From an uncultured Rhodospirillales bacterium (GTDB taxonomy: Bacteria; Pseudomonadota; Alphaproteobacteria; Acetobacterales; Acetobacteraceae): a DNA stretch of 64,000 bases. Each line of letters begins with the position of its first letter. Positions within the stretch are counted from its first letter, which is position 1. The notes below the pieces were generated by a model. The model was not told the DNA's origin. It made no database searches and saw only the letters and a list, made by a program, of their open reading frames with translations. Made by a program: the position numbers and the translations under genes. Positions 1 through 64,000 of the stretch are shown here, in pieces. Location of the stretch: the NCBI GenBank assembly GCA_903835235.1, contig CAILMF010000079.1, positions 45,901-109,900 of the forward strand, in the 5' to 3' direction.

Positions 1-473
1 TAGGGCGCCACCACCGCGACAATGCCGACGATGACGGCGCCTTGCGTATACAGCAACTGCAATGGCTCGCTGATGATGCCCAGACCGCGCAGCGCCGCGT
101 TGATCGCGCCATCCCGCCCCAGCAACGCCATCCACCCGGCCGAGCGCACCACATTGCCCACCAGCAGCGGAAACACGGTCAGGATCACCGCCAGCGACTT
201 CTGCTTGCTGTCCATCCGCGCCAGCCACCAGGCCGCCGGAAAACCGATGACCAGGCAGATGGCGGTGCAGGAAAGCGCCACCGTCATCGTGGTGCCCATG
301 ACGCCCTGGTAGTAGGGGTCTGCCAGGGCGCGCAGGTAGTTGCCGGGTTGCAGCGCCTCCAGCATCAGCTGGGTCGGGCTGTATTCGTTCAGGCTGATCC
401 GGAACAGCATGGCCATCGGCGCCACCAGCAGCAGCAGCACCAGCAACCCGGCGGGCAGGACAAGGGCAGCCAT
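1..473 (-). CDS. ABC transporter permease, PotB-like (3' end outside window)
   Basis: Inner-membrane permease of a polyamine/Fe-type (PotABCD-like) importer. It is read from an ATG at 473, and the C-terminal part lies beyond base 1. The visible 157 residues contain an N-terminal Leu/Val-rich membrane segment (residues 2-22), a periplasmic stretch, a second hydrophobic segment with PAAWWLAR (about 73-80), and a third starting at VILTVFPLLVG. This is the usual start of a binding-protein-dependent permease. The gene lies 25 bp downstream of the third binding-protein gene and is the last visible member of the operon. The partner permease is at 4626-5432, so the two permeases flank the ATPase and binding-protein genes. 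The EAA loop is not visible because of truncation. An alternative ATG at about 493 overlaps the previous stop but is closed after eight codons. Confidence 0.85.
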   Translation of the reverse strand, partial: MAALVLPAGLLVLLLLVAPMAMLFRISLNEYSPTQLMLEALQPGNYLRALADPYYQGVMGTTMTVALSCTAICLVIGFPAAWWLARMDSKQKSLAVILTVFPLLVGNVVRSAGWMALLGRDGAINAALRGLGIISEPLQLLYTQGAVIVGIVAVVAP

Positions 474-498
474 CAGCGGGTACCGTGACCGCGTCGCA

Positions 499-1509
499 TC
501 AGCCCTTGAACTCCTTGTTCCAGAAGTCCAGCAGCCGCCCGGCCATGCTGGCCTGATAGGCATAATCCGGCGTGCGCAGCTTTGCCTGCTGCGCTTCGGT
601 CAGGCTGATCTGGCGGGCGAGCTCTGCCGGCAGCGGCGCGTCGGTCACGGTCGGCACATAGCCCATGCGCGCGGCGAAGGCCGCCTGTCCCCGCACATCC
701 AGCATGGCGTCCACATAGCGCCAGCCGCCTTCCTTGTTGCGGGCGTTCTTCGGCACCGCCATTTCATAGGTGATGCTGGTGGCGCCTTCGTCGGGCACCA
801 CATGTTCCAGCGGAATGCCGGCCTGCTTCCACATGAAGCCACGCGCCAGCCACATCACCGTCACGGCCACTTCCTCGCTCTTCAGCGCGGCGGCCAGTTG
901 CTCGTTGGAGGAATAGACCCGCGCCCCCAGCGCCTTCCATTCCCGCAGCTTCTGCCACGCCGGCTCGAAGTTGCTGGGACCACCGCCGCCGACAATCGCC
1001 GCCGTCTCGACATATTGCGCATACAGCAGGTCCGAGAGCCCGACCTTGCCGCGATACTTCGCGTCCCACAGGTCGGCGTAGCTCCGCGGCGGCACCGGCA
1101 CCAGGTTGGGGTTGTACAGGATGACCCGCGCCGAATAGATGTGCGGCACCGCATAGGCACGCTTCAGCGAGGGGATCACCCGCCCCAGCCCCGGCACCGC
1201 GCCCTCCGGCACCGGCTCGAACAGCCCCAACTGCGCCAACTCGTACATGTCCACGTCGGAGAGGCCCACCACGTCCATGCTGCCGCGCCGCGCCTGGCGT
1301 TCCGCCAGCAGCTTGGTCTTGCGGGTCGGCGCCGGCGCAATCTCCTGCACCACCTCCAACCCGCGCGGCGTGGCCACGGCTTGATCCACGCCCTGGCGCA
1401 GGATCTCGCCATAGTCGCCGCCCCAGGTGCCCATCACCACGCGCGCGTCCTGCGCGCGCGCGGCAACCGGCAGCAGCGCGGCGGCACCAAGGGCGCGGCG
1501 GCTGATCAA
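499..1509 (-). CDS. ABC transporter periplasmic substrate-binding protein (third paralogue)
   Basis: Extracellular solute-binding protein, about 336 aa, of the polyamine-type family. The N-terminus is a short signal sequence (RRALGAAALLPVAARAQ) followed by the family landmark GTWGGDYGE at about residues 29-37 and the C-terminal FWNKEFKG. I take the TTG at 1509 as start. It overlaps the stop of the upstream paralogue in a TTGA arrangement (translational coupling) and sits exactly before the signal peptide; no ATG is available there. A longer reading frame runs upstream to 1860 but is a shadow of the neighbouring gene. The protein aligns through its whole length with the products of 1506-2528 and 2558-3571, so it arose by tandem duplication. 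The ligand cannot be read from the sequence; spermidine, putrescine or a related cation or carboxylate is possible. Confidence 0.88.
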   Translation of the reverse strand: MISRRALGAAALLPVAARAQDARVVMGTWGGDYGEILRQGVDQAVATPRGLEVVQEIAPAPTRKTKLLAERQARRGSMDVVGLSDVDMYELAQLGLFEPVPEGAVPGLGRVIPSLKRAYAVPHIYSARVILYNPNLVPVPPRSYADLWDAKYRGKVGLSDLLYAQYVETAAIVGGGGPSNFEPAWQKLREWKALGARVYSSNEQLAAALKSEEVAVTVMWLARGFMWKQAGIPLEHVVPDEGATSITYEMAVPKNARNKEGGWRYVDAMLDVRGQAAFAARMGYVPTVTDAPLPAELARQISLTEAQQAKLRTPDYAYQASMAGRLLDFWNKEFKG

Positions 1510-2528
1510 CCCTTGAACTCCTTGTTCCAGAAGTCGAGGTATTCCGCCGTATGCGCCGCGGTGTACGCATAGTCCGGCGTCCGCAGTTTTGCTTGTTGCG
1601 CCGGGTTCAGGGTGATCTGCGCCGCCAGTTCCGGCGGCAGCGTCGCGTTGGTGACGGTCGGCGCATAGCCCATGCGGTCGGCGAAGCCGGCCTGCGCCCG
1701 CGGGTCCAGCGCCGCGTTCAGGTACTTCATCGCGCCTTCCTTGTTGCGCGAGTTCTTCGGCACCGACATCTCGAAGGTGATGCTCGTCGCCCCTTCCTCC
1801 GGCACCGCGTGCTGCACCGGAATGCCCGCCTTCTTCCACATGAAGCCGCGCGCCATCCACATGATGGTCAGCCAGACCTCCTCGCTCTTCAGCGCGGCGG
1901 CCAGTGCCTCGTTGGACGGATACAGCTTCACGTCGTTGCGGCGCAGCTCCATCAGCTTGCCCTTAGCCGGCGCCCAATTGGTCTCGCTGCCGCCACCGAC
2001 CAGCGCCGCCGCCTCGGTATTCGCCAGGTAGAGGATATCGACCAGGCCGACGCGGCCGCGATACTTCGGGTCCCACAGATCGGCATAGCCCTTGGGCGCC
2101 ACCGGCACCTTGGACGGATTATAAAGTATAACCTTGGCCGAATAGATGTGCGGTGCGCTGTAGGGCCGCTTCAGCGTGGGGATCGCATGCGCCAGGTTCG
2201 GCACCTGCGCCTGGGTGATCGGCTCGAACACGTCCTGCTGCGCCATGCTGTACATGTCCACGTCGGACAGGCAGCAGATATCCATGGTGCCGCGCCGGCT
2301 CTGCCGTTCCGCGATCAGCTTGGTCTTGCGCGGGTCCTGCGGCCCGACATCCTGCTGCACCTCCACGCCCGCCGGGCGCAGGATCGGCACATCGATATTG
2401 CTGGCCAGCAGCTCGCCATAATCGCCGCCCCAGGTGCCCACGATGACCGGCGCGGCCTGCGCGCTGGCGCGACCGATGAGCGGCGCGGCCAGGGCTGCGC
2501 CCAGCGCGGTACGACGGGTGATGTTCAT
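1506..2528 (-). CDS. ABC transporter periplasmic substrate-binding protein (second paralogue)
   Basis: About 340-aa periplasmic binding protein. It has a twin-arginine-like signal (N-ITRRTALGAALAAP, then ASAQ), IVGTWGGDYGELL right after cleavage, DLWDPKYRGRVG at about 155, and the C-terminal FWNKEFKG. The ATG at 2528 is preferred because AAGGAG lies 6-7 bases upstream. The alternative ATG at 2561, which overlaps the previous stop as ATGA, would add eleven charged residues before the signal peptide. Its 3' end overlaps the start of the third paralogue by four bases. It shares blocks such as KTKLIAER, AALKSEEV and PKN-RNKEG with both neighbours. Three binding proteins in one transporter operon suggests widened or alternative ligand specificity (inference). 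Confidence 0.9.
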   Translation of the reverse strand: MNITRRTALGAALAAPLIGRASAQAAPVIVGTWGGDYGELLASNIDVPILRPAGVEVQQDVGPQDPRKTKLIAERQSRRGTMDICCLSDVDMYSMAQQDVFEPITQAQVPNLAHAIPTLKRPYSAPHIYSAKVILYNPSKVPVAPKGYADLWDPKYRGRVGLVDILYLANTEAAALVGGGSETNWAPAKGKLMELRRNDVKLYPSNEALAAALKSEEVWLTIMWMARGFMWKKAGIPVQHAVPEEGATSITFEMSVPKNSRNKEGAMKYLNAALDPRAQAGFADRMGYAPTVTNATLPPELAAQITLNPAQQAKLRTPDYAYTAAHTAEYLDFWNKEFKG

Positions 2529-2557
2529 GCCAGTCTCCTTCTTGCTGCCCTTGGGGG

Positions 2558-3571
2558 TCATGCCTTGAACTCGCGTTCCCAGAACGCCAGGATTTCCGCC
2601 GCATTGCGCGCGGTATAGCCAAAATCCGGCCGCCGCAGCTTCGCCAACTGCTCCGCTGGCACGCCAATCTCGGCCAGCAGTGGCGCCGGCAGCGTCGCCA
2701 GCGTCGTCGTCGGCAGGTAGCCCATGCGTTCGCCGAAGCCGAGCGCGGCGCGCGGGTCCAGCATGGCGTTCAGATAAGCATAGGCGGCCTGCTTGTTGCG
2801 CGCATTCTTCGGCACCACGGCGGCCGAGACATAGGGCGTCGCCCCCTCGGCCGGGAAGGTCGGCTGCACGGCAATGCCGGCGCGTCGCCAGGCATAGCCG
2901 CGCGCCAGCCACATGATGGTCGCCGCGACCTCGCCGGATTTCAGCGCGGCGGCCAGGTTCTCGTTGGCGCTGTACACCCGGACGCCCAGCGCCTTCAGCG
3001 CCCGCAGCCGCGCCTGGCCCGGCGCGAAGTCGCTCTCGTTGCCGCCGCCGGCCAGCGCCGCGGCCTCGCTGATGCTCTGGTACAGCAGGTCGGAAAAGCC
3101 GATGCGGTTGCGGAAGCGCTCATCCCACATATCGGCGTAGCTGACCGGCGCCGGCGAGATCACCGCCGGGTTGGTCAACATGACCCGCACCGAATAGATA
3201 TGCGGCAGCACAAAGGGTGAGCGCAGCGCCGGCAGCACATGCGCGATGTTCGGCACCTTGTCCGGCGTCAACTCCTCCACCAGCCCGAGTTCGGCCATGG
3301 CGTAGCAATCCGCGTCGCCCAGGCAGACCACGTCCTGGCTGCCACGCCGGGCGCTGCGCTCGGCGATCAGCTTGGTCTTGCGCGCGGCAGGGGTGCCGAG
3401 GTCCTGCACCGGGGTCAGGCCGAGCGGCCGGACCAGTGGCGCATCCACCTCGCTGGCCAGCAGCGCGCCGTAGTCGCCGCCCCAGGTGCCGATGATCACC
3501 TCATTCGCCTGGGCATGGGCGATGGCCGGCGCCGCCAGCGCCGCACCCAGCAACCCCCGTCGAGCAATCAT
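2558..3571 (-). CDS. ABC transporter periplasmic substrate-binding protein (first paralogue)
   Basis: About 337-aa periplasmic binding protein, first of three tandem copies. The start ATG at 3571 overlaps the ATPase stop codon (ATGA). The signal peptide reads MIARRGLLGAALAAPAIAHA with two arginines before the hydrophobic core. The mature part opens with VIIGTWGGDYGALL and ends FWEREFKA. It is the most diverged of the three: CLGDADCYAM replaces the CLSDVDMY or GLSDVDMY of the other two, and the segment at about 235-245 reads ATPYVSAAVVPKN instead of ATSITFEMSVPKN. That strand-loop change lies in the central part, where such proteins usually contact ligand (family knowledge), so the ligand may differ. 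Confidence 0.9.
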   Translation of the reverse strand: MIARRGLLGAALAAPAIAHAQANEVIIGTWGGDYGALLASEVDAPLVRPLGLTPVQDLGTPAARKTKLIAERSARRGSQDVVCLGDADCYAMAELGLVEELTPDKVPNIAHVLPALRSPFVLPHIYSVRVMLTNPAVISPAPVSYADMWDERFRNRIGFSDLLYQSISEAAALAGGGNESDFAPGQARLRALKALGVRVYSANENLAAALKSGEVAATIMWLARGYAWRRAGIAVQPTFPAEGATPYVSAAVVPKNARNKQAAYAYLNAMLDPRAALGFGERMGYLPTTTLATLPAPLLAEIGVPAEQLAKLRRPDFGYTARNAAEILAFWEREFKA

Positions 3572-4626
3572 GGCACAGCCTCCGGCAGCAGGCGGGCATC
3601 CTCGCCCAGCCAATCCAGCGTCACCTGGTCGCCCGGCCGCAGGCTGCGCAGCCGGTCGCCTTCCGGCGGCGTCTCGCGCAGCGCCATCACCGCCATGCCG
3701 GCCAGGGTGAAGTGATATTCGGTCTGCCCGCCCAGATAGACGGTGCGCTCCAGCTTCGCCGGCACGCCCGCGCTGGCCCAGGGCTGAAAGCGCAGCTTTT
3801 CCGGCCGCAGGCACAGCGTGGCGCGGCCGGGCGCGGCGTCGCGCGGGCAGGGCAGGGTGGTGCCATCGGTGGTGCGGAACGCGCCGGGCGCCGAGACCTC
3901 GCCCGCCAGCGCATTCACCCGCCCGATGAAGTTGGCGACGAACAGGTCCGCCGGCCGCTCATACAGCTCCTCGGCGGTGCCGACCTGGCGCACCCGCCCG
4001 CCCTCCATCACCACCAGGCGGTCGGCCATGGTCAGCGCCTCCTCCTGGTCATGCGTCACGAACAGCGTGGTCAGCCCCAGCCGCTGCTGCAGGTTGCGGA
4101 TTTCCACCCGCACTTCGGCCCGCAGCTTGGCATCCAGGTTGGACAGCGGCTCATCCAGCAGAAACACCGCGGGGTTCACCACCAGCGCCCGGGCCAGCGC
4201 CACGCGCTGCTGCTGGCCGCCGGAAAGCTGGCGCGGCAGCCGCTCGGCCAGCCCGTCCAGCCGCACCAGGCGCAGCGCCTCCAGCACGCGCGCCTCGCGC
4301 TCGGCCTTGGCCACGCCGCGCATCTCCAGCCCGAAGGCGACATTCCCCGCCACCGTCATGTGCGGGAACAGCGCGTAGCTCTGGAACACCATGCCGGTGT
4401 CCCGCCCATGCGGCGGCGCCCGGGTCACGTCCCGCCCGGCTATCCGCACCGTGCCGGCGGAAGGCTCCACGAAGCCGGCGACCATCCGCAGCGTGGTGGT
4501 CTTGCCGCAGCCCGAAGGCCCCAGCAGCGCCACCAACTCGCCCTCGGCCACGTCCAGGTCCACGCCATCCACCACCGTGTTGGCGCCGTAGCGGCGGGTC
4601 AGCCCTTCCAGTTGCAGCGTGCCCAT
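3568..4626 (-). CDS. ABC transporter ATP-binding protein, PotA-like
   Basis: Cytoplasmic ATPase subunit, about 352 aa. Walker A GPSGCGKTT is at residues 36-44, the signature LSGGQQQR at about 133-140, Walker B VFLLDEPLSNLD at about 155-166, and the switch His in VTHDQEEA at about 189-196. A C-terminal TOBE-type regulatory region of about 110 residues follows, ending in DWLGEDARLLPEAVP. The start ATG at 4626 shares a base with the permease stop (TGATG), and the gene's stop overlaps the first binding-protein start, so translation is coupled on both sides. The longer reading frame extending to 4980 runs into the permease gene and is not used. It powers import through the permeases at 4626-5432 and 1-473. 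Confidence 0.95.
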   Translation of the reverse strand: MGTLQLEGLTRRYGANTVVDGVDLDVAEGELVALLGPSGCGKTTTLRMVAGFVEPSAGTVRIAGRDVTRAPPHGRDTGMVFQSYALFPHMTVAGNVAFGLEMRGVAKAEREARVLEALRLVRLDGLAERLPRQLSGGQQQRVALARALVVNPAVFLLDEPLSNLDAKLRAEVRVEIRNLQQRLGLTTLFVTHDQEEALTMADRLVVMEGGRVRQVGTAEELYERPADLFVANFIGRVNALAGEVSAPGAFRTTDGTTLPCPRDAAPGRATLCLRPEKLRFQPWASAGVPAKLERTVYLGGQTEYHFTLAGMAVMALRETPPEGDRLRSLRPGDQVTLDWLGEDARLLPEAVP

Positions 4627-5432
4627 CACACCACCCGGGACAGCGAGACGAAGCGGTCGGTGATCAGCATCAAGGCTCCCACAAGCACGATCTGCACGGT
4701 GGCCACGGCGGCCAGCGTCGGGTCCACGCGGAATTCCAGGTAGTTCAGCATGGCCACCGGCAGGGTGATCCGCCCCGGCCCCACCAGCAGCAAGGTCAGC
4801 TCCAGGTTCTCGAAGCTCTGGATGAAGCTGAACAGGCAGGCTGCCACCACGCCGGGCCGCAGCATCGGCAGCGTCACGCGGCGGAACACGGTGAAGGGCC
4901 GCGCGCCGAGGTTGGCGGCGGCTTCCTCGGCGCTGCGGTCCAGCCCGGCCAGCGCGGCGGAAACCAACCGCACCGTCCACGGAATGGTCAGCAGCACATG
5001 CGCCGCCACCAGCCCCAGCGTGGTGCCCTTGATGTCGTCATCCACCCAGAACTCGGCCCGCACATAGAACAGGTACAGCGCCGTCCCCGCCACCACGCCC
5101 GGCACCGCCAGCGGGCCGAGCAGCAGGGTGTTCAGCGCCTCCTTCCCCGGCAGCCTGGCCCGCGCCAGGGCATAGGCGGCAGCGGTGCCGAAGGGCACCC
5201 CGATGGCCGTTGCCACCAGCGCCACCTGCAGGCTGGTCATGAAGCCGCGGGCGAATTCCCGCTTCTCCCAGGCATTGGCGTACCAGCGCAGGGTGAAGCC
5301 CTCGGGCGGGAAGCTCACGATCTCCTGCTGGAAGACGCTGATGACCACCACGGCCAGCACCGGCGCCAGCACCAGCGCATAGGCGCCCGCCACCGATGCG
5401 CCGAACAGCATGCGCGCGCCGCGAACCGCCAT
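4626..5432 (-). CDS. ABC transporter permease, PotC-like
   Basis: Inner-membrane permease of about 268 aa and first gene of the importer operon. Several hydrophobic segments are visible: a start-proximal one (VLAPVLAVVVISVF), a second after FMTSLQVALVATAIGVPFG, then LLLGPLAVPGVVAGTALYLF, and a last segment near QIVLVGALMLI. The EAA-type loop is SAEEAAANLGARPFTVFRRV at about residues 175-194, the contact site with the ATPase (family knowledge). The ATG at 5432 has GGAGG four bases upstream. The longer frame upstream runs into the intergenic hairpin repeat and is rejected. Its stop overlaps the ATPase start by one base. Confidence 0.93.
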   Translation of the reverse strand: MAVRGARMLFGASVAGAYALVLAPVLAVVVISVFQQEIVSFPPEGFTLRWYANAWEKREFARGFMTSLQVALVATAIGVPFGTAAAYALARARLPGKEALNTLLLGPLAVPGVVAGTALYLFYVRAEFWVDDDIKGTTLGLVAAHVLLTIPWTVRLVSAALAGLDRSAEEAAANLGARPFTVFRRVTLPMLRPGVVAACLFSFIQSFENLELTLLLVGPGRITLPVAMLNYLEFRVDPTLAAVATVQIVLVGALMLITDRFVSLSRVV

Positions 5433-5533
5433 GAAGCCTCCGTGATCCCCGCCGCATCCTGCGGTGTCAGCCAAGCCCGGGTCAATGCAACAGGCGAAGG
5501 CGCGTGCTTGCGCCAGCCCGGCCTTGCCCGATA

Positions 5534-5635
5534 GCGTCTGATCGTCGCAGGTGGAATCACCGGCGGCGTGAATCAGTCGCTCGAAAAAGCGCCAGGGCCT
5601 GTCAGGCGCTTCTGCCTGCGCCTGACAGACCCTGG
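5534..5635 (-). repeat. Dispersed 102-bp hairpin repeat, copy A
   Basis: The reverse strand of this stretch aligns almost gap-free with 9359-9461. Each copy has a large hairpin followed by a conserved tail containing CTGATTC, CGCCGCCGGTGATTCC and GACGATCAGACGC. In this copy the stem arms are 5592-5609 and 5618-5635 (18 bp with one mismatch, 8-base loop). The inner stem (CTGTCAGGCGC) is shared with copy B, but the outer stem differs in sequence while staying paired. It separates the divergent importer operon and DUF938 gene and ends ten bases before the latter's ATG. Confidence 0.8.
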
Positions 5636-5645
5636 GGCAGCAGCC

Positions 5646-6251
5646 ATGACCCAAACCGCCGCCGATGCCCGCCGCCACGCCCCCGCCACCCTGCGCAACC
5701 GGGAAGCCATCCTGGCCGTGCTCCGCGGCGTGCTGCCCGCGGCAGGCCTGGCGCTGGAAGTCGCCAGCGGCTCCGGCGAGCATTGCGCCTTCCTGGCGGA
5801 GGCCCTGCCGGCGCTGCGCTTCCAGCCCAGCGACCCCGACCCCGAGGCCCGCACCAGCATCGACGCCTGGTGCGCCGGCCTGGCCAACGTGGCCCCGGCC
5901 CTGGCGCTGGACTGCCTGGCCCCCTGGCCCGCCTTGAAGGCCGATGCCGTGTTGTGCATCAACATGATCCACATCAGCCCCTGGGCCGCGACCCTGGGCC
6001 TGCTGGCCGGCGCCGCCGCCACCCTGCCACCGGGCGCGCCGCTCTACCTCTACGGACCCTATCGCCAGGCCGGGCAGCCCTTCGCCGAGAGCAACGCCGC
6101 CTTCGACGCCAGCCTGCGCGCCCGCAACCCCGCCTGGGGCATCCGCGAGCTGGAGGCCGTCGCCACCGCCGCCGCCGCCCAGGGCTTCGGCCCGCCGGCG
6201 GTCACGCCGATGCCGGCCAACAACCTCTCGGTGGTGTTCCGCCGCGGCTGA
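5646..6251 (+). CDS. DUF938 family SAM-dependent methyltransferase
   Basis: About 201 aa, class I methyltransferase fold of the DUF938 family; the substrate is unknown. The N-terminal R-x-A-PATLRNREAIL leads into motif I LEVASGSGEHCAFLAEALP (about residues 41-59). DPDPEARTSI follows at the acidic end of strand 2, then AVLCINMIHISPW (about 105-117), then LYLYGPYRQAGQPFAESNAAFDASLRARNPAWGIRE, which is diagnostic of the family. ATG 5646 is chosen over the upstream ATG at 5568 because the extension is encoded by the hairpin repeat. There is no strong ribosome-binding site (GGGGCAGCAGCC only). It stands alone, convergent with the HWE kinase. Confidence 0.88.
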   Translation: MTQTAADARRHAPATLRNREAILAVLRGVLPAAGLALEVASGSGEHCAFLAEALPALRFQPSDPDPEARTSIDAWCAGLANVAPALALDCLAPWPALKADAVLCINMIHISPWAATLGLLAGAAATLPPGAPLYLYGPYRQAGQPFAESNAAFDASLRARNPAWGIRELEAVATAAAAQGFGPPAVTPMPANNLSVVFRRG

Positions 6252-6290
6252 ACGCGGCTACGGCACCAGCCATTCCCACTGAAGCAGTGT

Positions 6291-6342
6291 GAACGGATTT
6301 CGTGCTGTAGCTTCAATAGGTTGCAGAGCACGAAATCCGTTC
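6291..6342. terminator. 16-bp inverted repeat between convergent genes
   Basis: Perfect arms GAACGGATTTCGTGCT (6291-6306) and its complement (6327-6342), with a 20-base spacer. It lies between the stop of the DUF938 gene and the stop of the HWE kinase, so a bidirectional transcription end is the simplest reading. There is no T-run, and the stem is more AT-rich than its surroundings. A mobile-repeat origin is possible. Confidence 0.55.
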
Positions 6343-6370
6343 TGCTGATGCCATCAGACCGGATAATGCC

Positions 6371-9145
6371 CTATTCCGCCGCCGCTTGCGTCGGGGCCGG
6401 CAGGGCGGCGGCGAAGCCCGGCGCGTGCGGCACGCTGAACTCCACCAGCAGCCCGCCCGTTGTCCATTGCCGCGCCAGCGTGCCGCCCAGCTGGCCCTGG
6501 ATGGTCTGCTCGATCACGCGGGAGCCGAAGCCGCGCCGCGTCGGCTCGGCCGCCGGCGGCCCGCCACTCTCGCGCCAGCTCAGCCACAGCCGCCGCTCCG
6601 CCAGCCGCCAGGTCACCGCAACCAACCCGCCCGGCTGCGACAGCGCGCCATACTTCACCGCATTGGTCGCCAGTTCGTGCAGCGCCATGCACAGCGCCTG
6701 GGTCGAACCCGCCTCCAGCATCACCGGCGGCCCCACCAGCTCGGCGCGGGACCCCGTCGCCCCCGGCGCGGTCGCCAGGAAGGGCGTCAGCTCGCCCTCC
6801 AGCAGCGCGCGCAGCTCGGCGCCCTGCCAGCGGCGCTGCGCCAGCACGGTATGGGCGCGGGCCAGCGCGGCAACGCGGCCCTCCACCGCGCGGATATAGT
6901 CCGGCTGGTTGTTCGCCTTGGTCAGCCGCAGCGCCGCCTGCACCACCGCCAGCGCGTTCTTGGCGCGGTGATCCACCTCGCGCATCAGCAGCGCGCTGTG
7001 CGCCTCCGCCCGCTTGCGTTCGGTGATGTCGTAATGCACCCCCAGCAGCCGGCGCCCCTGCCCGCCAGGGGCGGGGAAGCAGCGCCCCAGCCCGGCCAGC
7101 CACACCTCCCGCGCGCCGCCATCGGCCTGCGGGTGCAGCACGCGGAACTCGCTGCGGAACTCGGCGCCGGCCATGCCCGCCGCCAGCTCGGCGGCCACGC
7201 GGCGGCGGTCCTGCGGATGCACCCGGGCCAGCGCCTCCGGCCCGGTCGGCTGCGGGCCGTGCGGCGGAAAGCCCCACAGCGCGAAGCTCTGCGCCGACCA
7301 GCGCATCTCCACCCCCGGCGCCAGCACCTCCCAGGTGCCTATCCCCGCCGCCTCCTGCGCCAGGCGCAGCCGGTTCTCGCTCTCGGCCAGGGCTTCCTCG
7401 GCCAGCTTGCGGTCGGTGATGTCGTCCACCGCGAAGATGAAATGCAGCGGCCGCCCGCCATGGTCATGCAGCACCGAGGCCGTCAGGTTCACCCAGGTCG
7501 TCGCGGCATCGCGCCGCTGGTAGCGGCACTCCAGGAAGATCACCACTTCCTCGCCGGCCAGCAGCCGTTGCACCCGCGCCACGCTCTCGGCCAGGTCCTC
7601 GGCATGGGTGGTGTCCTGGAAGCGGCTGGCCAGCAGCTCGGCCCGGGTATAGCCCAGCATGGCGCAGAGCTGGTCATTCACCCGCAGCCAGCGGCCGTCC
7701 AGCGCCACATGCGCCATGCCGATCGCCGCCTGCTCGAAGGTGGCGCGGAAGCGCTCCTCGCTCTGCGCCAGCGCCGTCTGCAACCGGCGCTGCGGGGTGA
7801 TGTCGGTCTGGTTCACCACCAGGCGCATGCCGTCCGCGGCCTCCCGCGCGATCCATTGGGAGAGCACGACCATCGCCGTGCCGTCCTTGTGGCGCTGGGG
7901 CAATTCGCCGCGCCATTCGCCGTACCGCTCCACCGCGGCCAGGATCGCCTCGCGCTGGCCCGGCATGTAGTCGGTCAGCATGCGCCGCTGGTGGCCCTCG
8001 ATCTCGGCCGCGGTGTAGCCGTACATCCGCTCGCAGCCCAGCGACCAGTGCTGGATGGTGCCGTCCGGCAGCATGATCAGCGTGGCCGAAAGGTCCAGCG
8101 CGTCGGACAGCTCGCGCAGGTCCGTGGTGCGCGCCTCCACCCGCCGCTCCAGCGACGTATTGGTCCGCACCAGCCGCCAATGGTCACGCCGCACCTTCAG
8201 GCTCAGCAGCAGCAGCGCCAGCGTGGCCGGCAGCCCGAACATCGCATGCGTGGTGACGTTGTCCTGCCACTCCGTCACGATCGCCGAGCGTGGCCGGCCC
8301 ACATTGGCGTAGAGCGCGAATCCGTCCAGCTGGCGGGAGGCAACCAGCACGGTTTCCCCGGTGATGCCTGAGTTCATCATATAGACCGCATCCCGCCGCC
8401 CCGCGGCCGCGAAGGCGCTGAACTCGGTGCTGGCGCGCAGTACCGGCTGCGGGCCGTTCTCCCGGTGGGTGCGGACCAGCATCTGGCCATCGGCGCGCAG
8501 CAGGGCGGCGGTGTCCGCCCGGCCGCCCAATAGGCTGCGCATGGTCTCGGCCAGCTGCGCCGGCCGCACCGAGACATTGACCAGCCCCTCGAAGCCGCTG
8601 GCGCCGGGCAGGTTGCCGGTGCCTTCCCGCCGCCGGCTGACGGCGAAGAACGGCAGGTTGTCCAGCCGGCCGATATAGGTCCGGCTGATATGCACCGCTG
8701 GTGTGCCCGGTTGCGACAGGGCGAGGAAGAAGTCCCGGTCCGCCGCCACCTGCATGCCCCGCGGCATCGGGAAGACGTTGCTGCTGACCAGGCCTTCGCC
8801 GCCGGCGCTGACGACATAGGCGGCATCGGCCTGCGGCAATTCGGTCAACAGCTGCTTCAGCGCCGCGTGCAGCCGCGCTTCCTCCCGCAGGATCTGCTCG
8901 TCGCTCATGCCCCGCAGCAGGTCGTTCATGCGCCCGGTCAGCAGCACATGGGCGTTCAGCACGCGCGTCGCGTATTCGGCCGCCGCGTCGGCGCTGCGCA
9001 CCAGCTCCGCCTGGCTGTCGCGCCAGACCGAGCGCCAGCTGACCAGCGCGCCGACCGCCATGATCAGCAGCGGCAGCAGCACCGCGGCCCAGGGCAGCAG
9101 GCGCACCAGGACCGGCAATCTAGGCGAGGCGTAAGGCTGTGACAT
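6371..9145 (-). CDS. HWE-family sensor histidine kinase with multiple PAS domains
   Basis: About 924 aa. Membrane segment 1 (LLPWAAVLLPLLIMAVGALV, about 18-37) is followed by a periplasmic dCache-like sensor of about 260 residues and a second membrane segment (TLALLLLSLKV, about 307-320). Then come about four PAS/PAC units, with repeats such as GYTAAEIEG, GYTRAELLA and FVDDITDRK-like linkers. The HWE kinase core has phosphoacceptor His in MREVDHRAKNALAVV and N-box HELATNAVKYG. WRESGG supplies the W-x-E that defines the family, and a GFGSRVIEQ glycine box follows. ATG 9145 is used; a TTG lies one codon earlier. No response regulator gene is adjacent, so its partner is elsewhere. HWE kinases are typical of Alphaproteobacteria and often serve light or general stress sensing (family knowledge; not shown here). 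Confidence 0.92.
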   Translation of the reverse strand: MSQPYASPRLPVLVRLLPWAAVLLPLLIMAVGALVSWRSVWRDSQAELVRSADAAAEYATRVLNAHVLLTGRMNDLLRGMSDEQILREEARLHAALKQLLTELPQADAAYVVSAGGEGLVSSNVFPMPRGMQVAADRDFFLALSQPGTPAVHISRTYIGRLDNLPFFAVSRRREGTGNLPGASGFEGLVNVSVRPAQLAETMRSLLGGRADTAALLRADGQMLVRTHRENGPQPVLRASTEFSAFAAAGRRDAVYMMNSGITGETVLVASRQLDGFALYANVGRPRSAIVTEWQDNVTTHAMFGLPATLALLLLSLKVRRDHWRLVRTNTSLERRVEARTTDLRELSDALDLSATLIMLPDGTIQHWSLGCERMYGYTAAEIEGHQRRMLTDYMPGQREAILAAVERYGEWRGELPQRHKDGTAMVVLSQWIAREAADGMRLVVNQTDITPQRRLQTALAQSEERFRATFEQAAIGMAHVALDGRWLRVNDQLCAMLGYTRAELLASRFQDTTHAEDLAESVARVQRLLAGEEVVIFLECRYQRRDAATTWVNLTASVLHDHGGRPLHFIFAVDDITDRKLAEEALAESENRLRLAQEAAGIGTWEVLAPGVEMRWSAQSFALWGFPPHGPQPTGPEALARVHPQDRRRVAAELAAGMAGAEFRSEFRVLHPQADGGAREVWLAGLGRCFPAPGGQGRRLLGVHYDITERKRAEAHSALLMREVDHRAKNALAVVQAALRLTKANNQPDYIRAVEGRVAALARAHTVLAQRRWQGAELRALLEGELTPFLATAPGATGSRAELVGPPVMLEAGSTQALCMALHELATNAVKYGALSQPGGLVAVTWRLAERRLWLSWRESGGPPAAEPTRRGFGSRVIEQTIQGQLGGTLARQWTTGGLLVEFSVPHAPGFAAALPAPTQAAAE

Positions 9146-9358
9146 CAACGCCTGGCTGAAAGGGGAAGTGGTATCCGCACCAAAGCATTTCGGCCCACCC
9201 GCCGCACGGCCGAACCGACCCTTCGGCGCCAGGCTCAGCCGAACGTGATCCGGCGTCGCGCCAGGCGAGGGGTCCGTTGCGCAGGTGCCTGCCAGGGCAT
9301 GTTATTCGCCTGCCGAAGCGGCAGCCGATTCCGCGTGGCTGGCCCCTGCCGCAGCCAG

Positions 9359-9461
9359 CTAGAGTCTGTCAGGCGCAGACAGAAGCGCCTGACAGACTCT
9401 AAGCTGTTGTTTGAGCGGCTGATTCGCGCCGCCGGTGATTCCGCCGGCGACGATCAGACGC
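9359..9461 (+). repeat. Dispersed 102-bp hairpin repeat, copy B
   Basis: Second copy of the element at 5534-5635, here in plus orientation with one extra base. Stem arms are 9360-9376 and 9385-9401 (17 bp, perfect) around the loop AGACAGAA; the conserved tail ends GACGATCAGACGC. Compared with copy A the outer stem has changed on both sides so that pairing is kept. It sits upstream of the HWE kinase gene. A weak third relic (GAGCGGCTGATTC and GCGATCAGGCGC) lies at 52701-52733. Confidence 0.8.
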
Positions 9462-9462
9462 C

Positions 9463-9509
9463 ACAGCACTATCCGCTCACGCTGATTCAGCGTGAGCGGA
9501 TAGTGCTGT
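9463..9509. repeat. 23-bp perfect hairpin with one-base loop
   Basis: Arms 9463-9485 (starting ACAGCACTATCCGCTCACGC) and 9487-9509 are exact complements around a single T. The hairpin abuts hairpin repeat copy B and lies 40 bp after the 3' end of the minus-strand dehydrogenase. It may end that transcript or be the remnant of a palindromic mobile element. The 404-bp gap 9146-9549 otherwise shows no gene. Confidence 0.7.
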
Positions 9510-9549
9510 AGTGCGGCCCTGTGCGTGCAGGAAGCGTGGACGCTGCCGG

Positions 9550-10485
9550 CTAGCCCGGGATCGGCGAGGCAAGCGGCTCGCCCGCCAGGAAGCGGCGGAT
9601 GTTCTCGCGCAGCTGCGCGATCGTCATCTCCCGCGCCTCCGGCGCCCAGCCGGCGATGTGCGGGGTCAGGATGACGTTGCGCATGTCGCACAGCGCGGCG
9701 GGAATCTCCGGCTCGCCCTCATACACGTCCAGCCCGGCACCGCCGATGATGCCCTCGCGCAGCCCCGCCACCAGCGCCGCATTGTCCACCACGCTGCCGC
9801 GGCCGATATTCACCAGCCGGCCGCGCGGGCCGAGCGCGCGGAGCACCGCCGCGTCCACCAGGTGGTGCGTCCCGGCGCCGCCCGGCGCCGCCACCACCAG
9901 GTGGTCCGCCCATTCCGCCAGGGCCAGCGCGCTGGGGAAGGCCCGCCAGGGCAGCGCCGGCTTCGGTGTGCGGGTGTGGTAGCCGACCTGCATTTCGAAG
10001 CCCTCGGCACGGCGGCCGATGCGTTCTCCCACCGCGCCCAGGCCGAGAATGCCCAGGCGCTTGCCAGTGGGGATGGGCTGCGGCGTCAGGCCGCTGCGCC
10101 ACAGGCCGGCGCGCGCATTGGCGTCGAAGCGCGGCAGGTCCCGCAGTTGCGCCAGCAGCAGTGCCATGGCGTGGTCGGCCACCGCCGCCGCGTTGCTGCT
10201 GGCACCATGGGTAATGCCAATGCCACGGGCCCGCGCGGCGGCGACGTCCACCTCGTCGTAGCCCGTGCCGGTGCAGGAGATCAGCCCGAGCTGCGGCAGC
10301 AGCGCGATCTCCGCCGCCGCCAGCCCAATTGAGCCCGCGGTGACCACGATGCGCACCCGGGCGCGGACTTCCGGCGCAAGCGCGGCAACGCCGGCGGCAT
10401 GTGCCTTGTGCACGCGGAAATCGCGGGACAGCGCCTCGCCCACGTCCTGCGTGGCCGAGCGCAGGATGATGTCGACTTCACTCAT
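9550..10485 (-). CDS. D-isomer-specific 2-hydroxyacid dehydrogenase (glyoxylate/hydroxypyruvate reductase-like)
   Basis: About 311-aa NAD(P)-dependent oxidoreductase. The Rossmann glycine motif is GILGLGAVGERIG at about 147-159, with HTR at the end of the second strand, which suggests NADPH preference. The catalytic Arg is in NIGRGSVVD (about 232), Glu in GLDVYEGEP (about 260) and His in LTPHIAG (about 283). These are the three conserved residues of the family. The N-terminal substrate domain carries SCTGTGYDEVD. ATG 10485 fits the normal length. It stands alone between a hairpin region and the MCP gene, which ends 77 bp upstream in the same direction. The exact substrate (glyoxylate, hydroxypyruvate or another 2-keto acid) cannot be fixed. 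Confidence 0.9.
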   Translation of the reverse strand: MSEVDIILRSATQDVGEALSRDFRVHKAHAAGVAALAPEVRARVRIVVTAGSIGLAAAEIALLPQLGLISCTGTGYDEVDVAAARARGIGITHGASSNAAAVADHAMALLLAQLRDLPRFDANARAGLWRSGLTPQPIPTGKRLGILGLGAVGERIGRRAEGFEMQVGYHTRTPKPALPWRAFPSALALAEWADHLVVAAPGGAGTHHLVDAAVLRALGPRGRLVNIGRGSVVDNAALVAGLREGIIGGAGLDVYEGEPEIPAALCDMRNVILTPHIAGWAPEAREMTIAQLRENIRRFLAGEPLASPIPG

Positions 10486-10562
10486 GGCGCCAGCCTAGGC
10501 AAGGCCGGCGGCTGTGGCCAGATTGCCCGAGAGCGGGGCGAGGGCCCTGGGGCCGCCGGCGG

Positions 10563-12608
10563 CTACGCCACCAGCGCGTCCTGATCCTGGCCCATCAGGC
10601 TATTGAGCAGCGCCTGGAGCACGGCGTGCTCGGCCTCATTGAGGTCGAAGCGCAGGCGCGCTGTACCGCCGCCGGACCCAACCACGCAAAAGGCCAGCAT
10701 GGCCCGGGTCCCTTGCACCTGAAGTCGGCCGCGCTGGCCGGCCAACAGGTCCTGGCCGGTGCGGAATGCGGCACCACTGATCGAGATATCGACCAACTCG
10801 CCGTCCAGCCGCATGCCCCCTTCCATCACAACAGCCGCCTGTTTGCCAACCGTCAGCCGCTGGTGGGCACGCCGGTCAACCTCGGGCGTGGCGGTGCGCA
10901 CAATCTGCACCAACACTCGACGCAGTTCTTCAACCGCGGCTCGCGCCTCGCCTGTCCCGCTGCGGGCCTGGACGGCCCGGCTGCCGACATCGCCGCTCGC
11001 GGTGGTCACCTCGCCAATTCGCGCCGATACCGCCCGTGCCGCATCGGAGGTCCGCAACACGGCCTGCACGATCTCCCGCGTCGCAGCGGACTGTTCCTCG
11101 ACCGCGGCAGCGATGGCGGTGGAGGTTCGCTCCATCTCGCCGATGCTGTTGGCAATGCCGCCAATTCCCGCCACCGCCTGGTCGGTCGCCATGGCGATGG
11201 CACGCACCTGCTTGCTGATATCCTCGGTCGCGCGCGCCGTCTGCGCTGCCAGCGCCTTCACCTCGGAAGCGACCACCGCAAAGCCCTTGCCCGCTTCGCC
11301 CGCGCGCGCGGCCTCGATCGTGGCGTTCAGCGCCAGCAGATTGGTCCGCTCGGCGATTTCGCGGATGGTGTTCGCCACGACACCGATCTGGCCCACGGCA
11401 TCGGCCAGGCCGCCGATATTGTCACGGCTGGCTTCACTGCTGGCCGCACCCTCCCGCGCAACGGCCGCCGCCTCGGCGCTGCGCTGGGAGATCTCCTGGA
11501 TCGCCAGCGTCAGTTGTTCGGCCGAGCGGCCCACCGTCTCGGAGTTGTCCAAGGCATCCTGCGCCGAGATCGCCACCGAGCCGCTGTTCACGGCGACGTC
11601 ATTGGCGGCTTCGGCCATTGCGGCGACGTCCTGCTCCATCGCCAGCATCCGCTCGGACATCCTGCCTACTGCGGAGATGGTCTCCCGCTCCACGGCATCG
11701 GCCATGGTGCGCAGCGCCTCGGCACGCGCAATGCCCGCCGCCTGGCGTTCATGCTCAGCGGCCTCGGCCAACGCGGCAATCTGTGCCAGATCGTCGCGGA
11801 TCGCCTCGCGCATCACCTTCAACGCCAGCAGCAACTGTGCGGTCTCGCTGCGCCCCGCCTTCGCCGGCAGCTTCACCGACGTGTCCAGCCGCCGCTCCGC
11901 GACATCCTTGGCCAGTTGCACCGCGCGCCGCAACGCCGGCACGATCGCCTGGGTCAGCGCCACGGTGACCAGCAGGGCCACCAGGCCGGCCACGCCAAGC
12001 GCGATGGTGCCCGCCTTGACGCCGTCTTCGCCCAGCGTCGCCGCGCGGGCCCGCAGCTCGAAGCCATCGGCCAACACGGCTTCGGTGGCCAGGTCTGCCT
12101 GGGCCTGCGCCGCTGCCAGCTGCTCGGCCAGGGCCGCCGGCGCCAGGCTGGTTGCCGCAAGTGGCCGCAGCGCCGCAATCAGGGTTTCCAGCAAGCGCCG
12201 TGTATCCGGCGAAACGGAACGCTCCTGCGCCACGGCGATATCATCGAGAATCTCACCGATCGCCGGTGCCACATCGGGCGCGATCGCGTGCGGTACGGCG
12301 GGCGACGCCACCGCCTGACCGCGTGCCACACCCAGCAGGCGCTGCCGTTCACTGGGCTGCGCGACCGGCGCCGCCGCCAGTGCCTGCGCCGCCAGTGCCT
12401 GCGCTGCCTGCACCGCCACGCGACCCTGCAGATGTGCCAGCTTCGCCTCCGCCGCGCGGATATGGCTGATCGACAGCACCGCTTCGTCGAACACCTGCAC
12501 GCTCAGTCCACCAAGCTGGCGCTCGATACTCAGGGCATGCAGCCCCAGTGCGAGCGTGACGGCCAGCGAACACAGCGCCGACAATAAAATCTTCAGTCTG
12601 ATCGACAT
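10563..12608 (-). CDS. Methyl-accepting chemotaxis protein with C-terminal PilZ domain
   Basis: About 681 aa. Membrane segment 1 is at about 7-25, a helical sensor of about 170 residues follows, and segment 2 ([22 protein letters not shown]) is near 205. Then come a HAMP region and a long signalling coiled coil whose hairpin tip reads [35 protein letters not shown] (about 410-444, the universal MCP tip). The last 105 residues form a PilZ domain with the c-di-GMP-binding patterns RRAHQR and DISISGAAF. Chemotaxis signalling therefore appears linked to c-di-GMP. No che genes are nearby. It starts 21 bp after the cupredoxin gene in the same direction and may be co-transcribed with it. Confidence 0.93.
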
Positions 12609-12629
12609 GCGACGGCGCTCCGGGACGAG

Positions 12630-12968
12630 TTACTGGACCTTGACGATCATCCGCATGCGCGGGTGGATGACGCAGCGCACGTCGTTGTCGCCGGAAACGT
12701 TGAACTCGATATCGGTATGGTCGCCCGGGCGCTGCAGCGTGGAGATGCGGCTGGCGCCGGCGGGGTCGCGCACCTGCACGTTGTGGGCGATGACGTCGTC
12801 GTTCTGGAAGCGCACCTGCGCCCCCTTCGCCACGGTCAGCACCTCGGCACTGAAGGCGCGGTCCTTCTGGCCGACCACCTGCAGGCCGGATTGCGCGACG
12901 GCAGCGGCGGAAAGCCCCACCAGCAGCGCAGCGGCGGCGAGGAGCGCGGGCGTGGAAATCCTGATCAT
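12630..12968 (-). CDS. Periplasmic cupredoxin (plastocyanin-like blue-copper protein)
   Basis: 112 aa with a signal peptide (residues 1-25, ending AAAVAQ). Type-1 copper ligands are readable: His62 in IAHNV, Cys99, His102 and Met107 in a C-x2-H-x4-M arrangement (C-VI-H-PRMR-M), as in plastocyanin. It should carry electrons in the periplasm. The ATG at 12968 lies seven bases after the stop of the di-haem peroxidase gene, so the cupredoxin is the likely electron donor to that enzyme, as in methylamine-utilisation or cytochrome peroxidase clusters (inference). The peroxidase gene itself is interrupted, which makes the present use of this protein uncertain. Confidence 0.88.
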   Translation of the reverse strand: MIRISTPALLAAAALLVGLSAAAVAQSGLQVVGQKDRAFSAEVLTVAKGAQVRFQNDDVIAHNVQVRDPAGASRISTLQRPGDHTDIEFNVSGDNDVRCVIHPRMRMIVKVQ

Positions 12969-12975
12969 GGCGGGG

Positions 12976-14031
12976 TCATTCCTCGTTGGCGGGCAGGTTG
13001 GGCAGGGGCATCGGGTCGTCCTCGCTGGTCAGGGTGCGGAGGAAGGCGACCAGGTCGGCCACTTCGGCATCGGTCAGCGACAGGCGGCGCATCTCGGCAG
13101 ACAGGCTGGGCCGCTGGATGAAGCCGGTGTCGTAGTGCCGTATCGCCTCGGCCATGGTGGCCACCGAACCGTCGTGCATGTAGGGCGCGCGCTGCGCCAC
13201 GTTGCGCAGCGTGGGCGTCTTGAAGGCGTGCTGCAGCACCGGCACGTCGGGCATCAGCGCGCCGCGGCCGAGGTCCTCGCCGGGCAGGCCGATGTCATGG
13301 AAGCTGTCATCGGTCAGCCGCCAGCCGCTGTGGCAGGCCGCGCAATTGGCCTTGCCGTTGAACAGGCGGAAGCCGTTCTGCGCCGAGGCGCTGATCGCCT
13401 GGGCGTCGCCCGCGACCCAACGGTCGAACGGTGCCAGGTTGCTGACGATGGTGCGCTAGAAGGTGGCGAGCGCGGCGGCGATGCCTTCCCCCGTCACCTG
13501 CTCCTGGCCGAAGGCCTCACCGAACATGCGCCGGTAGCCGGGCACCGCGCCCAGCTCGGCCACCAGTTCGTCCAGCGGCTGGTTCATTTCCCCCGCATCG
13601 GTCACTGGCCCCAGCGCCTGATCCTCAAGGCTGTCCTTGCGGCCGTCCCACATCAGGGGTTCGGCCCAGGCCAGGTTGAGGATGGTCGGGCTGGCCCGGC
13701 GCAAGGTATTCGCATGGTCGCCACGGGCGCGGCGCAGGCCATCCTCCCACCCCAGGGCCGGGTTGTGGCAACTGGCGCAGGAAGTGGCGTTGGAGCGCGA
13801 CAGGCGGGGGTCGAAGAACAACGCCTGGCCCAGCCGAAGCTTGGCATCGGAATAGGGGTTGGCCGCTGGAAACGGAATGGCGGCCGGCCGCCGGTACAGC
13901 GCCTGCAACGAGGCGAGCGTCGGCACCGCAACCTGGTCCGGCGCGCCTTGGGCCGCGGCAAGCCCGAGTCCGATGGCCACCAACCCGGCGAGGGCGCCGC
14001 GCGGAAGGCCGCTCCGGGCCGTCCGAAACAT
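12976..14031 (-). pseudogene. Di-haem cytochrome c peroxidase / MauG family gene split by an in-frame TAG
   Basis: A single reading frame from ATG 14031 would give about 351 residues, the normal length of the family, but TAG at 13458-13456 stops it after about 191. The 5' part has a signal peptide and the first haem site SCASCH. The 3' part, in the same frame, continues TIVSNLAPFDRW, the second haem site CAACH, HDIGLPGED and FKTPTLRNV, and ends at 12976. The interrupted spot reads ATF-stop-RTIVS. Family members usually have Glu there (ATFERT-), so one change GAG to TAG would explain it. Possible explanations are recent inactivation, a sequencing error or amber readthrough. An alternative start at 14064 would put acidic residues before the signal peptide. 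The gene leads into the cupredoxin gene. Confidence 0.85.
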
Positions 14032-14298
14032 CTCTTTGAACACGATCGGCCATTCCTCAAGCATCTCGCGGGGGCGACCAGCAACACACTGAGGATCGCC
14101 GCAGCGAGAGGCCCTCTGCGCGCTGCAGCGCTCGAGGTCGGAGCCTATGTGATTGGAATAACCGAACCGTGAAGACGATGCCGGGGCAGCAATGCCGAGT
14201 GAAGCAGGCGCGGCCCTCTCTCCCGTTGCGGCCGCTGACGATTGCCGCCGCCGTCTCAAGGCGTTCAACGACGGAAGGCGGGGTGATGCGGCGACCTG

Positions 14299-14745
14299 CT
14301 ATCCCTGCTTGCGCAGGGGGCGAACGAAACGCGACCCAACCTCCGCAAAGCCAGTCGCCTGGCAGAACGCCTGGAGGAAGGGCGCGCCCGCCGGTACGCC
14401 CATTTCCAGCTTGCTGCAGCCGGCGGAACGCGCGGCCTGGGCGGCGGCCTTCAGCAGCATCCGGCCAATCCCGATCCGCCGTTCCTCGGGGTTCACCAGC
14501 AAGGTCGTGATCTGCGCGGTCGCACGCGCGTCGTCGAGCGTTGGATACCAATGCATCACCAGAAGGCCGCTTGGCGGACCCCAGCGCAGGGCCACCAGCG
14601 CCGCGCCGGGCGCATCGCGCAGGGTCGTCAGCCGATCCGCGAGATCGCGCGGGTCGACCGGGTGTCCTGCCATGCCCAGCAGCGTGGCGATGCCTGGCGC
14701 CTCGGCTGCGGTGGCAGCGCGGATTTCCAACCCGAAGCGCGACAT
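14299..14745 (-). CDS. GNAT family N-acetyltransferase
   Basis: 148 aa, the usual size of a single GNAT domain. The acetyl-CoA binding motif A is RRIGIGRMLLKAAAQAAR (about 89-106), following a beta strand ITTLLVNPE. Motif B is GCSKLEMGVPAGAPFLQAFCQATGF (about 109-133). The acyl acceptor is unknown. The gene stands alone, with 234 bp of featureless sequence between it and the peroxidase start and 122 bp before the RND gene. No strong ribosome-binding site precedes the ATG at 14745. Confidence 0.88.
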   Translation of the reverse strand: MSRFGLEIRAATAAEAPGIATLLGMAGHPVDPRDLADRLTTLRDAPGAALVALRWGPPSGLLVMHWYPTLDDARATAQITTLLVNPEERRIGIGRMLLKAAAQAARSAGCSKLEMGVPAGAPFLQAFCQATGFAEVGSRFVRPLRKQG

Positions 14746-14867
14746 CGACGATTCAATCCCCGGCTCAGGTCAGGATCGAATGGATATGCGCCGCTCGACG
14801 CAAAACGCCAGCCCAGGCCTGCAGCGTCAGGGCCGGCGCTGCTGCAGGGTGCCTGCAGGCCCGCACG

Positions 14868-17800
14868 TCATGACGGCCGACCCGTCCGGGTGCCGAGCAG
14901 ACCGCCTCTGCCCCATGCCCGGCCGCCATCGGGCCTGACCCGCTCGCTCGCCGGCTTGCCAAGCAGGTCGATCATGGCCGGGAAAACGATGAGGATGAAG
15001 ATCGGCACCAGGCCGATACCGCCGACCACCACCAGCGCCAGGGGCTTCTGCACATCGGCGCCGATGCCGGTGGCCAGGGCCATCGGCAGCAGCCCGGTGA
15101 AGCTGGCGAAGCAGGTCATGAAGACCGGGCGCATGCGGTCCACGCCGGCCTGGTCCAGCGCGCGGCGCCAAGGCATCCCATCGCTGCGCAGGTGGTTGAA
15201 GTGGGACAGCAGGATGATGCCCTCCATCACCGTGATCCCGAACAGCGCCAGGAAGCCGATGGCCGCGGGCACGCTGAAGTTCAGGCCCGCCACCCAGAGC
15301 GCGACGACGCCGCCGACGATAGACATCGGCACGATGCCGAATACCAGCAGGGTTTCCCGCAGCGTGTTGAACTGCACATAGAGCAGCACGAGAATCAGCG
15401 CGAAGGCCGCCGGCACCACCACCATCAATCGGCCGACGGCTTCCTGCAGGTTGCGGAACTCGCCCACCCAATCCAGCCGGTAGCCGGGCGGCAGCACCAC
15501 CTGCGCCGCCACCAGGCGCTGCGCCTCGGCCACCGTGCTGGCGGGGTCGCGGCCCCGCACGCTGAAGCGGATCGGCACGTAGCGGCTGGCATCCTCGCGG
15601 TAGATGTAGCTGACGCCCGAAACCAGGCGGATATCGGCGACGTCCTCCAGCGTGGCGCCGGTCCTGTCGCCGATGGGAATGCGGCGGATCGAAGCTGTAT
15701 TGTCGCGGGCCTCCTCGGCCAGGCGAACCATGATGGGGAAGTTGCGGTCCGCCCCCGGTTCGTAGAGCCGCCCGGCTTCCCGCCCACCGATGGCGGCCTG
15801 GATCACCTCGTTCACGTCGTTCATGTTCAGCCCGAAGCGGGCGGCCCGGTCGCGGTCGATGGTGATGGCGACCGTCGGCTGGCCGAGCACGCGGAAGGCG
15901 GCCAGGTCGGCCACGCCGCGGACCTCGGCCATGATGGCGCGGATTTCCGCGGCCTTCTGCACGATGATGTCGAGTTCCGGCCCGAACACCTTCACCGCGT
16001 TGGCGCCCTTCACGCCCGAGGCCGCCTCCTGCACGTTGTCGCTGATGGCCTGGGCGTAGCTGAACTCCACGCCCAGGAACTCGCGCGACAGGCGTTCCTG
16101 CATCGCGTGCACCAGGCCGTCGCGGTTGGGGGCCGTGGTCCATTGGTCCGGTGGCTTCAGCGGCAGGAAGAACTCGGCGTTGAAGAAGCCGGCACTGTCG
16201 GTGCCATCATCCGGCCGGCCCTGCTGGCTGGTGGCGGTGATGACCTCGGGGAATTCCTGCAGCACCACACGGATGCGGTTGACCGTGGCGTTGCCCTCCT
16301 CCAGCGAGATGGTGCCGGGCATGGTGGCGCGGACCCACAGGTTGCCTTCCTCCAGCGTCGGCAGGAACTCGGCGCCCAGCGTCGACATCAGCGCGAAGGA
16401 GCTGCCCAGCAGCAGCGCCGCCAGCAGCAGGCAGACCGCGCGCATGGACATGGCGGCGGCATAGAGCCGCGCATGGGCGCGGCGCAGCACCCTGACCAGC
16501 GGCGTGTCGCTCTCCTTGCTGTCCTCGCGCAGCATCAGCGCCGCCAGGGCCGGGGTGATGGTGAAGGTGGCCAGCAGCGCGCCGATGATGGCGTAGGCAT
16601 AGGTCTTCGACATCGGGCCGAAGATGCGGCCCTCGACCCCGCCCAGGGTGAACAGCGGGATGAAGGCGGCGATGATGATCAGCGCCGAGAAGAAGATCGC
16701 CTTGTCCACCTCGCTGGCGGCACGCAGGATCGTCAGCGGCAGGCCGGAAAGCCCCTGCGGCGTGGCCGGCACCACCGGTCTGTTGCCGGTACTTCGGGCC
16801 AGCCTCAGGTGGCGGTATATGTTCTCCACCATGATGACGGTGGCATCCACCAGCAGGCCGAAGTCCAGCGCGCCGAGCGACAGCAGGTTGGCGCTTTCCC
16901 CCCGCACCAGCATGGTGACGATGGCGAAGAGGAAGGCGAAGGGCACGGTCGCCGCCACCACCAGGGCGCCGCGGAAGTCGCCGAGGAACAGCCACTGGAT
17001 CAGCAGGATCAGCGCCACGCCTTCGATGATGTTGTGCACCACGGTGCGGGTGGTGATCTTGACCAGCTCCTCGCGGTCGTACAGCGGCACGATCCGCACG
17101 CCGGGGGGCAGGATGCCGCCGGCGTTGATCCGCGCCACCTCCTGCTGCACGGCGCGAATGGTGGGCAGGGTCTGCTCGCCGCGGCGCATCAGCACCGTGG
17201 CCAGCACCACGTCGTTATCCTCCTCATGCCCGGCCACGCCCAGCCGCGGCAGGTTGCCGATCTGCACCGTGGCGATATCCGAAAGCTGCACCGGCAGGCC
17301 GCGCTCGGCGGAGAGCACCACCTTGCCGAGGTCTTCCAGGCCACGCAGCAGGCCGATGCCCTGCACCACCGCGGCCTGGGGACCGATACGGATGACGCCG
17401 GCACCCACCGTGGCGTTGCCGGCCCGGATGGCCGCGACCACCTGCGGCAGGGTGAGCCCGTGCGCGATCATCCGGTGCAGGTCGATGGAGACGCTGTAAC
17501 TTTTGGACAAGCCACCAAAGGAGGTGACGTCGACCACTCCGGGCACCCGCTTGAAGCGGCGGTTCAGCACCCAGTCCTGCAGGGTCTTCAGGTCGGCCAG
17601 GCCAAAGCCCGGCGGCCCTACCAGGCGATAGCGCATGATCTCGCCGATCGGCGACAGCGGCGAAATGGTGGGATTCGCCGATTCCGGCAGGCCCTCGGTC
17701 TGTGCCAGCCGGTTCAGCACCTGCTGCAAGGCCTGTTCGTAGGTGTAGTTGAAGTTGAACTGCACCCGGACGTCGGACAGGCCGAACAGGCTGGTCGAGC

Positions 17801-18044
17801 GCACCGACGTCAGGTTCGGCATTCCCGCCATGGCCAGTTCCACCGGGATGGTGACGTAGCGTTCGATCTCCTCCGCGCTTTGCCCCGGGTTCTGGGTGAT
17901 GACGACCACCTGGGGCGGCACCGGGTCGGGATAGGCCTCGATGTTGAGCTTGGTGAAGCCGATCAGCCCGACCACGAGGAATGCGAAGAACAGCAGGACA
18001 ACCAAGGGGCGTCGTTGCAGGGAAAACGCGACAACCTGACGCAT
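14868..18044 (-). CDS. RND efflux pump inner-membrane subunit, HME (CzcA/CusA)-like
   Basis: About 1058 aa, full length for an RND permease. The N-terminus has one membrane helix (VVLLFFAFLVVGLIGFTKL) and YPDPVPPQV, then IERYVTIPVELAMAGMPNL and SLFGLSDVRV, as in heavy-metal-efflux pumps. The transmembrane block around 395-410 reads LSLGALDFGLLVDATVIMVEN, where HME pumps carry conserved acidic residues for proton coupling. A second periplasmic half with FLPTLEEGNLWVRATMPGTISLEEG follows, and the C-terminal membrane bundle ends near 1030. No periplasmic adaptor or outer-membrane channel gene flanks it, so partners must be elsewhere. Metal ions are the family substrate; the assignment to a particular ion is not possible. 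Confidence 0.93.
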   Translation of the reverse strand: MRQVVAFSLQRRPLVVLLFFAFLVVGLIGFTKLNIEAYPDPVPPQVVVITQNPGQSAEEIERYVTIPVELAMAGMPNLTSVRSTSLFGLSDVRVQFNFNYTYEQALQQVLNRLAQTEGLPESANPTISPLSPIGEIMRYRLVGPPGFGLADLKTLQDWVLNRRFKRVPGVVDVTSFGGLSKSYSVSIDLHRMIAHGLTLPQVVAAIRAGNATVGAGVIRIGPQAAVVQGIGLLRGLEDLGKVVLSAERGLPVQLSDIATVQIGNLPRLGVAGHEEDNDVVLATVLMRRGEQTLPTIRAVQQEVARINAGGILPPGVRIVPLYDREELVKITTRTVVHNIIEGVALILLIQWLFLGDFRGALVVAATVPFAFLFAIVTMLVRGESANLLSLGALDFGLLVDATVIMVENIYRHLRLARSTGNRPVVPATPQGLSGLPLTILRAASEVDKAIFFSALIIIAAFIPLFTLGGVEGRIFGPMSKTYAYAIIGALLATFTITPALAALMLREDSKESDTPLVRVLRRAHARLYAAAMSMRAVCLLLAALLLGSSFALMSTLGAEFLPTLEEGNLWVRATMPGTISLEEGNATVNRIRVVLQEFPEVITATSQQGRPDDGTDSAGFFNAEFFLPLKPPDQWTTAPNRDGLVHAMQERLSREFLGVEFSYAQAISDNVQEAASGVKGANAVKVFGPELDIIVQKAAEIRAIMAEVRGVADLAAFRVLGQPTVAITIDRDRAARFGLNMNDVNEVIQAAIGGREAGRLYEPGADRNFPIMVRLAEEARDNTASIRRIPIGDRTGATLEDVADIRLVSGVSYIYREDASRYVPIRFSVRGRDPASTVAEAQRLVAAQVVLPPGYRLDWVGEFRNLQEAVGRLMVVVPAAFALILVLLYVQFNTLRETLLVFGIVPMSIVGGVVALWVAGLNFSVPAAIGFLALFGITVMEGIILLSHFNHLRSDGMPWRRALDQAGVDRMRPVFMTCFASFTGLLPMALATGIGADVQKPLALVVVGGIGLVPIFILIVFPAMIDLLGKPASERVRPDGGRAWGRGGLLGTRTGRPS

Positions 18045-18312
18045 GTGTGTGGACCTGGACCTGATGGCGGATTATTTGCCCCGATGTTACTACCTGTCCA
18101 TGTGTTTGCCGCCTTAAGTTTCGCTTAGATTTGAAGACGACGGCGCCGGCGGCGCGCGGCATTGGCCAGCCACGGTACGCTGGGACACGCCGACACAAGC
18201 TGGCAGGTGCCGCGAAGGCCAGCTCGGGCGCATGGACCCGACAGCGCTGCCGATGGCACGAGGGCACGCCAGGCGGACTTGCCGATAGGCCGTTCCAGCC
18301 GCGCCCAGCCAG

Positions 18313-18497
18313 CTCATACCAAGCGCACGAAGGATAAACCTTCGTGCGCCTCAGTCGCCGGGCGGGCCGCCTCCGCGGCCCTTGGCGTCGTGCGCAGGCA
18401 CGCTGACGCGTGACGCGGCATAAGCCGCGGCCGCCATTCGGCGGCTCGGCCCGCAAACTGCGGGCCGCAGGTCGGAACTTCGTGTGCTTGGTATCAG
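18313..18497. repeat. 185-bp mosaic repeat with 20-bp terminal inverted repeats, copy 1
   Basis: Left end CTCATACCAAGCGCACGAAG (18313-18332) is complementary at 18 of 20 positions to the right end at 18478-18497. Inside are an 11-bp hairpin (18323-18349), CCTCAGTCGCCGGGCGG, CGCCATTCGGCGGCTCGGC and a GGCCCGC/GCGGGCC hairpin. The block order and several blocks recur at 40803-40990. The right end supplies the stop codon (18494-18496) of the TonB receptor gene. The rest of the 449-bp gap 18045-18493 shows no gene; its right-hand portion, just before the RND start, is relatively AT-rich and probably holds that gene's promoter. Confidence 0.75.
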
Positions 18498-20596
18498 AAC
18501 GCCCGCGACAACCCCGCGAAGACCCCGCGACGCGCGCCGAATTGCGGCGCGCCCACGCCGATGCCGGTGCCGCTGCGCAGCTGGTAGCTGCTGTCGAAGG
18601 CGTTGATCAGGTCCAACCGTGCGGTCCAGCGGGCGTTGTCCGGCCCGGCGAAGTCCTGCTGCACGCCGATGTTGAAGCTGGCATAGGGCGCCAGCTTCTG
18701 GGTGTTGGCGAAGCCGCTGCGCAGGCCATTGCCATAGAGCATGGTCGTGGAAAGCCGCCCGCCCTCCCAGCCGCGCCAGATTGCCCCGGCCGAGCCGGTG
18801 TAGAGCTGGTCGTGGTCGGTGCGGATGTACTTGCGCTGGATATACGCCAGTTCCTCGGCGTCGAAGGTGAATTGCGCCGAGCGGATCTGCGTGGCGGCCG
18901 AGCGGCTGATGGCCAGGTTGGCATAGGCCAGCCAGCGTTCGGTCCGCCAACTGGCGCTGAACTCCACGCCGTAGATCTTGCCGCGGCGGTAGTTGAACGG
19001 CGTGAAGATCAGCGCATTGCCGAACTGGCCGAAGTCCAGCAGGTCGCGCACGTCCTTGTAGTAGGCGTCGGCGCCCAGTGTCAGCGCCTCCGTCACCCGC
19101 TGCGAGACGCCGAGGTCGAAGCGATGCGCGCGTTCCGGCCGCACGGCGTCGTTCTGCAGGCTGGCCGGCGCGCCGGTGGTGCCGACGAACCTTTGGATGG
19201 TCGTGGTCGGCGCCAGCTCGAATTGCGGCGGCGTGAAGCTACGGGCATAGCCGGCGTGCAGGGTGGTGCCCTCGGCTGGGCGCCAGACCAGGTTGGCCCG
19301 CGGCGAGACCTGGCCGGCGCTGACGAATTCCACCATCTGGTCCCAGCGGGCGCCCAGGTTCAGCGTCAGCCGCTCGGTCAGCCGCCATTCATCCTGCAGG
19401 TAGCCGCCCAGCAGCCAGCCGGTACGGCCGTATCGGTCGTTGATGTTGAATGGGTCGTCCATGGCATTGCCACCGGCATCCAGCGGCAGCACGGCGGTGC
19501 TGGTGCGGAAGGCGGTGCGCTCACCAGTGACCTGGAAGCCCCCGCGCAGCATGTGGTCGGCATGCACCCGCCAGCTGGCGTCGGTCTGCACGCCCGTCGC
19601 CAGGTTGGCGCGATAGACGTCCGAGGCGACACCGTTGAACACCAGCTCACCCGTGGTGCTCGGCACGTAGTGCACCGAGGAGCGGCGGATGAAGGGCGCG
19701 ACCTGCACCTCCAGATCGCCGAGGGATTTCTGCACGGCAGCCACACCATACCAGTTGCGTTCCCACTGCCGGGCACGCAGCGCGGCGCTGTCGAACGCGC
19801 TGACCCCGAAGGCGGTGTATTGCGGCGTCAGGCCGCGCGTGGTCGGAATCTCGAAGCGGTTCAGCGCGGTGCCGGCGATCAGCGAGAGCCGCGTGGTGTC
19901 GTCCAGTTGCCGGGCGGCGCTGACCAGGCCGCGGCTTTGTTGGGTGTTGTCGTGGCTGGCGCGCCAGGCATTGGTCGGGTTCTCGATGCCCTGCTGGCTG
20001 CGCAGCAGGCTGCCGCTGGCGAAGACATCCCATTCGCCGACCAGGCCGGCCCAGCTGGCCTGTGGCTGCACCAGGCCACGGGCGCCGCCATAGAGGCCAA
20101 GGCTGCCGCCGGGGTCGGTCGCGCCGCTGCGGGTCTCCAGGTCGATCACCGCATTGGTGCGGAAGCCGAATTGCGCCGGGAGCGCGCCGGTCAGCAGGGA
20201 GACGCTGCGCAGCGCGCGTGCGTCGAAGACCTGGCCGAAGCCGGAGAGACCTTCCGGCAGTTGCACGCCGTTCAGCCGGTATTGCAGGTTGCGGTGCTCG
20301 CCGCGGATGTGGATCTCGCCGAAGCTGTCCTGCACCACGCCGGGGGTCTGCAGCAGCACCTGGTTCAGCGCCTGGCTGGCACCGCCGGGCAGGCCCTCGA
20401 TGGTCTCGCGGTCCAGCCGGGTTTCCCGCACGCCCAGGCGGTCCGGCACCTGTTGCCGTTCGGTGGAGCCACGCGCGGCATCCACCACCACTTCCGGCAG
20501 GTCCAGCGCCGGCGCCACCGGCTGCGCGCCGGCCGGCAACCCGGCCAAAGCCAGCAAAGCCCCGACCCATCGATGACGCGAGGCCGCCCTCGGCAT
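18494..20596 (-). CDS. TonB-dependent outer-membrane receptor
   Basis: About 700 aa. The signal peptide is MPRAASRHRWVGALLALAGLPAGA, followed by a TonB-box-like LPEVVVDA. The plug domain (about 45-160) has LPGGASQALNQVLLQTPGV, IHIRGEHRNLQYRLNGVQLPEG and VIDLETRSG. A 22-strand-type beta barrel ends in the aromatic residue Phe (GLSRAF). ATG 20596 is preferred because AGGGGAAG lies about ten bases upstream; the ATG at 20641 would add an arginine-rich extension. The ligand is unknown. A Zur-like palindrome lies about 60-75 bp upstream, so zinc uptake is one possibility. The stop codon lies inside a mosaic repeat. Confidence 0.9.
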   Translation of the reverse strand: MPRAASRHRWVGALLALAGLPAGAQPVAPALDLPEVVVDAARGSTERQQVPDRLGVRETRLDRETIEGLPGGASQALNQVLLQTPGVVQDSFGEIHIRGEHRNLQYRLNGVQLPEGLSGFGQVFDARALRSVSLLTGALPAQFGFRTNAVIDLETRSGATDPGGSLGLYGGARGLVQPQASWAGLVGEWDVFASGSLLRSQQGIENPTNAWRASHDNTQQSRGLVSAARQLDDTTRLSLIAGTALNRFEIPTTRGLTPQYTAFGVSAFDSAALRARQWERNWYGVAAVQKSLGDLEVQVAPFIRRSSVHYVPSTTGELVFNGVASDVYRANLATGVQTDASWRVHADHMLRGGFQVTGERTAFRTSTAVLPLDAGGNAMDDPFNINDRYGRTGWLLGGYLQDEWRLTERLTLNLGARWDQMVEFVSAGQVSPRANLVWRPAEGTTLHAGYARSFTPPQFELAPTTTIQRFVGTTGAPASLQNDAVRPERAHRFDLGVSQRVTEALTLGADAYYKDVRDLLDFGQFGNALIFTPFNYRRGKIYGVEFSASWRTERWLAYANLAISRSAATQIRSAQFTFDAEELAYIQRKYIRTDHDQLYTGSAGAIWRGWEGGRLSTTMLYGNGLRSGFANTQKLAPYASFNIGVQQDFAGPDNARWTARLDLINAFDSSYQLRSGTGIGVGAPQFGARRGVFAGLSRAF

Positions 20597-20654
20597 GCGC
20601 AAGCTTCCCCTGAACCGCCCAGTGGCCCTGCCGCGAAGCATCAGCGGCAGGAGA

Positions 20655-20669
20655 CGTTATAACATAACA
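20655..20669 (-). promoter_or_regulatory. Putative Zur (zinc uptake regulator) operator
   Basis: The minus strand reads TGTTATGTTATAACG inside an AT-rich island (20655-20673) in otherwise GC-rich DNA. Twelve of fifteen positions match the Zur consensus TGTTATAATATAACA as I remember it. It lies between the divergent TonB receptor and DUF1080 genes, 59 bp from the receptor start. Base composition and partial symmetry are seen directly; the regulator assignment is inference. Confidence 0.4.
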
Positions 20670-20831
20670 TATAGCTGTCACCGTCAACCGTCGAGCCGCT
20701 GTGCCGTGGATTGCTTTGGCCGCAGCGGCAACTGGCGCTACCCTTGCTCCAGCCCTGCTCGGGCGCGCCAGTGTGGCGTGCCAGGCGGCAAAAGGTCCGC
20801 GCCAAAGCGGACCCGTTGGGAGGATCGCAGC

Positions 20832-21455
20832 ATGAACCGCAGGTCATTCAACCTGGCCGTGATGGCCGGCAGCATGGGCCTTGGCGGCCTGCACCAGGCC
20901 TCGGCCCAGGCCACCGGCATGACGCCGCTGTTCAATGGCCGCGACTTCGATGGCTTCGACCGGATCGGCACTGCCAACTGGCGGGTGGAGGGCGGTGCCC
21001 TGGTGGCCGACCGCGGCAATGGGCTGCTGGTGACCAAGCGCGCCTATGGCGATTTCCTCCTGGTTGCCGAGTTTTGGGTGGATACCGCGACCAACAGCGG
21101 CATCTTCATCCGCTGCACCGACCCCAACACCATCACCGCCACCAATGCGTACGAGGTGAACATCTGGGACGAGCGGCCGGAGCAGAATTACGGCACCGGC
21201 GCCATCGTCGGTGTCTCGGCGGTGAACCCGATGCCGCGTGCCGGCGGCCGTTGGAACACCTTCGACATCACCGCGCGCGGCGACAGCTTCACGGTGCTGC
21301 TGAACGGGCAGAAGACCGTGGACGGTGCCCGCGACGCGAAGCACGCCAGCGGGCGGATTGCGCTGCAGCACGGCGACGGCGTGAAGGATGCCGCCGGTGT
21401 GGCGAATGACCGCGGCGTGGTGCGGTTCCGCAAGGTGGAAATCCGCACGCTGTAG
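20832..21455 (+). CDS. DUF1080 (3-keto-disaccharide hydrolase-like) exported protein
   Basis: 207 aa. The N-terminus NRRSFNLAVMAGSMGLGGLHQASAQ looks like a Tat or Sec signal with paired arginines. The mature part is a concanavalin-like DUF1080 domain: LFNGRDFDGFDRIGTANWRVEGGALVA near residues 33-59, then YGDFLLVAEFWVDTATNSGIFIRC, YEVNIWDE and GRIALQHGDGV. The family binds or cleaves oxidised glycosides in the periplasm (family knowledge; the enzyme activity is not certain). ATG 20832 is preceded by GGGAGGA. It is divergent from the TonB receptor, with the Zur-like site between them, and may share its regulation. Confidence 0.85.
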   Translation: MNRRSFNLAVMAGSMGLGGLHQASAQATGMTPLFNGRDFDGFDRIGTANWRVEGGALVADRGNGLLVTKRAYGDFLLVAEFWVDTATNSGIFIRCTDPNTITATNAYEVNIWDERPEQNYGTGAIVGVSAVNPMPRAGGRWNTFDITARGDSFTVLLNGQKTVDGARDAKHASGRIALQHGDGVKDAAGVANDRGVVRFRKVEIRTL

Positions 21456-21519
21456 TCGCGGGCTTCAGCGCCTGCCCCGAAAGCCCGGCGGCTGAGGATT
21501 TTCCCCCTGGCCATGACGG

Positions 21520-21552
21520 CAACCTGCCGATGCTGGTTGCATCGGCAGGTTG
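21520..21552. terminator. 14-bp hairpin terminator between convergent genes
   Basis: CAACCTGCCGATGC (21520-21533) pairs perfectly with 21539-21552 around the loop TGGTT. It lies between the stops of the DUF1080 gene and selO, so it can end transcription from either side. Confidence 0.65.
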
Positions 21553-21614
21553 ATGGAAGCCGCCACGCGGGAAAGACGGGCCGCGCCGACCCGATGGGCT
21601 TTCGGGATGGGCTT

Positions 21615-23066
21615 TCAGGTGCCGCAGAAGGTCTGGTAGCCGGGCATGCCATCGGCTGCCGGCAGGGCGTAGCGCGGGTCGGCCGGCGGCGCGAAGGGGG
21701 AGCGCAGCACGGCCAGCAGCGCCTCGAAGGGCTTGAGATCGTCGCGCTCGGCGGCGGCGGCCAGGGCTTCCTCCACCAGGTGATTACGCGGGATGACCGC
21801 GGGGTTGGTGTGCAGCATGGCCTGCTGGCGTTCCGGCATCGGCTCCGCCGCCAGCCGGGCGTGCCAGCGCGGCAGCCAGGCATCCAGCGCGGCAGTGCCG
21901 AGGAACTGGTCGCGCAGCGCCGTGGCATCGCCGCCGGCTGCTGCGGCCAGGTGGCGGAAGCTGAGCGTGAAGTCGGCCTTGGCCTCGGTCATCGCCTGCA
22001 AGAACTCCTGCACCAGCGCCTCGTCGCCGTCCCGCACGGTGTGCAGGCCCAGCTTGGCGTTCAGGCCGGTGCGCCAGGCGGCCTGGAAATGGTCAGCAAA
22101 GCCGGCCAGGATGTCCTGAGCCTGGCTGACGGCCTGGTCCTCATCATCCGAGAGCAGCGGCAGCAGTGCCTCGGCCAGCCGTGCCAGGTTCCATTGCACG
22201 ATGCGCGGCTGGTGGCCGTAGCGGTAGCGCCCGGCGCGGTCGATGCTGCTGAACACCGTGTTGGGGTCGTAGGCGTCCATGAAGGCGCAGGGGCCGTAGT
22301 CGATGGTCTCGCCGCTGATGGCGCAGTTGTCGGTGTTCATCACGCCATGGATGAAGCCGACCAGCATCCAACGTGCGACCAGCGCCGCCTGACGCGCCAC
22401 CACGGCGGCCAGCAGCCCGGCGGCGCCCTCGGCGCCCGGGTAGTGGCGCGCCAGGGCGTAGTCCACCAGCGTGGCCAACGCCTCGGTGTCCCGCCGCGCC
22501 GCGAAATACTGGAAGGTGCCGACGCGCAGGTGGCTGCTGGCGACGCGGGTCAGGACGGCGCCCCAGACCGGTACCTCGCGGAAGACTTCGTCACCGCTGG
22601 CCACGGCGGCGAGCGAGCGGGTGGTCGGGATGCCCAGCGCGTGCATCGCCTCGCTGATCAGGTATTCGCGCAGCACCGGGCCGATGGCGGCGCGGCCGTC
22701 GCCACCGCGCGACCATGGCGTCGGGCCACTGCCCTTCAGTTGCAGGTCGCGCGGCTGGCCGTCATGGGCGATGACTTCGCCCAGCAGAATCGCGCGGCCA
22801 TCGCCAAGCTGAGGGTTGAAGTGGCCGAATTGATGCCCGGCATAGGCCTGGGCGATGGGGTCGGCGCCCGGCGGCACCAGGTTGCCCGCCAGCATCGCCA
22901 CGCCGTCTAGGCTGGCCAGCGCGGCGGGGTCCAGCCCCAGCGCCTCCGCCAGCGGCAAGTTCAGCTGCAGCAGCCGCGGCGCGCTGACCGGCGTGGGCGC
23001 CAGCCGGGCGAAGAGCCGCTCCGGCAGGTGGGCATAGGTATTCGCGAATGGGATCGAGAGGGCCAT
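21615..23066 (-). CDS. selO: Protein adenylyltransferase SelO (YdiU family)
   Basis: About 483 aa, full length for bacterial SelO, a pseudokinase-fold enzyme that AMPylates Ser/Thr/Tyr of target proteins and is linked to redox stress (family knowledge). Landmarks are [19 protein letters not shown] (about 75-93), [20 protein letters not shown] (nucleotide-binding Lys and Arg, about 108-127), [30 protein letters not shown] (metal-binding Asn/Asp, about 245-265) and the C-terminal TFCGT, whose Cys corresponds to the conserved redox residue. A 98-bp leader with three 25-bp repeats separates it from the upstream small gene on the same strand. Confidence 0.95.
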
Positions 23067-23094
23067 CCCCTACACTTCGGCAAGCCTGCCCCGG

Positions 23095-23156
23095 GGCGCA
23101 AGCCCCAGGGTGCAATCGAGGCGCAAGCCCCGTGGTTCGATACAGGGCAAGCCCCG
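23095..23156. repeat. Three tandem 25-bp units upstream of selO
   Basis: GGCGCAAGCCCC starts at 23095 and 23120, and GGGCAAGCCCC at 23145, giving a strict 25-bp period (the last unit is incomplete). Each core is a short palindrome (GGGGC/GCCCC type). The array fills the gap between the 101-aa gene and selO on their shared transcript strand. Confidence 0.6.
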
Positions 23157-23164
23157 GCGCGAAA

Positions 23165-23470
23165 TCAGCCGTTGCTGACCAGGCGCAGCGGCGCACCCTT
23201 GCCGCGGATTTCGGCCTCCTCGTACTCCGCGGCGGCGATGGCGCGGTCCAGCGCCGCGCGCAGCGCCTTCGCGCTGTCCAGCGTCAGCTCCACCGCGGCG
23301 CGGGCGCCGGGGTCCAGGCTGGTATTGGTGAAGTCCAGCGTGATGACGTCGCCCAGCGGCGCATGGCGGGCGTGGTCATAGGCGACCACGCTCTGGTTCA
23401 GCGGGAACCACTGGTCCCCGCGCTTGGCCATGCCCTCGGCCGCCGCGATCTCGATGATCGAGGTGCACAT
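23165..23470 (-). CDS. Small conserved protein, DUF6295-like
   Basis: 101 aa. The start at 23470 gives MCTSIIE, and Met-Cys-Thr at the N-terminus is characteristic of what I remember as DUF6295. The body carries DQWFPLNQSVVAYDHARHAPLGDVITLDFTN and VELTLDSAKALRAALDRAI, an alpha/beta mixture without membrane segments. The longer frame to 23605 is a shadow of the hydrolase gene. The ATG lies four bases after the stop of the dienelactone-hydrolase-like gene, so the two are co-transcribed. The function is unknown. Confidence 0.75.
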   Translation of the reverse strand: MCTSIIEIAAAEGMAKRGDQWFPLNQSVVAYDHARHAPLGDVITLDFTNTSLDPGARAAVELTLDSAKALRAALDRAIAAAEYEEAEIRGKGAPLRLVSNG

Positions 23471-23474
23471 GAGC

Positions 23475-24224
23475 CTACTTGCCCAGGTACTTGCCGAAGA
23501 ACGCAAAAATCTTCGCCCAGGCATCCATCGCCGCTTCCGGCCGGTACAGCGGGCGGTGCCAGTAGGTGAAGCCGTGGCCGGCGCCGTCGTAGCGGTGGAA
23601 TTCATAGGTCTTGCCGGCGGCCTTCAGCGCGGCTTCGTGCTGGTTGACCTGTTCCGGGCTGGGGGCGCGGTCGTCATTGCCGAACAGGCCCAGCAGCGGG
23701 GCCGAGAGGCCGGCGGTCATGTCGATCGGCGCCTGCGGCGTCTTCGCGTTCAGTTCCTCGGCGCCCATCACCACGCGGCCGCCCCATTCCTCCACCACCG
23801 CGTCCACGTCGGTCTTCTGGAGGGCGTAGATGAAGGCATGCCGCCCGCCGGAGCAGGAGCCGATCAGCCCGACCTTGCCGTTCAGCTCCGGCTGGGCGCG
23901 CATCCAGGCCACGGCGGCGGCGGTGTCCCCCACCATCTGCGCGTCGGGGATGCCGCCCTCGGCCCGCACCTTGGCGGCGACATCGTCCGGGTGGCCCTCG
24001 CCGGCGCGCTCATACAGGTTGGCGCAGATCGCGATATAGCCGTGATGCGCGAAGCGGCGCGTCGTCTCGATGTAGTATTCGCTCCAGCCCGGCAGGTGGT
24101 GGATCAGCACCACGCCGGGGAAGGGGCCCTTGCCTTCCGGCTTGGCCACATAAGCGGTGATGGGGGTGCCGCCATCGCCCTTCAGGGTGACGTTGCTGCA
24201 GGTCATGCCACGGTAGAACGCCAT
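23475..24224 (-). CDS. Dienelactone hydrolase family protein
   Basis: About 249-aa alpha/beta hydrolase. VVLIHHLPGWSEYYIETTRRFAHHGY gives the oxyanion region, GSCSGGR at about 115-121 holds the nucleophile (Cys in the GxCxGG pattern of dienelactone hydrolases), the acid is in GNDDRAPSPEQV and the His in GAGHGFTY (about 220). There is no signal peptide. ATG 24224 has AAGGAGG eight bases upstream; the extended frame to 24344 is rejected. It is first of a pair with the DUF6295-like gene and stands downstream of the flavin reductase gene in the same direction. The natural ester or lactone substrate is unknown. Confidence 0.9.
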   Translation of the reverse strand: MAFYRGMTCSNVTLKGDGGTPITAYVAKPEGKGPFPGVVLIHHLPGWSEYYIETTRRFAHHGYIAICANLYERAGEGHPDDVAAKVRAEGGIPDAQMVGDTAAAVAWMRAQPELNGKVGLIGSCSGGRHAFIYALQKTDVDAVVEEWGGRVVMGAEELNAKTPQAPIDMTAGLSAPLLGLFGNDDRAPSPEQVNQHEAALKAAGKTYEFHRYDGAGHGFTYWHRPLYRPEAAMDAWAKIFAFFGKYLGK

Positions 24225-24306
24225 TGGACTTCCTCCTTGAACCCGGGTCTTTGCCCTGGCGCCAAGTATTCGCCCGGTGGCGGCGTGGCGCAACCTGGCC
24301 CGCGCG

Positions 24307-24939
24307 TCAGCGGTCCCGTTGGCCGGGCTGGTAGCCGCCGCCATCGGTCGGGCGCAGCGCCTCGAACAGCTCCGTCACCACGGAGTAGTCGCGGTAGCCG
24401 CAGCGCGCCAGCGGCTGGGCCTTGGCCGTGTCGAACCGGCCGGCGGTGATGTAGGCGTCGTCGATATGCACGCCGATGACCTGGCCGATGATCAGCCAGC
24501 CCTGCAACGCCTTGCCGTCGACATCCTTGAACTGCATGGACTGCACCACCTTGCATTCCAGCGCCGCTGGGGAAGCCGCGACGCGCGGGCACTTCACCAT
24601 GCGGCCAGGCGCCGTTTCCAGCCCGGCGGCCTCGAACTCGCTCTCGCCGGCGGACAGCGCGCCGGAGGAGATGTTCATCGCCTCGAACAGGGCATGGGTG
24701 CAGAGGTTGAAGGTGAACTCGCCGGTGGCGATGGCATTCGCGGCGCTGTGCTTCATGCTTTCGCTGGTGAAGGCCAGCATCGGCGGGTTGCCATGCACCG
24801 CGTTGAAGAAGCTGTAGGGCGCCAGGTTCGGCCGGCCCGCGCTATCGATGCTGCTGATCCATCCTATCGGGCGCGGGGCGATGATGGCCTTGAACGGGTC
24901 GTGCGGCAGGCCGTGGCCCAGGCGGGGTTCGTAGAACAT
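24307..24939 (-). CDS. Flavin reductase family protein (FMN-binding split barrel)
   Basis: About 210 aa. The N-terminus has LPHDPFKAIIAPRPIGWISSIDSAGRPNLAPYSFFNAV (about 11-48), the FMN-binding signature of the flavin reductase-like/DIM6 family. MLAFTSE and GEFTFNLCTH follow, with the subunit-interface strands after them. It probably binds FMN and supplies reduced flavin or acts as an oxidoreductase; the partner is unknown. ATG 24939 has GAGGA upstream. The gene starts ten bases after the stop of the alpha/beta hydrolase gene, so the two form an operon. Confidence 0.88.
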   Translation of the reverse strand: MFYEPRLGHGLPHDPFKAIIAPRPIGWISSIDSAGRPNLAPYSFFNAVHGNPPMLAFTSESMKHSAANAIATGEFTFNLCTHALFEAMNISSGALSAGESEFEAAGLETAPGRMVKCPRVAASPAALECKVVQSMQFKDVDGKALQGWLIIGQVIGVHIDDAYITAGRFDTAKAQPLARCGYRDYSVVTELFEALRPTDGGGYQPGQRDR

Positions 24940-24949
24940 CGGGGAATCC

Positions 24950-25636
24950 TCAGGCGAAGGAGAGCAGCAGCGCGGCCAGCGCATCCGGCGCCGTCACGTT
25001 GGGGCTGTGGCTGGCGTCCAGCGCGTGGAAGCCCCAGGCCGGGTCGTCGCGGAAGCGGTCCGCGAACTGGCGGAAATTGTCGTGCTCCACCTTCTTCGTG
25101 CAGTGGATGTAGCTGCGCGGGAAGCCGGTTGCCGCGCCGGTCAGCCGTATCGGCTGCGTGAAGCAGCGCACCGGTTGATGGCGGCGGCGCGGCGCGATCC
25201 ATGCCAGGTCCTCGGCCGAGACGTCGGGCGCCGAGGGGTTGGGCGGCAGCAGCCAGCCTTCCACCGGCACCACCGCCATGCCGCCGCGGGCCACCAGGTC
25301 GGCCAGGCATTGGCCGTCATTGGGCACGAAGGCGTCCAGATAGACCAGGTGGCGCACAAGGCCGGACATGCGGTCGGCCACGCCGGTCGCGACCATGCCG
25401 CCATAGCTGTGGCCAACCAGGATCACGTCCTCCAGCCCCTCGCAGCTGACGACGCCCAGGATGTCCTGGATGTGGGTCTCCAGGTCCACCAGGGGATGCG
25501 CCAGGTGGGCGCGTTCGCCCAGGCCGGTATAGGTGGGCACCACCAGCTCATGCCCGGCGGCGCGCAGCAGCGGGCGCATCTTCTTCCAGGCCCAGCCGGC
25601 GGACCAGGCGCCGTGGCAGATCAGGTAGGTGGCCAT
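24950..25636 (-). CDS. Alpha/beta-fold hydrolase (plant esterase/EstC-like)
   Basis: 228 aa. [22 protein letters not shown] at the N-terminus carries the HG oxyanion motif, [17 protein letters not shown] (about 71-87) has the nucleophile Ser, [11 protein letters not shown] follows, and the catalytic His is near the end in LDASHSPNV (about 209). The pattern is that of small esterases related to methyl-ester and hydroxynitrile-lyase-type enzymes. There is no signal peptide. It is first in an operon with the flavin reductase and divergent from htpG across a 143-bp gap without other visible features. Confidence 0.88.
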
Positions 25637-25779
25637 CAGGGGACGCTCGCCGTTGTTGTGGTTGCCGGCAGGCTAAAGGCCTATGTCGCCGGTGCCAATC
25701 CGCCCGCCGCCGGCGGTTGAAATGGCCGGGCCGGCCGCGCATATCGCCGCCGACCCATGTTCGACTGAGGGGAAAGACC

Positions 25780-27615
25780 ATGAGCGAGACGGTGGAACGG
25801 CACGAGTTCGGCGCCGAGGTCGGGCGGCTGTTGGACCTGGTGGTCCATGCGCTCTACTCCGAGCGCGAGATCTTCCTGCGGGAACTGGTGGCCAATGCCG
25901 CCGATGCGGTGGACCGCCGGCGCTTCGAAGGGTTGACCGACCCCGCGGTTTCCCTGCCCGCCGAGGCGAAGGTGCGCGTGGCGCCGGACAAGGAGGCACG
26001 GACGCTGACCATCAGCGACCCCGGCATCGGCATGGCCAAGGCCGAGCTGGTGCAGCATTTGGGCACCATCGCCCGTTCCGGCACGCTGGCCTTCGCGAAA
26101 TCCCTGGCCGAGAGCCAGGCTGCCGACAAGCCGAGCCTGATCGGCCAGTTCGGCGTCGGCTTCTACAGCGCCTTCATGGTGGCGGAGCGGGTGGAGGTGA
26201 CCAGCCGCCGCGCCGGCGCCGAGGAGGCCTGGACCTGGGCCAGCGAGGGCAAGGGCGACTATACCCTGGCGTCGGCGGAACGCGCCGAGGCCGGCACCGA
26301 GATCGTGCTGCACATGAAGGCGGATGCCGAGGAGTTCCTGGAGCCCTACCGGCTGCAGGCCATCATCCGCAAATGGGCCGACCACATCACCATCCCCATC
26401 ACCGTGGCGCGGGATGGCAAGGATGAGCCGGCGAACGAGGGCACCGCGCTGTGGCGCAAGCCGAAGGCCGAGGTGACGGCGGAGCAGCACACCGAGTTCT
26501 ACCGCCACGTCGCGCACAGCTTCGACGAACCCTGGGCTACGCTGCACTGGCGCGCGGAGGGCATGCTGGAGTTCTCCGCGCTGCTCTATGTGCCCGGCAT
26601 GAAGCCGTTCCAGGCGGTGGAGGGCGAGCGCGAGAGCAAGGTGCGGCTGCATGTGCGGCGCATGTTCATCACCGATGACGCCCGGCTGCTGCCGCCCTGG
26701 CTGCGCTTCGTGCACGGCGTGGTGGATACCGAGGACCTGCCGCTGAACGTGAGCCGCGAGATGTTGCAGGCCACGCCGGTGCTGGCGCGCATCCGCAAGG
26801 CCGTCACGTCACGCGTGCTGAGCGAGCTGAAGTCCCGCGCGAGGGACGCCGAGGACTACGCCAAGTTCTGGGAGAATTTCGGCGACCATCTGAAGGAGGG
26901 CGTCTGGGAGGATGCCGAGCATCGCAAGGACGTGGCCGCGCTGCTGCGCTTCCGCTCCTCGGCCGTGGAGGGCCTGACCTCGCTGGCCGACTACATCGGC
27001 CGGATGAAGGAGGGGCAGGACGCGATCTACTTCCTGGCCGGCGACAATGCCGAGACGCTGGCGAAATCGCCGCAGCTGGAAGGCTTCCGCGCCAAGGGTG
27101 TGGAGGTGCTGCTGTTGGCGGACAATATCGACGCCTTCTGGCCGGAGCGCCTGGGAGAGTTTGACGGCAAGAAGCTCGCCAGCATCACCCAGGGCAGTGC
27201 CGACCTTTCCAAGGTGGCCGGCGAGGCCCCGGAAGGCGAGGCGGCCGACGTGACGCAGCTGTTGGCGCGGCTGACGGAGGCGCTGAAGGACGACGTCTCC
27301 GAGGTGCGCGCCACCGACCGCCTGGTGGACAGCGCCGTGGTGCTGGCCGCGGGGCCATACGGCCCGGATTTGCAGATGCAGCGCATGCTGCGCCGCGCCG
27401 GCCGCGCTGGCGGCGCCGGGCTGCCGGTGCTGGAACTGAACCCGCGCCACCCCTTGGTGCGCAAGCTGGCGGCGGGCGTGGCCACCGACACCACGCTGGA
27501 GGAGACCGCCGGGCTGCTGCTGGACCTGGCCCGGGTGCAGGATGGCGACACGCCACGCGACCCCGCCGCCTTCGCCCGCCGCGTCGCCGCCGCCCTGGCG
27601 CTGGAAGCCGGCTGA
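25780..27615 (+). CDS. htpG: Molecular chaperone HtpG (Hsp90)
   Basis: 611 aa, normal for bacterial Hsp90. The N-terminal GHKL ATPase has [30 protein letters not shown] and [14 protein letters not shown]. The middle domain has [11 protein letters not shown], then [18 protein letters not shown]. The C-terminal dimer domain lacks a MEEVD tail, as expected in bacteria. ATG 25780 follows AGGGGAAAGACC. The Ala in ANAADA, where most homologues have SNASDA, is a mild variation. It stands alone and is convergent with the ABC-F gene across a GC hairpin. Confidence 0.97.
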
Positions 27616-27635
27616 ACCCAGGCCAGGCGCCGGGG

Positions 27636-29258
<1,623 letters not shown>

Positions 29259-29385
29259 GGCGGTGCGGGGACTTCAGGCAGTTGCGGCGCGCTTGTGCCA
29301 CGTGCCGCGCCCGCTGCGTAGGCCCGGCTTGCGCCGCGGGTCCGGCTGCGCCTCAATGCCGGCAAAACACGCGGGAGGAACCAAG

Positions 29386-30342
29386 ATGCACCCCAGTCGC
29401 CGCCAGCTATTGGCCGCGCCCCTGCTGCTGGCAGCTCCCGCCGCCCAGGCCGCCTGGCCGGACCGGCCCATCCGCATCATCGTCACCTTCCCCGCGGGCA
29501 CCCAGACCGACATTCTGACCCGGCTCTACAGCCCGGCCCTGGCGCAGGCGCTGGGCCAGCCGGTCATCATCGACAATCGCGGCGGCGCTCAGGGCGTGAT
29601 TGGCATCCGCGCCCTGCTGGCGGCCCCGCCGGACGGCCACACGCTGCTGATGATCGGCGTTTCCACCGGCGCCAGCGCGCCGCACATGATCAAGGACCTG
29701 CCCTATGATCCCTTGCGCGACCTGGTGCCGATCGGCCTGGTGGCGGAGGCGCCCTACCTGCTGATCTGCGACCCGCGCCTGCCGGTGCACAGCGCCGCGG
29801 AGCTGATCGCCTATGCCAAGGCCCGGCCGGGCCAGGCCACCTTCGGCCATGGTGCCCCCAGCCGCCACGTCGCCGGCTCCCTGATGGCCAAGATGGCGGG
29901 GTTCGAGGCGCTGGAAGTGGCGTATCGCGGCCAGCCGGAAGCCACCAACGACTGCGCCGCCGGGCGGCTGACCTACACCATCGCGGACCTGGGCGAGGCG
30001 CTGGTGCAGGCGCGGGACGGCCGGGTGCGGGCACTGGCGGTCACCACCGGGCAGCGTTCCGCCCTGGCGCCGGAGATCCCCTCCTTGGCGGAGACGCTGC
30101 CGGGCTACAACCTCTCGGTCTGGTTCATGCTGGGTGGCGCTGCCGGCCTGCCGCAGCCGGTGGTGGAGCGGATCAACGCCGCGCTGATGCAGGTGATGGC
30201 CGAACCCGGCCTGCGCCAACAGCTGGCGGTGCAGGGGCTGGAGGTCCGCACCCTGCCGCCGGCCGCGCTGCGCACCTTCATGGCCGATGAAGTGGCGAAT
30301 TGGGGCCGCATCATCCGCCTGCTGGACATGAAGCCGGTCTGA
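29386..30342 (+). CDS. Bug-family periplasmic binding protein (tripartite tricarboxylate transporter type)
   Basis: About 318 aa with signal sequence SRRQLLAAPLLLAAPAAQAA. Typical Bug motifs are WPDRPIRIIVTFPAGTQTDILTR (about 24-46), GQPVIIDNRGGAQGVIG (about 57-73), YDPLRDLVPIGLVA (about 110) and AEIPSLAE-like near 245. It binds carboxylic acids in the periplasm. No membrane components (TctA/TctB) are nearby, as is common for Bug proteins in this family of bacteria. ATG 29386 follows GGGAGGA; the upstream extension is a shadow of the ABC-F gene. It lies 54 bp before the GMC gene and is probably co-transcribed. Confidence 0.93.
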   Translation: MHPSRRQLLAAPLLLAAPAAQAAWPDRPIRIIVTFPAGTQTDILTRLYSPALAQALGQPVIIDNRGGAQGVIGIRALLAAPPDGHTLLMIGVSTGASAPHMIKDLPYDPLRDLVPIGLVAEAPYLLICDPRLPVHSAAELIAYAKARPGQATFGHGAPSRHVAGSLMAKMAGFEALEVAYRGQPEATNDCAAGRLTYTIADLGEALVQARDGRVRALAVTTGQRSALAPEIPSLAETLPGYNLSVWFMLGGAAGLPQPVVERINAALMQVMAEPGLRQQLAVQGLEVRTLPPAALRTFMADEVANWGRIIRLLDMKPV

Positions 30343-30396
30343 ACCCCGCTTGCGCTTCCCCCCGCGCCATGGGTCAATCGGCGCGGGGGAAACCAG

Positions 30397-31998
30397 ATGC
30401 AGAGCTATGACTACATCGTTGTCGGCGCCGGTTCGGCCGGTGCCGTCGTCGCCAACCGGCTTTCGGCCGATGCGCGCAACCAGGTGCTGCTGCTGGAAGC
30501 CGGGCCGCCCAGCCACCCCTGGGCGCATATCCCCATCGGCTACGCCAAGCTGCTGACCAACCCGGCGGCGAACTGGCTGTATTCCTCCGAGCCCGAGGCC
30601 GCGACCAATGGCCGCCGCATCCCGGTGCCGCGCGGCCGTATCCTCGGCGGCTCCAGCGCCATCAACGGCCTGGCCTTCGTCCGTGGCCAGGCCCAGGATT
30701 TTGATGGCTGGGCGCAGATGGGCAATCGTGGCTGGAGCCACGAGGACGTGCTGCCCTTCTTCCGCCGGATGGAAAGCTACGAGGGCGAAGGCGACGACAA
30801 GTACCGCGGCCGGGAAGGCCCGCTGCGCGTGACCAATCCGCCGGCCACCGACCCGCTGCTGGCCGCCATCATCCAGGCCGCCGGCCAGGCCGGCATTCCC
30901 CACAACCCCGACTACAACGGTGCCAGCCAGGAAGGCATCGCCATGAGCCAGGCGACCATTGCCAGTCGGCGGCGCATGAGCACGGCGCATTGCTACCTGG
31001 ACCCGGTGCGCCGCCGGCCGAACCTGCATATCGAAACCGGCGCCCTCGCCGAGCAATTGCTGCTGGAAGGTACGCGCTGCGTTGGCGTGCGCTACCGCGT
31101 GGGCGATGACGTGCGGGAGGCCCGCGCCGGGCGGGAGGTGGTGGTCTCTGGCGGCAGCATCAACTCGCCGCAACTGCTGGAACTGTCCGGCATCGGCCAG
31201 CCGGAACGGCTCTCAGCGCTGGGCATCCCGGTGCGCCAGGCGCTGGCTGGGGTGGGCGAAAACCTGCGCGACCACTACGCGCCCCGCACCCGCTGGACGG
31301 TCGCCGCGCGCGGCTACACGCTGAATGATCGCGGGCGGGGCCTGGGCCTGGTGATGCAGGCGATGCGCTACGCCTTCCTGGGTTCCGGCATGCTGGCCGC
31401 GGTGGCAGCGCCGCTGCGCGCCTTCGTGCGGTCCCGCGAAGGGCTGGAAGCGCCCGACCTGTTGTTGGGCTGGGTGCCGATGCTGACCGAGCCTGGCCCG
31501 CGCGGCCCGCGCATCGCCGCGACTTCGGGCATGACCTGCTATGCCCACCCGATGCGGCCGGAAAGCCGCGGCCATATCCACATCACCTCTGCCGATGCGC
31601 GGCAGGCGCCGGCGATCCAGTTCAACTTCCTGTCCTCTCCCATCGATGCGGAGTTGACGGTGAAGGCCATCCGCATCGCCCGCGCCGTGATGACCGCGCC
31701 GGCGCTGGCGGCGCTGGGGGTGAAGGAGACCGCGCCGGGCGAGCCTTTGCAGCGTGACGACGAGATCATCGACTGGGTGAAGCGCGCGGCTGAGACGACC
31801 TACCACCCGGTCGGCACTTGCCGCATGGGGCAGGATTCCATGGCGGTGGTGGACCATGAGCTGCGGGTGCATGGCATCCAGGGGCTGCGCGTCGCCGATG
31901 CCTCGATCATGCCGACGCTGACCAGCGGCAACACCAATGCACCCTCGATCATGATCGGCGAGAAGGCGGCCGACATGGTGCTGCGCGCGGCGGCCTGA
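30397..31998 (+). CDS. GMC family FAD-dependent oxidoreductase (choline dehydrogenase-like)
   Basis: 533 aa. The FAD-binding motif is YDYIVVGAGSAGAVVANRL (about 4-22), GMC signature 1 is GRILGGSSAINGLAFVRG (about 80-97) and signature 2 is GGSINSPQLLELSGIG (about 250-265). The catalytic His is in YHPVGTCRMG (about 470), with Asn in SGNTNAPSIMIGEKAADM (about 510). It oxidises an alcohol to a carbonyl with an unknown natural substrate. There is no signal peptide. It is placed between the Bug protein and the HD protein in one direction, suggesting uptake and oxidation of one compound (inference). Confidence 0.93.
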   Translation: MQSYDYIVVGAGSAGAVVANRLSADARNQVLLLEAGPPSHPWAHIPIGYAKLLTNPAANWLYSSEPEAATNGRRIPVPRGRILGGSSAINGLAFVRGQAQDFDGWAQMGNRGWSHEDVLPFFRRMESYEGEGDDKYRGREGPLRVTNPPATDPLLAAIIQAAGQAGIPHNPDYNGASQEGIAMSQATIASRRRMSTAHCYLDPVRRRPNLHIETGALAEQLLLEGTRCVGVRYRVGDDVREARAGREVVVSGGSINSPQLLELSGIGQPERLSALGIPVRQALAGVGENLRDHYAPRTRWTVAARGYTLNDRGRGLGLVMQAMRYAFLGSGMLAAVAAPLRAFVRSREGLEAPDLLLGWVPMLTEPGPRGPRIAATSGMTCYAHPMRPESRGHIHITSADARQAPAIQFNFLSSPIDAELTVKAIRIARAVMTAPALAALGVKETAPGEPLQRDDEIIDWVKRAAETTYHPVGTCRMGQDSMAVVDHELRVHGIQGLRVADASIMPTLTSGNTNAPSIMIGEKAADMVLRAAA

Positions 31999-32087
31999 CG
32001 GCGGGGTACCGACAAGCCGCAGGGTTGCCCGGCTTCTGCCCCGCGGGCGACGCGGCTATCCTGCGGCGAACCATCGGGGCACCCGCC

Positions 32088-32642
32088 ATGACCGACCCGC
32101 GCCTGACCCACATCGCAGACCTGCTGACCCTGAAGGCCGATGGCAATTACGGGCTTTCCGCCATCAACCAGCGCCAGCACGCCTTGCAGGCAGCCTTGCT
32201 GGCCGAGCAGCAGGGCTGCCCGGAGCCGCTGATTGTCGCCAGCCTGCTGCACGACATCGGCCACATGGTCCACAATCTCGGCGAAAACCCCGCCGAGGCC
32301 GGCGTGGATGACGAGCATGAACGCCTCGGCCATGAATTCCTGATGACAATGTTCGGCCCCGAGGTGACCGAGCCGGTGCGGCTGCACGTGGCGGCCAAGC
32401 GCTACCTCTGCGCCACGGAGGCCGACTACTTCGCCAAGCTGTCGAAGGATTCGGTGCTGAGCCTGTCGCTCCAGGGCGGGCCGATGTCGCCGGCCGAGGT
32501 CGCCGCCTTCGAGGCCCTGCCGCAATATGCCGCCGCGGTACAGCTGCGCCGCTTCGACGAACAGGCAAAAGTAAAAGGCCTGGCCACGCCGGATGTGACC
32601 CACTTCATGCCTTATGTGGCCCGGGCGATCCTGCCGGCCTGA
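32088..32642 (+). CDS. HD-domain protein of the PhnZ-type diiron oxygenase family
   Basis: 184 aa. The diiron ligand pattern is complete: His31, His55-Asp56 (LLHDIGH), His77, His100 (VRLHVAAKRYL) and Asp157. The spacings match those of PhnZ (H34, H58/D59, H80, H104, D161 from memory) almost exactly. The block LQGGPMSPAEVAAFEALP is also typical. Tyr21 matches the gating Tyr24 of PhnZ, but the partner Glu27 position is Ser24 here (YGLSAINQRQHALQ). Canonical members cleave the C-P bond of 1-hydroxy-aminoethylphosphonate. Here no phosphonate genes are near, so the substrate may differ. ATG 32088 gives the family length. Confidence 0.85.
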   Translation: MTDPRLTHIADLLTLKADGNYGLSAINQRQHALQAALLAEQQGCPEPLIVASLLHDIGHMVHNLGENPAEAGVDDEHERLGHEFLMTMFGPEVTEPVRLHVAAKRYLCATEADYFAKLSKDSVLSLSLQGGPMSPAEVAAFEALPQYAAAVQLRRFDEQAKVKGLATPDVTHFMPYVARAILPA

Positions 32643-32741
32643 GCCCGGCGCGACGGCGCCGATTGCCGGCGCCGCCATCCCGGTGTCCACTCCGCCGCAG
32701 CCGCGCGGGAGCAAGCGCCGCGGCATGGGCAGGAGACATCT

Positions 32742-33695
32742 ATGAGCCACGACACCAGCCGCTGGGACCGCAGCGGCCCGATCCGCTATCCCGACCCCGA
32801 TATCCTGGTGCTGGACGAACACTTCCGGCACATCGTGCTGGGCCACGCCGCCATCGAACGCGTGGCCACCGGCTTCCGCTTCACCGAGGGGCCAAGCTAT
32901 TTCGGGGATACGCGGCAATTGCTGTTCGCGGATATCCCGAACGACGCGCTGCTGCGCTGGGACGAGATCACCGGCCAGACCACCACGCTGCGCCAGCCCT
33001 GCGGCAATATCGACGGCAACACGCGCGACCGCGAGGGGCGGCTGATCAGCTGCGAACTCGGCAGCCGCACGCTGACCCGCACCGAGCATGACGGCACCGT
33101 CACCGTGCTGGCCAGCCACTTCCACGGCGTGCAGCTGACCGGGCCGAACGATGTGGTGGTGAGCCGCGACGGGACCATCTGGTTCAGCGACAACGGCGCC
33201 GGCATCCGCGGCAACTACCTGGGCGACAAGGCCGAGCCGGGCCTGCCCTACCGTGTCTACAAGCTGGACCCGGTGACGCGGGAGCTGACCATCGCGGTGG
33301 ACGACATGATCAGGCCGAACGGGCTGTGTTTCTCGCCGGATGAAAAGCGGCTGTATGTGGTGGACACGCCGGCCGCGCCGAAGATCACCCGCGTCTATGA
33401 CATGGTGGACGGCATGCCGAGGAACGGCCGGCTGTTCTTCGACATTCTCCCCGGCTGGGCGGACGGCATCCGCTGCGACATGGAAGGCAATGTCTGGGCC
33501 GCCATTACCGGCGGGCCGGGGCATGACGGCGTGGCGATCGTCGCGCCCGATGGCACGCTGATCGGCCGCATCCTGCTGCCCGAACGCTGCGCCAACCTTG
33601 CCTTCGGCGGGCGCAAGCGGAACCGCCTGTTCATGACCGCGAGCCAGTCGGTCTATGCGCTGTACGTGGAAGCGCAGGGCGTACCGGGGGGCTGA
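32742..33695 (+). CDS. SMP-30/gluconolactonase-family lactonase-like protein
   Basis: 317 aa, six-bladed beta-propeller family. The metal-site Glu is in FTEGPSYFGD (about 48-57), Asn/Asp in LTGPNDVVVSRDGTIWFSDNG (about 132-152) and RPNGLCFSPDEKRLYVVDT (about 189-207), and the Asp in WADGIRCDMEGNVWAA (about 242). Homologues hydrolyse sugar lactones in the cytosol. ATG 32742 has AGGAGA eight bases upstream. It ends the plus-strand group Bug-GMC-HD-SMP-30; a 29-bp hairpin follows. Substrate unknown. Confidence 0.92.
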   Translation: MSHDTSRWDRSGPIRYPDPDILVLDEHFRHIVLGHAAIERVATGFRFTEGPSYFGDTRQLLFADIPNDALLRWDEITGQTTTLRQPCGNIDGNTRDREGRLISCELGSRTLTRTEHDGTVTVLASHFHGVQLTGPNDVVVSRDGTIWFSDNGAGIRGNYLGDKAEPGLPYRVYKLDPVTRELTIAVDDMIRPNGLCFSPDEKRLYVVDTPAAPKITRVYDMVDGMPRNGRLFFDILPGWADGIRCDMEGNVWAAITGGPGHDGVAIVAPDGTLIGRILLPERCANLAFGGRKRNRLFMTASQSVYALYVEAQGVPGG

Positions 33696-33706
33696 AGCCG
33701 GCAAGG

Positions 33707-33735
33707 TTGGGGAGGAAAAAGCATTTCCTCCCCAA
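33707..33735 (+). terminator. Intrinsic terminator after SMP-30 gene
   Basis: TTGGGGAGGAAA (33707-33718) pairs with TTTCCTCCCCAA (33724-33735) around five bases. A T-rich stretch (GCCTTTTTGCGTTTT) follows about 15 bases later. It is eleven bases after the stop codon. Confidence 0.75.
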
Positions 33736-33788
33736 ACCCCACCAATGCCTTTTTGCGTTTTAAGAACTCAAAGAAATAGATGAGGGGT

Positions 33789-33812
33789 CCGGGGAGAATA
33801 CCTTCTCCCCGG
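33789..33812 (-). terminator. Intrinsic terminator after amidohydrolase gene
   Basis: The 10-bp stem CCGGGGAGAA/TTCTCCCCGG with a four-base loop lies two bases past the stop of the minus-strand gene, followed on that strand by a pyrimidine-rich CTATTTCTTT run. It faces the plus-strand terminator at 33707-33735. Confidence 0.75.
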
Positions 33813-33814
33813 CC

Positions 33815-35530
33815 TTATCGCCCGGCGCGCACCAGCTTGCCGGGCAGCGCGCCGGTGTGGACGCCGTTCTCGAACACCGGTACGCCGCTGACGATGGTGG
33901 CGTCGTAGCCATCCACCCGCTGCACCAGGCGGCGGCCGCCGGCCGGCAGGTCGTAGCGCACCTCCGGGATGTGCAGCCGCATGGCGTCGTAGTTGATGAT
34001 GTTGATGTCGGCCTTCTTGCCCACTTCCAGCACGCCGCGGTCGTTGAAGCCGAAGAAATTGGCGGTCTCGCTGGTCTGCCGCTTGACCATGAACTCCAGC
34101 GGCAGCTTCGGGCCGCGGTGCCGGTCCCGCGCCCAGTGGGTGAGCATGTACGAAGGAATGCCGGCATCGATGATGGAGGAACAATGCGCGCCGCCATCGC
34201 CCAGGCCCAGCACCGTCGCCTCATCGGTCAGCATGGTGTGGATGATGTCGTGGTTATCAACATTGTAGCCGGTGACCGGGAAGAACAGGAAATGCGCGGG
34301 GTTTTCCGCCAGGTAGTCGTAGGCAACCTGGTCCGGCGTGCGGCCTTCACGCTCGGCAATCGCGGCAATGCTCTCGCTCGCCGGCGGCTCGTAGTCCGGC
34401 GGGTTGCCCAGCTTGAACATGCGGTGCCAGCGGCGGACGATGTGCTGGCGGAACTGGCTCAGCTTCTTCAGGTATTCCTCGGCCGGCGCTTCGGACAGGA
34501 TTTGCGCGCGCATCGCGGGGTCGCGCATGCGGATCATGCGCTCATCCACCGGCAGCTTCAGCAGCGCCTGGTAGCTCGGGCGGATGCTGAACGGGTTCAG
34601 CGCGGTATCGGCGCCCAGCAGCACGCCCACCGGGCGCCCCGCCACCTGCGCCGTGACCATGGCGCCGGCGGCACGCGCCTTGTGCACGCCTTCCATCAGG
34701 CGCTTCCAACGCTCGTTGTCGGTGGGGCGGTCGGTCAGCAGGAACCAGACCGGGCGGCCGGTATCCTGCCCCAGCTTGGTCATCCAGCCGAGTTCCTCGG
34801 TTTCGATGTCGAAGTCGCTGTTCATGCCGAAGGCGCCGTAGCCCACTTCCCCCAGCGCGCTGCCGATGCCCATCAGCTCATCGACGTGGGAGAAGCGCGA
34901 CGGCACCATGCCGCCGGTCAGCGTCTTGTGGGAATTGGTGCGCGACGTGGTGAAGCCGAAGGCGCCTGCCTGCATGCCCTCCAGCGTCAACCGGCGCATC
35001 TCCGCGATGTCATCAGCGGTCGCCGCTTCCAGGTTGATGGCGCGGTCGCCCATGACATAGACGCGCAGCGGGTGATGCGGGATCTGCGCGGCGATATCGA
35101 TCGTGCGCTCCATCCCTTCCAGCGCGTCGAGGAACTGGGGAAAGCTCTCCCAATTCCACTTCAGCCCTTCGGCCAGGGCGATGCCGGGGATTTCCTCCAC
35201 CGCCTCCATCAGCGCGATCAACTGGCTGTGGTCCGCCTTGCGCACCGGCGCGAAGCCGACACCGCAATTGCCGAACAGGATGGTGGTGACGCCATGCCAG
35301 GATGACGGCGCCAGCATCGGGTCCCAGGTGGCCTGACCGTCATAATGGGTATGCGCGTCCACCCAACCTGGCGTGACGATGCGCCCCTCGGCCTTGAATT
35401 CCCGCCGCCCTGGCCCGGCCTTGCCGCCCACCTGGGTGATGCGGTCGCCATCGACCGCCACATCTCCGACGAAGCCCGGCTTGCCCGTGCCGTCGATGAT
35501 GGTGCCACCGCTGATAACGATGTCGTGCAT
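33815..35530 (-). CDS. D-aminoacylase / N-acyl-D-amino-acid deacylase family amidohydrolase
   Basis: 571 aa. The beta-sandwich ends frame a TIM-barrel amidohydrolase: GGTIIDGTGKPGFVGDVAVDGDRI, then the zinc motif TPGWVDAHTHYDGQATWDP (about 52-70), FGNCGVGFAP with the conserved Cys (about 86-95), a His/Lys-containing middle segment, and GLGDGGAHCSSIIDAG near 440 with the catalytic Asp. The C-terminus GVLEVGKKADINIIN is typical. It would deacylate N-acyl-D-amino acids or hydrolyse a related cyclic amide. There is no signal peptide. It is a single-gene unit with its own terminator, 71 bp from the caspase-like gene. Confidence 0.92.
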   Translation of the reverse strand: MHDIVISGGTIIDGTGKPGFVGDVAVDGDRITQVGGKAGPGRREFKAEGRIVTPGWVDAHTHYDGQATWDPMLAPSSWHGVTTILFGNCGVGFAPVRKADHSQLIALMEAVEEIPGIALAEGLKWNWESFPQFLDALEGMERTIDIAAQIPHHPLRVYVMGDRAINLEAATADDIAEMRRLTLEGMQAGAFGFTTSRTNSHKTLTGGMVPSRFSHVDELMGIGSALGEVGYGAFGMNSDFDIETEELGWMTKLGQDTGRPVWFLLTDRPTDNERWKRLMEGVHKARAAGAMVTAQVAGRPVGVLLGADTALNPFSIRPSYQALLKLPVDERMIRMRDPAMRAQILSEAPAEEYLKKLSQFRQHIVRRWHRMFKLGNPPDYEPPASESIAAIAEREGRTPDQVAYDYLAENPAHFLFFPVTGYNVDNHDIIHTMLTDEATVLGLGDGGAHCSSIIDAGIPSYMLTHWARDRHRGPKLPLEFMVKRQTSETANFFGFNDRGVLEVGKKADINIINYDAMRLHIPEVRYDLPAGGRRLVQRVDGYDATIVSGVPVFENGVHTGALPGKLVRAGR

Positions 35531-35601
35531 GATACCGGTTCCGTTCCCTGCCCTTTGGCGGGATTGAAGGCCCAGGCTCCGCCACGGTCAACCGGGTGCG
35601 C

Positions 35602-37941
35602 TCAATCGCTGGCGTTGTCCTCATACACCTCGGCCAGCAATTCCAGGGCCGAAAGGGGCACGTCCAGCAGCAGCGCCCGGCGCCGGGCCGCCCCGCGGTC
35701 GGACTTCGCCGGCACGCTGCGGGCGAAGGGGATCACGTTGCCGACCGCCGCGGCCCCGCTGGCCACTGCGTCCACCGTGCCCCAGGTGGCCTCGGCCAAT
35801 TCGCGCTGCACGAGCTGGCGTTGCCGGCTGTCCATCGACCAGGCGAGGTAGGGCGACTGCGCCGTGCGCGCCATGGCCCGTTCCCACAGCCGGCGCGGCA
35901 GCAGCGCCCGCCGACTGTGGCTGCCGGCCACCAGCAGGCGCCAACTGCGCATGAACATCGGCAGCGACGGCACCGGGCGCGAAGGCCGCAGCGTATGGTC
36001 GGGGCAGCGCAGCGCCAGCGCCTTCACGTCTGGATGCACGGGGCCGACCAGCTGGTGCAACTGCCGCACCAGCCCGTTCAGCGCACTGGTGTCGCGGCCG
36101 GGGTCGTATTCCTGTTCCAGCAGCAGCAGGTGGCCGGCGAGGATGCCGGCCAGCGGATTCTCCACCTGGCGCGTCAGCGCGGCCTCCAGCGCAGGGGTCA
36201 GGATGCGGCGACGATCGGCCAGGGCGATGGTCATGGCCGCGATCAGCGCGTCCTGCTCCGCGGTTGGCGCGGGACCCTCGATGGGCCGCATCAGCAGCCC
36301 GACCGGCGGCGGCGGCCGGGCCGGGTCCCGGGCGGGGACCGAGACGTCGAGCGTCCAGCCCCGCGCCAGCACCAGGCTCTGCTCCATCACCGGCGCCGCG
36401 ACGCCCCGCGCGCAACCCAGGCGCCGGCGCAGGAAATAGCCACCAGGCGGCAGGGCAATGGCGCAGCTGACCGTGCGGTCGCAGCCCTTCGCCTCAGCCG
36501 GTGCCTGATCGGAGCGGGGCAGGCCGTCATAGGCCAGGTCCAGCACGGTCAGGCCGTGCGCATCCACCACCGAAATTCCCTGACGGGCCGGGCCGCTCAA
36601 GTGCAGGATGGCTTCGCCCTCGGCCGGGGGAAGCGGGTGCCGCAAGGCGGGCGCGGCAATGGCGGGCGTGCCGAGCGACAGCGTGGTCGCGCGATCCAGC
36701 AGCATCACCTGGTCGTCGACGCGGCGCCCCTGGCGGCAGCGCAGCTTGTACAGCCCCGCCGGCAGCCGCGCGTCCATCCCGCCCATGCCGTGCCGCGCCA
36801 GCGCGAAGCGATGGTCCAGCACGGCATGGATCAGGGTAGGGTCGCTGCTGCGCAGCGTCAGCGGCAGCGGGGTGCCGATCGCTTCCGCAAGTACCGGCGG
36901 GCCGGCCTCGCGCAGCGTGACGTCGGTCGGCCCGGTCACCTCGAAGCCCTGGCGCAGCCCGGCCGCGGGTGCTTCCAGAAGATACAGCCCGGGCGGCAGG
37001 GCAATCTCGTGCACCGCCTGGCCCAGCCCCAGCCCCTCATCCAGCTGCGGCGGCGCGCCGTGCCACAGCCGCAGCGGTCGGCCTTGTGCCGCCGGCGGCA
37101 GCCGCAGCTTCACCGGGTATTGCGGCAGCGCCACGCCTTCGGCCAGCAGCAGCGTAGCGTCGGCCTGGATCACCTCCGGCTCGCGGGCCAGGTCGGCCGC
37201 GGCATCGGCCGGCAACAGCGCTGCCTGGGCATGCCGCAGCCAATCGGCCAGGCTGCGGCCGGTAACCTGGCCATGCGGGTCCAAGGCGGCGCCGCGCAGC
37301 CCTTCCAGCAGGGCCCAGGTCAAAGCGCCATGCGGCCGGCCGAAGCGCTGCGGCGGCTGCACGATGGCGGGCTGGAATGGCCGCCGCGCTGCCAGCGCGA
37401 CCATGCCGGCGCCGACCGCCGGCGGCCCGCTGGGCAGGGGCGGTGGTTCCCGCCGCGCCAGGTAGGCCGGGTTGTCCAGGCCGCAATCCAGCCAGAGCAC
37501 CGCCTGGTGGAACATGCCGCTGAGCTGTGCCCAGGCGAGCCAGGCATTGGCCAGCAGGGGGGCGCCGGGCCTCACCGGCGTGCCCGGGCGGTACCTCCCG
37601 GGCAGGCAGGCCTGGCCCGACATGTAGAGGGTCAGCCGCCGGCCGATCCGCGGGCCGCGCCCGGCCACGACATTGCGGCGCGACTGCGCCTCCATCTCGG
37701 CCAGCACGGCTTCCAGCTGCGTCAACAGCGGCCGCGTCGTCACCCGGCGCGGCGCCGCGCCAACCTCCGGTGCCAGGCAATGCACCCGCTCCGGCGCCAG
37801 CCGCCCGCCGGCGGGGTGCAGCAGCCAGGCGCGCATGGCCGCAACGTCATGGGCAACCCGGCCGAACTCCGCCAGGTGCTCACCACCGGGCACGCCAGCG
37901 CGCGGCAGGCCGACAAGGATGGCAAAGTCGGTATCGGACAT
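35602..37941 (-). CDS. Caspase-like (peptidase C14 fold) protein with missing catalytic His
   Basis: 779 aa, no signal peptide or clear membrane segment. Residues 1-250 read as a caspase/metacaspase domain: FAILVGLPRAG at the first strand, VAHDVAAMRAWLL helix, RRLTLYMSGQAC at 101-112, AVLWLDCGLDN at 147-157, and GALTWALLEGLRGAALDPHGQVTGRSLADWL at about 210-240, which mirrors the FTYALLEGL-type block of prokaryotic caspases. The dyad position SGHG is SGQ (Gln110 instead of His), while the Cys (Cys153 after Asp) is kept. It is thus probably proteolytically weak or inactive. The remaining 530 residues have beta-rich repeats (LPPGLYLLEAP, LPAGLYKLRC, LPPGGYFLRR), then a helical tail. It starts 12 bp after the 192-aa gene, forming a two-gene operon under the CAGCGTGA operator. 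Confidence 0.7.
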   Translation of the reverse strand: MSDTDFAILVGLPRAGVPGGEHLAEFGRVAHDVAAMRAWLLHPAGGRLAPERVHCLAPEVGAAPRRVTTRPLLTQLEAVLAEMEAQSRRNVVAGRGPRIGRRLTLYMSGQACLPGRYRPGTPVRPGAPLLANAWLAWAQLSGMFHQAVLWLDCGLDNPAYLARREPPPLPSGPPAVGAGMVALAARRPFQPAIVQPPQRFGRPHGALTWALLEGLRGAALDPHGQVTGRSLADWLRHAQAALLPADAAADLAREPEVIQADATLLLAEGVALPQYPVKLRLPPAAQGRPLRLWHGAPPQLDEGLGLGQAVHEIALPPGLYLLEAPAAGLRQGFEVTGPTDVTLREAGPPVLAEAIGTPLPLTLRSSDPTLIHAVLDHRFALARHGMGGMDARLPAGLYKLRCRQGRRVDDQVMLLDRATTLSLGTPAIAAPALRHPLPPAEGEAILHLSGPARQGISVVDAHGLTVLDLAYDGLPRSDQAPAEAKGCDRTVSCAIALPPGGYFLRRRLGCARGVAAPVMEQSLVLARGWTLDVSVPARDPARPPPPVGLLMRPIEGPAPTAEQDALIAAMTIALADRRRILTPALEAALTRQVENPLAGILAGHLLLLEQEYDPGRDTSALNGLVRQLHQLVGPVHPDVKALALRCPDHTLRPSRPVPSLPMFMRSWRLLVAGSHSRRALLPRRLWERAMARTAQSPYLAWSMDSRQRQLVQRELAEATWGTVDAVASGAAAVGNVIPFARSVPAKSDRGAARRRALLLDVPLSALELLAEVYEDNASD

Positions 37942-37953
37942 CGTCGGCTGGGC

Positions 37954-38532
37954 TCAGGCTGCCGTCACGCCGATGCCGCGTTCGACGAACTCGCCGAGCC
38001 AGGGGCGCCGATAGGCATTGATGCTCCAGGCCCTGGCGCCTTCGGCCCCTTCGGGCGGGCAGGGCACGTCGGCGCAGAGCGGCACCCCATTGCGGCGGCC
38101 ACGCATGTGGGCGTGGCGGCCGGCGGCGACCAGCCGCAGCATGCCGGTGGGCCCGACCAGGCGCACGAAGCCATCGGTTGGCAGGAACATGCCCGCCACC
38201 GGCATGTCGGCTGGCAGGTGGCGCAGCAGCAGGAAGCAGGGCTCCAGCGCCGGGCCGGCGGTGCGCACGCCGAAGAAGGTCTCGCGCGGTTGCAGGTTGC
38301 CGGGTGCGGCGCCTTCCAGCGACGCCGGCTGCCCGGTGCGGGACAGGCTGAGATACTCCGCCGAGAGCCCCCAGCGGGAGACGATGACCCATTCGGCCCG
38401 GGGCGCCGCTGCCTCGAACGGCGCGCCATAGGGTGCATCCGACATCTCCGCGCGCATGGCGACCACGAAGGCCTCGGCGACGCGCCGTTCGCTCAGGCTC
38501 ATGGCCTGCTTTTCGGGAGGGAATCCGTCCAT
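37954..38532 (-). CDS. Hypothetical protein, first gene of caspase-like operon
   Basis: 192 aa, not recognised. It is mixed alpha/beta, with a helical start (SLSERRVAEAFVVAMRAEM) followed by short strands such as AEWVIVSRWGL, CFLLLRHLP and GFVRLVGPTGMLRLV. There are three Cys (one mid-protein, two in PLCADVPCPP) and no signal or membrane segment. ATG 38532 gives this length; ATG 38502 is an alternative that leaves more room for a promoter. It is translated just ahead of the caspase-like gene (12-bp gap) and is probably its partner. The region upstream holds the four-copy operator. Confidence 0.7.
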   Translation of the reverse strand: MDGFPPEKQAMSLSERRVAEAFVVAMRAEMSDAPYGAPFEAAAPRAEWVIVSRWGLSAEYLSLSRTGQPASLEGAAPGNLQPRETFFGVRTAGPALEPCFLLLRHLPADMPVAGMFLPTDGFVRLVGPTGMLRLVAAGRHAHMRGRRNGVPLCADVPCPPEGAEGARAWSINAYRRPWLGEFVERGIGVTAA

Positions 38533-38551
38533 GGGGGAAGCCTGCCGCCGG

Positions 38552-38608
38552 CAGCGTGAGCCCAGCGTGAATTCCGCGGTTGTATCGAATCACGCTGGAC
38601 TCACGCTG
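38552..38608. promoter_or_regulatory. Divergent operator: two inverted pairs of CAGCGTGA, 11-bp period (putative SARP boxes)
   Basis: CAGCGTGA begins at 38552 and 38563; the complement TCACGCTG begins at 38590 and 38601. Each pair has an 11-bp period, and the pairs face each other across a 19-bp spacer (38571-38589) that contains TTGTATCGAA, usable as a -10 region in either direction. SARP regulators bind direct heptamer repeats spaced 11 bp on one face of the helix (family knowledge), and a SARP-type gene lies 2.4 kb away. The site separates the 192-aa/caspase-like operon from the peroxidase/139-aa operon. Which pair serves which promoter is not decidable from sequence. Confidence 0.7.
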
Positions 38609-38650
38609 GGTTGAACAGACTGCCGCTCCGGTTCGAGGAGAGGCACAACG

Positions 38651-40348
38651 ATGCAGGCGCATGGCGGCGCGGTCCGGTCCTGCCCGTTCAGCGGGCATGC
38701 GGCGCAGGACGGGATGGCGGTGCAACCGCCGGCGAATGGCGCGACCACGCCGGCAGGGTTCCGCCATTTCCTCGGCGCGCCAACCCTGGCGCAGCGCTTT
38801 CAGGTGGACGGCGAGGACCCGCGGCTTTCCGCCACCGCGCTGGCCACGCTGCGGCGCCGGCTGCGCGGTGTTGCCATGCTGATGGGCAACCGCGACGAGG
38901 AATGGCCGGATAACCCCGACCTGCCCGCGGGCTACACCTACACCCTGCAATTCCTGGCGCATGACCTGGTGCATTCCAGCCTGCCGGTCTGGGCCAGCCA
39001 TGGCGGCGGCGCCGAGGTGGAGAACCTGCGCACCCGCACCCTGCGGCTGGACACGCTGTACGGCAGCGGCCCCACCGGCTGCCCGTTTCCCTTTGCGCCG
39101 GATGACCCGCAGGACCAGAGCCGCAGCCGCTTCCGCATGTCGCGCATCGGGCCGTTCGACCCGAATACGCCGGCGCAGGAGAGCGACTACCGCGACATCG
39201 GCCGTGCCAGCACGCTTGGCACCAGCGGCGGCACGGATGGCTTCGCCGAGGCCCTGGTGGCGGACCAGCGCAACGACAGCCATTCGCTGATCTCGCAGGT
39301 CACCTCGCTGTTCCAACTGCTGCACAACGCGCTGGTGGCGATGCAGCCGGAAGGCAATACCGCGACCATCGGGCACCGCGTGCGCGGCCACAACCTGCGC
39401 TTCGCCGTGGCGCGGGAAGCCACGACGCTGATCTGGCGCCACCTGGTCCGGACCGACATCCTGCCGCGCATCCTGCACCCGGCGGTGCGGGAGCTCTACG
39501 CCGCCGGCGCGCCGCTGCTGGAGGCTGCGGCCGAGCCAGGCATTCCGCTGGAGTTCACCCACGGCGCCTTCCGCTTCGGCCACGCCATGGCGCGGGACAG
39601 CTACCATTTCGGCGACGCCGAGGAGCCGCTGCCGCTGGGCACCACGCTGCGGCAATCCTCCGGCCGCAGCCCGGACCTGATGCCGATCCGCCGCATCTGG
39701 GTGGCGCAGTGGTCGCGCTTCTTCCGGCTGGAGGGCCAGCAGCAGCCCAACCTCAGCAAGCGGATCGGACCGCAGATGAGCGGGAATTTCGTCACCGACG
39801 GGCTGTTCGACCCGGTGGCGGAAGGCGACCCCTGGGGCCTGGCCTATCGCGACCTGATCAGCGCCGGCCTGGCCGGGCTGCATTCGGTGGACAGCCTCTG
39901 TGCCCGGGTCCTGCAACTGCGCCCCGAACTCGCCCGGCATTCCCCCATGCTGGCCGACCGTGCGGCGCGGCAGCAGGCGCTGATCGGCTGGCTCGGCCGG
40001 CGCCCCCGCGTCAGCCGGCTCGGCGCCGCCGATATCGCCGCGCTGGCGGTGGAGCCGCCGCTACCTTTCTACGTGATGTTCGAAGCCGAACGCGAAGCCG
40101 AGGGCAGGCACCTCGGCATCCTCGGCTCCCTGATCGTCGCCGAAACGCTGCATGGCGCGATGGCACGAGACCCGCTGCCGGCGGAATACGGCGGCGGCGA
40201 CCTGGCGACCCGGCTGGACAGGCTGTGCGCCGAATGGCTGGGCGCCTTCCGCTTCCGGCCCCTGCCGGCCGTGGACGACATGGCCGGCCTGGTTGGCTTC
40301 CTGGCCCGGCACTACCGCCTGGAGCAGGTCGACCCGCCCTTCATCTGA
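38651..40348 (+). CDS. Animal-type haem peroxidase family protein
   Basis: 565 aa. The distal His motif reads LQFLAHDLVHSS (about 100-111), with further family marks TSLFQLLHNALVA, FAVAREATTLIWRHLVRTDILPRIL (about 250-275) and the proximal His in EFTHGAFRFGHAMARDSY (about 302-319). This is the An_peroxidase fold (myeloperoxidase/cyclooxygenase superfamily). There is no Sec signal; the N-terminus has RSCPFSGHAAQDG. It would oxidise halides, phenols or lipids with peroxide, substrate unknown. ATG 38651 is preceded by GAGGAGAGGC. It is followed after 40 bp by the 139-aa gene in the same operon and lies 42 bp beyond the last CAGCGTGA-type repeat. Confidence 0.88.
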   Translation: MQAHGGAVRSCPFSGHAAQDGMAVQPPANGATTPAGFRHFLGAPTLAQRFQVDGEDPRLSATALATLRRRLRGVAMLMGNRDEEWPDNPDLPAGYTYTLQFLAHDLVHSSLPVWASHGGGAEVENLRTRTLRLDTLYGSGPTGCPFPFAPDDPQDQSRSRFRMSRIGPFDPNTPAQESDYRDIGRASTLGTSGGTDGFAEALVADQRNDSHSLISQVTSLFQLLHNALVAMQPEGNTATIGHRVRGHNLRFAVAREATTLIWRHLVRTDILPRILHPAVRELYAAGAPLLEAAAEPGIPLEFTHGAFRFGHAMARDSYHFGDAEEPLPLGTTLRQSSGRSPDLMPIRRIWVAQWSRFFRLEGQQQPNLSKRIGPQMSGNFVTDGLFDPVAEGDPWGLAYRDLISAGLAGLHSVDSLCARVLQLRPELARHSPMLADRAARQQALIGWLGRRPRVSRLGAADIAALAVEPPLPFYVMFEAEREAEGRHLGILGSLIVAETLHGAMARDPLPAEYGGGDLATRLDRLCAEWLGAFRFRPLPAVDDMAGLVGFLARHYRLEQVDPPFI

Positions 40349-40388
40349 GCAACCCCTTTACCCCCCGAGAGAAAGGACTTCTCCCCCC

Positions 40389-40808
40389 ATGTACAATCCC
40401 CTCGAGCCCATCAACATCGCCGCCATCAACTATGAGAACTGGGGCCGCCTGGTGAAGACCTGGTCCACCGGCCGCAGCTACTTCGAAGACGGCACGGTCT
40501 ATCCGATCCCGTCCTCGCTGGAGGAAATGCAGGAGCAGCTGGACGCGGTGCAGTCCGGCCTGAAGCTGCCCAAGCGGATGAAGCACCTGCAGGTGGTGCA
40601 CATGAACTCCGACACCATGACCCTGCGCCTGCCGCCGGCGAACCTGGTGGAGGCTTCCGAGCGCCGCCTGGAGAAGGAGGATTATACTTTTCCGCCGTTC
40701 TACGACGAGGCCTACCAGCACCAGCCGGCGCCGCTGCAGACGCATGAGGACCGGATGAAGTTCCACGCCCGCCGCATCGGCGACTACACCATCGCCAACT
40801 GCGTCTGA
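40389..40808 (+). CDS. Small hypothetical protein, peroxidase operon partner
   Basis: 139 aa, not recognised. It is soluble and rich in charged and aromatic residues (NYENWGRLVKTWSTGRSYF near 14-32; FPPFYDEAYQHQPAP near 100-114) with no signal peptide. The single Cys is Cys138, next to the last residue (IANCV). That position is unusual and could be a modification or metal/haem contact point. AAAGGAC lies thirteen bases upstream of the ATG, and an extremely strong hairpin includes the stop codon. It could be an accessory or a substrate of the neighbouring peroxidase or of the YcaO protein (inference only). Confidence 0.75.
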   Translation: MYNPLEPINIAAINYENWGRLVKTWSTGRSYFEDGTVYPIPSSLEEMQEQLDAVQSGLKLPKRMKHLQVVHMNSDTMTLRLPPANLVEASERRLEKEDYTFPPFYDEAYQHQPAPLQTHEDRMKFHARRIGDYTIANCV

Positions 40809-40845
40809 TACCAGCGGTCAAGTTCCTTGACCGCTGGTATCAGAC
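40803..40845 (+). terminator. 20-bp perfect hairpin at the end of the peroxidase operon
   Basis: GTCTGATACCAGCGGTCAAG (40803-40822) pairs perfectly with 40826-40845 around a TTC loop. It contains the stop codon of the 139-aa gene. The downstream run is ACTTTCC, so it is terminator-like without a true T-tract. It also forms the left end of a mosaic repeat. Confidence 0.65.
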
Positions 40846-40990
40846 TTTCCTGGCCCTCAGACGCCGGGCGGAAACCTCCGGCTTCCTTGGCTTTCGCCGC
40901 ACTGGCGGCGGGCGCCATTCGGCGCCTCGGCACGAGGCCAAGCCTCGTGCCGCTGGCATGAGAGGCACGAAGGTGTCGCCTTCGTGCGCT
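40803..40990. repeat. Mosaic hairpin repeat, copy 2
   Basis: 188-bp counterpart of 18313-18497. Shared blocks in the same order are CTGATACCA at an end, CCTCAGACGCCGGGCGG, CTTGGC, CGCCATTCGGCGCCTCGGC and a GCACGAAGG/CCTTCGTGC hairpin (40965-40987). A GGCACGAGGC/GCCTCGTGCC hairpin lies at 40929-40951. It fills the gap between the convergent 139-aa and SARP genes. Like copy 1, it touches a stop codon. Confidence 0.7.
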
Positions 40991-40997
40991 CCAGAAA

Positions 40998-42989
40998 TTA
41001 CCAATCCCCGTGCCGGCGTCCCGCGGTGGGCAACCCCGCCGCGGCGACGCCGTCGCGCAGCTTTTCCCAGTCCCGCGCATCTGCGATGGGATACAGGTGC
41101 AGCAGCCAGCCCATGATCGCCTCGTCGGTCGGCGGCATGGCGCCGAACCAGTGGTCCCGCACCGTGCGCAGGAAGCGCGTGGCCGAAGCCGCCGCCTCGG
41201 TGTGCCGGCCCAGATTGGCCAGCGCCGCGGCACGCCAGGCCGGCAGGGTGCGGATCACGTCCTCGGCCCGGTCGCAGGCTTCCAGCGTGCCCAGGTAGTC
41301 GCCGCGCAGGTAGCGCAGCGTGACCTGGTAGGCCCAGTGCAGCGTCGTCGGCAGCAGCGTCATCTCCATGGATTGCGCCGCCAGCTCCTCGGCCCGCTCA
41401 TGCTGGCCGTAGAAGCAGTAGAACAGCGCCGACGACATCAGCACCCAGGAATCCAGCGGGTTCAGGTCGGTCGCCAGGCGCATGTGCACTTCGGCCTGGA
41501 CATGCCGGCCAGACATGGCCAGCGCCCAGCCCAGGCAGAGCTGAGAGCGCGCATCGGTTGCGTCCAACTGCGCGGCGCGCTTGGCATTCTCCAGCGCGCG
41601 CGCCTCCTTCAGTCGGTCCCGCCGGGTGCCTGGCCGCATGATGTGCGCGCCGCTGTCCATCTGCGCCAGCGTGCTCCAGGCCGGGGCGAAATGCGGTGAT
41701 TCCGCCACGGTTTCCCGCAGCAGCAGCAGGTTGCGCTCCCACACATCGCCACGGAAGCCGAAGATCATCGCCTGGCTGCGCAGCCAGCGGTCGAAGGCGG
41801 GCAGCGAGACATCCGGCTCATGCGCCAGCCGCGCCATGCGGGCGCTGGAGACCTGCAGGTTCAGCGCCACCGCCATGCGGCGGACGATGCGGCTTTGCGT
41901 GTCGAACCAGCCTGCCAGCGTCAGGTCGATCCGCTCGCTCCAGACGCAGATACCGCTCTCATCCTCGGACAGCGTCAGCACCATGCTGATGCCGCGCCCG
42001 GCCTGGTAGGCGGTGGCGGCGATGCGGTAGCGCGCCGAGACCCGCTGCGCGGTCTGCGCCGGTGGCGGCAAGGCCGGGCCATCCACCACGAACCATTCGC
42101 GGAACCGCACCAGGCAGCCCAGCAGGTCGTGGCGGAAGCCCTGGGTCAGGTGCTGCTGCTCCGGCCCGACGCCGTTCAGCAGGAAAGGCTCCACCAGCAG
42201 CGCGATGCGGGACGGCATCCCGGGTGCCGGCCGGCCCGGCGGGGGCGCCGCGGCGGGCGTTGCCGGTTCCAGCCGGCCGAGCTTGATCTCGGCCACCAGC
42301 TTCTGCGTGGCAGCGGTCGGTTCGCTGTCGAATTCCTTGTCCAGCACCTGCCAAAGCGTTTCATAGGTGCGCAGCGCGGCGGAGGTGTCGCCGGCCTCGG
42401 CCTGGCTGCGCATCAGGCTGCGGCAGGCTTCCTCATGCGTCGGGTCCAGCTGCAACAGCGCCTGTGCCACCCGCTGGCGTTCCGCCGCCGGCAAGGACAG
42501 GTCGGCCAGGCGGGGTTCCAGGGCACGGTTCAGGCGGTCCTGCAGGGCCTGGCGAATGGTCAGCAGCCACACCCTGAAGGCCGGGTCCAGCCCGTCCAGC
42601 CCCTGCAGCAGGGTTTCGTGCAGCAGTGGCGTGTTCAGCAGCAGGTCCGGCACGCGGCCGGCCTCCACCGCATCCAGCATCTCGGCATGGTCGGTCCGCA
42701 CGGTCTCGGGCGGCAGCACCAGGCTCATGCGATCAGGGTGCAGGTGGGCAAAGCCGGCGGATTCCAGCGCCTCGCGCAGCTCCCGCAGCGCCTGCCGCAG
42801 CGATGCCCGGGCCTGATCCTCGTTGCTTTCGCTCCACAGCAGCCCGACCAGCCGCTCCCGCGTTTCCTCCCCGGTGCCGCTGATGGCCAGGTAGCCCAGC
42901 ACGGCGCGCGCCTTGCGGCTCCGCAGGCGAATCTCCCGCCCGTCGTAGCGAAGCTGCAAGGGGCCGAACAGGCTGACCTGAAGCGTCAT
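40998..42989 (-). CDS. SARP-family (BTAD) transcriptional regulator with TPR region
   Basis: About 663 aa. The N-terminal OmpR-type winged helix (SLFGPLQLRYDGREIRLRSRKARAVLGYLA, then LVGLLWSE and ARASLRQALRELREAL, residues 4-85) is followed by the bacterial transcriptional activation domain (about 95-250) with LQLDPTHEEACRSLMRSQAEAGDTSAALRTYE. A TolB/adenylate-cyclase-associated-like segment comes next (YRIAATAYQAGRGISMVLTLSEDESGICVWSE, about 325-355). TPR-type helices (about 420-640, such as LCLGWALAMSGRHVQAEVHMRLATDLNP) close the protein. ATG 42989 is the last possible start before the domain; ATG 43043 would add a basic extension. SARP proteins are best known in actinobacterial antibiotic clusters. 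It lies 94 bp after the YcaO gene on the same strand. Confidence 0.88.
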   Translation of the reverse strand: MTLQVSLFGPLQLRYDGREIRLRSRKARAVLGYLAISGTGEETRERLVGLLWSESNEDQARASLRQALRELREALESAGFAHLHPDRMSLVLPPETVRTDHAEMLDAVEAGRVPDLLLNTPLLHETLLQGLDGLDPAFRVWLLTIRQALQDRLNRALEPRLADLSLPAAERQRVAQALLQLDPTHEEACRSLMRSQAEAGDTSAALRTYETLWQVLDKEFDSEPTAATQKLVAEIKLGRLEPATPAAAPPPGRPAPGMPSRIALLVEPFLLNGVGPEQQHLTQGFRHDLLGCLVRFREWFVVDGPALPPPAQTAQRVSARYRIAATAYQAGRGISMVLTLSEDESGICVWSERIDLTLAGWFDTQSRIVRRMAVALNLQVSSARMARLAHEPDVSLPAFDRWLRSQAMIFGFRGDVWERNLLLLRETVAESPHFAPAWSTLAQMDSGAHIMRPGTRRDRLKEARALENAKRAAQLDATDARSQLCLGWALAMSGRHVQAEVHMRLATDLNPLDSWVLMSSALFYCFYGQHERAEELAAQSMEMTLLPTTLHWAYQVTLRYLRGDYLGTLEACDRAEDVIRTLPAWRAAALANLGRHTEAAASATRFLRTVRDHWFGAMPPTDEAIMGWLLHLYPIADARDWEKLRDGVAAAGLPTAGRRHGDW

Positions 42990-43083
42990 GCGCCCTGGTT
43001 CAGGCCGCCGGCTTCGGGCTGCGGTGGGGACATGGGAACGCATGGCAAGCCGGCATCCGTCCTCGCAAGGATTTAACAATGCG

Positions 43084-44370
43084 TTACATCAGCGGAATTC
43101 CGCCAGTTAGGCAATCGCCTCCTCCGGTTTTCGCGATCATCGCGGCAAGGCGTGGCCCGACCGATGCGCTGGGTTCCATTTCCAGGCCCGGGCAGAGCAC
43201 CCGGCACACCGGCACGCCCAGGGCCGGGCGGGTCAATGGCAGCAGCAGCGGGTCGAAGCCGCGCGCTGCGAGCGCCGCCACCAGCCCGGCCAGCGCCGCC
43301 GCGGCGGTGGTTTCGCCCGGCGGCGGGGCCGGTGCGGCCGGCTCGCCGAGCGGATGCAGCAGCGCGCAGCGCGCCGCATGGATGCCGGTGAACCGAGCCT
43401 GGTGCGAGCGGTCGCGCGGGTTCAGCGACGCCTCGCCGCCTTCCTCCCGCTTCGCAGCCACCACCGCCAGGGCCAGCTCCATCTGGCACAGTTCCAGCAG
43501 TGCCGCCCGGCAGGCCGCGGCCAGGCCAGGCCGTGCCGCCAGGCCGCAGCAGAAGCCGGCGCCATCCGGCCCGACCGAGACCGCCGCCACCGCCGGCAGG
43601 CCAAGATCCGTCGTGATGTCCAGCAGCCAGCTGCGCCGGCCGGTGGCGCCGCGCCGCAGCCGTGCCAGCAGCGTTGCCGCCCCGGCCAGCGCCGGGTTTT
43701 CCAGCGCCAGGGGCCGGGGCCGCGCCCCACCACGCCACCACAGCGCGGCAGCGTCGCGCTCCACCAACTCCAGCAGGCCGTGCAGCGCCGCGGCATCGGC
43801 GCTGGGCCCGGCGGCGCAGCCGATGCTCAGCGGCCAGGGCGGCGTGGTAGCAGGGCGGCGGAAGCACAGCCCGGCCGGCACCCAGGCGGTGCCGCCATCC
43901 CGCAGCCGGCGCACCGGCATCCAGCCTGGCCCGGCATCGCGCCATGCCGCCGGCAGCGCCGCGGCGGCGCCCACGGGTAGGTCGCTGCGCTGCTGCGCCA
44001 GATCGGCGGTGGTTTCCACCTGGCTGAGCAGCTCCAGCCCTTCGCCGATGCAGGATTCCAGCGCTTCCAGGGGGGCCAGCCCGGTGCCGGAGACGCCGAT
44101 CAGCCCCAGGCCGGGTGTGGCAGCCAGGCGATCCGGCGCAACCTCGGCGCCGAAGACCACCATGCCCGGGGCCGCCGGTGCCTCAAGCTGGAACAGCCGC
44201 TCGAACCCAGCCGCCGCCTGGAACATCCGCGCCCGATGCTGGACCTTGGCATCCACCGGCCCGCCATGCGGCAGCTCCAGCCAGGACAGCAGGTCCGCAA
44301 CTTCGGCCTCGACCGGCTGGGCCGGCGCCAGCAGCGCCGCCGCCAACGCGGCGAAGATCGGCTCGGCCAT
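43084..44370 (-). CDS. YcaO-domain protein (ATP-dependent cyclodehydratase/thioamidation family)
   Basis: 428 aa. YcaO landmarks are VSGTGLAPLEALESCIGEGLELLSQ (about 93-117, first ATP/Mg Glu residues), SIGCAAGPSADAAALHGLLELVERDAAALWWRGG (about 182-215, E-x-x-E-R-D), and LLELCQMELALAVVAAKREE (about 290-309). A C-terminal part with LGVPVCRVLCPGLEMEPS follows. The family activates peptide amides with ATP to form azolines, thioamides or related modifications. The typical partners (ThiF/E1-like, TfuA, dehydrogenase) are absent in the window. ATG 44370 is six bases after the stop of the histidine-kinase-like gene, so the genes are coupled. Confidence 0.87.
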   Translation of the reverse strand: MAEPIFAALAAALLAPAQPVEAEVADLLSWLELPHGGPVDAKVQHRARMFQAAAGFERLFQLEAPAAPGMVVFGAEVAPDRLAATPGLGLIGVSGTGLAPLEALESCIGEGLELLSQVETTADLAQQRSDLPVGAAAALPAAWRDAGPGWMPVRRLRDGGTAWVPAGLCFRRPATTPPWPLSIGCAAGPSADAAALHGLLELVERDAAALWWRGGARPRPLALENPALAGAATLLARLRRGATGRRSWLLDITTDLGLPAVAAVSVGPDGAGFCCGLAARPGLAAACRAALLELCQMELALAVVAAKREEGGEASLNPRDRSHQARFTGIHAARCALLHPLGEPAAPAPPPGETTAAAALAGLVAALAARGFDPLLLPLTRPALGVPVCRVLCPGLEMEPSASVGPRLAAMIAKTGGGDCLTGGIPLM

Positions 44371-44376
44371 GGCGGC

Positions 44377-44988
44377 TCAGGCCGCCTCGCGTGGCCAGCG
44401 CAGCAGCAGGCGTCCCGGCCCCGCCGGTTCGGCCCCCAGCGCGGTGAAGCCTGCCAGCACCGCCTCGCTCGGCCCGGGCACCCCTTCCGGCCAGCCGACC
44501 ACCAGCTGCACCGCGCCATCGGGCTGGGTCAGGGCGATCCCCAGCGTGGTGCCACGCGGCAGGGTGGCCGCTGCCTCCCGCACCAGGTCCAGCAGCGCTT
44601 CCTCCAGCGCGGCGCGGTCCAGCCGCACCTTCCAGGCCTCGCCCTCCGGCAGGTCCAGGGCCAGGGCGCCCGGCGCCGCCAGCAGCAGGCGCAGCACCGG
44701 GGCCAGCAGGCGCAGGCCTTCCAGCGGTGCGGCGACAACCTCCTCCGGCACCGGTCGGCGGCTCAGCGTCAGGATCGCGCGCATCCCATCCTCAAGCCGC
44801 TTCGCCGCCTGCTGGATACGGTCCAGCTGGCGCTGCGGACCACCTTCGGCCGCGGTGCGCTTCAGCAATTCCACGTTGGCCAGGATCACGGTCAGCAGGT
44901 TGTTCAGGTCGTGCTGCACCGGTCGCGCCATGGCCGCCAGGGTTGCCAGCCGTCGCGCCTGCCTGTGGAGTGCCGCATCGTCGATCAT
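44377..44988 (-). CDS. Small histidine-kinase-like protein with degenerate ATPase half
   Basis: About 203 aa, no sensor or membrane part. The dimerisation/phosphoacceptor helix reads ARPVQHDLNNLLTVILANVELL with His26, close to the AHDFNNLLTVI-type H-box of hybrid kinases, followed by a second helix RLEDGMRAILTLSRR. The C-terminal ATPase-like part has LEEALLDLVREAAATLPRGT, but Glu138 stands where the invariant N-box Asn belongs, and no DxGxG box follows. It may be a phosphotransfer protein or pseudokinase that modulates a partner. ATG 44988 is chosen (GAGGATCACCCGAG upstream); a longer frame reaches 45177 inside the PBP gene. It is coupled with the YcaO gene. Confidence 0.75.
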   Translation of the reverse strand: MIDDAALHRQARRLATLAAMARPVQHDLNNLLTVILANVELLKRTAAEGGPQRQLDRIQQAAKRLEDGMRAILTLSRRPVPEEVVAAPLEGLRLLAPVLRLLLAAPGALALDLPEGEAWKVRLDRAALEEALLDLVREAAATLPRGTTLGIALTQPDGAVQLVVGWPEGVPGPSEAVLAGFTALGAEPAGPGRLLLRWPREAA

Positions 44989-45079
44989 CTCGGGTGATCC
45001 TCTCGCAGGCACGCAGATGTAACGCATCACAAGCCCTTGGGCAGCCATTCCGCCGGCGGATTTTTCGGCGGTTGCGGCC

Positions 45080-46981
45080 TTACTCCGCGGCCATCCGGCC
45101 GGCCTCGGCGATGTCACGGAACAATCGGGCGGGCAGTCCTCCGCCGGCGACCTCTTCCATGGGCGAGGCATCATCATTGCCCAGCCACACCCCGATCACC
45201 AGCGGGCCGACCAGGCCGATGAACCAGGCATCGCGGAAATCCTGCGTCGTGCCGGTCTTGCCCGCCACCACCCGGCCAGGCAGGGCGGCGGCCCGGCCGG
45301 TGCCGCGCGTGACCACCGCCGCCAGCATCCGGCGCATCGCCGCCGCGTGCTCCGGCGCCACCACCTGGTCTGGCGGCCGATGCGCCAGGGGGGTCGTGCC
45401 ACTGGCCGCCAGCGCGAAGGGCGTGACCCGCCGCCCGCCATTGCCGAAGGCGGCATAGGCGGCGGTCAGCTCCAGCAGGGAGACCTCCCCGGTGCCCAGC
45501 GCCAGCGATGCATCATTCGGCAGCCGGCCGCCCACCCCCAGCCGATGCGCCACCTCCGCCACCGGCCGAGGTCCGCCGGCGCGCAGCAGCACCCGCACCG
45601 CCGCGGTGTTGACGCTGTGCGCCAGGGCCTCCTCCAGCGTGATCTCGCCGCGCGGCCGCCAGGCGCCATTGCCCGGGGACCAGGTGCCGATATGCAGCGG
45701 GGTGTCGGCGACCAGTTCCTCCGGCGCCGCGCCACGTTCCAGCGCGGCCAGGAAGACGATGGGCTTGAAGGCGCTGCCGGGTTGGCGCCGGGCATCCACC
45801 GCGCGGTTGAACTGGCTGGTGGCGTAGTCCCGCCCGCCGGCCATGGCCCGCACCGCGCCCGATGCCGCTTCCAGGACGACGACGGCGCCCTGGGTCACCC
45901 CGGCCCGCGCGCCGGGGCCAGCCAGCAGCGCCGCCAGCCGGGCTTCCACCTGCGCCTGCAGCCGGGAATCCAGCGTGCTGCGCAGCACCAGGTCGGCGCT
46001 GTCCGGAAAGCGGGCGGGCACCTCCTCCAGCACCCAATCGGCGAACCAGCCGGCCCCGCGGGAGGGTCGGGCGCGCGGGTTGATGCGCTCGGCCTCCGCC
46101 CGCGCCTGGGCCGGGGTGATGGCGCCGGTCTCGGCCATCGCCTCCAGCACCTCCACGGTGCGGGCGGTGGCGGCATCCGGCGCGCTGCGTGGGTTGAGGC
46201 GGGATGGCGCCTTGGGCAGGCCGGCCAGCATGGCGGCCTGCCACAGGGTCACGCGGCGCGCCGGGACGCCGAAGAACAACCTGGCGGCGGCATCCACCCC
46301 ATGGGCGCCGCCACCGAGGTAGACGCGGTTCAGGTAGATTTCCAGCAGCTGGTCCTTGCTGAAGCGGGCTTCCAGCCACAACGCCAGCAGCGCTTCCTGC
46401 ACCTTGCGGCGGGTGTTCCGCTCCGGCGTCAGGAACAGGTTCTTGGCCAGTTGCTGGGTCAGCGTGCTGCCGCCCTGGCGGACGCCGCCGGCGACCAGGT
46501 TGGTGTAGAGCGCGCGGGCAATGCCGACCGGGTCGATGCCCGGATGCTGACGGAAGCGGCGATCCTCGATCGCGATCAGTGCCGCCGGCAGGTAGGCGGG
46601 CAGGTCGCGCAGCCGGACGGTTTCGCCATACAGGTCGCCCTGGGTGGCCAGCATGGCGCCATCGGCGGCCAGCAGGGTGACGCCGGGCTTTCGGGTGGTT
46701 TCCATGGCAACGTCCGGGCGCGGCAGGTCCCAGCAGAACCACAGCAGCAGCGCGGCCAGGGCCAGCGCGCCCCAGGTGATGAGCGGGATGGCGATGTGCC
46801 ACCAGCGCCAGCCCGAGCCCTTGGGCCTGGCCGCGGGTTTGGCAGGCGGTCGTGCAGAAGGCTTCGGCGCTGGGGCCGCGGGCTTCGGGGGGATGCGGGG
46901 CGTGCTGGCCTTGCGCGCCGCCTTGGCCTTGGCCGGGGGGGCGCCAGGGCGACGGCCGCGCAGGCCCTGGACCTGCGACAT
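45080..46981 (-). CDS. Penicillin-binding protein 1A-type bifunctional transglycosylase/transpeptidase
   Basis: 633 aa. A Pro/Lys/Ala-rich cytoplasmic N-terminus (1-60) and one membrane helix (ALALAALLLWFCW, about 72-84) precede the GT51 transglycosylase. That domain has IEDRRFRQHPGIDP (catalytic Glu, about 133-147), GGSTLTQQLAKNLFL and KDQLLEIYLNRVYLG. The transpeptidase has SxxK in RQPGSAFKP (about 395), SxN in HSVNTAA (about 447) and AGKTGTTQDFRDAW (about 560). It builds and cross-links peptidoglycan in the periplasm. It is divergent from the LLM gene across 84 bp, and the kinase-like and YcaO genes follow 91 bp downstream in the same direction. Confidence 0.95.
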   Translation of the reverse strand: MSQVQGLRGRRPGAPPAKAKAARKASTPRIPPKPAAPAPKPSARPPAKPAARPKGSGWRWWHIAIPLITWGALALAALLLWFCWDLPRPDVAMETTRKPGVTLLAADGAMLATQGDLYGETVRLRDLPAYLPAALIAIEDRRFRQHPGIDPVGIARALYTNLVAGGVRQGGSTLTQQLAKNLFLTPERNTRRKVQEALLALWLEARFSKDQLLEIYLNRVYLGGGAHGVDAAARLFFGVPARRVTLWQAAMLAGLPKAPSRLNPRSAPDAATARTVEVLEAMAETGAITPAQARAEAERINPRARPSRGAGWFADWVLEEVPARFPDSADLVLRSTLDSRLQAQVEARLAALLAGPGARAGVTQGAVVVLEAASGAVRAMAGGRDYATSQFNRAVDARRQPGSAFKPIVFLAALERGAAPEELVADTPLHIGTWSPGNGAWRPRGEITLEEALAHSVNTAAVRVLLRAGGPRPVAEVAHRLGVGGRLPNDASLALGTGEVSLLELTAAYAAFGNGGRRVTPFALAASGTTPLAHRPPDQVVAPEHAAAMRRMLAAVVTRGTGRAAALPGRVVAGKTGTTQDFRDAWFIGLVGPLVIGVWLGNDDASPMEEVAGGGLPARLFRDIAEAGRMAAE

Positions 46982-47065
46982 CCCTGGCAGCCTAGCACAG
47001 CCGCGCCGCCGCCGTTAGGCTTGCCGCAAAAGCCCCCCAAGGCCAAACAACAGGAAGCCGCCCGC

Positions 47066-48133
47066 ATGCAGTTCGGCATCGCCATGCCCACCAGCGCCGA
47101 CAGCTGGAAGACCGCCCTTCGCGCCGAGGAACTCGGCTTCGCCACCGCTTGGTTCTACGACACGCAGATGCTGAGCGCCGACTGCTTCGTCGCCATGGGC
47201 GCGGCGGCGATGAAGACCAGCCGCATTCGCCTGGGCACCGGCGTGCTGATCCCGTCCAACCGCATCGCCGCCGTCACCGCCAATGCCTATGCCAGCCTGA
47301 ACAAGCTGGCGCCGGGGCGGATCGACATGGGACTGGGCACCGGCTTCACCGGCCGCCGCGCCATGGGCCTGGGCGCGATGAAGCTGAAGGATTTTGAAGA
47401 ATACGTCCGCGTCATGCTGGCACTCCAGCGCGGCGAGATCGTCGAGACCGAGGTGGAGGGCGAACGCCGAAAGATCCAGTTCCTGAACCCGGAGCTGGAG
47501 CTGTTCGACCTGAAGCACCCGATGCGGTTGCACCTGGCCGCCGCCGGCCCGCGGGCGCGGAAGCTGGCGGCCAAGCTGGGTGCCGCCTGGGTGAACTTCT
47601 TCTCCGACGTTCCCGCGGCGGTGCAGATGATCGGCGAGATGCAGGAAGCCTGGACCGCCGCCGGCAACCAGGCGCCGTTGCAGGCCACCGCCTTCGTGCT
47701 GGGCTGCGTGCTGGCCGAGGGCGAGCCGGCCGACAGCGACCGCGCCATGCTCCAGGCCGGCCCGCGCGCCTGCGTGCTGCTGCATCGCGCGGCGGATGAG
47801 GCGCTGATGGGGCTGCACAACATCTCCCCGCTGCCGGAAGCGGTGCGGGCGCAGGTGGAGGGCTATGTGGCGCTGGCAAAAACCTTCCAGCCGGCGGATG
47901 CGCCCTACCTGAACAACCATCGCGGCCACCTGATGAGCGTGAAGCCGGAGGAGCGGAAGTTCGTCAGCGCGGAGCTGATCCGCATGACCAGCTTCACCGC
48001 CACCGAGGCCGAGTTGAAGCGCCGCGTCGGCGACCTGCGCGACGCCGGCTATACCGAGTTCACCGTGCAGCTGGTGCCGGGCCAGGAGAATGCGATCGAG
48101 GATTGGGCCCGGATCATGCGGGCCTTCCGCTGA
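47066..48133 (+). CDS. LLM-class flavin-dependent oxidoreductase
   Basis: About 355 aa. Luciferase-like TIM barrel: MQFGIAMPTSADSWKTALRAEELGF at the N-terminus, TSRIRLGTGVLIPSNR (about 50-65), LNKLAPGRIDMGLGTGFTGRRAMGL (about 78-102) and MRLHLAAAGPRARKLAAKLGAAWV (about 152-175). The family uses FMN or F420 to oxidise diverse substrates; the F420 versus FMN preference is not clear. ATG 47066 follows CAGGAAGCCGCCC. It is divergent from the PBP gene and lies 52 bp upstream of the (2Fe-2S) gene. Confidence 0.9.
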   Translation: MQFGIAMPTSADSWKTALRAEELGFATAWFYDTQMLSADCFVAMGAAAMKTSRIRLGTGVLIPSNRIAAVTANAYASLNKLAPGRIDMGLGTGFTGRRAMGLGAMKLKDFEEYVRVMLALQRGEIVETEVEGERRKIQFLNPELELFDLKHPMRLHLAAAGPRARKLAAKLGAAWVNFFSDVPAAVQMIGEMQEAWTAAGNQAPLQATAFVLGCVLAEGEPADSDRAMLQAGPRACVLLHRAADEALMGLHNISPLPEAVRAQVEGYVALAKTFQPADAPYLNNHRGHLMSVKPEERKFVSAELIRMTSFTATEAELKRRVGDLRDAGYTEFTVQLVPGQENAIEDWARIMRAFR

Positions 48134-48185
48134 GAGGGGCGCGGGGCTAGGCTTGGTACGGGAAACGTCCAAGCCGGAGGCGCCA

Positions 48186-48647
48186 ATGGCCGCCATCACG
48201 CTGACCGTCAACGGCCGCCAGCACCAGGTGGCCGCCGAGGCGGATACGCCGCTGCTCTATGTGCTGCGCAACGACCTGGAACTGAACGGACCGCGCTTCG
48301 GCTGCGGCCAGGGCCAATGCGGGTCCTGCACCGTGCTGGTGGACGGCCAGCCGGCGCGGTCCTGCATCATCGAGGTGGGCAGCCTGCAAGGCCGCCGCAT
48401 CACCACGCTGGAAGGGCTGGGCACGCCCGACAAGCTGCACGCGCTGCAACGCGCCTTCATCGCCGAGCAGGCGGCGCAATGCGGCTACTGCGCCAATGGC
48501 ATGATCATGGCGGCCAAGGCGCTGCTGGACAGCACGCCGGAGCCGAGCGAGCCCGACATCCGCGACGCGCTGGCGCCGTATCTCTGCCGCTGCGGCACGC
48601 ATAACCGCATCGTTGCCGCTGTGCAGCGCGCCGTGCGGGAGGGCTGA
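48186..48647 (+). CDS. (2Fe-2S)-binding small subunit of a molybdenum hydroxylase
   Basis: 153 aa. Plant-type ferredoxin cluster C-x4-C-x2-C (FGCGQGQCGSC, about 38-48) with a fourth Cys near 60, then the helical cluster CGYCANGMI (about 99-107) and YLCRCGTHNRI (about 132-142). This is the IorA/XDH-small-subunit layout, passing electrons from the Moco subunit. ATG 48186 gives the usual length. It has no signal peptide and would be co-exported with the large subunit by the Tat route. The stop is three bases before the next start. Confidence 0.94.
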   Translation: MAAITLTVNGRQHQVAAEADTPLLYVLRNDLELNGPRFGCGQGQCGSCTVLVDGQPARSCIIEVGSLQGRRITTLEGLGTPDKLHALQRAFIAEQAAQCGYCANGMIMAAKALLDSTPEPSEPDIRDALAPYLCRCGTHNRIVAAVQRAVREG

Positions 48648-48650
48648 GCC

Positions 48651-50885
48651 ATGAACGCCATCTCTCGCCGTGGTTTTGCCAGCGGCCTGCTGCTCAGCTT
48701 CAGCTTCGCCCCCGCCTTGGCGCAGCAGACCACACCGCCGCAACCGCGCCGGCTGCCCGGCAGCCTGCAGACCAATCGGCGCCTGGACGCCTGGCTGCAT
48801 ATCGGCGCCGACGGCAAGGTCACGGTCTGCACCGGGAAAGTGGAGATCGGCCAGGGCGCGGTGACCGCGCTGATGCAGATCGCCGCCGAGGAACTCGATA
48901 TCCTGCCGGGCCGCATCACCATGGTCAGCGGCGACACCGCGCTGACGCCGAATGAGGGCGTGACCAGCGGCAGCCAGTCCATGGAGATGGGCGGCACCGC
49001 GCTGCGTTTCGCCGCCGCCGAGGCCCGCGCGATACTGCTGGAAAAGGCCGCCGCGCGGCTGAATGCGCCGGCCGCTGACCTGCGCGTGCAGGACGGCATG
49101 GTGACGGCGCCCAGCGGCAACGGCGTCAGCTACTGGGCCTTGGCCGAGGACGGCCTGCTGCGGCGCGAGGCCACCGCCAGCGCCCGGCCGAAGCCGGCCA
49201 GCGAGCATCGCATCGTCGGCCAGTCCTTCCCGCGGCTGGACATTCCCGCCAAGGTCACCGGCGGCGCCATCTTCGTGCAGGACATGCGCCTGCCGGGCAT
49301 GCTGTTCGGCCGTGTGGTGCGGCCGCCGAGCTACGCCGCACGGCTGCTCAGCGTGGACCTGGAAGCGGTGCGCAAGCTGCCCGGCGTGGTCGCGGTGGTG
49401 CGGGATGGCCGCTTCCTCGGCGTGGTGGCGCAGCGGGAGGAACAGGCGGTGAAGGCCCGCCTGGCCCTGGCCGCCGCCGCGCGCTGGGACAACCCGGCCA
49501 GCCTGCCGCAACCCGCCGACCTGCATACCCACCTGAAGACGCTGAAGGCGGACACCACCACCAGCAGCGAGAAGACGGCCGAGGCCGCGCCGGTCGCGCA
49601 GCGCCTGACCGCCGCCTACACCAAGCACTACCTGGCGCATGCCAGCATCGGGCCGTCCTGCGCGGTAGCACAATACGCGGCCGACAAGGCCAGCCTGCAT
49701 GTCTGGTCCCACACGCAAGGCGTGTTCCCGCTGCGTGGCGACATGGCCCGCGTGCTGGAGCTGCCGCTGGACAAGCTGCGCGTGACGCATGTGCAGGGCA
49801 GCGGCTGCTACGGCCATAACGGTGCTGACGATGTCGCTTTGGACGCCGCGCTGCTGGCCCGCGCGGTGCCGGGCAAGCCGGTAAAGCTGCAATGGATGCG
49901 CGATGACGAGTTCGCCTGGGAGCCTTACAACCCGGCCATGGTGATCGAGGTTTCCGCCGGGCTTTCGGCGGAAGGCAAGATCGTGGACTGGACGCATGAC
50001 GTGTTCAGCCAGGGCCACAACAACCGCCCGGGCAATCCGCAGAACGGCATCAACCTGATGCCGGCCTGGCTGCTGGCCCAGCCGCACGCCGCGCCCTATC
50101 CGCGCGCCACGCCGCAACCGGCCGGCGCCGGCGACCGCAACGCCGTGCCGCTGTACGACTTCCCCAACCAGAAGATCCTGCATCACCTGATCCCCGTCGG
50201 GCCGCTGCGGACCTCGGCGCTGCGGACGCTGGGCGCCTATGGCAATGTCCTAGCGCTGGAATCCTTCATGGATGAGCTGGCCGAGGCCGCCGGGCAGGAC
50301 CCCGTCGCCTTTCGCCTGGCGCATCTGAAGGACGCGCGGGCCAAGGCCGTCATCGAAGCCGCGGCCAAACTGGCCGACTGGCAGCCCAGGGGGACACACA
50401 ATGCGCGCGGTGACGGCACCCATGGCCGCGGTATCGGCTTCGCCAAGTACAAGGGCCTGTCCTGCTACTGCGCCTGCGTGGTGGATCTGGAGATCGACCG
50501 CGCCAGCGGCGTCATCCGCATCCCCCGGGTGTTCGCCGCCGCCGATGCCGGGCAGATCATCAACCCCGATGGCCTGCGCAACCAGATCGACGGCGGCATC
50601 ATCCAGGCGGTGAGCTGGACGCTGAAGGAGGCGGTGCAGTTCTCCCCCACCGGCGTCACCAGCCGCGACTGGGACAGCTACCCGATCCTGACCTTCCCCG
50701 AAGTGCCGCAGGTGGAGACCGTGCTGCTGAACCAGCCTGACCAGCCACCGCTGGGCTCCGGCGAGGCCAGCCAAGGCCCGGCCGGCGCCGCCATTGCCAA
50801 TGCGCTGAGGCACGCCACCGGCCTGCGGCTGCGCGCCTTCCCCTATACGCCAGACCGCGTCAAAGCCGCGCTGGAACGGAGCTGA
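48651..50885 (+). CDS. Xanthine-dehydrogenase-family molybdopterin-binding subunit (IorB-like)
   Basis: 744 aa. The Tat signal reads ISRRGFASGLLLSFSFAPALA. The two-domain Moco subunit follows: KVTVCTGKVEIGQGAVTALMQIAAEELD (about 60-87), GRVVRPPSYAA (about 220), HASIGPSCAVAQY (about 325), HTQGVFPLRGDMARVL, VQGSGCYGHNGADDVALDAALLA (about 380-400) and the C-terminal LGSGEASQGPAGAAIANAL (about 698-716), whose Glu is the catalytic base. It would hydroxylate or oxidise an aldehyde or N-heterocycle in the periplasm. The FAD subunit is absent; such two-subunit enzymes usually pass electrons to a cytochrome. It forms one operon with the small subunit and probably with the MBL gene (4-bp gap). Confidence 0.92.
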   Translation: MNAISRRGFASGLLLSFSFAPALAQQTTPPQPRRLPGSLQTNRRLDAWLHIGADGKVTVCTGKVEIGQGAVTALMQIAAEELDILPGRITMVSGDTALTPNEGVTSGSQSMEMGGTALRFAAAEARAILLEKAAARLNAPAADLRVQDGMVTAPSGNGVSYWALAEDGLLRREATASARPKPASEHRIVGQSFPRLDIPAKVTGGAIFVQDMRLPGMLFGRVVRPPSYAARLLSVDLEAVRKLPGVVAVVRDGRFLGVVAQREEQAVKARLALAAAARWDNPASLPQPADLHTHLKTLKADTTTSSEKTAEAAPVAQRLTAAYTKHYLAHASIGPSCAVAQYAADKASLHVWSHTQGVFPLRGDMARVLELPLDKLRVTHVQGSGCYGHNGADDVALDAALLARAVPGKPVKLQWMRDDEFAWEPYNPAMVIEVSAGLSAEGKIVDWTHDVFSQGHNNRPGNPQNGINLMPAWLLAQPHAAPYPRATPQPAGAGDRNAVPLYDFPNQKILHHLIPVGPLRTSALRTLGAYGNVLALESFMDELAEAAGQDPVAFRLAHLKDARAKAVIEAAAKLADWQPRGTHNARGDGTHGRGIGFAKYKGLSCYCACVVDLEIDRASGVIRIPRVFAAADAGQIINPDGLRNQIDGGIIQAVSWTLKEAVQFSPTGVTSRDWDSYPILTFPEVPQVETVLLNQPDQPPLGSGEASQGPAGAAIANALRHATGLRLRAFPYTPDRVKAALERS

Positions 50886-50889
50886 CCTG

Positions 50890-51759
50890 ATGGCCGTCGT
50901 GCGCCTTGGCGATACCACCATCACCTCGATCATCGAGGACCAGCAGGCCTGGTTCGACCCGCTGGATTTCTTCCCGGGACTTACGGCCGAACGGCTGGAG
51001 GAAAACCGCGGCTGGCTGGAAGCCGGCGGCGCGCTGGACAAGGGCAATGGCAAGCTGGTGCTGTGCATGCAGTCCTGGCTGGTGCAGACGCCGCACCACA
51101 ACATCCTGATCGACAGCTGCGTCGGCAACCACAAGCCGCGCCCGGCCCGGCCGTTCTGGAACATGCTGGACAGCCCGGCCTACATGGCCGGCTTCAAGGC
51201 CGCCGGCGTCACGCCTGAAAGCATCGACTACGTCATGTGCACCCACCTGCATGTGGACCACGTGGGCTGGAACACGGTGCAGCGCAACGGCCAATGGGTG
51301 CCGACCTTCGACAAGGCGCGCTACGTCTTCTCGCAAAAGGAATACACCCACTGGGAAGCCGAGGCGAAGACCCAGGACCTGCCGCATATCGTGGACAGCG
51401 TACTGCCGATTGTCGCCGCCAACCGCGCCGAGCTGGTGGCCAACGACTTCGTGCTGAACGACCTGGTACGGCTGATGCCGACGCCGGGCCATTCCCCCGA
51501 CCATGTCGCGGTGCGCGTGGGCAAGCCGGGCGCGGACGCCATCGTCACCGGCGACCTGATCCATTCGCCGCTGCAGGCGCGCTACCCCGAACAGGGTATG
51601 CGCGCCGACTACGACACGCAGCAGGGCGCGGTGACGCGCCGCACCTTCCTGGAAGGCTGCTGCGACACCGCGACGCAGATGTGCTTCGCGCATTTCCCCA
51701 GCCCCTCCACCGGCCGCATCAAGCGTTGGGGCGAGGGGTTTCGCGTCGAGGCCGTGTGA
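50890..51759 (+). CDS. MBL-fold metallo-hydrolase
   Basis: 289 aa. The metal motif THLHVDHVGW (about 117-126) has the HxHxDH core, TPGHSPDHVAV (about 198) gives the third His and TGDLIHSP (about 220) the bridging Asp; a C-terminal His lies in CFAHFPSPSTG (about 270). LCMQSWLVQTPHHNILIDSC precedes the first motif, as in the lactonase/quorum-quenching-like subfamily. There is no signal peptide. It starts four bases after the Moco subunit gene, so the genes share a transcript. A lactone substrate would fit both this neighbourhood and the sugar-acid genes downstream, but is inference. Confidence 0.9.
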   Translation: MAVVRLGDTTITSIIEDQQAWFDPLDFFPGLTAERLEENRGWLEAGGALDKGNGKLVLCMQSWLVQTPHHNILIDSCVGNHKPRPARPFWNMLDSPAYMAGFKAAGVTPESIDYVMCTHLHVDHVGWNTVQRNGQWVPTFDKARYVFSQKEYTHWEAEAKTQDLPHIVDSVLPIVAANRAELVANDFVLNDLVRLMPTPGHSPDHVAVRVGKPGADAIVTGDLIHSPLQARYPEQGMRADYDTQQGAVTRRTFLEGCCDTATQMCFAHFPSPSTGRIKRWGEGFRVEAV

Positions 51760-51941
51760 TCCCAAGCGCCCGACGTTCCGCCCGGCGGATCGCCGCGCTG
51801 CCAACGGGGATGGCCCGAATGGGGATCGCAGCGCGCGACGGTTATGCCTGCGCGCGCCAGGTATTGGAATGATCCGCCACGCCGGCCCCTCGTTGGCCGT
51901 GCCCGCGCGTGGTAGGTGGGGCTGGAATGGAAGGAATGGAC

Positions 51942-52691
51942 ATGGCAGGCAGGCTGGCGGGTAAACGCTGCTTCGTGACGGCGGCGGGGCAGGGCATCGG
52001 CCGCGCCAGCGCCATGGCCTTCGCGCGGGAAAGCGGCAGCGTGGTCGCCACCGACCGGGACGGCGCCAAGCTGGCCGACCTGGCGGCGATGGGCATCGAG
52101 ACCCATGCGCTGGACGTGACCGACGACGCCGCGGTCAAGGCCGCGCTGGACGCCGCCGGCCCGCTGGACGTGCTGTTCAACTGCGCCGGCTATGTCCACC
52201 AGAACAGCATCGAAAGCTGCACCGACGCCGAGTGGGATTTTGCCTTTGCGCTGAACGTGCGGTCCATGTGGCAGACCATCCGCGCGGCGCTGCCGGGCAT
52301 GGTGGCCAATGGCGGCGGCTCCATCGTCAACATGTCCAGCGCCTGTTCCAGCGTGAAGGGCGCGCCGAACCGCTTCCTCTACGGCACCACCAAGGCCGCC
52401 GTGGTCGGGCTGACCAAGTCGGTCGCGACCGACTATGTCGGCCGGAACATCCGCTGCAACTGCGTCTGCCCCGGCACGGTGGACACGCCCTCGCTGGAGG
52501 AGCGCATCGCCGCCAATGCCGCGGCCGCCGGTGGTATGGAAGCAGCGCGCGCCGCCTTCGTTGCGCGCCAGGCCATGGGTCGGCTGGCGGGGCCGGAGGA
52601 GATCGCCGCCCTGGTGCTGTACCTGGCGGCGCCGGAAAGCCAGTTCGTCACCGGCCAGGCCATCGTGATCGATGGCGGCTGGATGCTGTAG
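51942..52691 (+). CDS. SDR-family oxidoreductase (2-keto-3-deoxy-L-fuconate dehydrogenase-like)
   Basis: About 249 aa. The cofactor site is TAAGQGIGRA (about 12-21), with ATDRDG at the second strand (NAD preference), ALDVTDD and NCAGYVHQNS. The catalytic Ser is in VNMSSACSS and the Tyr-x3-Lys in LYGTTKAAVVG (about 148). IRCNCVCPGTVDTPSLEERI is typical of the fuconate-pathway subgroup. The ATG at 51942 is favoured over two upstream ATGs (51927, 51936) because AAGGA lies six bases before it. It is followed by an FAH-family gene 66 bp downstream. In the known pathway that partner hydrolyses the diketo product (family knowledge). Confidence 0.88.
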   Translation: MAGRLAGKRCFVTAAGQGIGRASAMAFARESGSVVATDRDGAKLADLAAMGIETHALDVTDDAAVKAALDAAGPLDVLFNCAGYVHQNSIESCTDAEWDFAFALNVRSMWQTIRAALPGMVANGGGSIVNMSSACSSVKGAPNRFLYGTTKAAVVGLTKSVATDYVGRNIRCNCVCPGTVDTPSLEERIAANAAAAGGMEAARAAFVARQAMGRLAGPEEIAALVLYLAAPESQFVTGQAIVIDGGWML

Positions 52692-52757
52692 ACTTCGTCA
52701 GAGCGGCTGATTCCATATCCGGCGATCAGGCGCAGGATCCGTCAAAAGGGACATATC

Positions 52758-53609
52758 ATGAAGCTGTTGCGCTACGGCCCCGCGGGCCAGGAAAAGCCGG
52801 GCATCCTCGATGCGTCCGGTGCCATCCGCGACCTCTCCGGCATCGTCGATGACATCGCCGGCGACGTGCTGGGGCCGAACGGGCTGAAGAAGCTCGCCTC
52901 GGTGGATGTGAACAGCCTGCCGAAGGTCGATGGCAACCCGCGCCTCGGCCCGCCGGTTGCCGGCATGAAGAACCTGTTCTGCATTGGCCTGAACTACGCC
53001 GACCATGCGGCCGAAACCGGCAACCCGATCCCGAAGGAGCCGATCGTGTTCCTGAAGTCGCTCGGCGCGCTGTGCGGCCCGAATGACGACGTGATCATCC
53101 CGAAGAACTCAGTGAAGTGCGACTGGGAAGTCGAGCTCTGCATCATCATCGGCACCAAGGCCACCTGCGTCACCGAAGGCGAGGCGCTGGGCCATGTCGC
53201 CGGCTATGCCGTTGGCAACGACGTGTCCGAGCGCGAGTGGCAGATCGAGCGCGGCGGCAGCTGGGACAAGGGCAAGGGCGCCGATACCTTCGGCCCGGTC
53301 GGCCCCTGGCTGGTGACCAAGGACGAGGTGGCGGACCCGCACAACCTGTCGATGTTCACCGATGTCGACGGCGTGCGCATGCAGGATGGCAACACCCGCA
53401 CGCTGATCTTCGGCATCCCGAAGCTGGTCAGCTATGTCAGCCACATGTTCACGCTGCACCCGGGCGACGTGATCTTCACCGGCACGCCGCCGGGCGTGGG
53501 CCTGGGCAAGAAGCCGACGCCGATCTTCCTGAAGCCGGGCCAGACCATGAAGCTGGGCATCGCCGGCCTGGGCGAGCAGACGCAGAAGACGGTCGCCTAC
53601 GGCGGCTGA
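52758..53609 (+). CDS. Fumarylacetoacetate hydrolase family protein (diketo-deoxy sugar-acid hydrolase-like)
   Basis: 283 aa. The N-terminal small domain (KLLRYGPAGQEKPGILDASGAIRDLSGIV) is followed by the catalytic part: FCIGLNYADHAAETGNPIPKEPIVFLK (about 74-100), metal Glu residues in CDWEVELCIIIG (about 121-132) and Asp in GYAVGNDVSEREWQIERGG (about 151-169). GDTFGP-like KGADTFGPVGPWLV, FGIPKLVSYVSHMFTLHPGDVIFTGTPPGVGLG and KPGQTMKLGI complete it. Closest in pattern to ureidoglycolate lyase/2,4-diketo-3-deoxy-L-fuconate hydrolase. AAGGGA precedes the ATG. Paired with the SDR gene it suggests cleavage to pyruvate and lactate (inference). Confidence 0.9.
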   Translation: MKLLRYGPAGQEKPGILDASGAIRDLSGIVDDIAGDVLGPNGLKKLASVDVNSLPKVDGNPRLGPPVAGMKNLFCIGLNYADHAAETGNPIPKEPIVFLKSLGALCGPNDDVIIPKNSVKCDWEVELCIIIGTKATCVTEGEALGHVAGYAVGNDVSEREWQIERGGSWDKGKGADTFGPVGPWLVTKDEVADPHNLSMFTDVDGVRMQDGNTRTLIFGIPKLVSYVSHMFTLHPGDVIFTGTPPGVGLGKKPTPIFLKPGQTMKLGIAGLGEQTQKTVAYGG

Positions 53610-53675
53610 GGCATAGGCCGAATCGGTTCGGCGCAAGCCTGCAAAGACGGGTTTTCGCGGAACTTTATTGCACCG

Positions 53676-53695
53676 ACCCGGGGGAAACCCCGGGT
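53676..53695 (+). terminator. Short GC hairpin after the FAH gene
   Basis: ACCCGGGG (53676-53683) pairs with CCCCGGGT (53688-53695) around the stable tetraloop GAAA, followed by TTTCCC. It lies 66 bp past the FAH stop and 59 bp before the next ATG. An intrinsic end is plausible, but no long T-run is present. Confidence 0.5.
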
Positions 53696-53754
53696 TTCCC
53701 GCGCGCTTTCTCGTGCGGCGGCGCAACCCGCGCCGCCGAGCAGGAGGATCGTGC

Positions 53755-54066
53755 ATGCCGCAATTCGCAGCCACCATCAAGCATCTCGGCGAAGGCATCA
53801 AAGGCTTCACCATCAGCGCCGCAGTGAAGAACATCGAGGGGTGGGAAGAAACCCTTGGGAAGCTGGAAGCCACCGGCACCAAGACCATCATCCATGACCT
53901 GGAGCGCCTGAAGAAGCTGATCCAGGCGGAGGAGATCGACGGCGACGCGGTGAAGACCCTGATGGCCAAGCTTGGCAAGGAAACCGTGACGCTGGCCGGC
54001 AAGGCGGATTCGAAGAACGTCGAGAAGGTCAAGCAGTTGGGCGAGGCGCTCTCCTCGGCCGATTGA
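53755..54066 (+). CDS. Small hypothetical helical protein
   Basis: 103 aa, not recognised. Charged helices predominate (EGWEETLGKLEATGTK, HDLERLKKLIQAEEIDGDAVKTLMAKLGKET) with eighteen or so lysines and no Cys, Trp only in EGWEET, no signal and no membrane segment. A strong ribosome-binding site (CAGGAGG, seven bases from ATG 53755) supports it being a real and well-translated gene. The plus-strand frame reaching back to 53668 is not needed. It is convergent with the altronate-dehydratase-like gene across a hairpin. Confidence 0.75.
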   Translation: MPQFAATIKHLGEGIKGFTISAAVKNIEGWEETLGKLEATGTKTIIHDLERLKKLIQAEEIDGDAVKTLMAKLGKETVTLAGKADSKNVEKVKQLGEALSSAD

Positions 54067-54074
54067 GCGGTTGG

Positions 54075-54092
54075 AGCCCGGGCGACCGGGCT
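54075..54092. terminator. Hairpin between convergent genes
   Basis: AGCCCGG (54075-54081) and CCGGGCT (54086-54092) pair around GCGA, followed by TCCTTCCCCC. It lies between the stops of the 103-aa gene and the altronate-dehydratase-like gene. Confidence 0.55.
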
Positions 54093-54101
54093 TCCTTCCC
54101 C

Positions 54102-55634
54102 CTACATGGTCGCGCCGAGCACCCAGGGCGCAAACTCCGCCGCGCCGAAATCAAACGCCTCGCTCTTCGTCGCCTCGCCGCTGGCGACGCGCAGCATCAG
54201 CTGGAAGATGCGCTCGCCGGCCTGTTGCACCGTCTCTTCGCCGGTCAGAACGGTGCCGCAATTCACGTCCATGTCGTCGCTCATGCGCTCATACATCGGC
54301 GTGTTCGTCGCCAGCTTGATGCTGGGCGCCGGCTTCATCCCGAACACGCTGCCGCGCCCGGTGGTGAAGCACATCAGGTTGGCGCCACCCGCCACCTGCC
54401 CGGTGGCGCCGACAGGGTCGTAGCCCGGCGTGTCCATGAAGACGAAGCCCTTGGCGGTCACTTCCTGCGCGTACTGCACCACGTCCACCAGGTTGGTGGT
54501 GCCGGCCTTGGCCATGGCGCCCAGCGACTTCTCCAGAATGGTGGTCAGCCCACCCGCCTTGTTGCCGGGGCTCGGGTTGGCGTTCATCTCGGCGCCCTCG
54601 CGCTCGCAATACGCCTCCCACCAGCGCATCAGCGCCACCAGCTTCTCACCGACTTCCTGGCTGACCGCGCGCCGGGTCAGCAGGTGTTCGGCGCCATAGG
54701 TTTCCGGCGTCTCCGAGAGGATGACCGTGCCGCCATGCCGCACCACCAGGTCGCTGGCCGCGCCCAGCGACGGGTTGGCGGTGATGCCGCTATAGCCATC
54801 GGAGCCGCCGCATTGCAGCGCCACCTTCAACTCGCTCGCCGGCACTGCCACGCGCGTGACGTTGTTGGCTTCGGCAACCACTTCCTTCACGAAGTCGATG
54901 CCCGCCGCCACGGTTTTGCGGGTGCCGCCCATCTCCTGGATGTTCATGTTGCGCAGCCGCCCGGCCAGATGCTGCTCCTCCAGCAACCCGCCCAGCTGGT
55001 TCACTTCGCAGCCCAGGCCGATGGCGATGACGTGGGAGAAGTTGGCGTGCCGCGCGAAGCCGGCCAGCGTGCGCCGCAGCACGCGCAGCGGCTCGCCCTC
55101 GGTCATGCCGCAGCCGGTCTTGTGGGTCAGCGCGACAACGCCATCCACCTTCGGCCAGTCAGCCAGCGGGTCGTCGCCGGTAATGGGGTTTCTCCGAAAA
55201 GCCTGGGCGATCAGGTCCGCCACGTGGGCGCTGCAGTTAACGCTGGTGACAATGCCGATGTAGTTGCGCGTGGCCACGCTGCCATTGGCACGGCGCAGCC
55301 CCATGAAATGCGCCGGAAGCTCAACGGGCTCGGTGGGCTTGGCGTCCACGCCCCATGAATAATCCAGCGCCAACTCGCCCATGCTGGTGTTGTGGGTATG
55401 CACCCAGTCGCCCGGCGCAATAGGCTGCGACGCAAAGCCGATGATCTGGCCGTAGCGCTTCACCGCCTCGCCGGGCTGGTGGCCGCGCATCGCCACCTTG
55501 TGGCCTGGCGGCACCCGCTGCTTGGTCGCGATGTTATCGCCCACCGGCGTGCCCGGCGGCAGCGCCACCCGGGTGATGACCACGCTGTCCTCCGGGTGCA
55601 GGCGGATGACGGGCGGTTGGGTGGTGGCGTCCAT
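54102..55634 (-). CDS. Altronate/galactarate dehydratase family protein (UxaA-GarD type)
   Basis: About 510 aa, single chain with an N-terminal SAF domain (VIRLHPEDSVVITRVALPPGT, then GHKVAMRG and VHTHNTSMGEL, residues 1-95). The dehydratase part has RRANGSVATRNYIGIVTSVNCSAHVADLIAQ (about 112-142), HKTGCGMTEGEP (about 170), IGLGCEVNQ, ALQCGGSDGYSGITANPSLGAASD (about 285-308), MNANPSPGNKAGGLTTILEKSLG and TGRGSVFGMKPAPSIKLATNT. The conserved Cys residues bind Fe(II). It dehydrates a sugar acid to a 2-keto-3-deoxy acid, which would feed the SDR and FAH enzymes encoded just to its left on the opposite strand. The exact acid is unknown. Confidence 0.9.
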   Translation of the reverse strand: MDATTQPPVIRLHPEDSVVITRVALPPGTPVGDNIATKQRVPPGHKVAMRGHQPGEAVKRYGQIIGFASQPIAPGDWVHTHNTSMGELALDYSWGVDAKPTEPVELPAHFMGLRRANGSVATRNYIGIVTSVNCSAHVADLIAQAFRRNPITGDDPLADWPKVDGVVALTHKTGCGMTEGEPLRVLRRTLAGFARHANFSHVIAIGLGCEVNQLGGLLEEQHLAGRLRNMNIQEMGGTRKTVAAGIDFVKEVVAEANNVTRVAVPASELKVALQCGGSDGYSGITANPSLGAASDLVVRHGGTVILSETPETYGAEHLLTRRAVSQEVGEKLVALMRWWEAYCEREGAEMNANPSPGNKAGGLTTILEKSLGAMAKAGTTNLVDVVQYAQEVTAKGFVFMDTPGYDPVGATGQVAGGANLMCFTTGRGSVFGMKPAPSIKLATNTPMYERMSDDMDVNCGTVLTGEETVQQAGERIFQLMLRVASGEATKSEAFDFGAAEFAPWVLGATM

Positions 55635-55755
55635 GGCGGCTGGCTCCCTCGTTTGGGGCCAGCTTAGCGCCGAGGATGTTCGGGCGGAATCACTGAAGCG
55701 GTGGACGAGCCTCTCCTGCACCAACCGGGAGCAAATAGCCCCGGCGCACGGCGCC

Positions 55756-56595
55756 TCAGCAGGGCGCCGGGGTCAGCGCCAATTCCACCAGCTGGCCGTT
55801 CACCACGAACTCGCCGAAATCCATCTTCAACTCGTCGGCCACGCCATTTTCGAAGTAGCGCAGCCCCACCTCATAGTCAGGCTGGCTGGCCGTGGCGCCG
55901 TTGGCGCTGTTGCGGTCGAAGAAGGCCACTCGCACCCGGGCGCTGCCCAGGGTGGAAAGCTGCGGGAAGCGCTCCATCACCTGCGGCGGCATCCAGGGTG
56001 AGATCGCCGTGGTGCTGTCCTGCGCGCCATTGGCGGAGGTCCCGTCGAACAGCGGCGCCACCAGTAGCCGGCCGCCGGCGCGGGCCTCGGCCAGGGCGCG
56101 CAGCGTATGGGTGGTGGGCAGCAGCGTGCCGCTGGGCAGCCGCTCCTCCTTCGCCTCCGGAGAGGTATAGCGCACGAAGCCCGCGCCATTCGGCCCCAGC
56201 GTGGCTTCCCCCGCGATACGCTGCGAGACGGCGCCCTGGCTGGTCTGGGTCAGCGAAAACCGGATGCTCCGGCCATCCTTGGTCTCGTAGGTGGAGTAGT
56301 CGGAAGTGGTCTCCACCTCCTGCCCGTCGCGGTCGTTCAGTGCCAAGGTGAAGCGCTGCCGGGTGGTCCAGCCGTCGCAGGCGTCGCCCACCTCATACAG
56401 CATGGCGCCGCGGGCGGATGCCACGTTGGAATTCGCCCTCACCTGGTCCAGCGTCAGCCGATAGGCGGCCCGATGCGCGACCAGCCTCTCGGCGCCCGCC
56501 ACCGGCGGGCCGGGGTCGGCGGCGCGCGGCGTGGCGGGAGCCAGGGCAAAAGCGGCGCCGGCCAGGGCGAAAAGCAGGCTACGGCGCAGGCGCAT
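55756..56595 (-). CDS. Periplasmic envelope protein, EipB/DUF1849 family
   Basis: 279 aa with signal peptide (1-25, ATPRAAD cleavage region). The mature protein begins with ERLVAHRAAYRLTLDQVRANSNVASARGAMLYEVGDACDGWTTRQRFTL, the family hallmark. The two Cys (in DACDGW at about 73, and the final residue Cys279) match the disulfide known for EipB. A beta-spiral fold supports cell-envelope integrity in Alphaproteobacteria (family knowledge). The gene starts 28 bp after the aspS stop in the same direction and may be co-transcribed with it. Confidence 0.87.
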   Translation of the reverse strand: MRLRRSLLFALAGAAFALAPATPRAADPGPPVAGAERLVAHRAAYRLTLDQVRANSNVASARGAMLYEVGDACDGWTTRQRFTLALNDRDGQEVETTSDYSTYETKDGRSIRFSLTQTSQGAVSQRIAGEATLGPNGAGFVRYTSPEAKEERLPSGTLLPTTHTLRALAEARAGGRLLVAPLFDGTSANGAQDSTTAISPWMPPQVMERFPQLSTLGSARVRVAFFDRNSANGATASQPDYEVGLRYFENGVADELKMDFGEFVVNGQLVELALTPAPC

Positions 56596-56623
56596 GGGGC
56601 AGTCTCCGGTCGGCAGGCTTTAG

Positions 56624-58441
56624 TTAGGGAGCCTTGGTGCCCGCTGCACCCTTCACCGGCGGTAAATCCAGCTTCAGGTGCAACTCCTTCAGCCGCTTGT
56701 CCTCCACCGGGGCGGGGGCGCCCATCATCAGGTCCTGCGCCTGCTGGTTCATCGGGAACAGGATGACCTCGCGGATGTTCGGCTCATCGGCCAGCAGCAT
56801 GACGATGCGGTCGATGCCCGGGGCCGAGCCACCATGCGGCGGGGCGCCGTAGCGGAAGGCGTTGAGCATGCCGCCGAAGCGGTCTTCCACCGTCTGCGCG
56901 GAATAGCCGGCAATCTCAAACGCGCGGATCATGATGTCCGGCCGATGGTTGCGGATGGCGCCGGAGGACAGCTCGATGCCATTGCAGACGATGTCGTACT
57001 GGAACGCCTTGATATCCAGCGGGTTCATCGTGTTCAGCGCCTCCAGCTCGCCCTGCGGCATGCTGAAGGGGTTGTGGCTGAAATCGACCTGGCCGGTCTC
57101 CTCGTTCAGCTCGTACATCGGGAAGTCGGTGACCCAGCAGAACTTGTAGCAATCCTTCTCGATCAACCCGAGCTCGTTGCCCAGCCGCGTGCGGACCTGG
57201 CCGGCGAACTTGGCGGCGGGCTCGGCCTTGTCGCAGGCGAAGAACACCGCGTCGCCATCGCCCAGGCCCATCAGGTCGCGGATGGCGATGGCGCGGTCGC
57301 GCTCCAGGTTCTTCGCAATCGGCCCCTGCGGCTCGCCACCGGCGAAGGTGATGTAGCCGAGGCCACCGGCGCCGCTTTCCTTGGCCCAGTCGTTCAGCTT
57401 GTCGAAGAAGCTGCGCGGGTTGCCGCCGGCGCCAGGTGCGGGAATGGCGCGGACCACGGCGCCCTTGCCTTCGATGTTGCGGGCGAACAGGCCGAAGGCG
57501 CCGCCCTTGAACTGCGCGGTGACATCCTTGATCCGCAGCGGGTTGCGCAGGTCCGGCTTGTCGGAGCCGAATTCGAGCATCGAGGTCTCGAACGGGATGC
57601 GCGGGAAGGGGTAGGGCGTGACGCTGCGCTTGGTGCCGGAGAAGTCGGCGAACTGCTCGAACACGCCATGCAGCACCGGCTCGATGGCGGCGAAGACGTC
57701 TTCCTGGGTGACGAAGCTCATCTCGAAGTCGAGCTGGTAGAACTCACCTGGCGAGCGGTCCGCGCGGGAAGCTTCGTCGCGGAAGCAGGGCGCGATCTGG
57801 AAGTAGCGGTCGAAGCCCGCGACCATGGCCAGCTGCTTGAACTGCTGCGGCGCCTGCGGCAGCGCGTAGAAGGTGCCGGGGTGCAGGCGGGACGGCACCA
57901 GGTAGTCGCGCGCCCCTTCCGGGCTGGAAGCCGTCAGGATCGGGGTCTGGAACTCAGTAAAGCCCTGGTCGACCATCCGGCGGCGGATGCTGTTGATGAC
58001 CTGGCTGCGCAGGATGATGTTGCGGTGCTGCTTCTCCCGTCGCAGGTCGATGAAGCGGTAGCGCAGGCGCAGATCCTCGGGGAAGTCCTGCTCGCCGGCC
58101 ACCTGGATCGGCAGCACCTCGGCGGCGCTCTGCACGCTGAGTTCGCGCACCCGCAGCTCGATCTCGCCGGTGGGCAGCTTGGCGTTGGTGGTGCTGCCTT
58201 CGCGCAGCACCACGTCGCCGGTGACGGTGATGACGCTCTCCGGCCGCAGCGCCTCAAGCTTGTCCAGCAGCGGCGAGCCTTGGGCGACCACGCATTGGGT
58301 CAGGCCGTAATGGTCACGCAGGTCGATGAACAGCACGCCGCCATGGTCACGCTTGCGATGCACCCAGCCGGACAGGCGGGCGATGGTGCCGGCATCGGTG
58401 CCCCGGAGGGCGGCGCAGGTGTGGGTGCGATAGGCGTGCAT
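56624..58441 (-). CDS. aspS: Aspartate--tRNA(Asp/Asn) ligase
   Basis: 605 aa, full length. The anticodon-binding OB domain has [28 protein letters not shown] (about 25-52). The class II core has motif 2 [10 protein letters not shown] (about 222-231) with [11 protein letters not shown], the bacterial GAD insertion (about 290-420) and motif 3 [24 protein letters not shown] (about 545-568). The C-terminus [12 protein letters not shown] is typical. In Acetobacteraceae AspRS can be non-discriminating and serve tRNA(Asn) together with GatCAB; I cannot tell which here. It stands upstream of the EipB-type gene on the same strand. Confidence 0.97.
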
Positions 58442-58639
58442 GCTGAAGCCCTCAGGCGGAAATCCAGGAGCCGCAACAAGCGGGGAAGGGGGCGGAAGTC
58501 AACCCCGCCGCTCGCCATGCCGCCCGGCCCAGGGCCTGATCGGTCGGTGCGGGGCCGCCGCAAGGCGTGAATTCTCGGTGGCGGCCCGGCCGCGGCTGCC
58601 GCGCCGAGGCGCGATGACCACGGCCAGGCCTGCCGGGCG

Positions 58640-59020
58640 TTAGCCCATTCGGCAGACGGCGCAGAGCTTGTTGCCGTCGGGGTCGCGCAGATAGGCGAGG
58701 TAGATCTGCCCGGCGGCCCCCTGGCGCGGCCCCGGCGGATCCTCGATGGCGGTGCCGCCATGGGCGACGCCAGCCTGGTGCCACGCGTCCACCTCGGCAG
58801 TGGTGGCGCAGCCGAAGCCGATGGTGCCGCCATTGGCATGGGTTGCCGGCTTGCCGTCGATCGGCGGCGTAACCATCAGGCGACCGCCCTTATGGGCATA
58901 GAGCAAGCGGCCCTTCGCGTCCTGCGTGGCCGGCGGGGCGCCGATAACCCCAAGCAGGGCATCGTAGAACGCCTTGGACCGCGGGATATCGTTGCTGCCG
59001 ACCATGATGTGGCTGAACAT
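58640..59020 (-). CDS. VOC-family (glyoxalase/bleomycin-resistance fold) protein
   Basis: 126 aa. Paired beta-alpha-beta modules: FSHIMVGSNDIPRSKAFYDALLGVIGA at the N-terminus (metal His4 region) and IYLAYLRDPDGNKLCAVCR at the C-terminus (about 107-125, last conserved acidic/Asn site). THANGGTIGFGCATTAEVDAWHQAGVAHGG lies in between. The role is unknown; members bind metals and small molecules. ATG 59020 follows AAGGAAG, and the longer frame to 59407 is a shadow. The 198 bp between this gene and aspS show nothing clear. Confidence 0.87.
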   Translation of the reverse strand: MFSHIMVGSNDIPRSKAFYDALLGVIGAPPATQDAKGRLLYAHKGGRLMVTPPIDGKPATHANGGTIGFGCATTAEVDAWHQAGVAHGGTAIEDPPGPRQGAAGQIYLAYLRDPDGNKLCAVCRMG

Positions 59021-59219
59021 CGTCTTCTTCCTTCGTAACCAGGCCGGCCCCTGGTGAGCATCGGCCCTGGCCGCAGCCTCGCCCGGCTGGCGGATGAAGG
59101 AAAGCGCGAAAGCACCCGCTGGTGATCGCGGTGGGCCGCCCCGGCTGCAACCCTGGCGCACGCGCCGGCGGGCGATGTGCGGGCGGGGTGGCCAAACCCG
59201 GCCACCCTCCGGCGGCGGC

Positions 59220-60170
59220 TCAGGCGCTGGCGGCATCCAGCATCTGTACCGCCTCGGCATCCAGATGCAGCGCCGCGGCCTTGGCCAGGTCGGCCAGCTG
59301 CTCCAGCGTGGTGGCGCTGGCAATCGGCACCACCGTGCCCGGCCGCGCCCGCAGCCAGGCCAGCGAGACCTGCGCCGGCGTGGCGCCATAACGGGCGGAG
59401 ACCGCATCCAGCGCCGCCAGCACCTTCAGCCCCTTGGCGTCCAGGTACTTGCCGGCGCCACGGGTGCCACGCGGGCTTTTGCCCAAATCCGCTTCGGTCC
59501 GGTACTTGCCCGAAAGGAACCCGCTGGCCAGCGCGTAGTAGGGGATCACCGCCACGCCCGCCTCGGCGCAGGCCGGCAGCATGTCGGCCTCGATGCCGCG
59601 TTCCATCAGGTTGTACTGCGGCTGCATCGTCTCATAGCGCGGCAGGCCTTCCTTGGCGCTGACCGCCAACGCCTCCTGGAAGCGCGCCACCGAGACGTTG
59701 GAGGCACCGACCGCCCGCACCTTGCCGGCCTTGATCATGCCGTCCAGCGCGCCCAGCGTTTCCGCCAGCGGCGTCACATCGTCATCCCGGTGGGTCTGGT
59801 ACAGGTCGATCACGTCAACACCCAGCCGGCGCAGCGAATCCTCCACCGCCCGGTTCAGCCAGGCGGCCGAGAGCCCCTTGCCCTTGCCCGGCATCTCGAT
59901 GCCGCCCTTGCTGAAGATCAGCACGTCCTGCCGCCGGCCGCGGGCCTTCAGCCATTCGCCCATCAGCACTTCGGATTCGCCGCCCTGGTTGCCCGGCACC
60001 CAGTAGGAATAGACATCCGCGGTATCCAGCGCGTTCAGGCCCAGGTCCACCAGCGCGTCCAGCAGGCGGAAGGTCTGCGCCTTGTCCACGGTCCAGCCGA
60101 AGATGTTGCAGCCGAAGATAACCGGCGGCACCGCAATGCCGGACCGCCCGAGTTGTACCTGTTCCATCAT
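59220..60170 (-). CDS. Aldo/keto reductase
   Basis: 316 aa. The catalytic tetrad is visible: Asp in LNALDTADVYSYW (about 48) with Tyr four residues on, Lys in VLIFSKGG (about 85) and His in LYQTHRDDD (about 125). VGASNVSVARF and MQPQYNLMERGIEADMLPACAEAGVAVIPYYALASGFLSGKY (about 180-222) follow, and the NADPH-binding end is TVVPIASATTLEQLADL. Two adjacent ATGs (60170, 60167) could start it. The substrate is unknown. The gene is divergent from rnd across 95 bp. Confidence 0.92.
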   Translation of the reverse strand: MMEQVQLGRSGIAVPPVIFGCNIFGWTVDKAQTFRLLDALVDLGLNALDTADVYSYWVPGNQGGESEVLMGEWLKARGRRQDVLIFSKGGIEMPGKGKGLSAAWLNRAVEDSLRRLGVDVIDLYQTHRDDDVTPLAETLGALDGMIKAGKVRAVGASNVSVARFQEALAVSAKEGLPRYETMQPQYNLMERGIEADMLPACAEAGVAVIPYYALASGFLSGKYRTEADLGKSPRGTRGAGKYLDAKGLKVLAALDAVSARYGATPAQVSLAWLRARPGTVVPIASATTLEQLADLAKAAALHLDAEAVQMLDAASA

Positions 60171-60265
60171 CCGCTCCCCCGCGTTTCCCCCAGCTTGCCC
60201 GGTTCTGGCCCGGTGGCCAATGCGCTGGCTTTCCCCCGCCCCCGCCCGGGTCTAGAACCATTCGC

Positions 60266-61474
60266 ATGAACCGCCGCATGCCTGCCGCCGGCAGCCAAGA
60301 CCGGGCCACCCCGGACCCCGCCATCCCGCTGATCACCACCTCCGCCGAGCTGGCCGCGCTGTGCGACAGGCTGCGCGGCGAGGAGTTCGTCACGGTGGAT
60401 ACCGAGTTCATGCGGGAGCGGACCTATTGGCCCGAGCTCTGCGTGATCCAGCTGGCCGGCGACAACGACCTGGCCGTGGTGGACGCCCAGGCCGAGGGGC
60501 TGGACCTGGCCCCCCTGGGCGATCTGCTGGCCGACGAACGCGTGGTAAAAGTGTTCCACGCGGCGCGGCAGGATGTGGAAATCTTCCTGCTCAAGTTCGG
60601 CGCGGTGCCGAAGCCGATCTTCGACACCCAGGTGGCCGCCATGGTCGCCGGCTTCGGCGACCAGGTGAGCTATGACGGGCTGTGCCGGTCCTTGGCCAAT
60701 GTGCAGATCGACAAGGCGCATCGCTTCAGCGACTGGTCGGCGCGGCCGCTTTCCGCCAGCCAGGTCAGCTATGCGGCGGCCGATGTGACCCACCTGCGGG
60801 TGATCTACCGTGCCCTGACCGAGCGGTTGCAGCGCGAAGGCCGGCTGGCCTGGGTGGCCGAGGAAATGGGCGCCCTGGCCGAACCCGGCACCTACCTTGC
60901 CGACCCCGAGACGATGTGGGAGCGGCTGAAGCCCCGCACCACCAACCGCCGGTACCTGGGCATGCTGCGCGCAGCGGCGGCCTGGCGGGAGCGGGAGGCG
61001 CAGCGCATCAACATTCCGCGCCAGCGCCTGGTGAAGGACGAAACGCTGCTGGAGATTGCCGCCACCGCGCCGGAGGACGCCATTGCGCTGTCCCGCGCCC
61101 GCGGCATTTCCGAGAACTTTGCGCGCGGCAAATCCGGCGCCGGGCTGCTGACGGCGATTGCCGCGGCCAAGGCGCTGCCGGATGCCGAGTTGCCCGAGGC
61201 GCAGAAGGAACGCGCCGGGCCGGTCGCCTCTCCGGCGTTGGTGGCACTATTAAAAGTGGTGCTGGCGGCGAAGAGCGAGGAACACCACGTGGCGCCGAAG
61301 CTGCTGGCCAACAGCGAGGACCTCGACCGCCTGGCGGCCGAGGCCAACCCGGACGTGCCCAGCCTGCATGGCTGGCGGCGCGAGGTGTTTGGCAACGCCG
61401 CGCTGGACTTGAAGAGCGGGCGGCTGGCCGTGGGTGTGGATGGTCGGAAGATCAAGTTGATTGGGGTGGGGTGA
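60266..61474 (+). CDS. rnd: Ribonuclease D
   Basis: 402 aa. The DEDDy exonuclease has motif I FVTVDTEFMRERTYWPELCVIQLAG (about 41-65), motif II FHAARQDVEIFLLKFG (about 96-111) and motif III YAAADVTHLRVIY (about 171-183), with Tyr spaced as in the family. An HRDC-type domain follows (about 235-300; INIPRQRLVKDETLLEIA). It trims 3' ends of tRNA precursors and other RNAs. ATG 60266 is used; ATG 60278 is an alternative. It converges on the putative immunity genes. Confidence 0.95.
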   Translation: MNRRMPAAGSQDRATPDPAIPLITTSAELAALCDRLRGEEFVTVDTEFMRERTYWPELCVIQLAGDNDLAVVDAQAEGLDLAPLGDLLADERVVKVFHAARQDVEIFLLKFGAVPKPIFDTQVAAMVAGFGDQVSYDGLCRSLANVQIDKAHRFSDWSARPLSASQVSYAAADVTHLRVIYRALTERLQREGRLAWVAEEMGALAEPGTYLADPETMWERLKPRTTNRRYLGMLRAAAAWREREAQRINIPRQRLVKDETLLEIAATAPEDAIALSRARGISENFARGKSGAGLLTAIAAAKALPDAELPEAQKERAGPVASPALVALLKVVLAAKSEEHHVAPKLLANSEDLDRLAAEANPDVPSLHGWRREVFGNAALDLKSGRLAVGVDGRKIKLIGVG

Positions 61475-61509
61475 GGCGCCTCGGCAGGGTGAACGGCCAG
61501 GGCGGCTGA

Positions 61510-61860
61510 TCACTCTTCTGGCGGCGGGGTTGGACGCAGCGCCACCGGCAGCGTAAACCAGTACTTGCTGCCGATCCAGGGTTCGTCGTTGCTGGCGCGC
61601 CAGTCGCGTTCGATAGTGCGCAGGATGCGCATCTTGCCTTGATCGGGCCAAGGCTTGGACCCGCCTTCACGCAGCAGGTCCACCGCCTGGAAGCCGCGGT
61701 CCAGCATCATGCCGAGAAGGGCCAATGTTCGATCCATGCAGGACAGGCCTGGATCAGCGTCACTGGCCATGTTGGCAGCGGCCATGATTTGTCCCATCCG
61801 GACAAAGTCGTGGTTCGTCTCCATGGCGAAGGATGCGATCCTGTCCGCCAAGGTGCTCAT
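61510..61860 (-). CDS. Putative immunity protein, second paralogue
   Basis: 116 aa, not recognised as a named family. It aligns end to end and without gaps with the product of 61913-62263: MSTLADRI against MDNLRTMI, ASDADPGLS against ASDADPNLS, then MLDRGFQAVDLL, KPWPDQGKM and ILRTIERDWRASNDEPWIGSKYWF. The acidic N-terminal half and tryptophan-rich C-terminal half are typical of small soluble inhibitors. It is last in a three-gene row behind a toxin-like gene. A duplicated immunity gene would fit protection against a second toxin variant (inference). There is a 52-bp gap to the first paralogue. Confidence 0.7.
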   Translation of the reverse strand: MSTLADRIASFAMETNHDFVRMGQIMAAANMASDADPGLSCMDRTLALLGMMLDRGFQAVDLLREGGSKPWPDQGKMRILRTIERDWRASNDEPWIGSKYWFTLPVALRPTPPPEE

Positions 61861-61912
61861 GTGACCCCTGGGTGCCGCGATGAGGGCGCCTGCCCGCTGC
61901 TTGGTAAACCCT

Positions 61913-62263
61913 TCATGCCTCTGGCGGCGGCGCAGGCCGCCGCGCCTCCGGTAGGTCGAACCAGTATTTCATGCCTAGCCACGGCTCGTCGTTCGTGGCG
62001 CGCCACTCGCGCTCGATGGTGCGAAGGATGTGCATTTTGCCCTGGTCCGGCCAGGGCTTGCACTTGCCTTCGGGCAGCAGGTCTACCGCCTGGAAGCCGC
62101 GGTCCAGCAGCATGCCGACAAGGGCAAGCGTGCGTTCCATGCGGGACAGGTTCGGGTCGGCGTCGCTCGCGGTATTGGCGGCAACGATAACATCCCAGAG
62201 ATTGCTACAGTCGTATCGGGCTGAATGGGCGAACTGCCCGATCATTGTGCGCAGGTTGTCCAC
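61913..62263 (-). CDS. Putative immunity protein, first paralogue
   Basis: 116 aa. I choose GTG 62263: AGGAGG lies exactly six bases upstream (62270-62275), and the resulting MDNLRTMIGQF aligns residue for residue with the start of the downstream paralogue, giving equal lengths. The longer frame from TTG 62284, which overlaps the toxin stop, is less likely. Conserved blocks are ASDADPNLSRMERTLALVG, LDRGFQAVDLLPEG, KPWPDQGKMHILRTIEREWRA and EPWLGMKYWFDLP. No signal or membrane segment. The position 17 bp downstream of a toxin-like gene suggests immunity function. Confidence 0.75.
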   Translation of the reverse strand: MDNLRTMIGQFAHSARYDCSNLWDVIVAANTASDADPNLSRMERTLALVGMLLDRGFQAVDLLPEGKCKPWPDQGKMHILRTIEREWRATNDEPWLGMKYWFDLPEARRPAPPPEA

Positions 62264-62280
62264 TTCTAGCCTCCTGAGGA

Positions 62281-62919
62281 TCAACGAAAATGGAGCCGAG
62301 TGATATTGCTAAGGCCCGGGATGTTGATGTCGACCGCTGGGGGACCGCTCGTCGACGTTGGGCGATAGCCGATGAAACTTCCATCCGGCAGCTTAATCGA
62401 GCGTCCGGCGCGGCCCGGCGGCGTAACATCGATGCCCCCGCGATCTCTGGTAAGCCTGTCGAACATGGCGCGGGCTGCGTCGTCTCCGCCGTCGAGTGTG
62501 CGGACCGTCGGCCTTGCGCCACCTTCGACGCGGCCGATGGGTTGGCCCCCAGGTGCCAGGATGTCCAGCAGGCTTTGCCGAGGCGCGCCACTGCCGGCCG
62601 GAGGCGTCGGCTGCGACGGTCCCGGCGCCTTGGGAAGTGGAGCGCCAGAGCGTAAGGGCGCACCTCCGCCCCTGACGCCGCCGCCACCCTCCAACAGGGA
62701 CTTTCCGCGCGCATCGTCAAATGGGTCCCGCCGGCGCGCCATGACAGGCACGACGCCGCCGGCGGTATCGGCGCCGTTGCAGTAAGGGTTGCTGCGCTCA
62801 TAAGCGCTGACCTCCTCCAACTTGCCGTCGCGGAAGCGGGTATAGCCCTGTACCGCAACGACGCAGCTTTGGCCGCCGGAGCCGCCTTGCATCTGTCCAG
62901 CGGTGGAAAATGCAGCCAT
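62281..62919 (-). CDS. Polymorphic-toxin-like protein with short C-terminal toxin domain
   Basis: 212 aa. Residues 1-50 hold a YTRFRDGKLEEVSAYERSNPYC segment, which recalls the YxRxDGxxV-type motif found in secreted or associated toxins. A Gly/Pro/Ala-rich linker (about 55-115) follows. The last 70 residues (ARAMFDRLTRDRGG, SIKLPDGSFIGYRP, PAVDINIPGLSNITRLHF) match the compact alpha-plus-beta ending common to CDI/Rhs-type toxin tips, where conserved polar residues sit in GYRPxS and the IDIN strand. The enzymatic class (probably nuclease) is inferred from family resemblance only. No PAAR, Rhs, FHA or signal region is attached. ATG 62919 follows GGAGACTCGGCC; putative immunity genes follow directly. 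Confidence 0.65.
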   Translation of the reverse strand: MAAFSTAGQMQGGSGGQSCVVAVQGYTRFRDGKLEEVSAYERSNPYCNGADTAGGVVPVMARRRDPFDDARGKSLLEGGGGVRGGGAPLRSGAPLPKAPGPSQPTPPAGSGAPRQSLLDILAPGGQPIGRVEGGARPTVRTLDGGDDAARAMFDRLTRDRGGIDVTPPGRAGRSIKLPDGSFIGYRPTSTSGPPAVDINIPGLSNITRLHFR

Positions 62920-63075
62920 GGCCGAGTCTCCAATAGAGCAATTTATTCCTATTAAAATCGCCCGCGGAAATCAAGAACAAATTGGCAACTATACGCTTGC
63001 CGCGTTGGCCCCAACCCGGCTTCCCTACGCCCCCCAACCACCGCTACCCTCCCCGAAACGCCTCCGGAGGAACCC
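62920..63075. promoter_or_regulatory. AT-rich divergent promoter region (toxin operon / cyclase gene)
   Basis: The stretch 62936-62992 is strikingly AT-rich for this genome (AATTTATTCCTATTAAAATC and AGAACAAATTGGCAACTATA). It separates the divergent toxin-like and cyclase genes. It probably holds the promoters of both; exact -35/-10 boxes cannot be fixed. AT enrichment is often seen at transferred modules. Confidence 0.5.
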
Positions 63076-63864
63076 ATGCCGCGCCGCATCGTCGATATCT
63101 CGGTCCCGCTCAAAGCCGGCATCAAATCCGACCCGGCCGGCTCGGAGCCCAAGATCACCTACTTCAACCACGAGCAAACCGGCCCGCGCATGGCCGACTA
63201 CATGGGCGTCCCGCTCTCCGCCCTGCCGGAAGGCCAGTACGCCGCGGTGGAACGCGTGGACATCTCCACCCATAACGGCACGCATATCGACGCGCCCTAC
63301 CACTTCTTCTCCCGCATGAATGAGCGCTTCATCCCCGGTGGCGAACCCTCCTGGCGGATCGACCAGGTGCCGCTGGAATGGTGCTTCCAGCCCGGCGTGA
63401 AGCTGGATTTTCGGCACTTCGAAAACGGCTACATCGTCCAGCCCGAGGATGTCGAAGCTGAACTCAAGCGCATCGGCCACACCCTGAAGCCGCTGGAAAT
63501 CGTCGTCATCAACACCCGCGCCGGCGCCCGCTATGGCGAGGATGACTACGTCGACAGCGGCTGCGGCATGTCGAAGGCCGCCACGCTGTGGATGCTGGAA
63601 CAGGGCATCCGCGTGGTCGGCACCGATGGCTGGTCCTGGGACCCGCCCTTCTCCTTCACCAAGAAGCGCATCGCCGAGGGCGGCAGCCCGGACCTGATCT
63701 GGGAAGGCCACCGCGCCGGGCGGGAGATCGGCTACAGCCACATCGAAAAGCTGCACAATCTGGAAAGCCTGCCGTCCAGCGGCTTCATCGTCAGTTGCCT
63801 GCCCGTGAAAGTGCACCAGGGCAGCGCCGGCTGGTGCCGCGCGGTGGCGATCTTCGAGGACTAG
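63076..63864 (+). CDS. Cyclase-family metal hydrolase (kynurenine formamidase-like)
   Basis: 262 aa. The metal motif STHNGTHIDAPYHF (about 65-78) has the HxGTHxDxPxH pattern of the cyclase/KynB family, and IVDISVPLKAGI opens the protein. GCGMSKAATLWMLEQGIRVVGTDGWSWDPPF (about 160-190) and IGYSHIEKLHNLESLPSSGFIVSCLPVKVHQGSAGWCRAVAIF give the dimer strands and C-terminal end. It hydrolyses an amide or ester; the substrate is not evident. ATG 63076 is preceded by GGAGGAACCC. Its TAG stop (63862-63864) coincides with the TA at the border of an IS630-like element. Confidence 0.9.
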   Translation: MPRRIVDISVPLKAGIKSDPAGSEPKITYFNHEQTGPRMADYMGVPLSALPEGQYAAVERVDISTHNGTHIDAPYHFFSRMNERFIPGGEPSWRIDQVPLEWCFQPGVKLDFRHFENGYIVQPEDVEAELKRIGHTLKPLEIVVINTRAGARYGEDDYVDSGCGMSKAATLWMLEQGIRVVGTDGWSWDPPFSFTKKRIAEGGSPDLIWEGHRAGREIGYSHIEKLHNLESLPSSGFIVSCLPVKVHQGSAGWCRAVAIFED

Positions 63865-64000
63865 AGCGGGATGCGATCAGGCTGAATCGAATTTGCTTCC
63901 CGACGCGGCGGGCGATCTGATTCAAGATGCTGGCTGGGTAGGAGGCCAGCATCGATGGGTGCACCCTATTCCCTCGACCTGCGTCAGCGCGTTGTGGCAG
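63862..64000 (+). mobile_element. IS630-family insertion sequence, left end (cut by window)
   Basis: Starts at TA followed by GAGCGGGATGCGATCAGGCT, a terminal-repeat-like sequence of the kind flanking IS630/Tc1-mariner-type elements, which insert at TA (family knowledge). The transposase begins at 63955. The element overlaps the last two bases of the cyclase stop codon. The right end is outside the window. Confidence 0.65.
63955..64000 (+). CDS. IS630-family transposase, N-terminal fragment (cut by window)
   Basis: The first 15 codons read MGAPYSLDLRQRVVA, the usual start of IS630 transposases (M-x-x-PYSxDLRxRVV, beginning of the helix-turn-helix). AGGAGG lies eight or so bases before the ATG. 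The rest of the gene, including the DDE part, is beyond base 64000. Confidence 0.8.
   Translation, partial: MGAPYSLDLRQRVVA

Follow-up and report, generated by a model that had tools for sequence, protein, structure and literature searches.

A conserved gene cluster of Acetobacteraceae and Bradyrhizobium that pairs a haem peroxidase-like protein with a stand-alone YcaO, a candidate RiPP-like pathway

We analyzed a 64,000-nucleotide stretch of DNA (hereafter, the window) from an uncultured Rhodospirillales bacterium of the Acetobacteraceae. Inspection of its open reading frames bore out the seven-gene inventory of the first-pass annotation, with seven ORFs occupying 35602-44988 (Table 1). The gaps between genes are 6 nt from the HisKA-domain gene to the YcaO gene and 12 nt from the gene for the 192-aa protein to that for the 779-aa protein. 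The same annotation had the units delimited by terminators: a perfect inverted repeat does lie where the 139-aa and SARP genes converge, but it is not listed by a consensus terminator scan, the yield of which was at chance level (4 found vs 2.6 expected). An amidohydrolase gene adjoins the locus and keeps this position in all five of the five relatives from the genus.

Table 1. Features of the locus, in positions of the window
Feature	Position	Strand	Remarks
779-aa pseudo-caspase, catalytic dyad lost	35602..37941	-	In the cluster seen solely in the window genus
192-aa protein, predicted antiparallel beta-barrel	37954..38532	-	Relatives at 34/44 loci
SARP-type box TCACGCTGGGCTCACG, directed towards the 192-aa/pseudo-caspase unit	38555..38570	-	Repeat match
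SARP-type box TCACGCTGGACTCACG, 45 nt 5' of the peroxidase start	38590..38605	+	Repeat match
565-aa animal-type haem peroxidase-like protein	38651..40348	+	H104, R207, H311 invariant, 11/11
139-aa protein, candidate ribosomal precursor	40389..40808	+	NHLP-like segment 56-95; tail HARRIGDYTIANCV with Cys138
Perfect 20-bp inverted repeat, possible bidirectional terminator	40803..40845		Between the convergent 139-aa and SARP genes
SARP-type regulator, BTAD and TPR-like part	40998..43079	-	Candidate dedicated activator; exact start uncertain
Stand-alone 428-aa YcaO	43084..44370	-	Presumed ATP-site residues invariant, 12/12
203-aa HisKA-domain protein, degenerate ATPase part	44377..44988	-	Conserved H26; in the cluster seen solely in the window genus

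Searches of protein-family libraries with the window copies returned no model match above the cut-off for the 779-, 192- and 139-aa proteins, and no radical SAM or PqqD-type domain in any of the seven. The YcaO domain is unambiguous (Pfam, 4e-51), and E110/E113, E201/E204/R205/D206 and E293/Q296, presumably its ATP-binding site, are invariant in 12 out of 12 aligned sequences. The nearest solved relatives of this protein are the azoline formers TruD and LynD. The SagD model scores 112.8 bits, below its cut-off of 219.25, and the C-terminal PxPxP that is characteristic of azoline-forming YcaO proteins is absent from all 12 aligned sequences. With E up to 0.1 allowed, none of the seven proteins matched an RRE, E1/ThiF or flavin dehydrogenase model, although a strongly diverged RRE could escape the libraries used. 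The window peroxidase reaches 23.8 bits against Pfam An_peroxidase (cut-off 25), while relatives at two other loci pass it (L075, 48.9 bits; L071, 25.1 bits) and the model matches 7 of 11 members, at best with 5e-13. We take its three invariant residues to be the distal His, the Arg and the proximal His, respectively. The regulator has a BTAD domain (Pfam, 6.8e-13); its ORF opens 4 nt past the YcaO gene, and relatives align from residue 5-6 or from residue 28-32. HisKA is found in the 203-aa protein (Pfam, 4e-9), the ATPase part of which we judged degenerate by eye.

When a profile of the 139-aa protein was run against 84,980 species genomes, we found 43 loci, chiefly in Bradyrhizobium and Acetobacteraceae; another genome was added to give the 44 loci of our neighbourhood counts. 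The gene adjoins that of the peroxidase at all 44 loci, of the SARP at 43 and of the YcaO at 40, and the order and orientation of these core genes are the same in distant genera, at an identity of the 139-aa protein of only 32-56%. The first-pass annotation would have counted its proposal of a seven-gene system as refuted if the neighbourhood were not conserved in relatives, and this refutation fails. The peroxidase, 139-aa, SARP and YcaO genes remain linked from Acetobacteraceae to Bradyrhizobium and form a conserved core; the seven genes as one unit are not conserved, with the pseudo-caspase present at 5 of the 44 loci and the degenerate kinase at 4, all in the window genus, and these two are genus-specific additions to the cluster. 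As for the loci without an adjoining YcaO gene, L049 and L059 end at contig ends and each genome has a YcaO of the same type on another contig, and L071 has one elsewhere in its genome (45% to that of L070). At the fourth, L061 (genome G039, 95% complete), peroxidase and 139-aa protein occur without YcaO, and the contig ends about 100 bp further on. We found no description of the core cluster in the literature searched.

Among the best 60 listed families that occur at six or more loci, inspected partly by eye, no exporter or protease was seen that belongs to the core across groups. In Bradyrhizobium, the flanks at 4-6 kb from the 139-aa gene encode a trypsin-like/PDZ protease at 18 loci and one of the FtsH type at 10. 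We rejected both as core members, as no box was seen nearby and they lie outside the core in other groups, though they could serve the cluster there. Clusters of the Belnapia type carry an extra methyltransferase.

The strongest conservation within the 139-aa protein lies at its end. In the family alignment the tail reads approximately HAxRIGDYTIxxCx, with A127, R129, G131, Tyr133 and the penultimate Cys138 present at all 44 loci, and of 127 thirteen-residue windows scored across 21 representatives, that of residues 126-138 is the best conserved. The penultimate cysteine is found in 125 out of 129 homologues (the other four are truncated or read beyond it), and in 112 of the 125 complete ones it is the sole cysteine. 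Residues 56-95 resemble NHLP (nitrile-hydratase-like) leaders over 37 columns (hhalign score 31.3, P 4.7e-5, probability 68%), a comparison limited to this one leader family, which was picked for an already suspected resemblance. Control maxima were 14.7 in 30 column shuffles and 8.1 for reversed alignments, while 25 unrelated alignment pieces reached at most 17.5 and 19.3. With E up to 1 allowed, not one of 15 family members gave a hit to the curated NHLP leader model TIGR03793 (NCBIfam). A GG is expected where a leader ends; it occurs at this position in 5 of 56 sequences, and the window's sequence is without it. The predicted model of the protein is mostly confident (mean pLDDT 85.9), tail helix included, and its fold had no match among solved structures in a structure search.

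The direct repeat TCACG-N6-TCACG, which has the 11-bp spacing typical of SARP sites, occurs twice between the two divergent units. The operator sites that the first-pass annotation had described as shared are thus present for these two units, whereas none lies 5' of the HisKA-YcaO-SARP unit. The repeat precedes the peroxidase gene at 37 of 41 testable loci; L064, L065, L072 and L073 were left out of this count because the start of the peroxidase gene is cut off. No box precedes it at L067, L068, L070 and L071 under the strict pattern, or at L067 and L068 under the loose one. Twenty-eight of the 37 boxes lie 334-347 nt 5' of a conserved coding motif, and a spacing of 11 between TCACG pairs was seen 100 times, against at most 10 for every other spacing from 5 to 20. 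The longer form TCACGCTGN3TCACG has two copies in the 6-Mb genome of the window, both at this locus. Outside the cluster, each of three Bradyrhizobium genomes has another 2 to 6 matches (0 to 2 for a reversed control), and the specificity of the box is therefore clear only in Acetobacteraceae genomes. In the three Bradyrhizobium genomes, one additional box lies downstream of a clpP-like gene. The SARP is a candidate dedicated activator of the cluster.

On balance, we think it probable, by a narrow judgement, that the core encodes a RiPP-like pathway, with the tail of the 139-aa protein modified by the YcaO and the predicted haem peroxidase under a predicted pathway-specific SARP. Action of the YcaO at Cys138, first suggested in the first-pass annotation, is the best supported reading, because this cysteine is constant at the penultimate position and is usually the only one. 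After the SARP has switched the pathway on, the YcaO would use ATP to activate the backbone amide before Cys138 and close a thiazoline. The peroxidase would then oxidise the tail, most plausibly at the invariant Tyr133, giving a phenoxyl radical that couples; as the cluster encodes no flavin dehydrogenase, the thiazoline may be oxidised by the peroxidase as well. The 192-aa barrel, or the methyltransferase of Belnapia-type clusters, might act in a later step or bind the product. Since no core-wide exporter or protease was seen, the product would either remain on the protein or be cut free by proteases encoded elsewhere. The near constancy of the tail points to a single conserved product and not a diversifying antibiotic. 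A further step, possible but tentative, is that the cluster makes a new class of ribosomal product of a cofactor- or signal-like kind: the folded 139-aa protein would be a carrier whose RIGDYTIxxC tail is turned into a redox-active group or a hormone-like molecule by the stand-alone YcaO and the haem peroxidase, with a SARP serving this cluster alone. For example, a thiazoline at Cys138 could be linked to an oxidised Tyr133, or oxidation of Tyr133 could follow it.

The same genes can be read without a peptide product. The 139-aa protein might serve the peroxidase as a small partner subunit or as a chaperone, with the YcaO modifying either of them to complete a working oxidase and nothing being excised. 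We consider this unlikely but worth serious attention: the peroxidase gene adjoins the 139-aa gene at every locus, including that of the YcaO-less genome, the protein is predicted to be folded with its tail helix within the confident model, and the best 60 listed families held no protease or exporter of the cross-group core. However, conservation peaks in the last 13 residues and the penultimate cysteine there is constant, which fits a modified end better than a general interface, and the NHLP-like segment suits a precursor. In a dedicated redox or peroxide stress module, the SARP would respond to some condition by inducing the peroxidase, the barrel and the 139-aa protein, and the YcaO would have a role of its own that involves no peptide. 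Such a module would fit the peroxidase being the most constant partner and the box downstream of the clpP-like gene. It seems to us distinctly improbable, given that the YcaO is kept in the cluster at large divergence and that its closest solved relatives act on peptides.

Known defence systems include caspase-like proteins, and the first-pass annotation had seen a death-protease-like part here and offered defence as one role for the locus. We call the 779-aa protein caspase-like because one relative, P0151, passes Peptidase_C14 (25.2 bits; cut-off 21.4). Among its distant relatives, 20 of 21 have kept the His and the Cys, which would favour an anti-phage or abortive-infection locus centred on this protein. 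In contrast, both catalytic positions are lost in all six copies from the genus (SGQA or SGLA; LDCG or LDCA), so that the window copy gives no support for a death protease, and outside the window genus the protein is missing from the cluster. PADLOC models gave one chance-level match to the seven proteins (the TPR-like region of the SARP, E 0.017), and no copy of a Bradyrhizobium homologue of the 139-aa protein was found in plasmid or phage collections. Defence is unsupported on these grounds and on that of the fixed amidohydrolase neighbour, and we regard such a locus as very improbable. That the genes are merely chance neighbours, in favour of which stands only the restriction of the pseudo-caspase and HisKA genes to a single genus, has a negligible probability. 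For the four-gene core the idea is refuted by a gene order and orientation that hold across distant genera and by the common regulatory box.

The RiPP-like reading places the cluster near several known systems. In the accessible text on the MprE/MprC system, MprC is a YcaO with an RRE domain and its partner is the flavin oxidase MprD (PMC12455567). As far as that text goes, NHLP-leader RiPPs (proteusins) share with our cluster a long folded precursor, an NHLP-like segment, a YcaO in the cluster and a cysteine as the likely target, but here the YcaO is stand-alone and the oxidase haem peroxidase-like. The cluster also differs from proteusins in having one precursor per locus with a near-constant tail, and in giving no match to the curated NHLP model. 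With LAPs and cyanobactins (SagD type, TruD, LynD) it shares a SagD-type YcaO with ATP motifs retained, but not their E1/ThiF, RRE or flavin dehydrogenase, for which the seven proteins gave no match. For the RiPP-derived redox cofactors PQQ and mycofactocin, the precursor has a single conserved tail in which few residues vary; such a tail is found here too, with a YcaO and a haem peroxidase-like protein as the candidate modifying enzymes. In Streptomyces SARP clusters of the PimR type, 11-bp-spaced direct repeats lie 5' of the target gene and the regulator is encoded alongside (PMC5930380, accessible portion). By that account, spacing and regulator position are alike, whereas our putative box is TCACG-based, the hosts are alphaproteobacteria and the regulator has a TPR-like part. 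P0151 passes the family cut-off of bacterial Peptidase C14 proteins; the copies of the window genus differ in lacking the catalytic positions.

In the literature searched, some of it available only in part, we found no peptide pathway that pairs a YcaO with a haem peroxidase. If our model is true, haem peroxidases would join the RiPP enzyme repertoire, and a YcaO would act on a structured protein with no evident RRE. The constancy of the tail would also imply a general role for the single molecule made, and the box offers a handle on the timing of its production. Likely cultivable sources would then be the 25 Bradyrhizobium loci, nine of them with species names, and Belnapia rosea (L038). Standard genome mining may overlook the peroxidase-YcaO cluster. 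In the accessible text of an antiSMASH survey of Acetobacteraceae type strains that included Belnapia rosea, Roseomonas mucosa was the sole strain with a YcaO cluster (PMC8776678). The Belnapia rosea strain of L038, which is not the one surveyed, carries the peroxidase-YcaO cluster.

The seven genes that the first-pass annotation had claimed as a candidate undescribed system were recovered as seven ORFs arranged in three units. Family scans assigned the YcaO protein (4e-51), the SARP regulator (BTAD, 6.8e-13) and the HisKA-like protein (HisKA, 4.2e-9); the window peroxidase reached 23.8 bits against An_peroxidase, below the cut-off of 25, and the 139-aa, 192-aa and 779-aa (caspase-like) proteins gave no model above cut-off.

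Features of the locus, in window coordinates
Feature	Coordinates	Strand	Remarks
Seven-ORF locus	35602-44988		three units
HisKA-like + YcaO + SARP unit	within 35602-44988	minus
Peroxidase + 139-aa protein unit	within 35602-44988	plus
192-aa + 779-aa caspase-like protein unit	within 35602-44988	minus
HisKA-like protein	44377-44988	minus	HisKA-domain match, upstream of YcaO

The closest relatives in the named collection were five metagenome genomes (four titled Acetobacteraceae, one Rhodospirillales) whose 139-aa proteins are 79-97% identical. Gene order is preserved in the genus's five other genomes: all five carry the peroxidase, 139-aa, SARP, YcaO, 192-aa and caspase-like genes and a neighbouring amidohydrolase, and four carry the HisKA gene, the contig of the fifth stopping inside YcaO. 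Profile A1 of the 139-aa family retrieved 43 distinct loci from the GTDB collection, by title 25 from Bradyrhizobium, 11 from Acetobacteraceae (the window genus, Belnapia, Craurococcus, Rhodovarius and one more) and 7 from others (Xanthobacteraceae, Hyphomicrobiaceae, Methylobacteriaceae, Hyphomicrobiales and three vaguer titles). Together with L031, a locus of genome G040, these make up the 44 loci analyzed below. The neighbourhood, for which conservation across Acetobacteraceae had been the proposed check, is kept there and in Bradyrhizobium: the same contig holds the peroxidase in 44 loci, the SARP in 43 and YcaO in 40, with the peroxidase and 139-aa genes in one direction and the SARP and YcaO genes in the other. 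The 192-aa family is found in 34 loci, a methyltransferase in 4, the caspase-like protein in 5 and the HisKA-like protein in 4; the last two occur only in loci of the window genus, and what is conserved is the peroxidase, 139-aa, SARP and YcaO genes (the core) rather than the proposed set of seven. Of the four loci lacking YcaO, L049 and L059 are truncated at contig ends, with this YcaO type present on another contig of the respective genome; the genome of L071 carries one elsewhere (45% to that of locus L070). Locus L061 (G039:C293, L032/L061; Acetobacteraceae, 95% complete) has the peroxidase and the 139-aa protein in a genome without a YcaO match, and its contig runs out about 100 bp past the 139-aa gene. 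The most diverged YcaO copy counted is that of L072 (44 bits). An all-against-all ORF comparison of the loci, covering the 60 top-ranked families present in at least six loci and partly judged by eye, found no additional family shared between the groups.

The 139-aa protein ends in a tail approximating HAxRIGDYTIxxCx, in which A127, R129, G131, Y133 and C138 are kept in all 44 loci and I130, D132, T134 and I135 differ in 1 to 7. The near-terminal Cys138 singled out earlier is indeed second from the end in 44 of 44 loci. A wider profile search found 502 homologues (best 120 of 502 listed); of 129 family proteins compared, 125 end in Cys-x, two end short of the Cys and two read beyond it, and the penultimate Cys is the sole cysteine in 112 of the 125. 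Among 21 representatives (<80% identity), residues 126-138 were the most conserved (mean majority fraction 0.85) among 127 windows of thirteen residues, and a second conserved block, WGxLVKxWxTG, lies at residues 18-28. Residues 56-95 resemble nitrile-hydratase-like leader peptides (NHLP; score 31.3, P 4.7e-5, probability 68%), the sole leader family compared, chosen in advance for the resemblance. Thirty column shuffles reached at most 14.7 and the reversed alignment 8.1; 25 unrelated alignment pieces from the locus peaked at 17.5 when compared with the 139-aa family and at 19.3 when compared with NHLP. Structure prediction, suggested for both unassigned proteins, gave a helical 139-aa model (mean pLDDT 85.9) and a ten-strand 192-aa barrel (pLDDT 81), but the former found no relative among solved structures and the latter matched many unrelated barrels weakly. 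Because the 139-aa model has no solved relative, the NCBIfam leader model matched 0 of 15 family members, and GG occurs at the leader end in only 5 of 56 sequences, we call the segment NHLP-like rather than NHLP.

The shared operator sites noted previously were borne out for the two divergent units by a candidate SARP-type direct repeat, TCACG-N6-TCACG. It lies ahead of the peroxidase gene in 37 of the 41 loci that could be tested (a looser pattern raises this to 39), and most loci have a second copy directed at the 192-aa or methyltransferase gene. In 28 of the 37, the box is placed 334-347 nt ahead of a conserved coding motif. Box density is 1 per 499 nt before the peroxidase versus 1 per 24,347 strand-bases elsewhere, and a count of the TCACG pair gave 100 instances for spacing 11 but no more than 10 for any other spacing from 5 to 20. 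The classical SARP site is described as an 11-bp repeat in PMC5930380. The window's 5.97-Mb genome contains two copies of TCACGCTGNNNTCACG, both within this cluster, and all 7 matches in four genomes of the family lie inside this promoter (reversed control, 0). A looser pattern matched only twice in Belnapia rosea, both within the cluster, and 2 to 6 extra times outside it in three Bradyrhizobium genomes. In all three Bradyrhizobium genomes searched, TCACGGTATTGTCACG also lies outside the cluster, ~180-215 nt past the downstream end of a gene that by eye looks clpP-like (about 1500 in L154, L155 and L146, DNA pieces from the genomes of L044, L041 and L054). It may mark an additional SARP target, or may recur by chance because the intergenic region is conserved.

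Turning to the enzymes, the solved structures nearest to YcaO are TruD and LynD. Its ATP-site acidic residues are invariant (12/12 aligned), and the PxPxP end is absent from the C-terminus of these 12 sequences. TruD (781 residues) and LynD (775) bear further domains and are far longer than this 428-residue protein. In the peroxidase, H104, D105, R207 and H311 are invariant (11/11 aligned), of which H104, R207 and H311 presumably represent the distal His, Arg and proximal His, and 7 of the 11 members match An_peroxidase. We give a little better than even chances to a RiPP-like pathway in which YcaO and the peroxidase modify the 139-aa tail under SARP control. Our observations are limited to the genes and how they are conserved, the motifs and the box; the chemistry is inferred throughout. 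The SARP would switch on the cluster, the 139-aa protein would be produced, YcaO would cyclodehydrate Cys138, and the peroxidase would then oxidise the tail, with Tyr133 as the most plausible target. That the 139-aa protein is instead a partner subunit of the peroxidase seems to us rather unlikely, and is the serious rival because the peroxidase gene accompanies it in 44 of 44 loci and no protease or exporter common to the core was seen.

The earlier statement that no known system with this composition could be named agrees with the portion of the open-licence literature available on YcaO, haem peroxidase, NHLP leaders, SARP and Bradyrhizobium precursor peptides, in which we found no description of the cluster. 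Searches of this literature for YcaO, heme peroxidase and RiPP together, for animal heme peroxidase with RiPP, and for NHLP with peroxidase found nothing; the paper listed for YcaO with SARP concerns bottromycin. In the text available, PMC8120280 (YcaO, Bradyrhizobium, precursor peptide) contains no peroxidase, and PMC12455567 treats NHLP with YcaO and does not describe the present cluster.

The remaining proteins are group-specific. At E up to 1e-20, the caspase-like protein was found in 3 of 120 Acetobacteraceae genomes, all of the window genus. The death-protease-like character ascribed to it survives as kinship, since the distant relative P0151 passes Peptidase_C14, but not as catalysis: in the genus, the His is replaced by Gln or Leu and the Cys by Gly or Ala (6/6). 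Both residues are kept in 20 of 21 distant relatives (P0139-P0159) by pattern, with one undecided, so the window genus holds an inactive branch of an active family. In the HisKA-like protein, H26 is conserved in 5 of 5 copies and the ATPase half appears degenerate by eye; the protein could act in phosphotransfer. Belnapia-type clusters (L031:12179-13189; L038, L039, L040) are without the pseudo-caspase, and in them a methyltransferase-like gene separates the boxes from the 192-aa homologue. Bradyrhizobium flanks carry an uncharacterised protein of about 120 residues, preceded by a third box and followed by a Cro/CI-type regulator, beside the 192-aa homologue (L044:14514-15389 and equivalents). 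Farther out in these flanks lie a trypsin-like/PDZ protease in 18 loci (e.g. L048:3419-4519) and an FtsH-type protease in 10 (e.g. L050:4949-6886).
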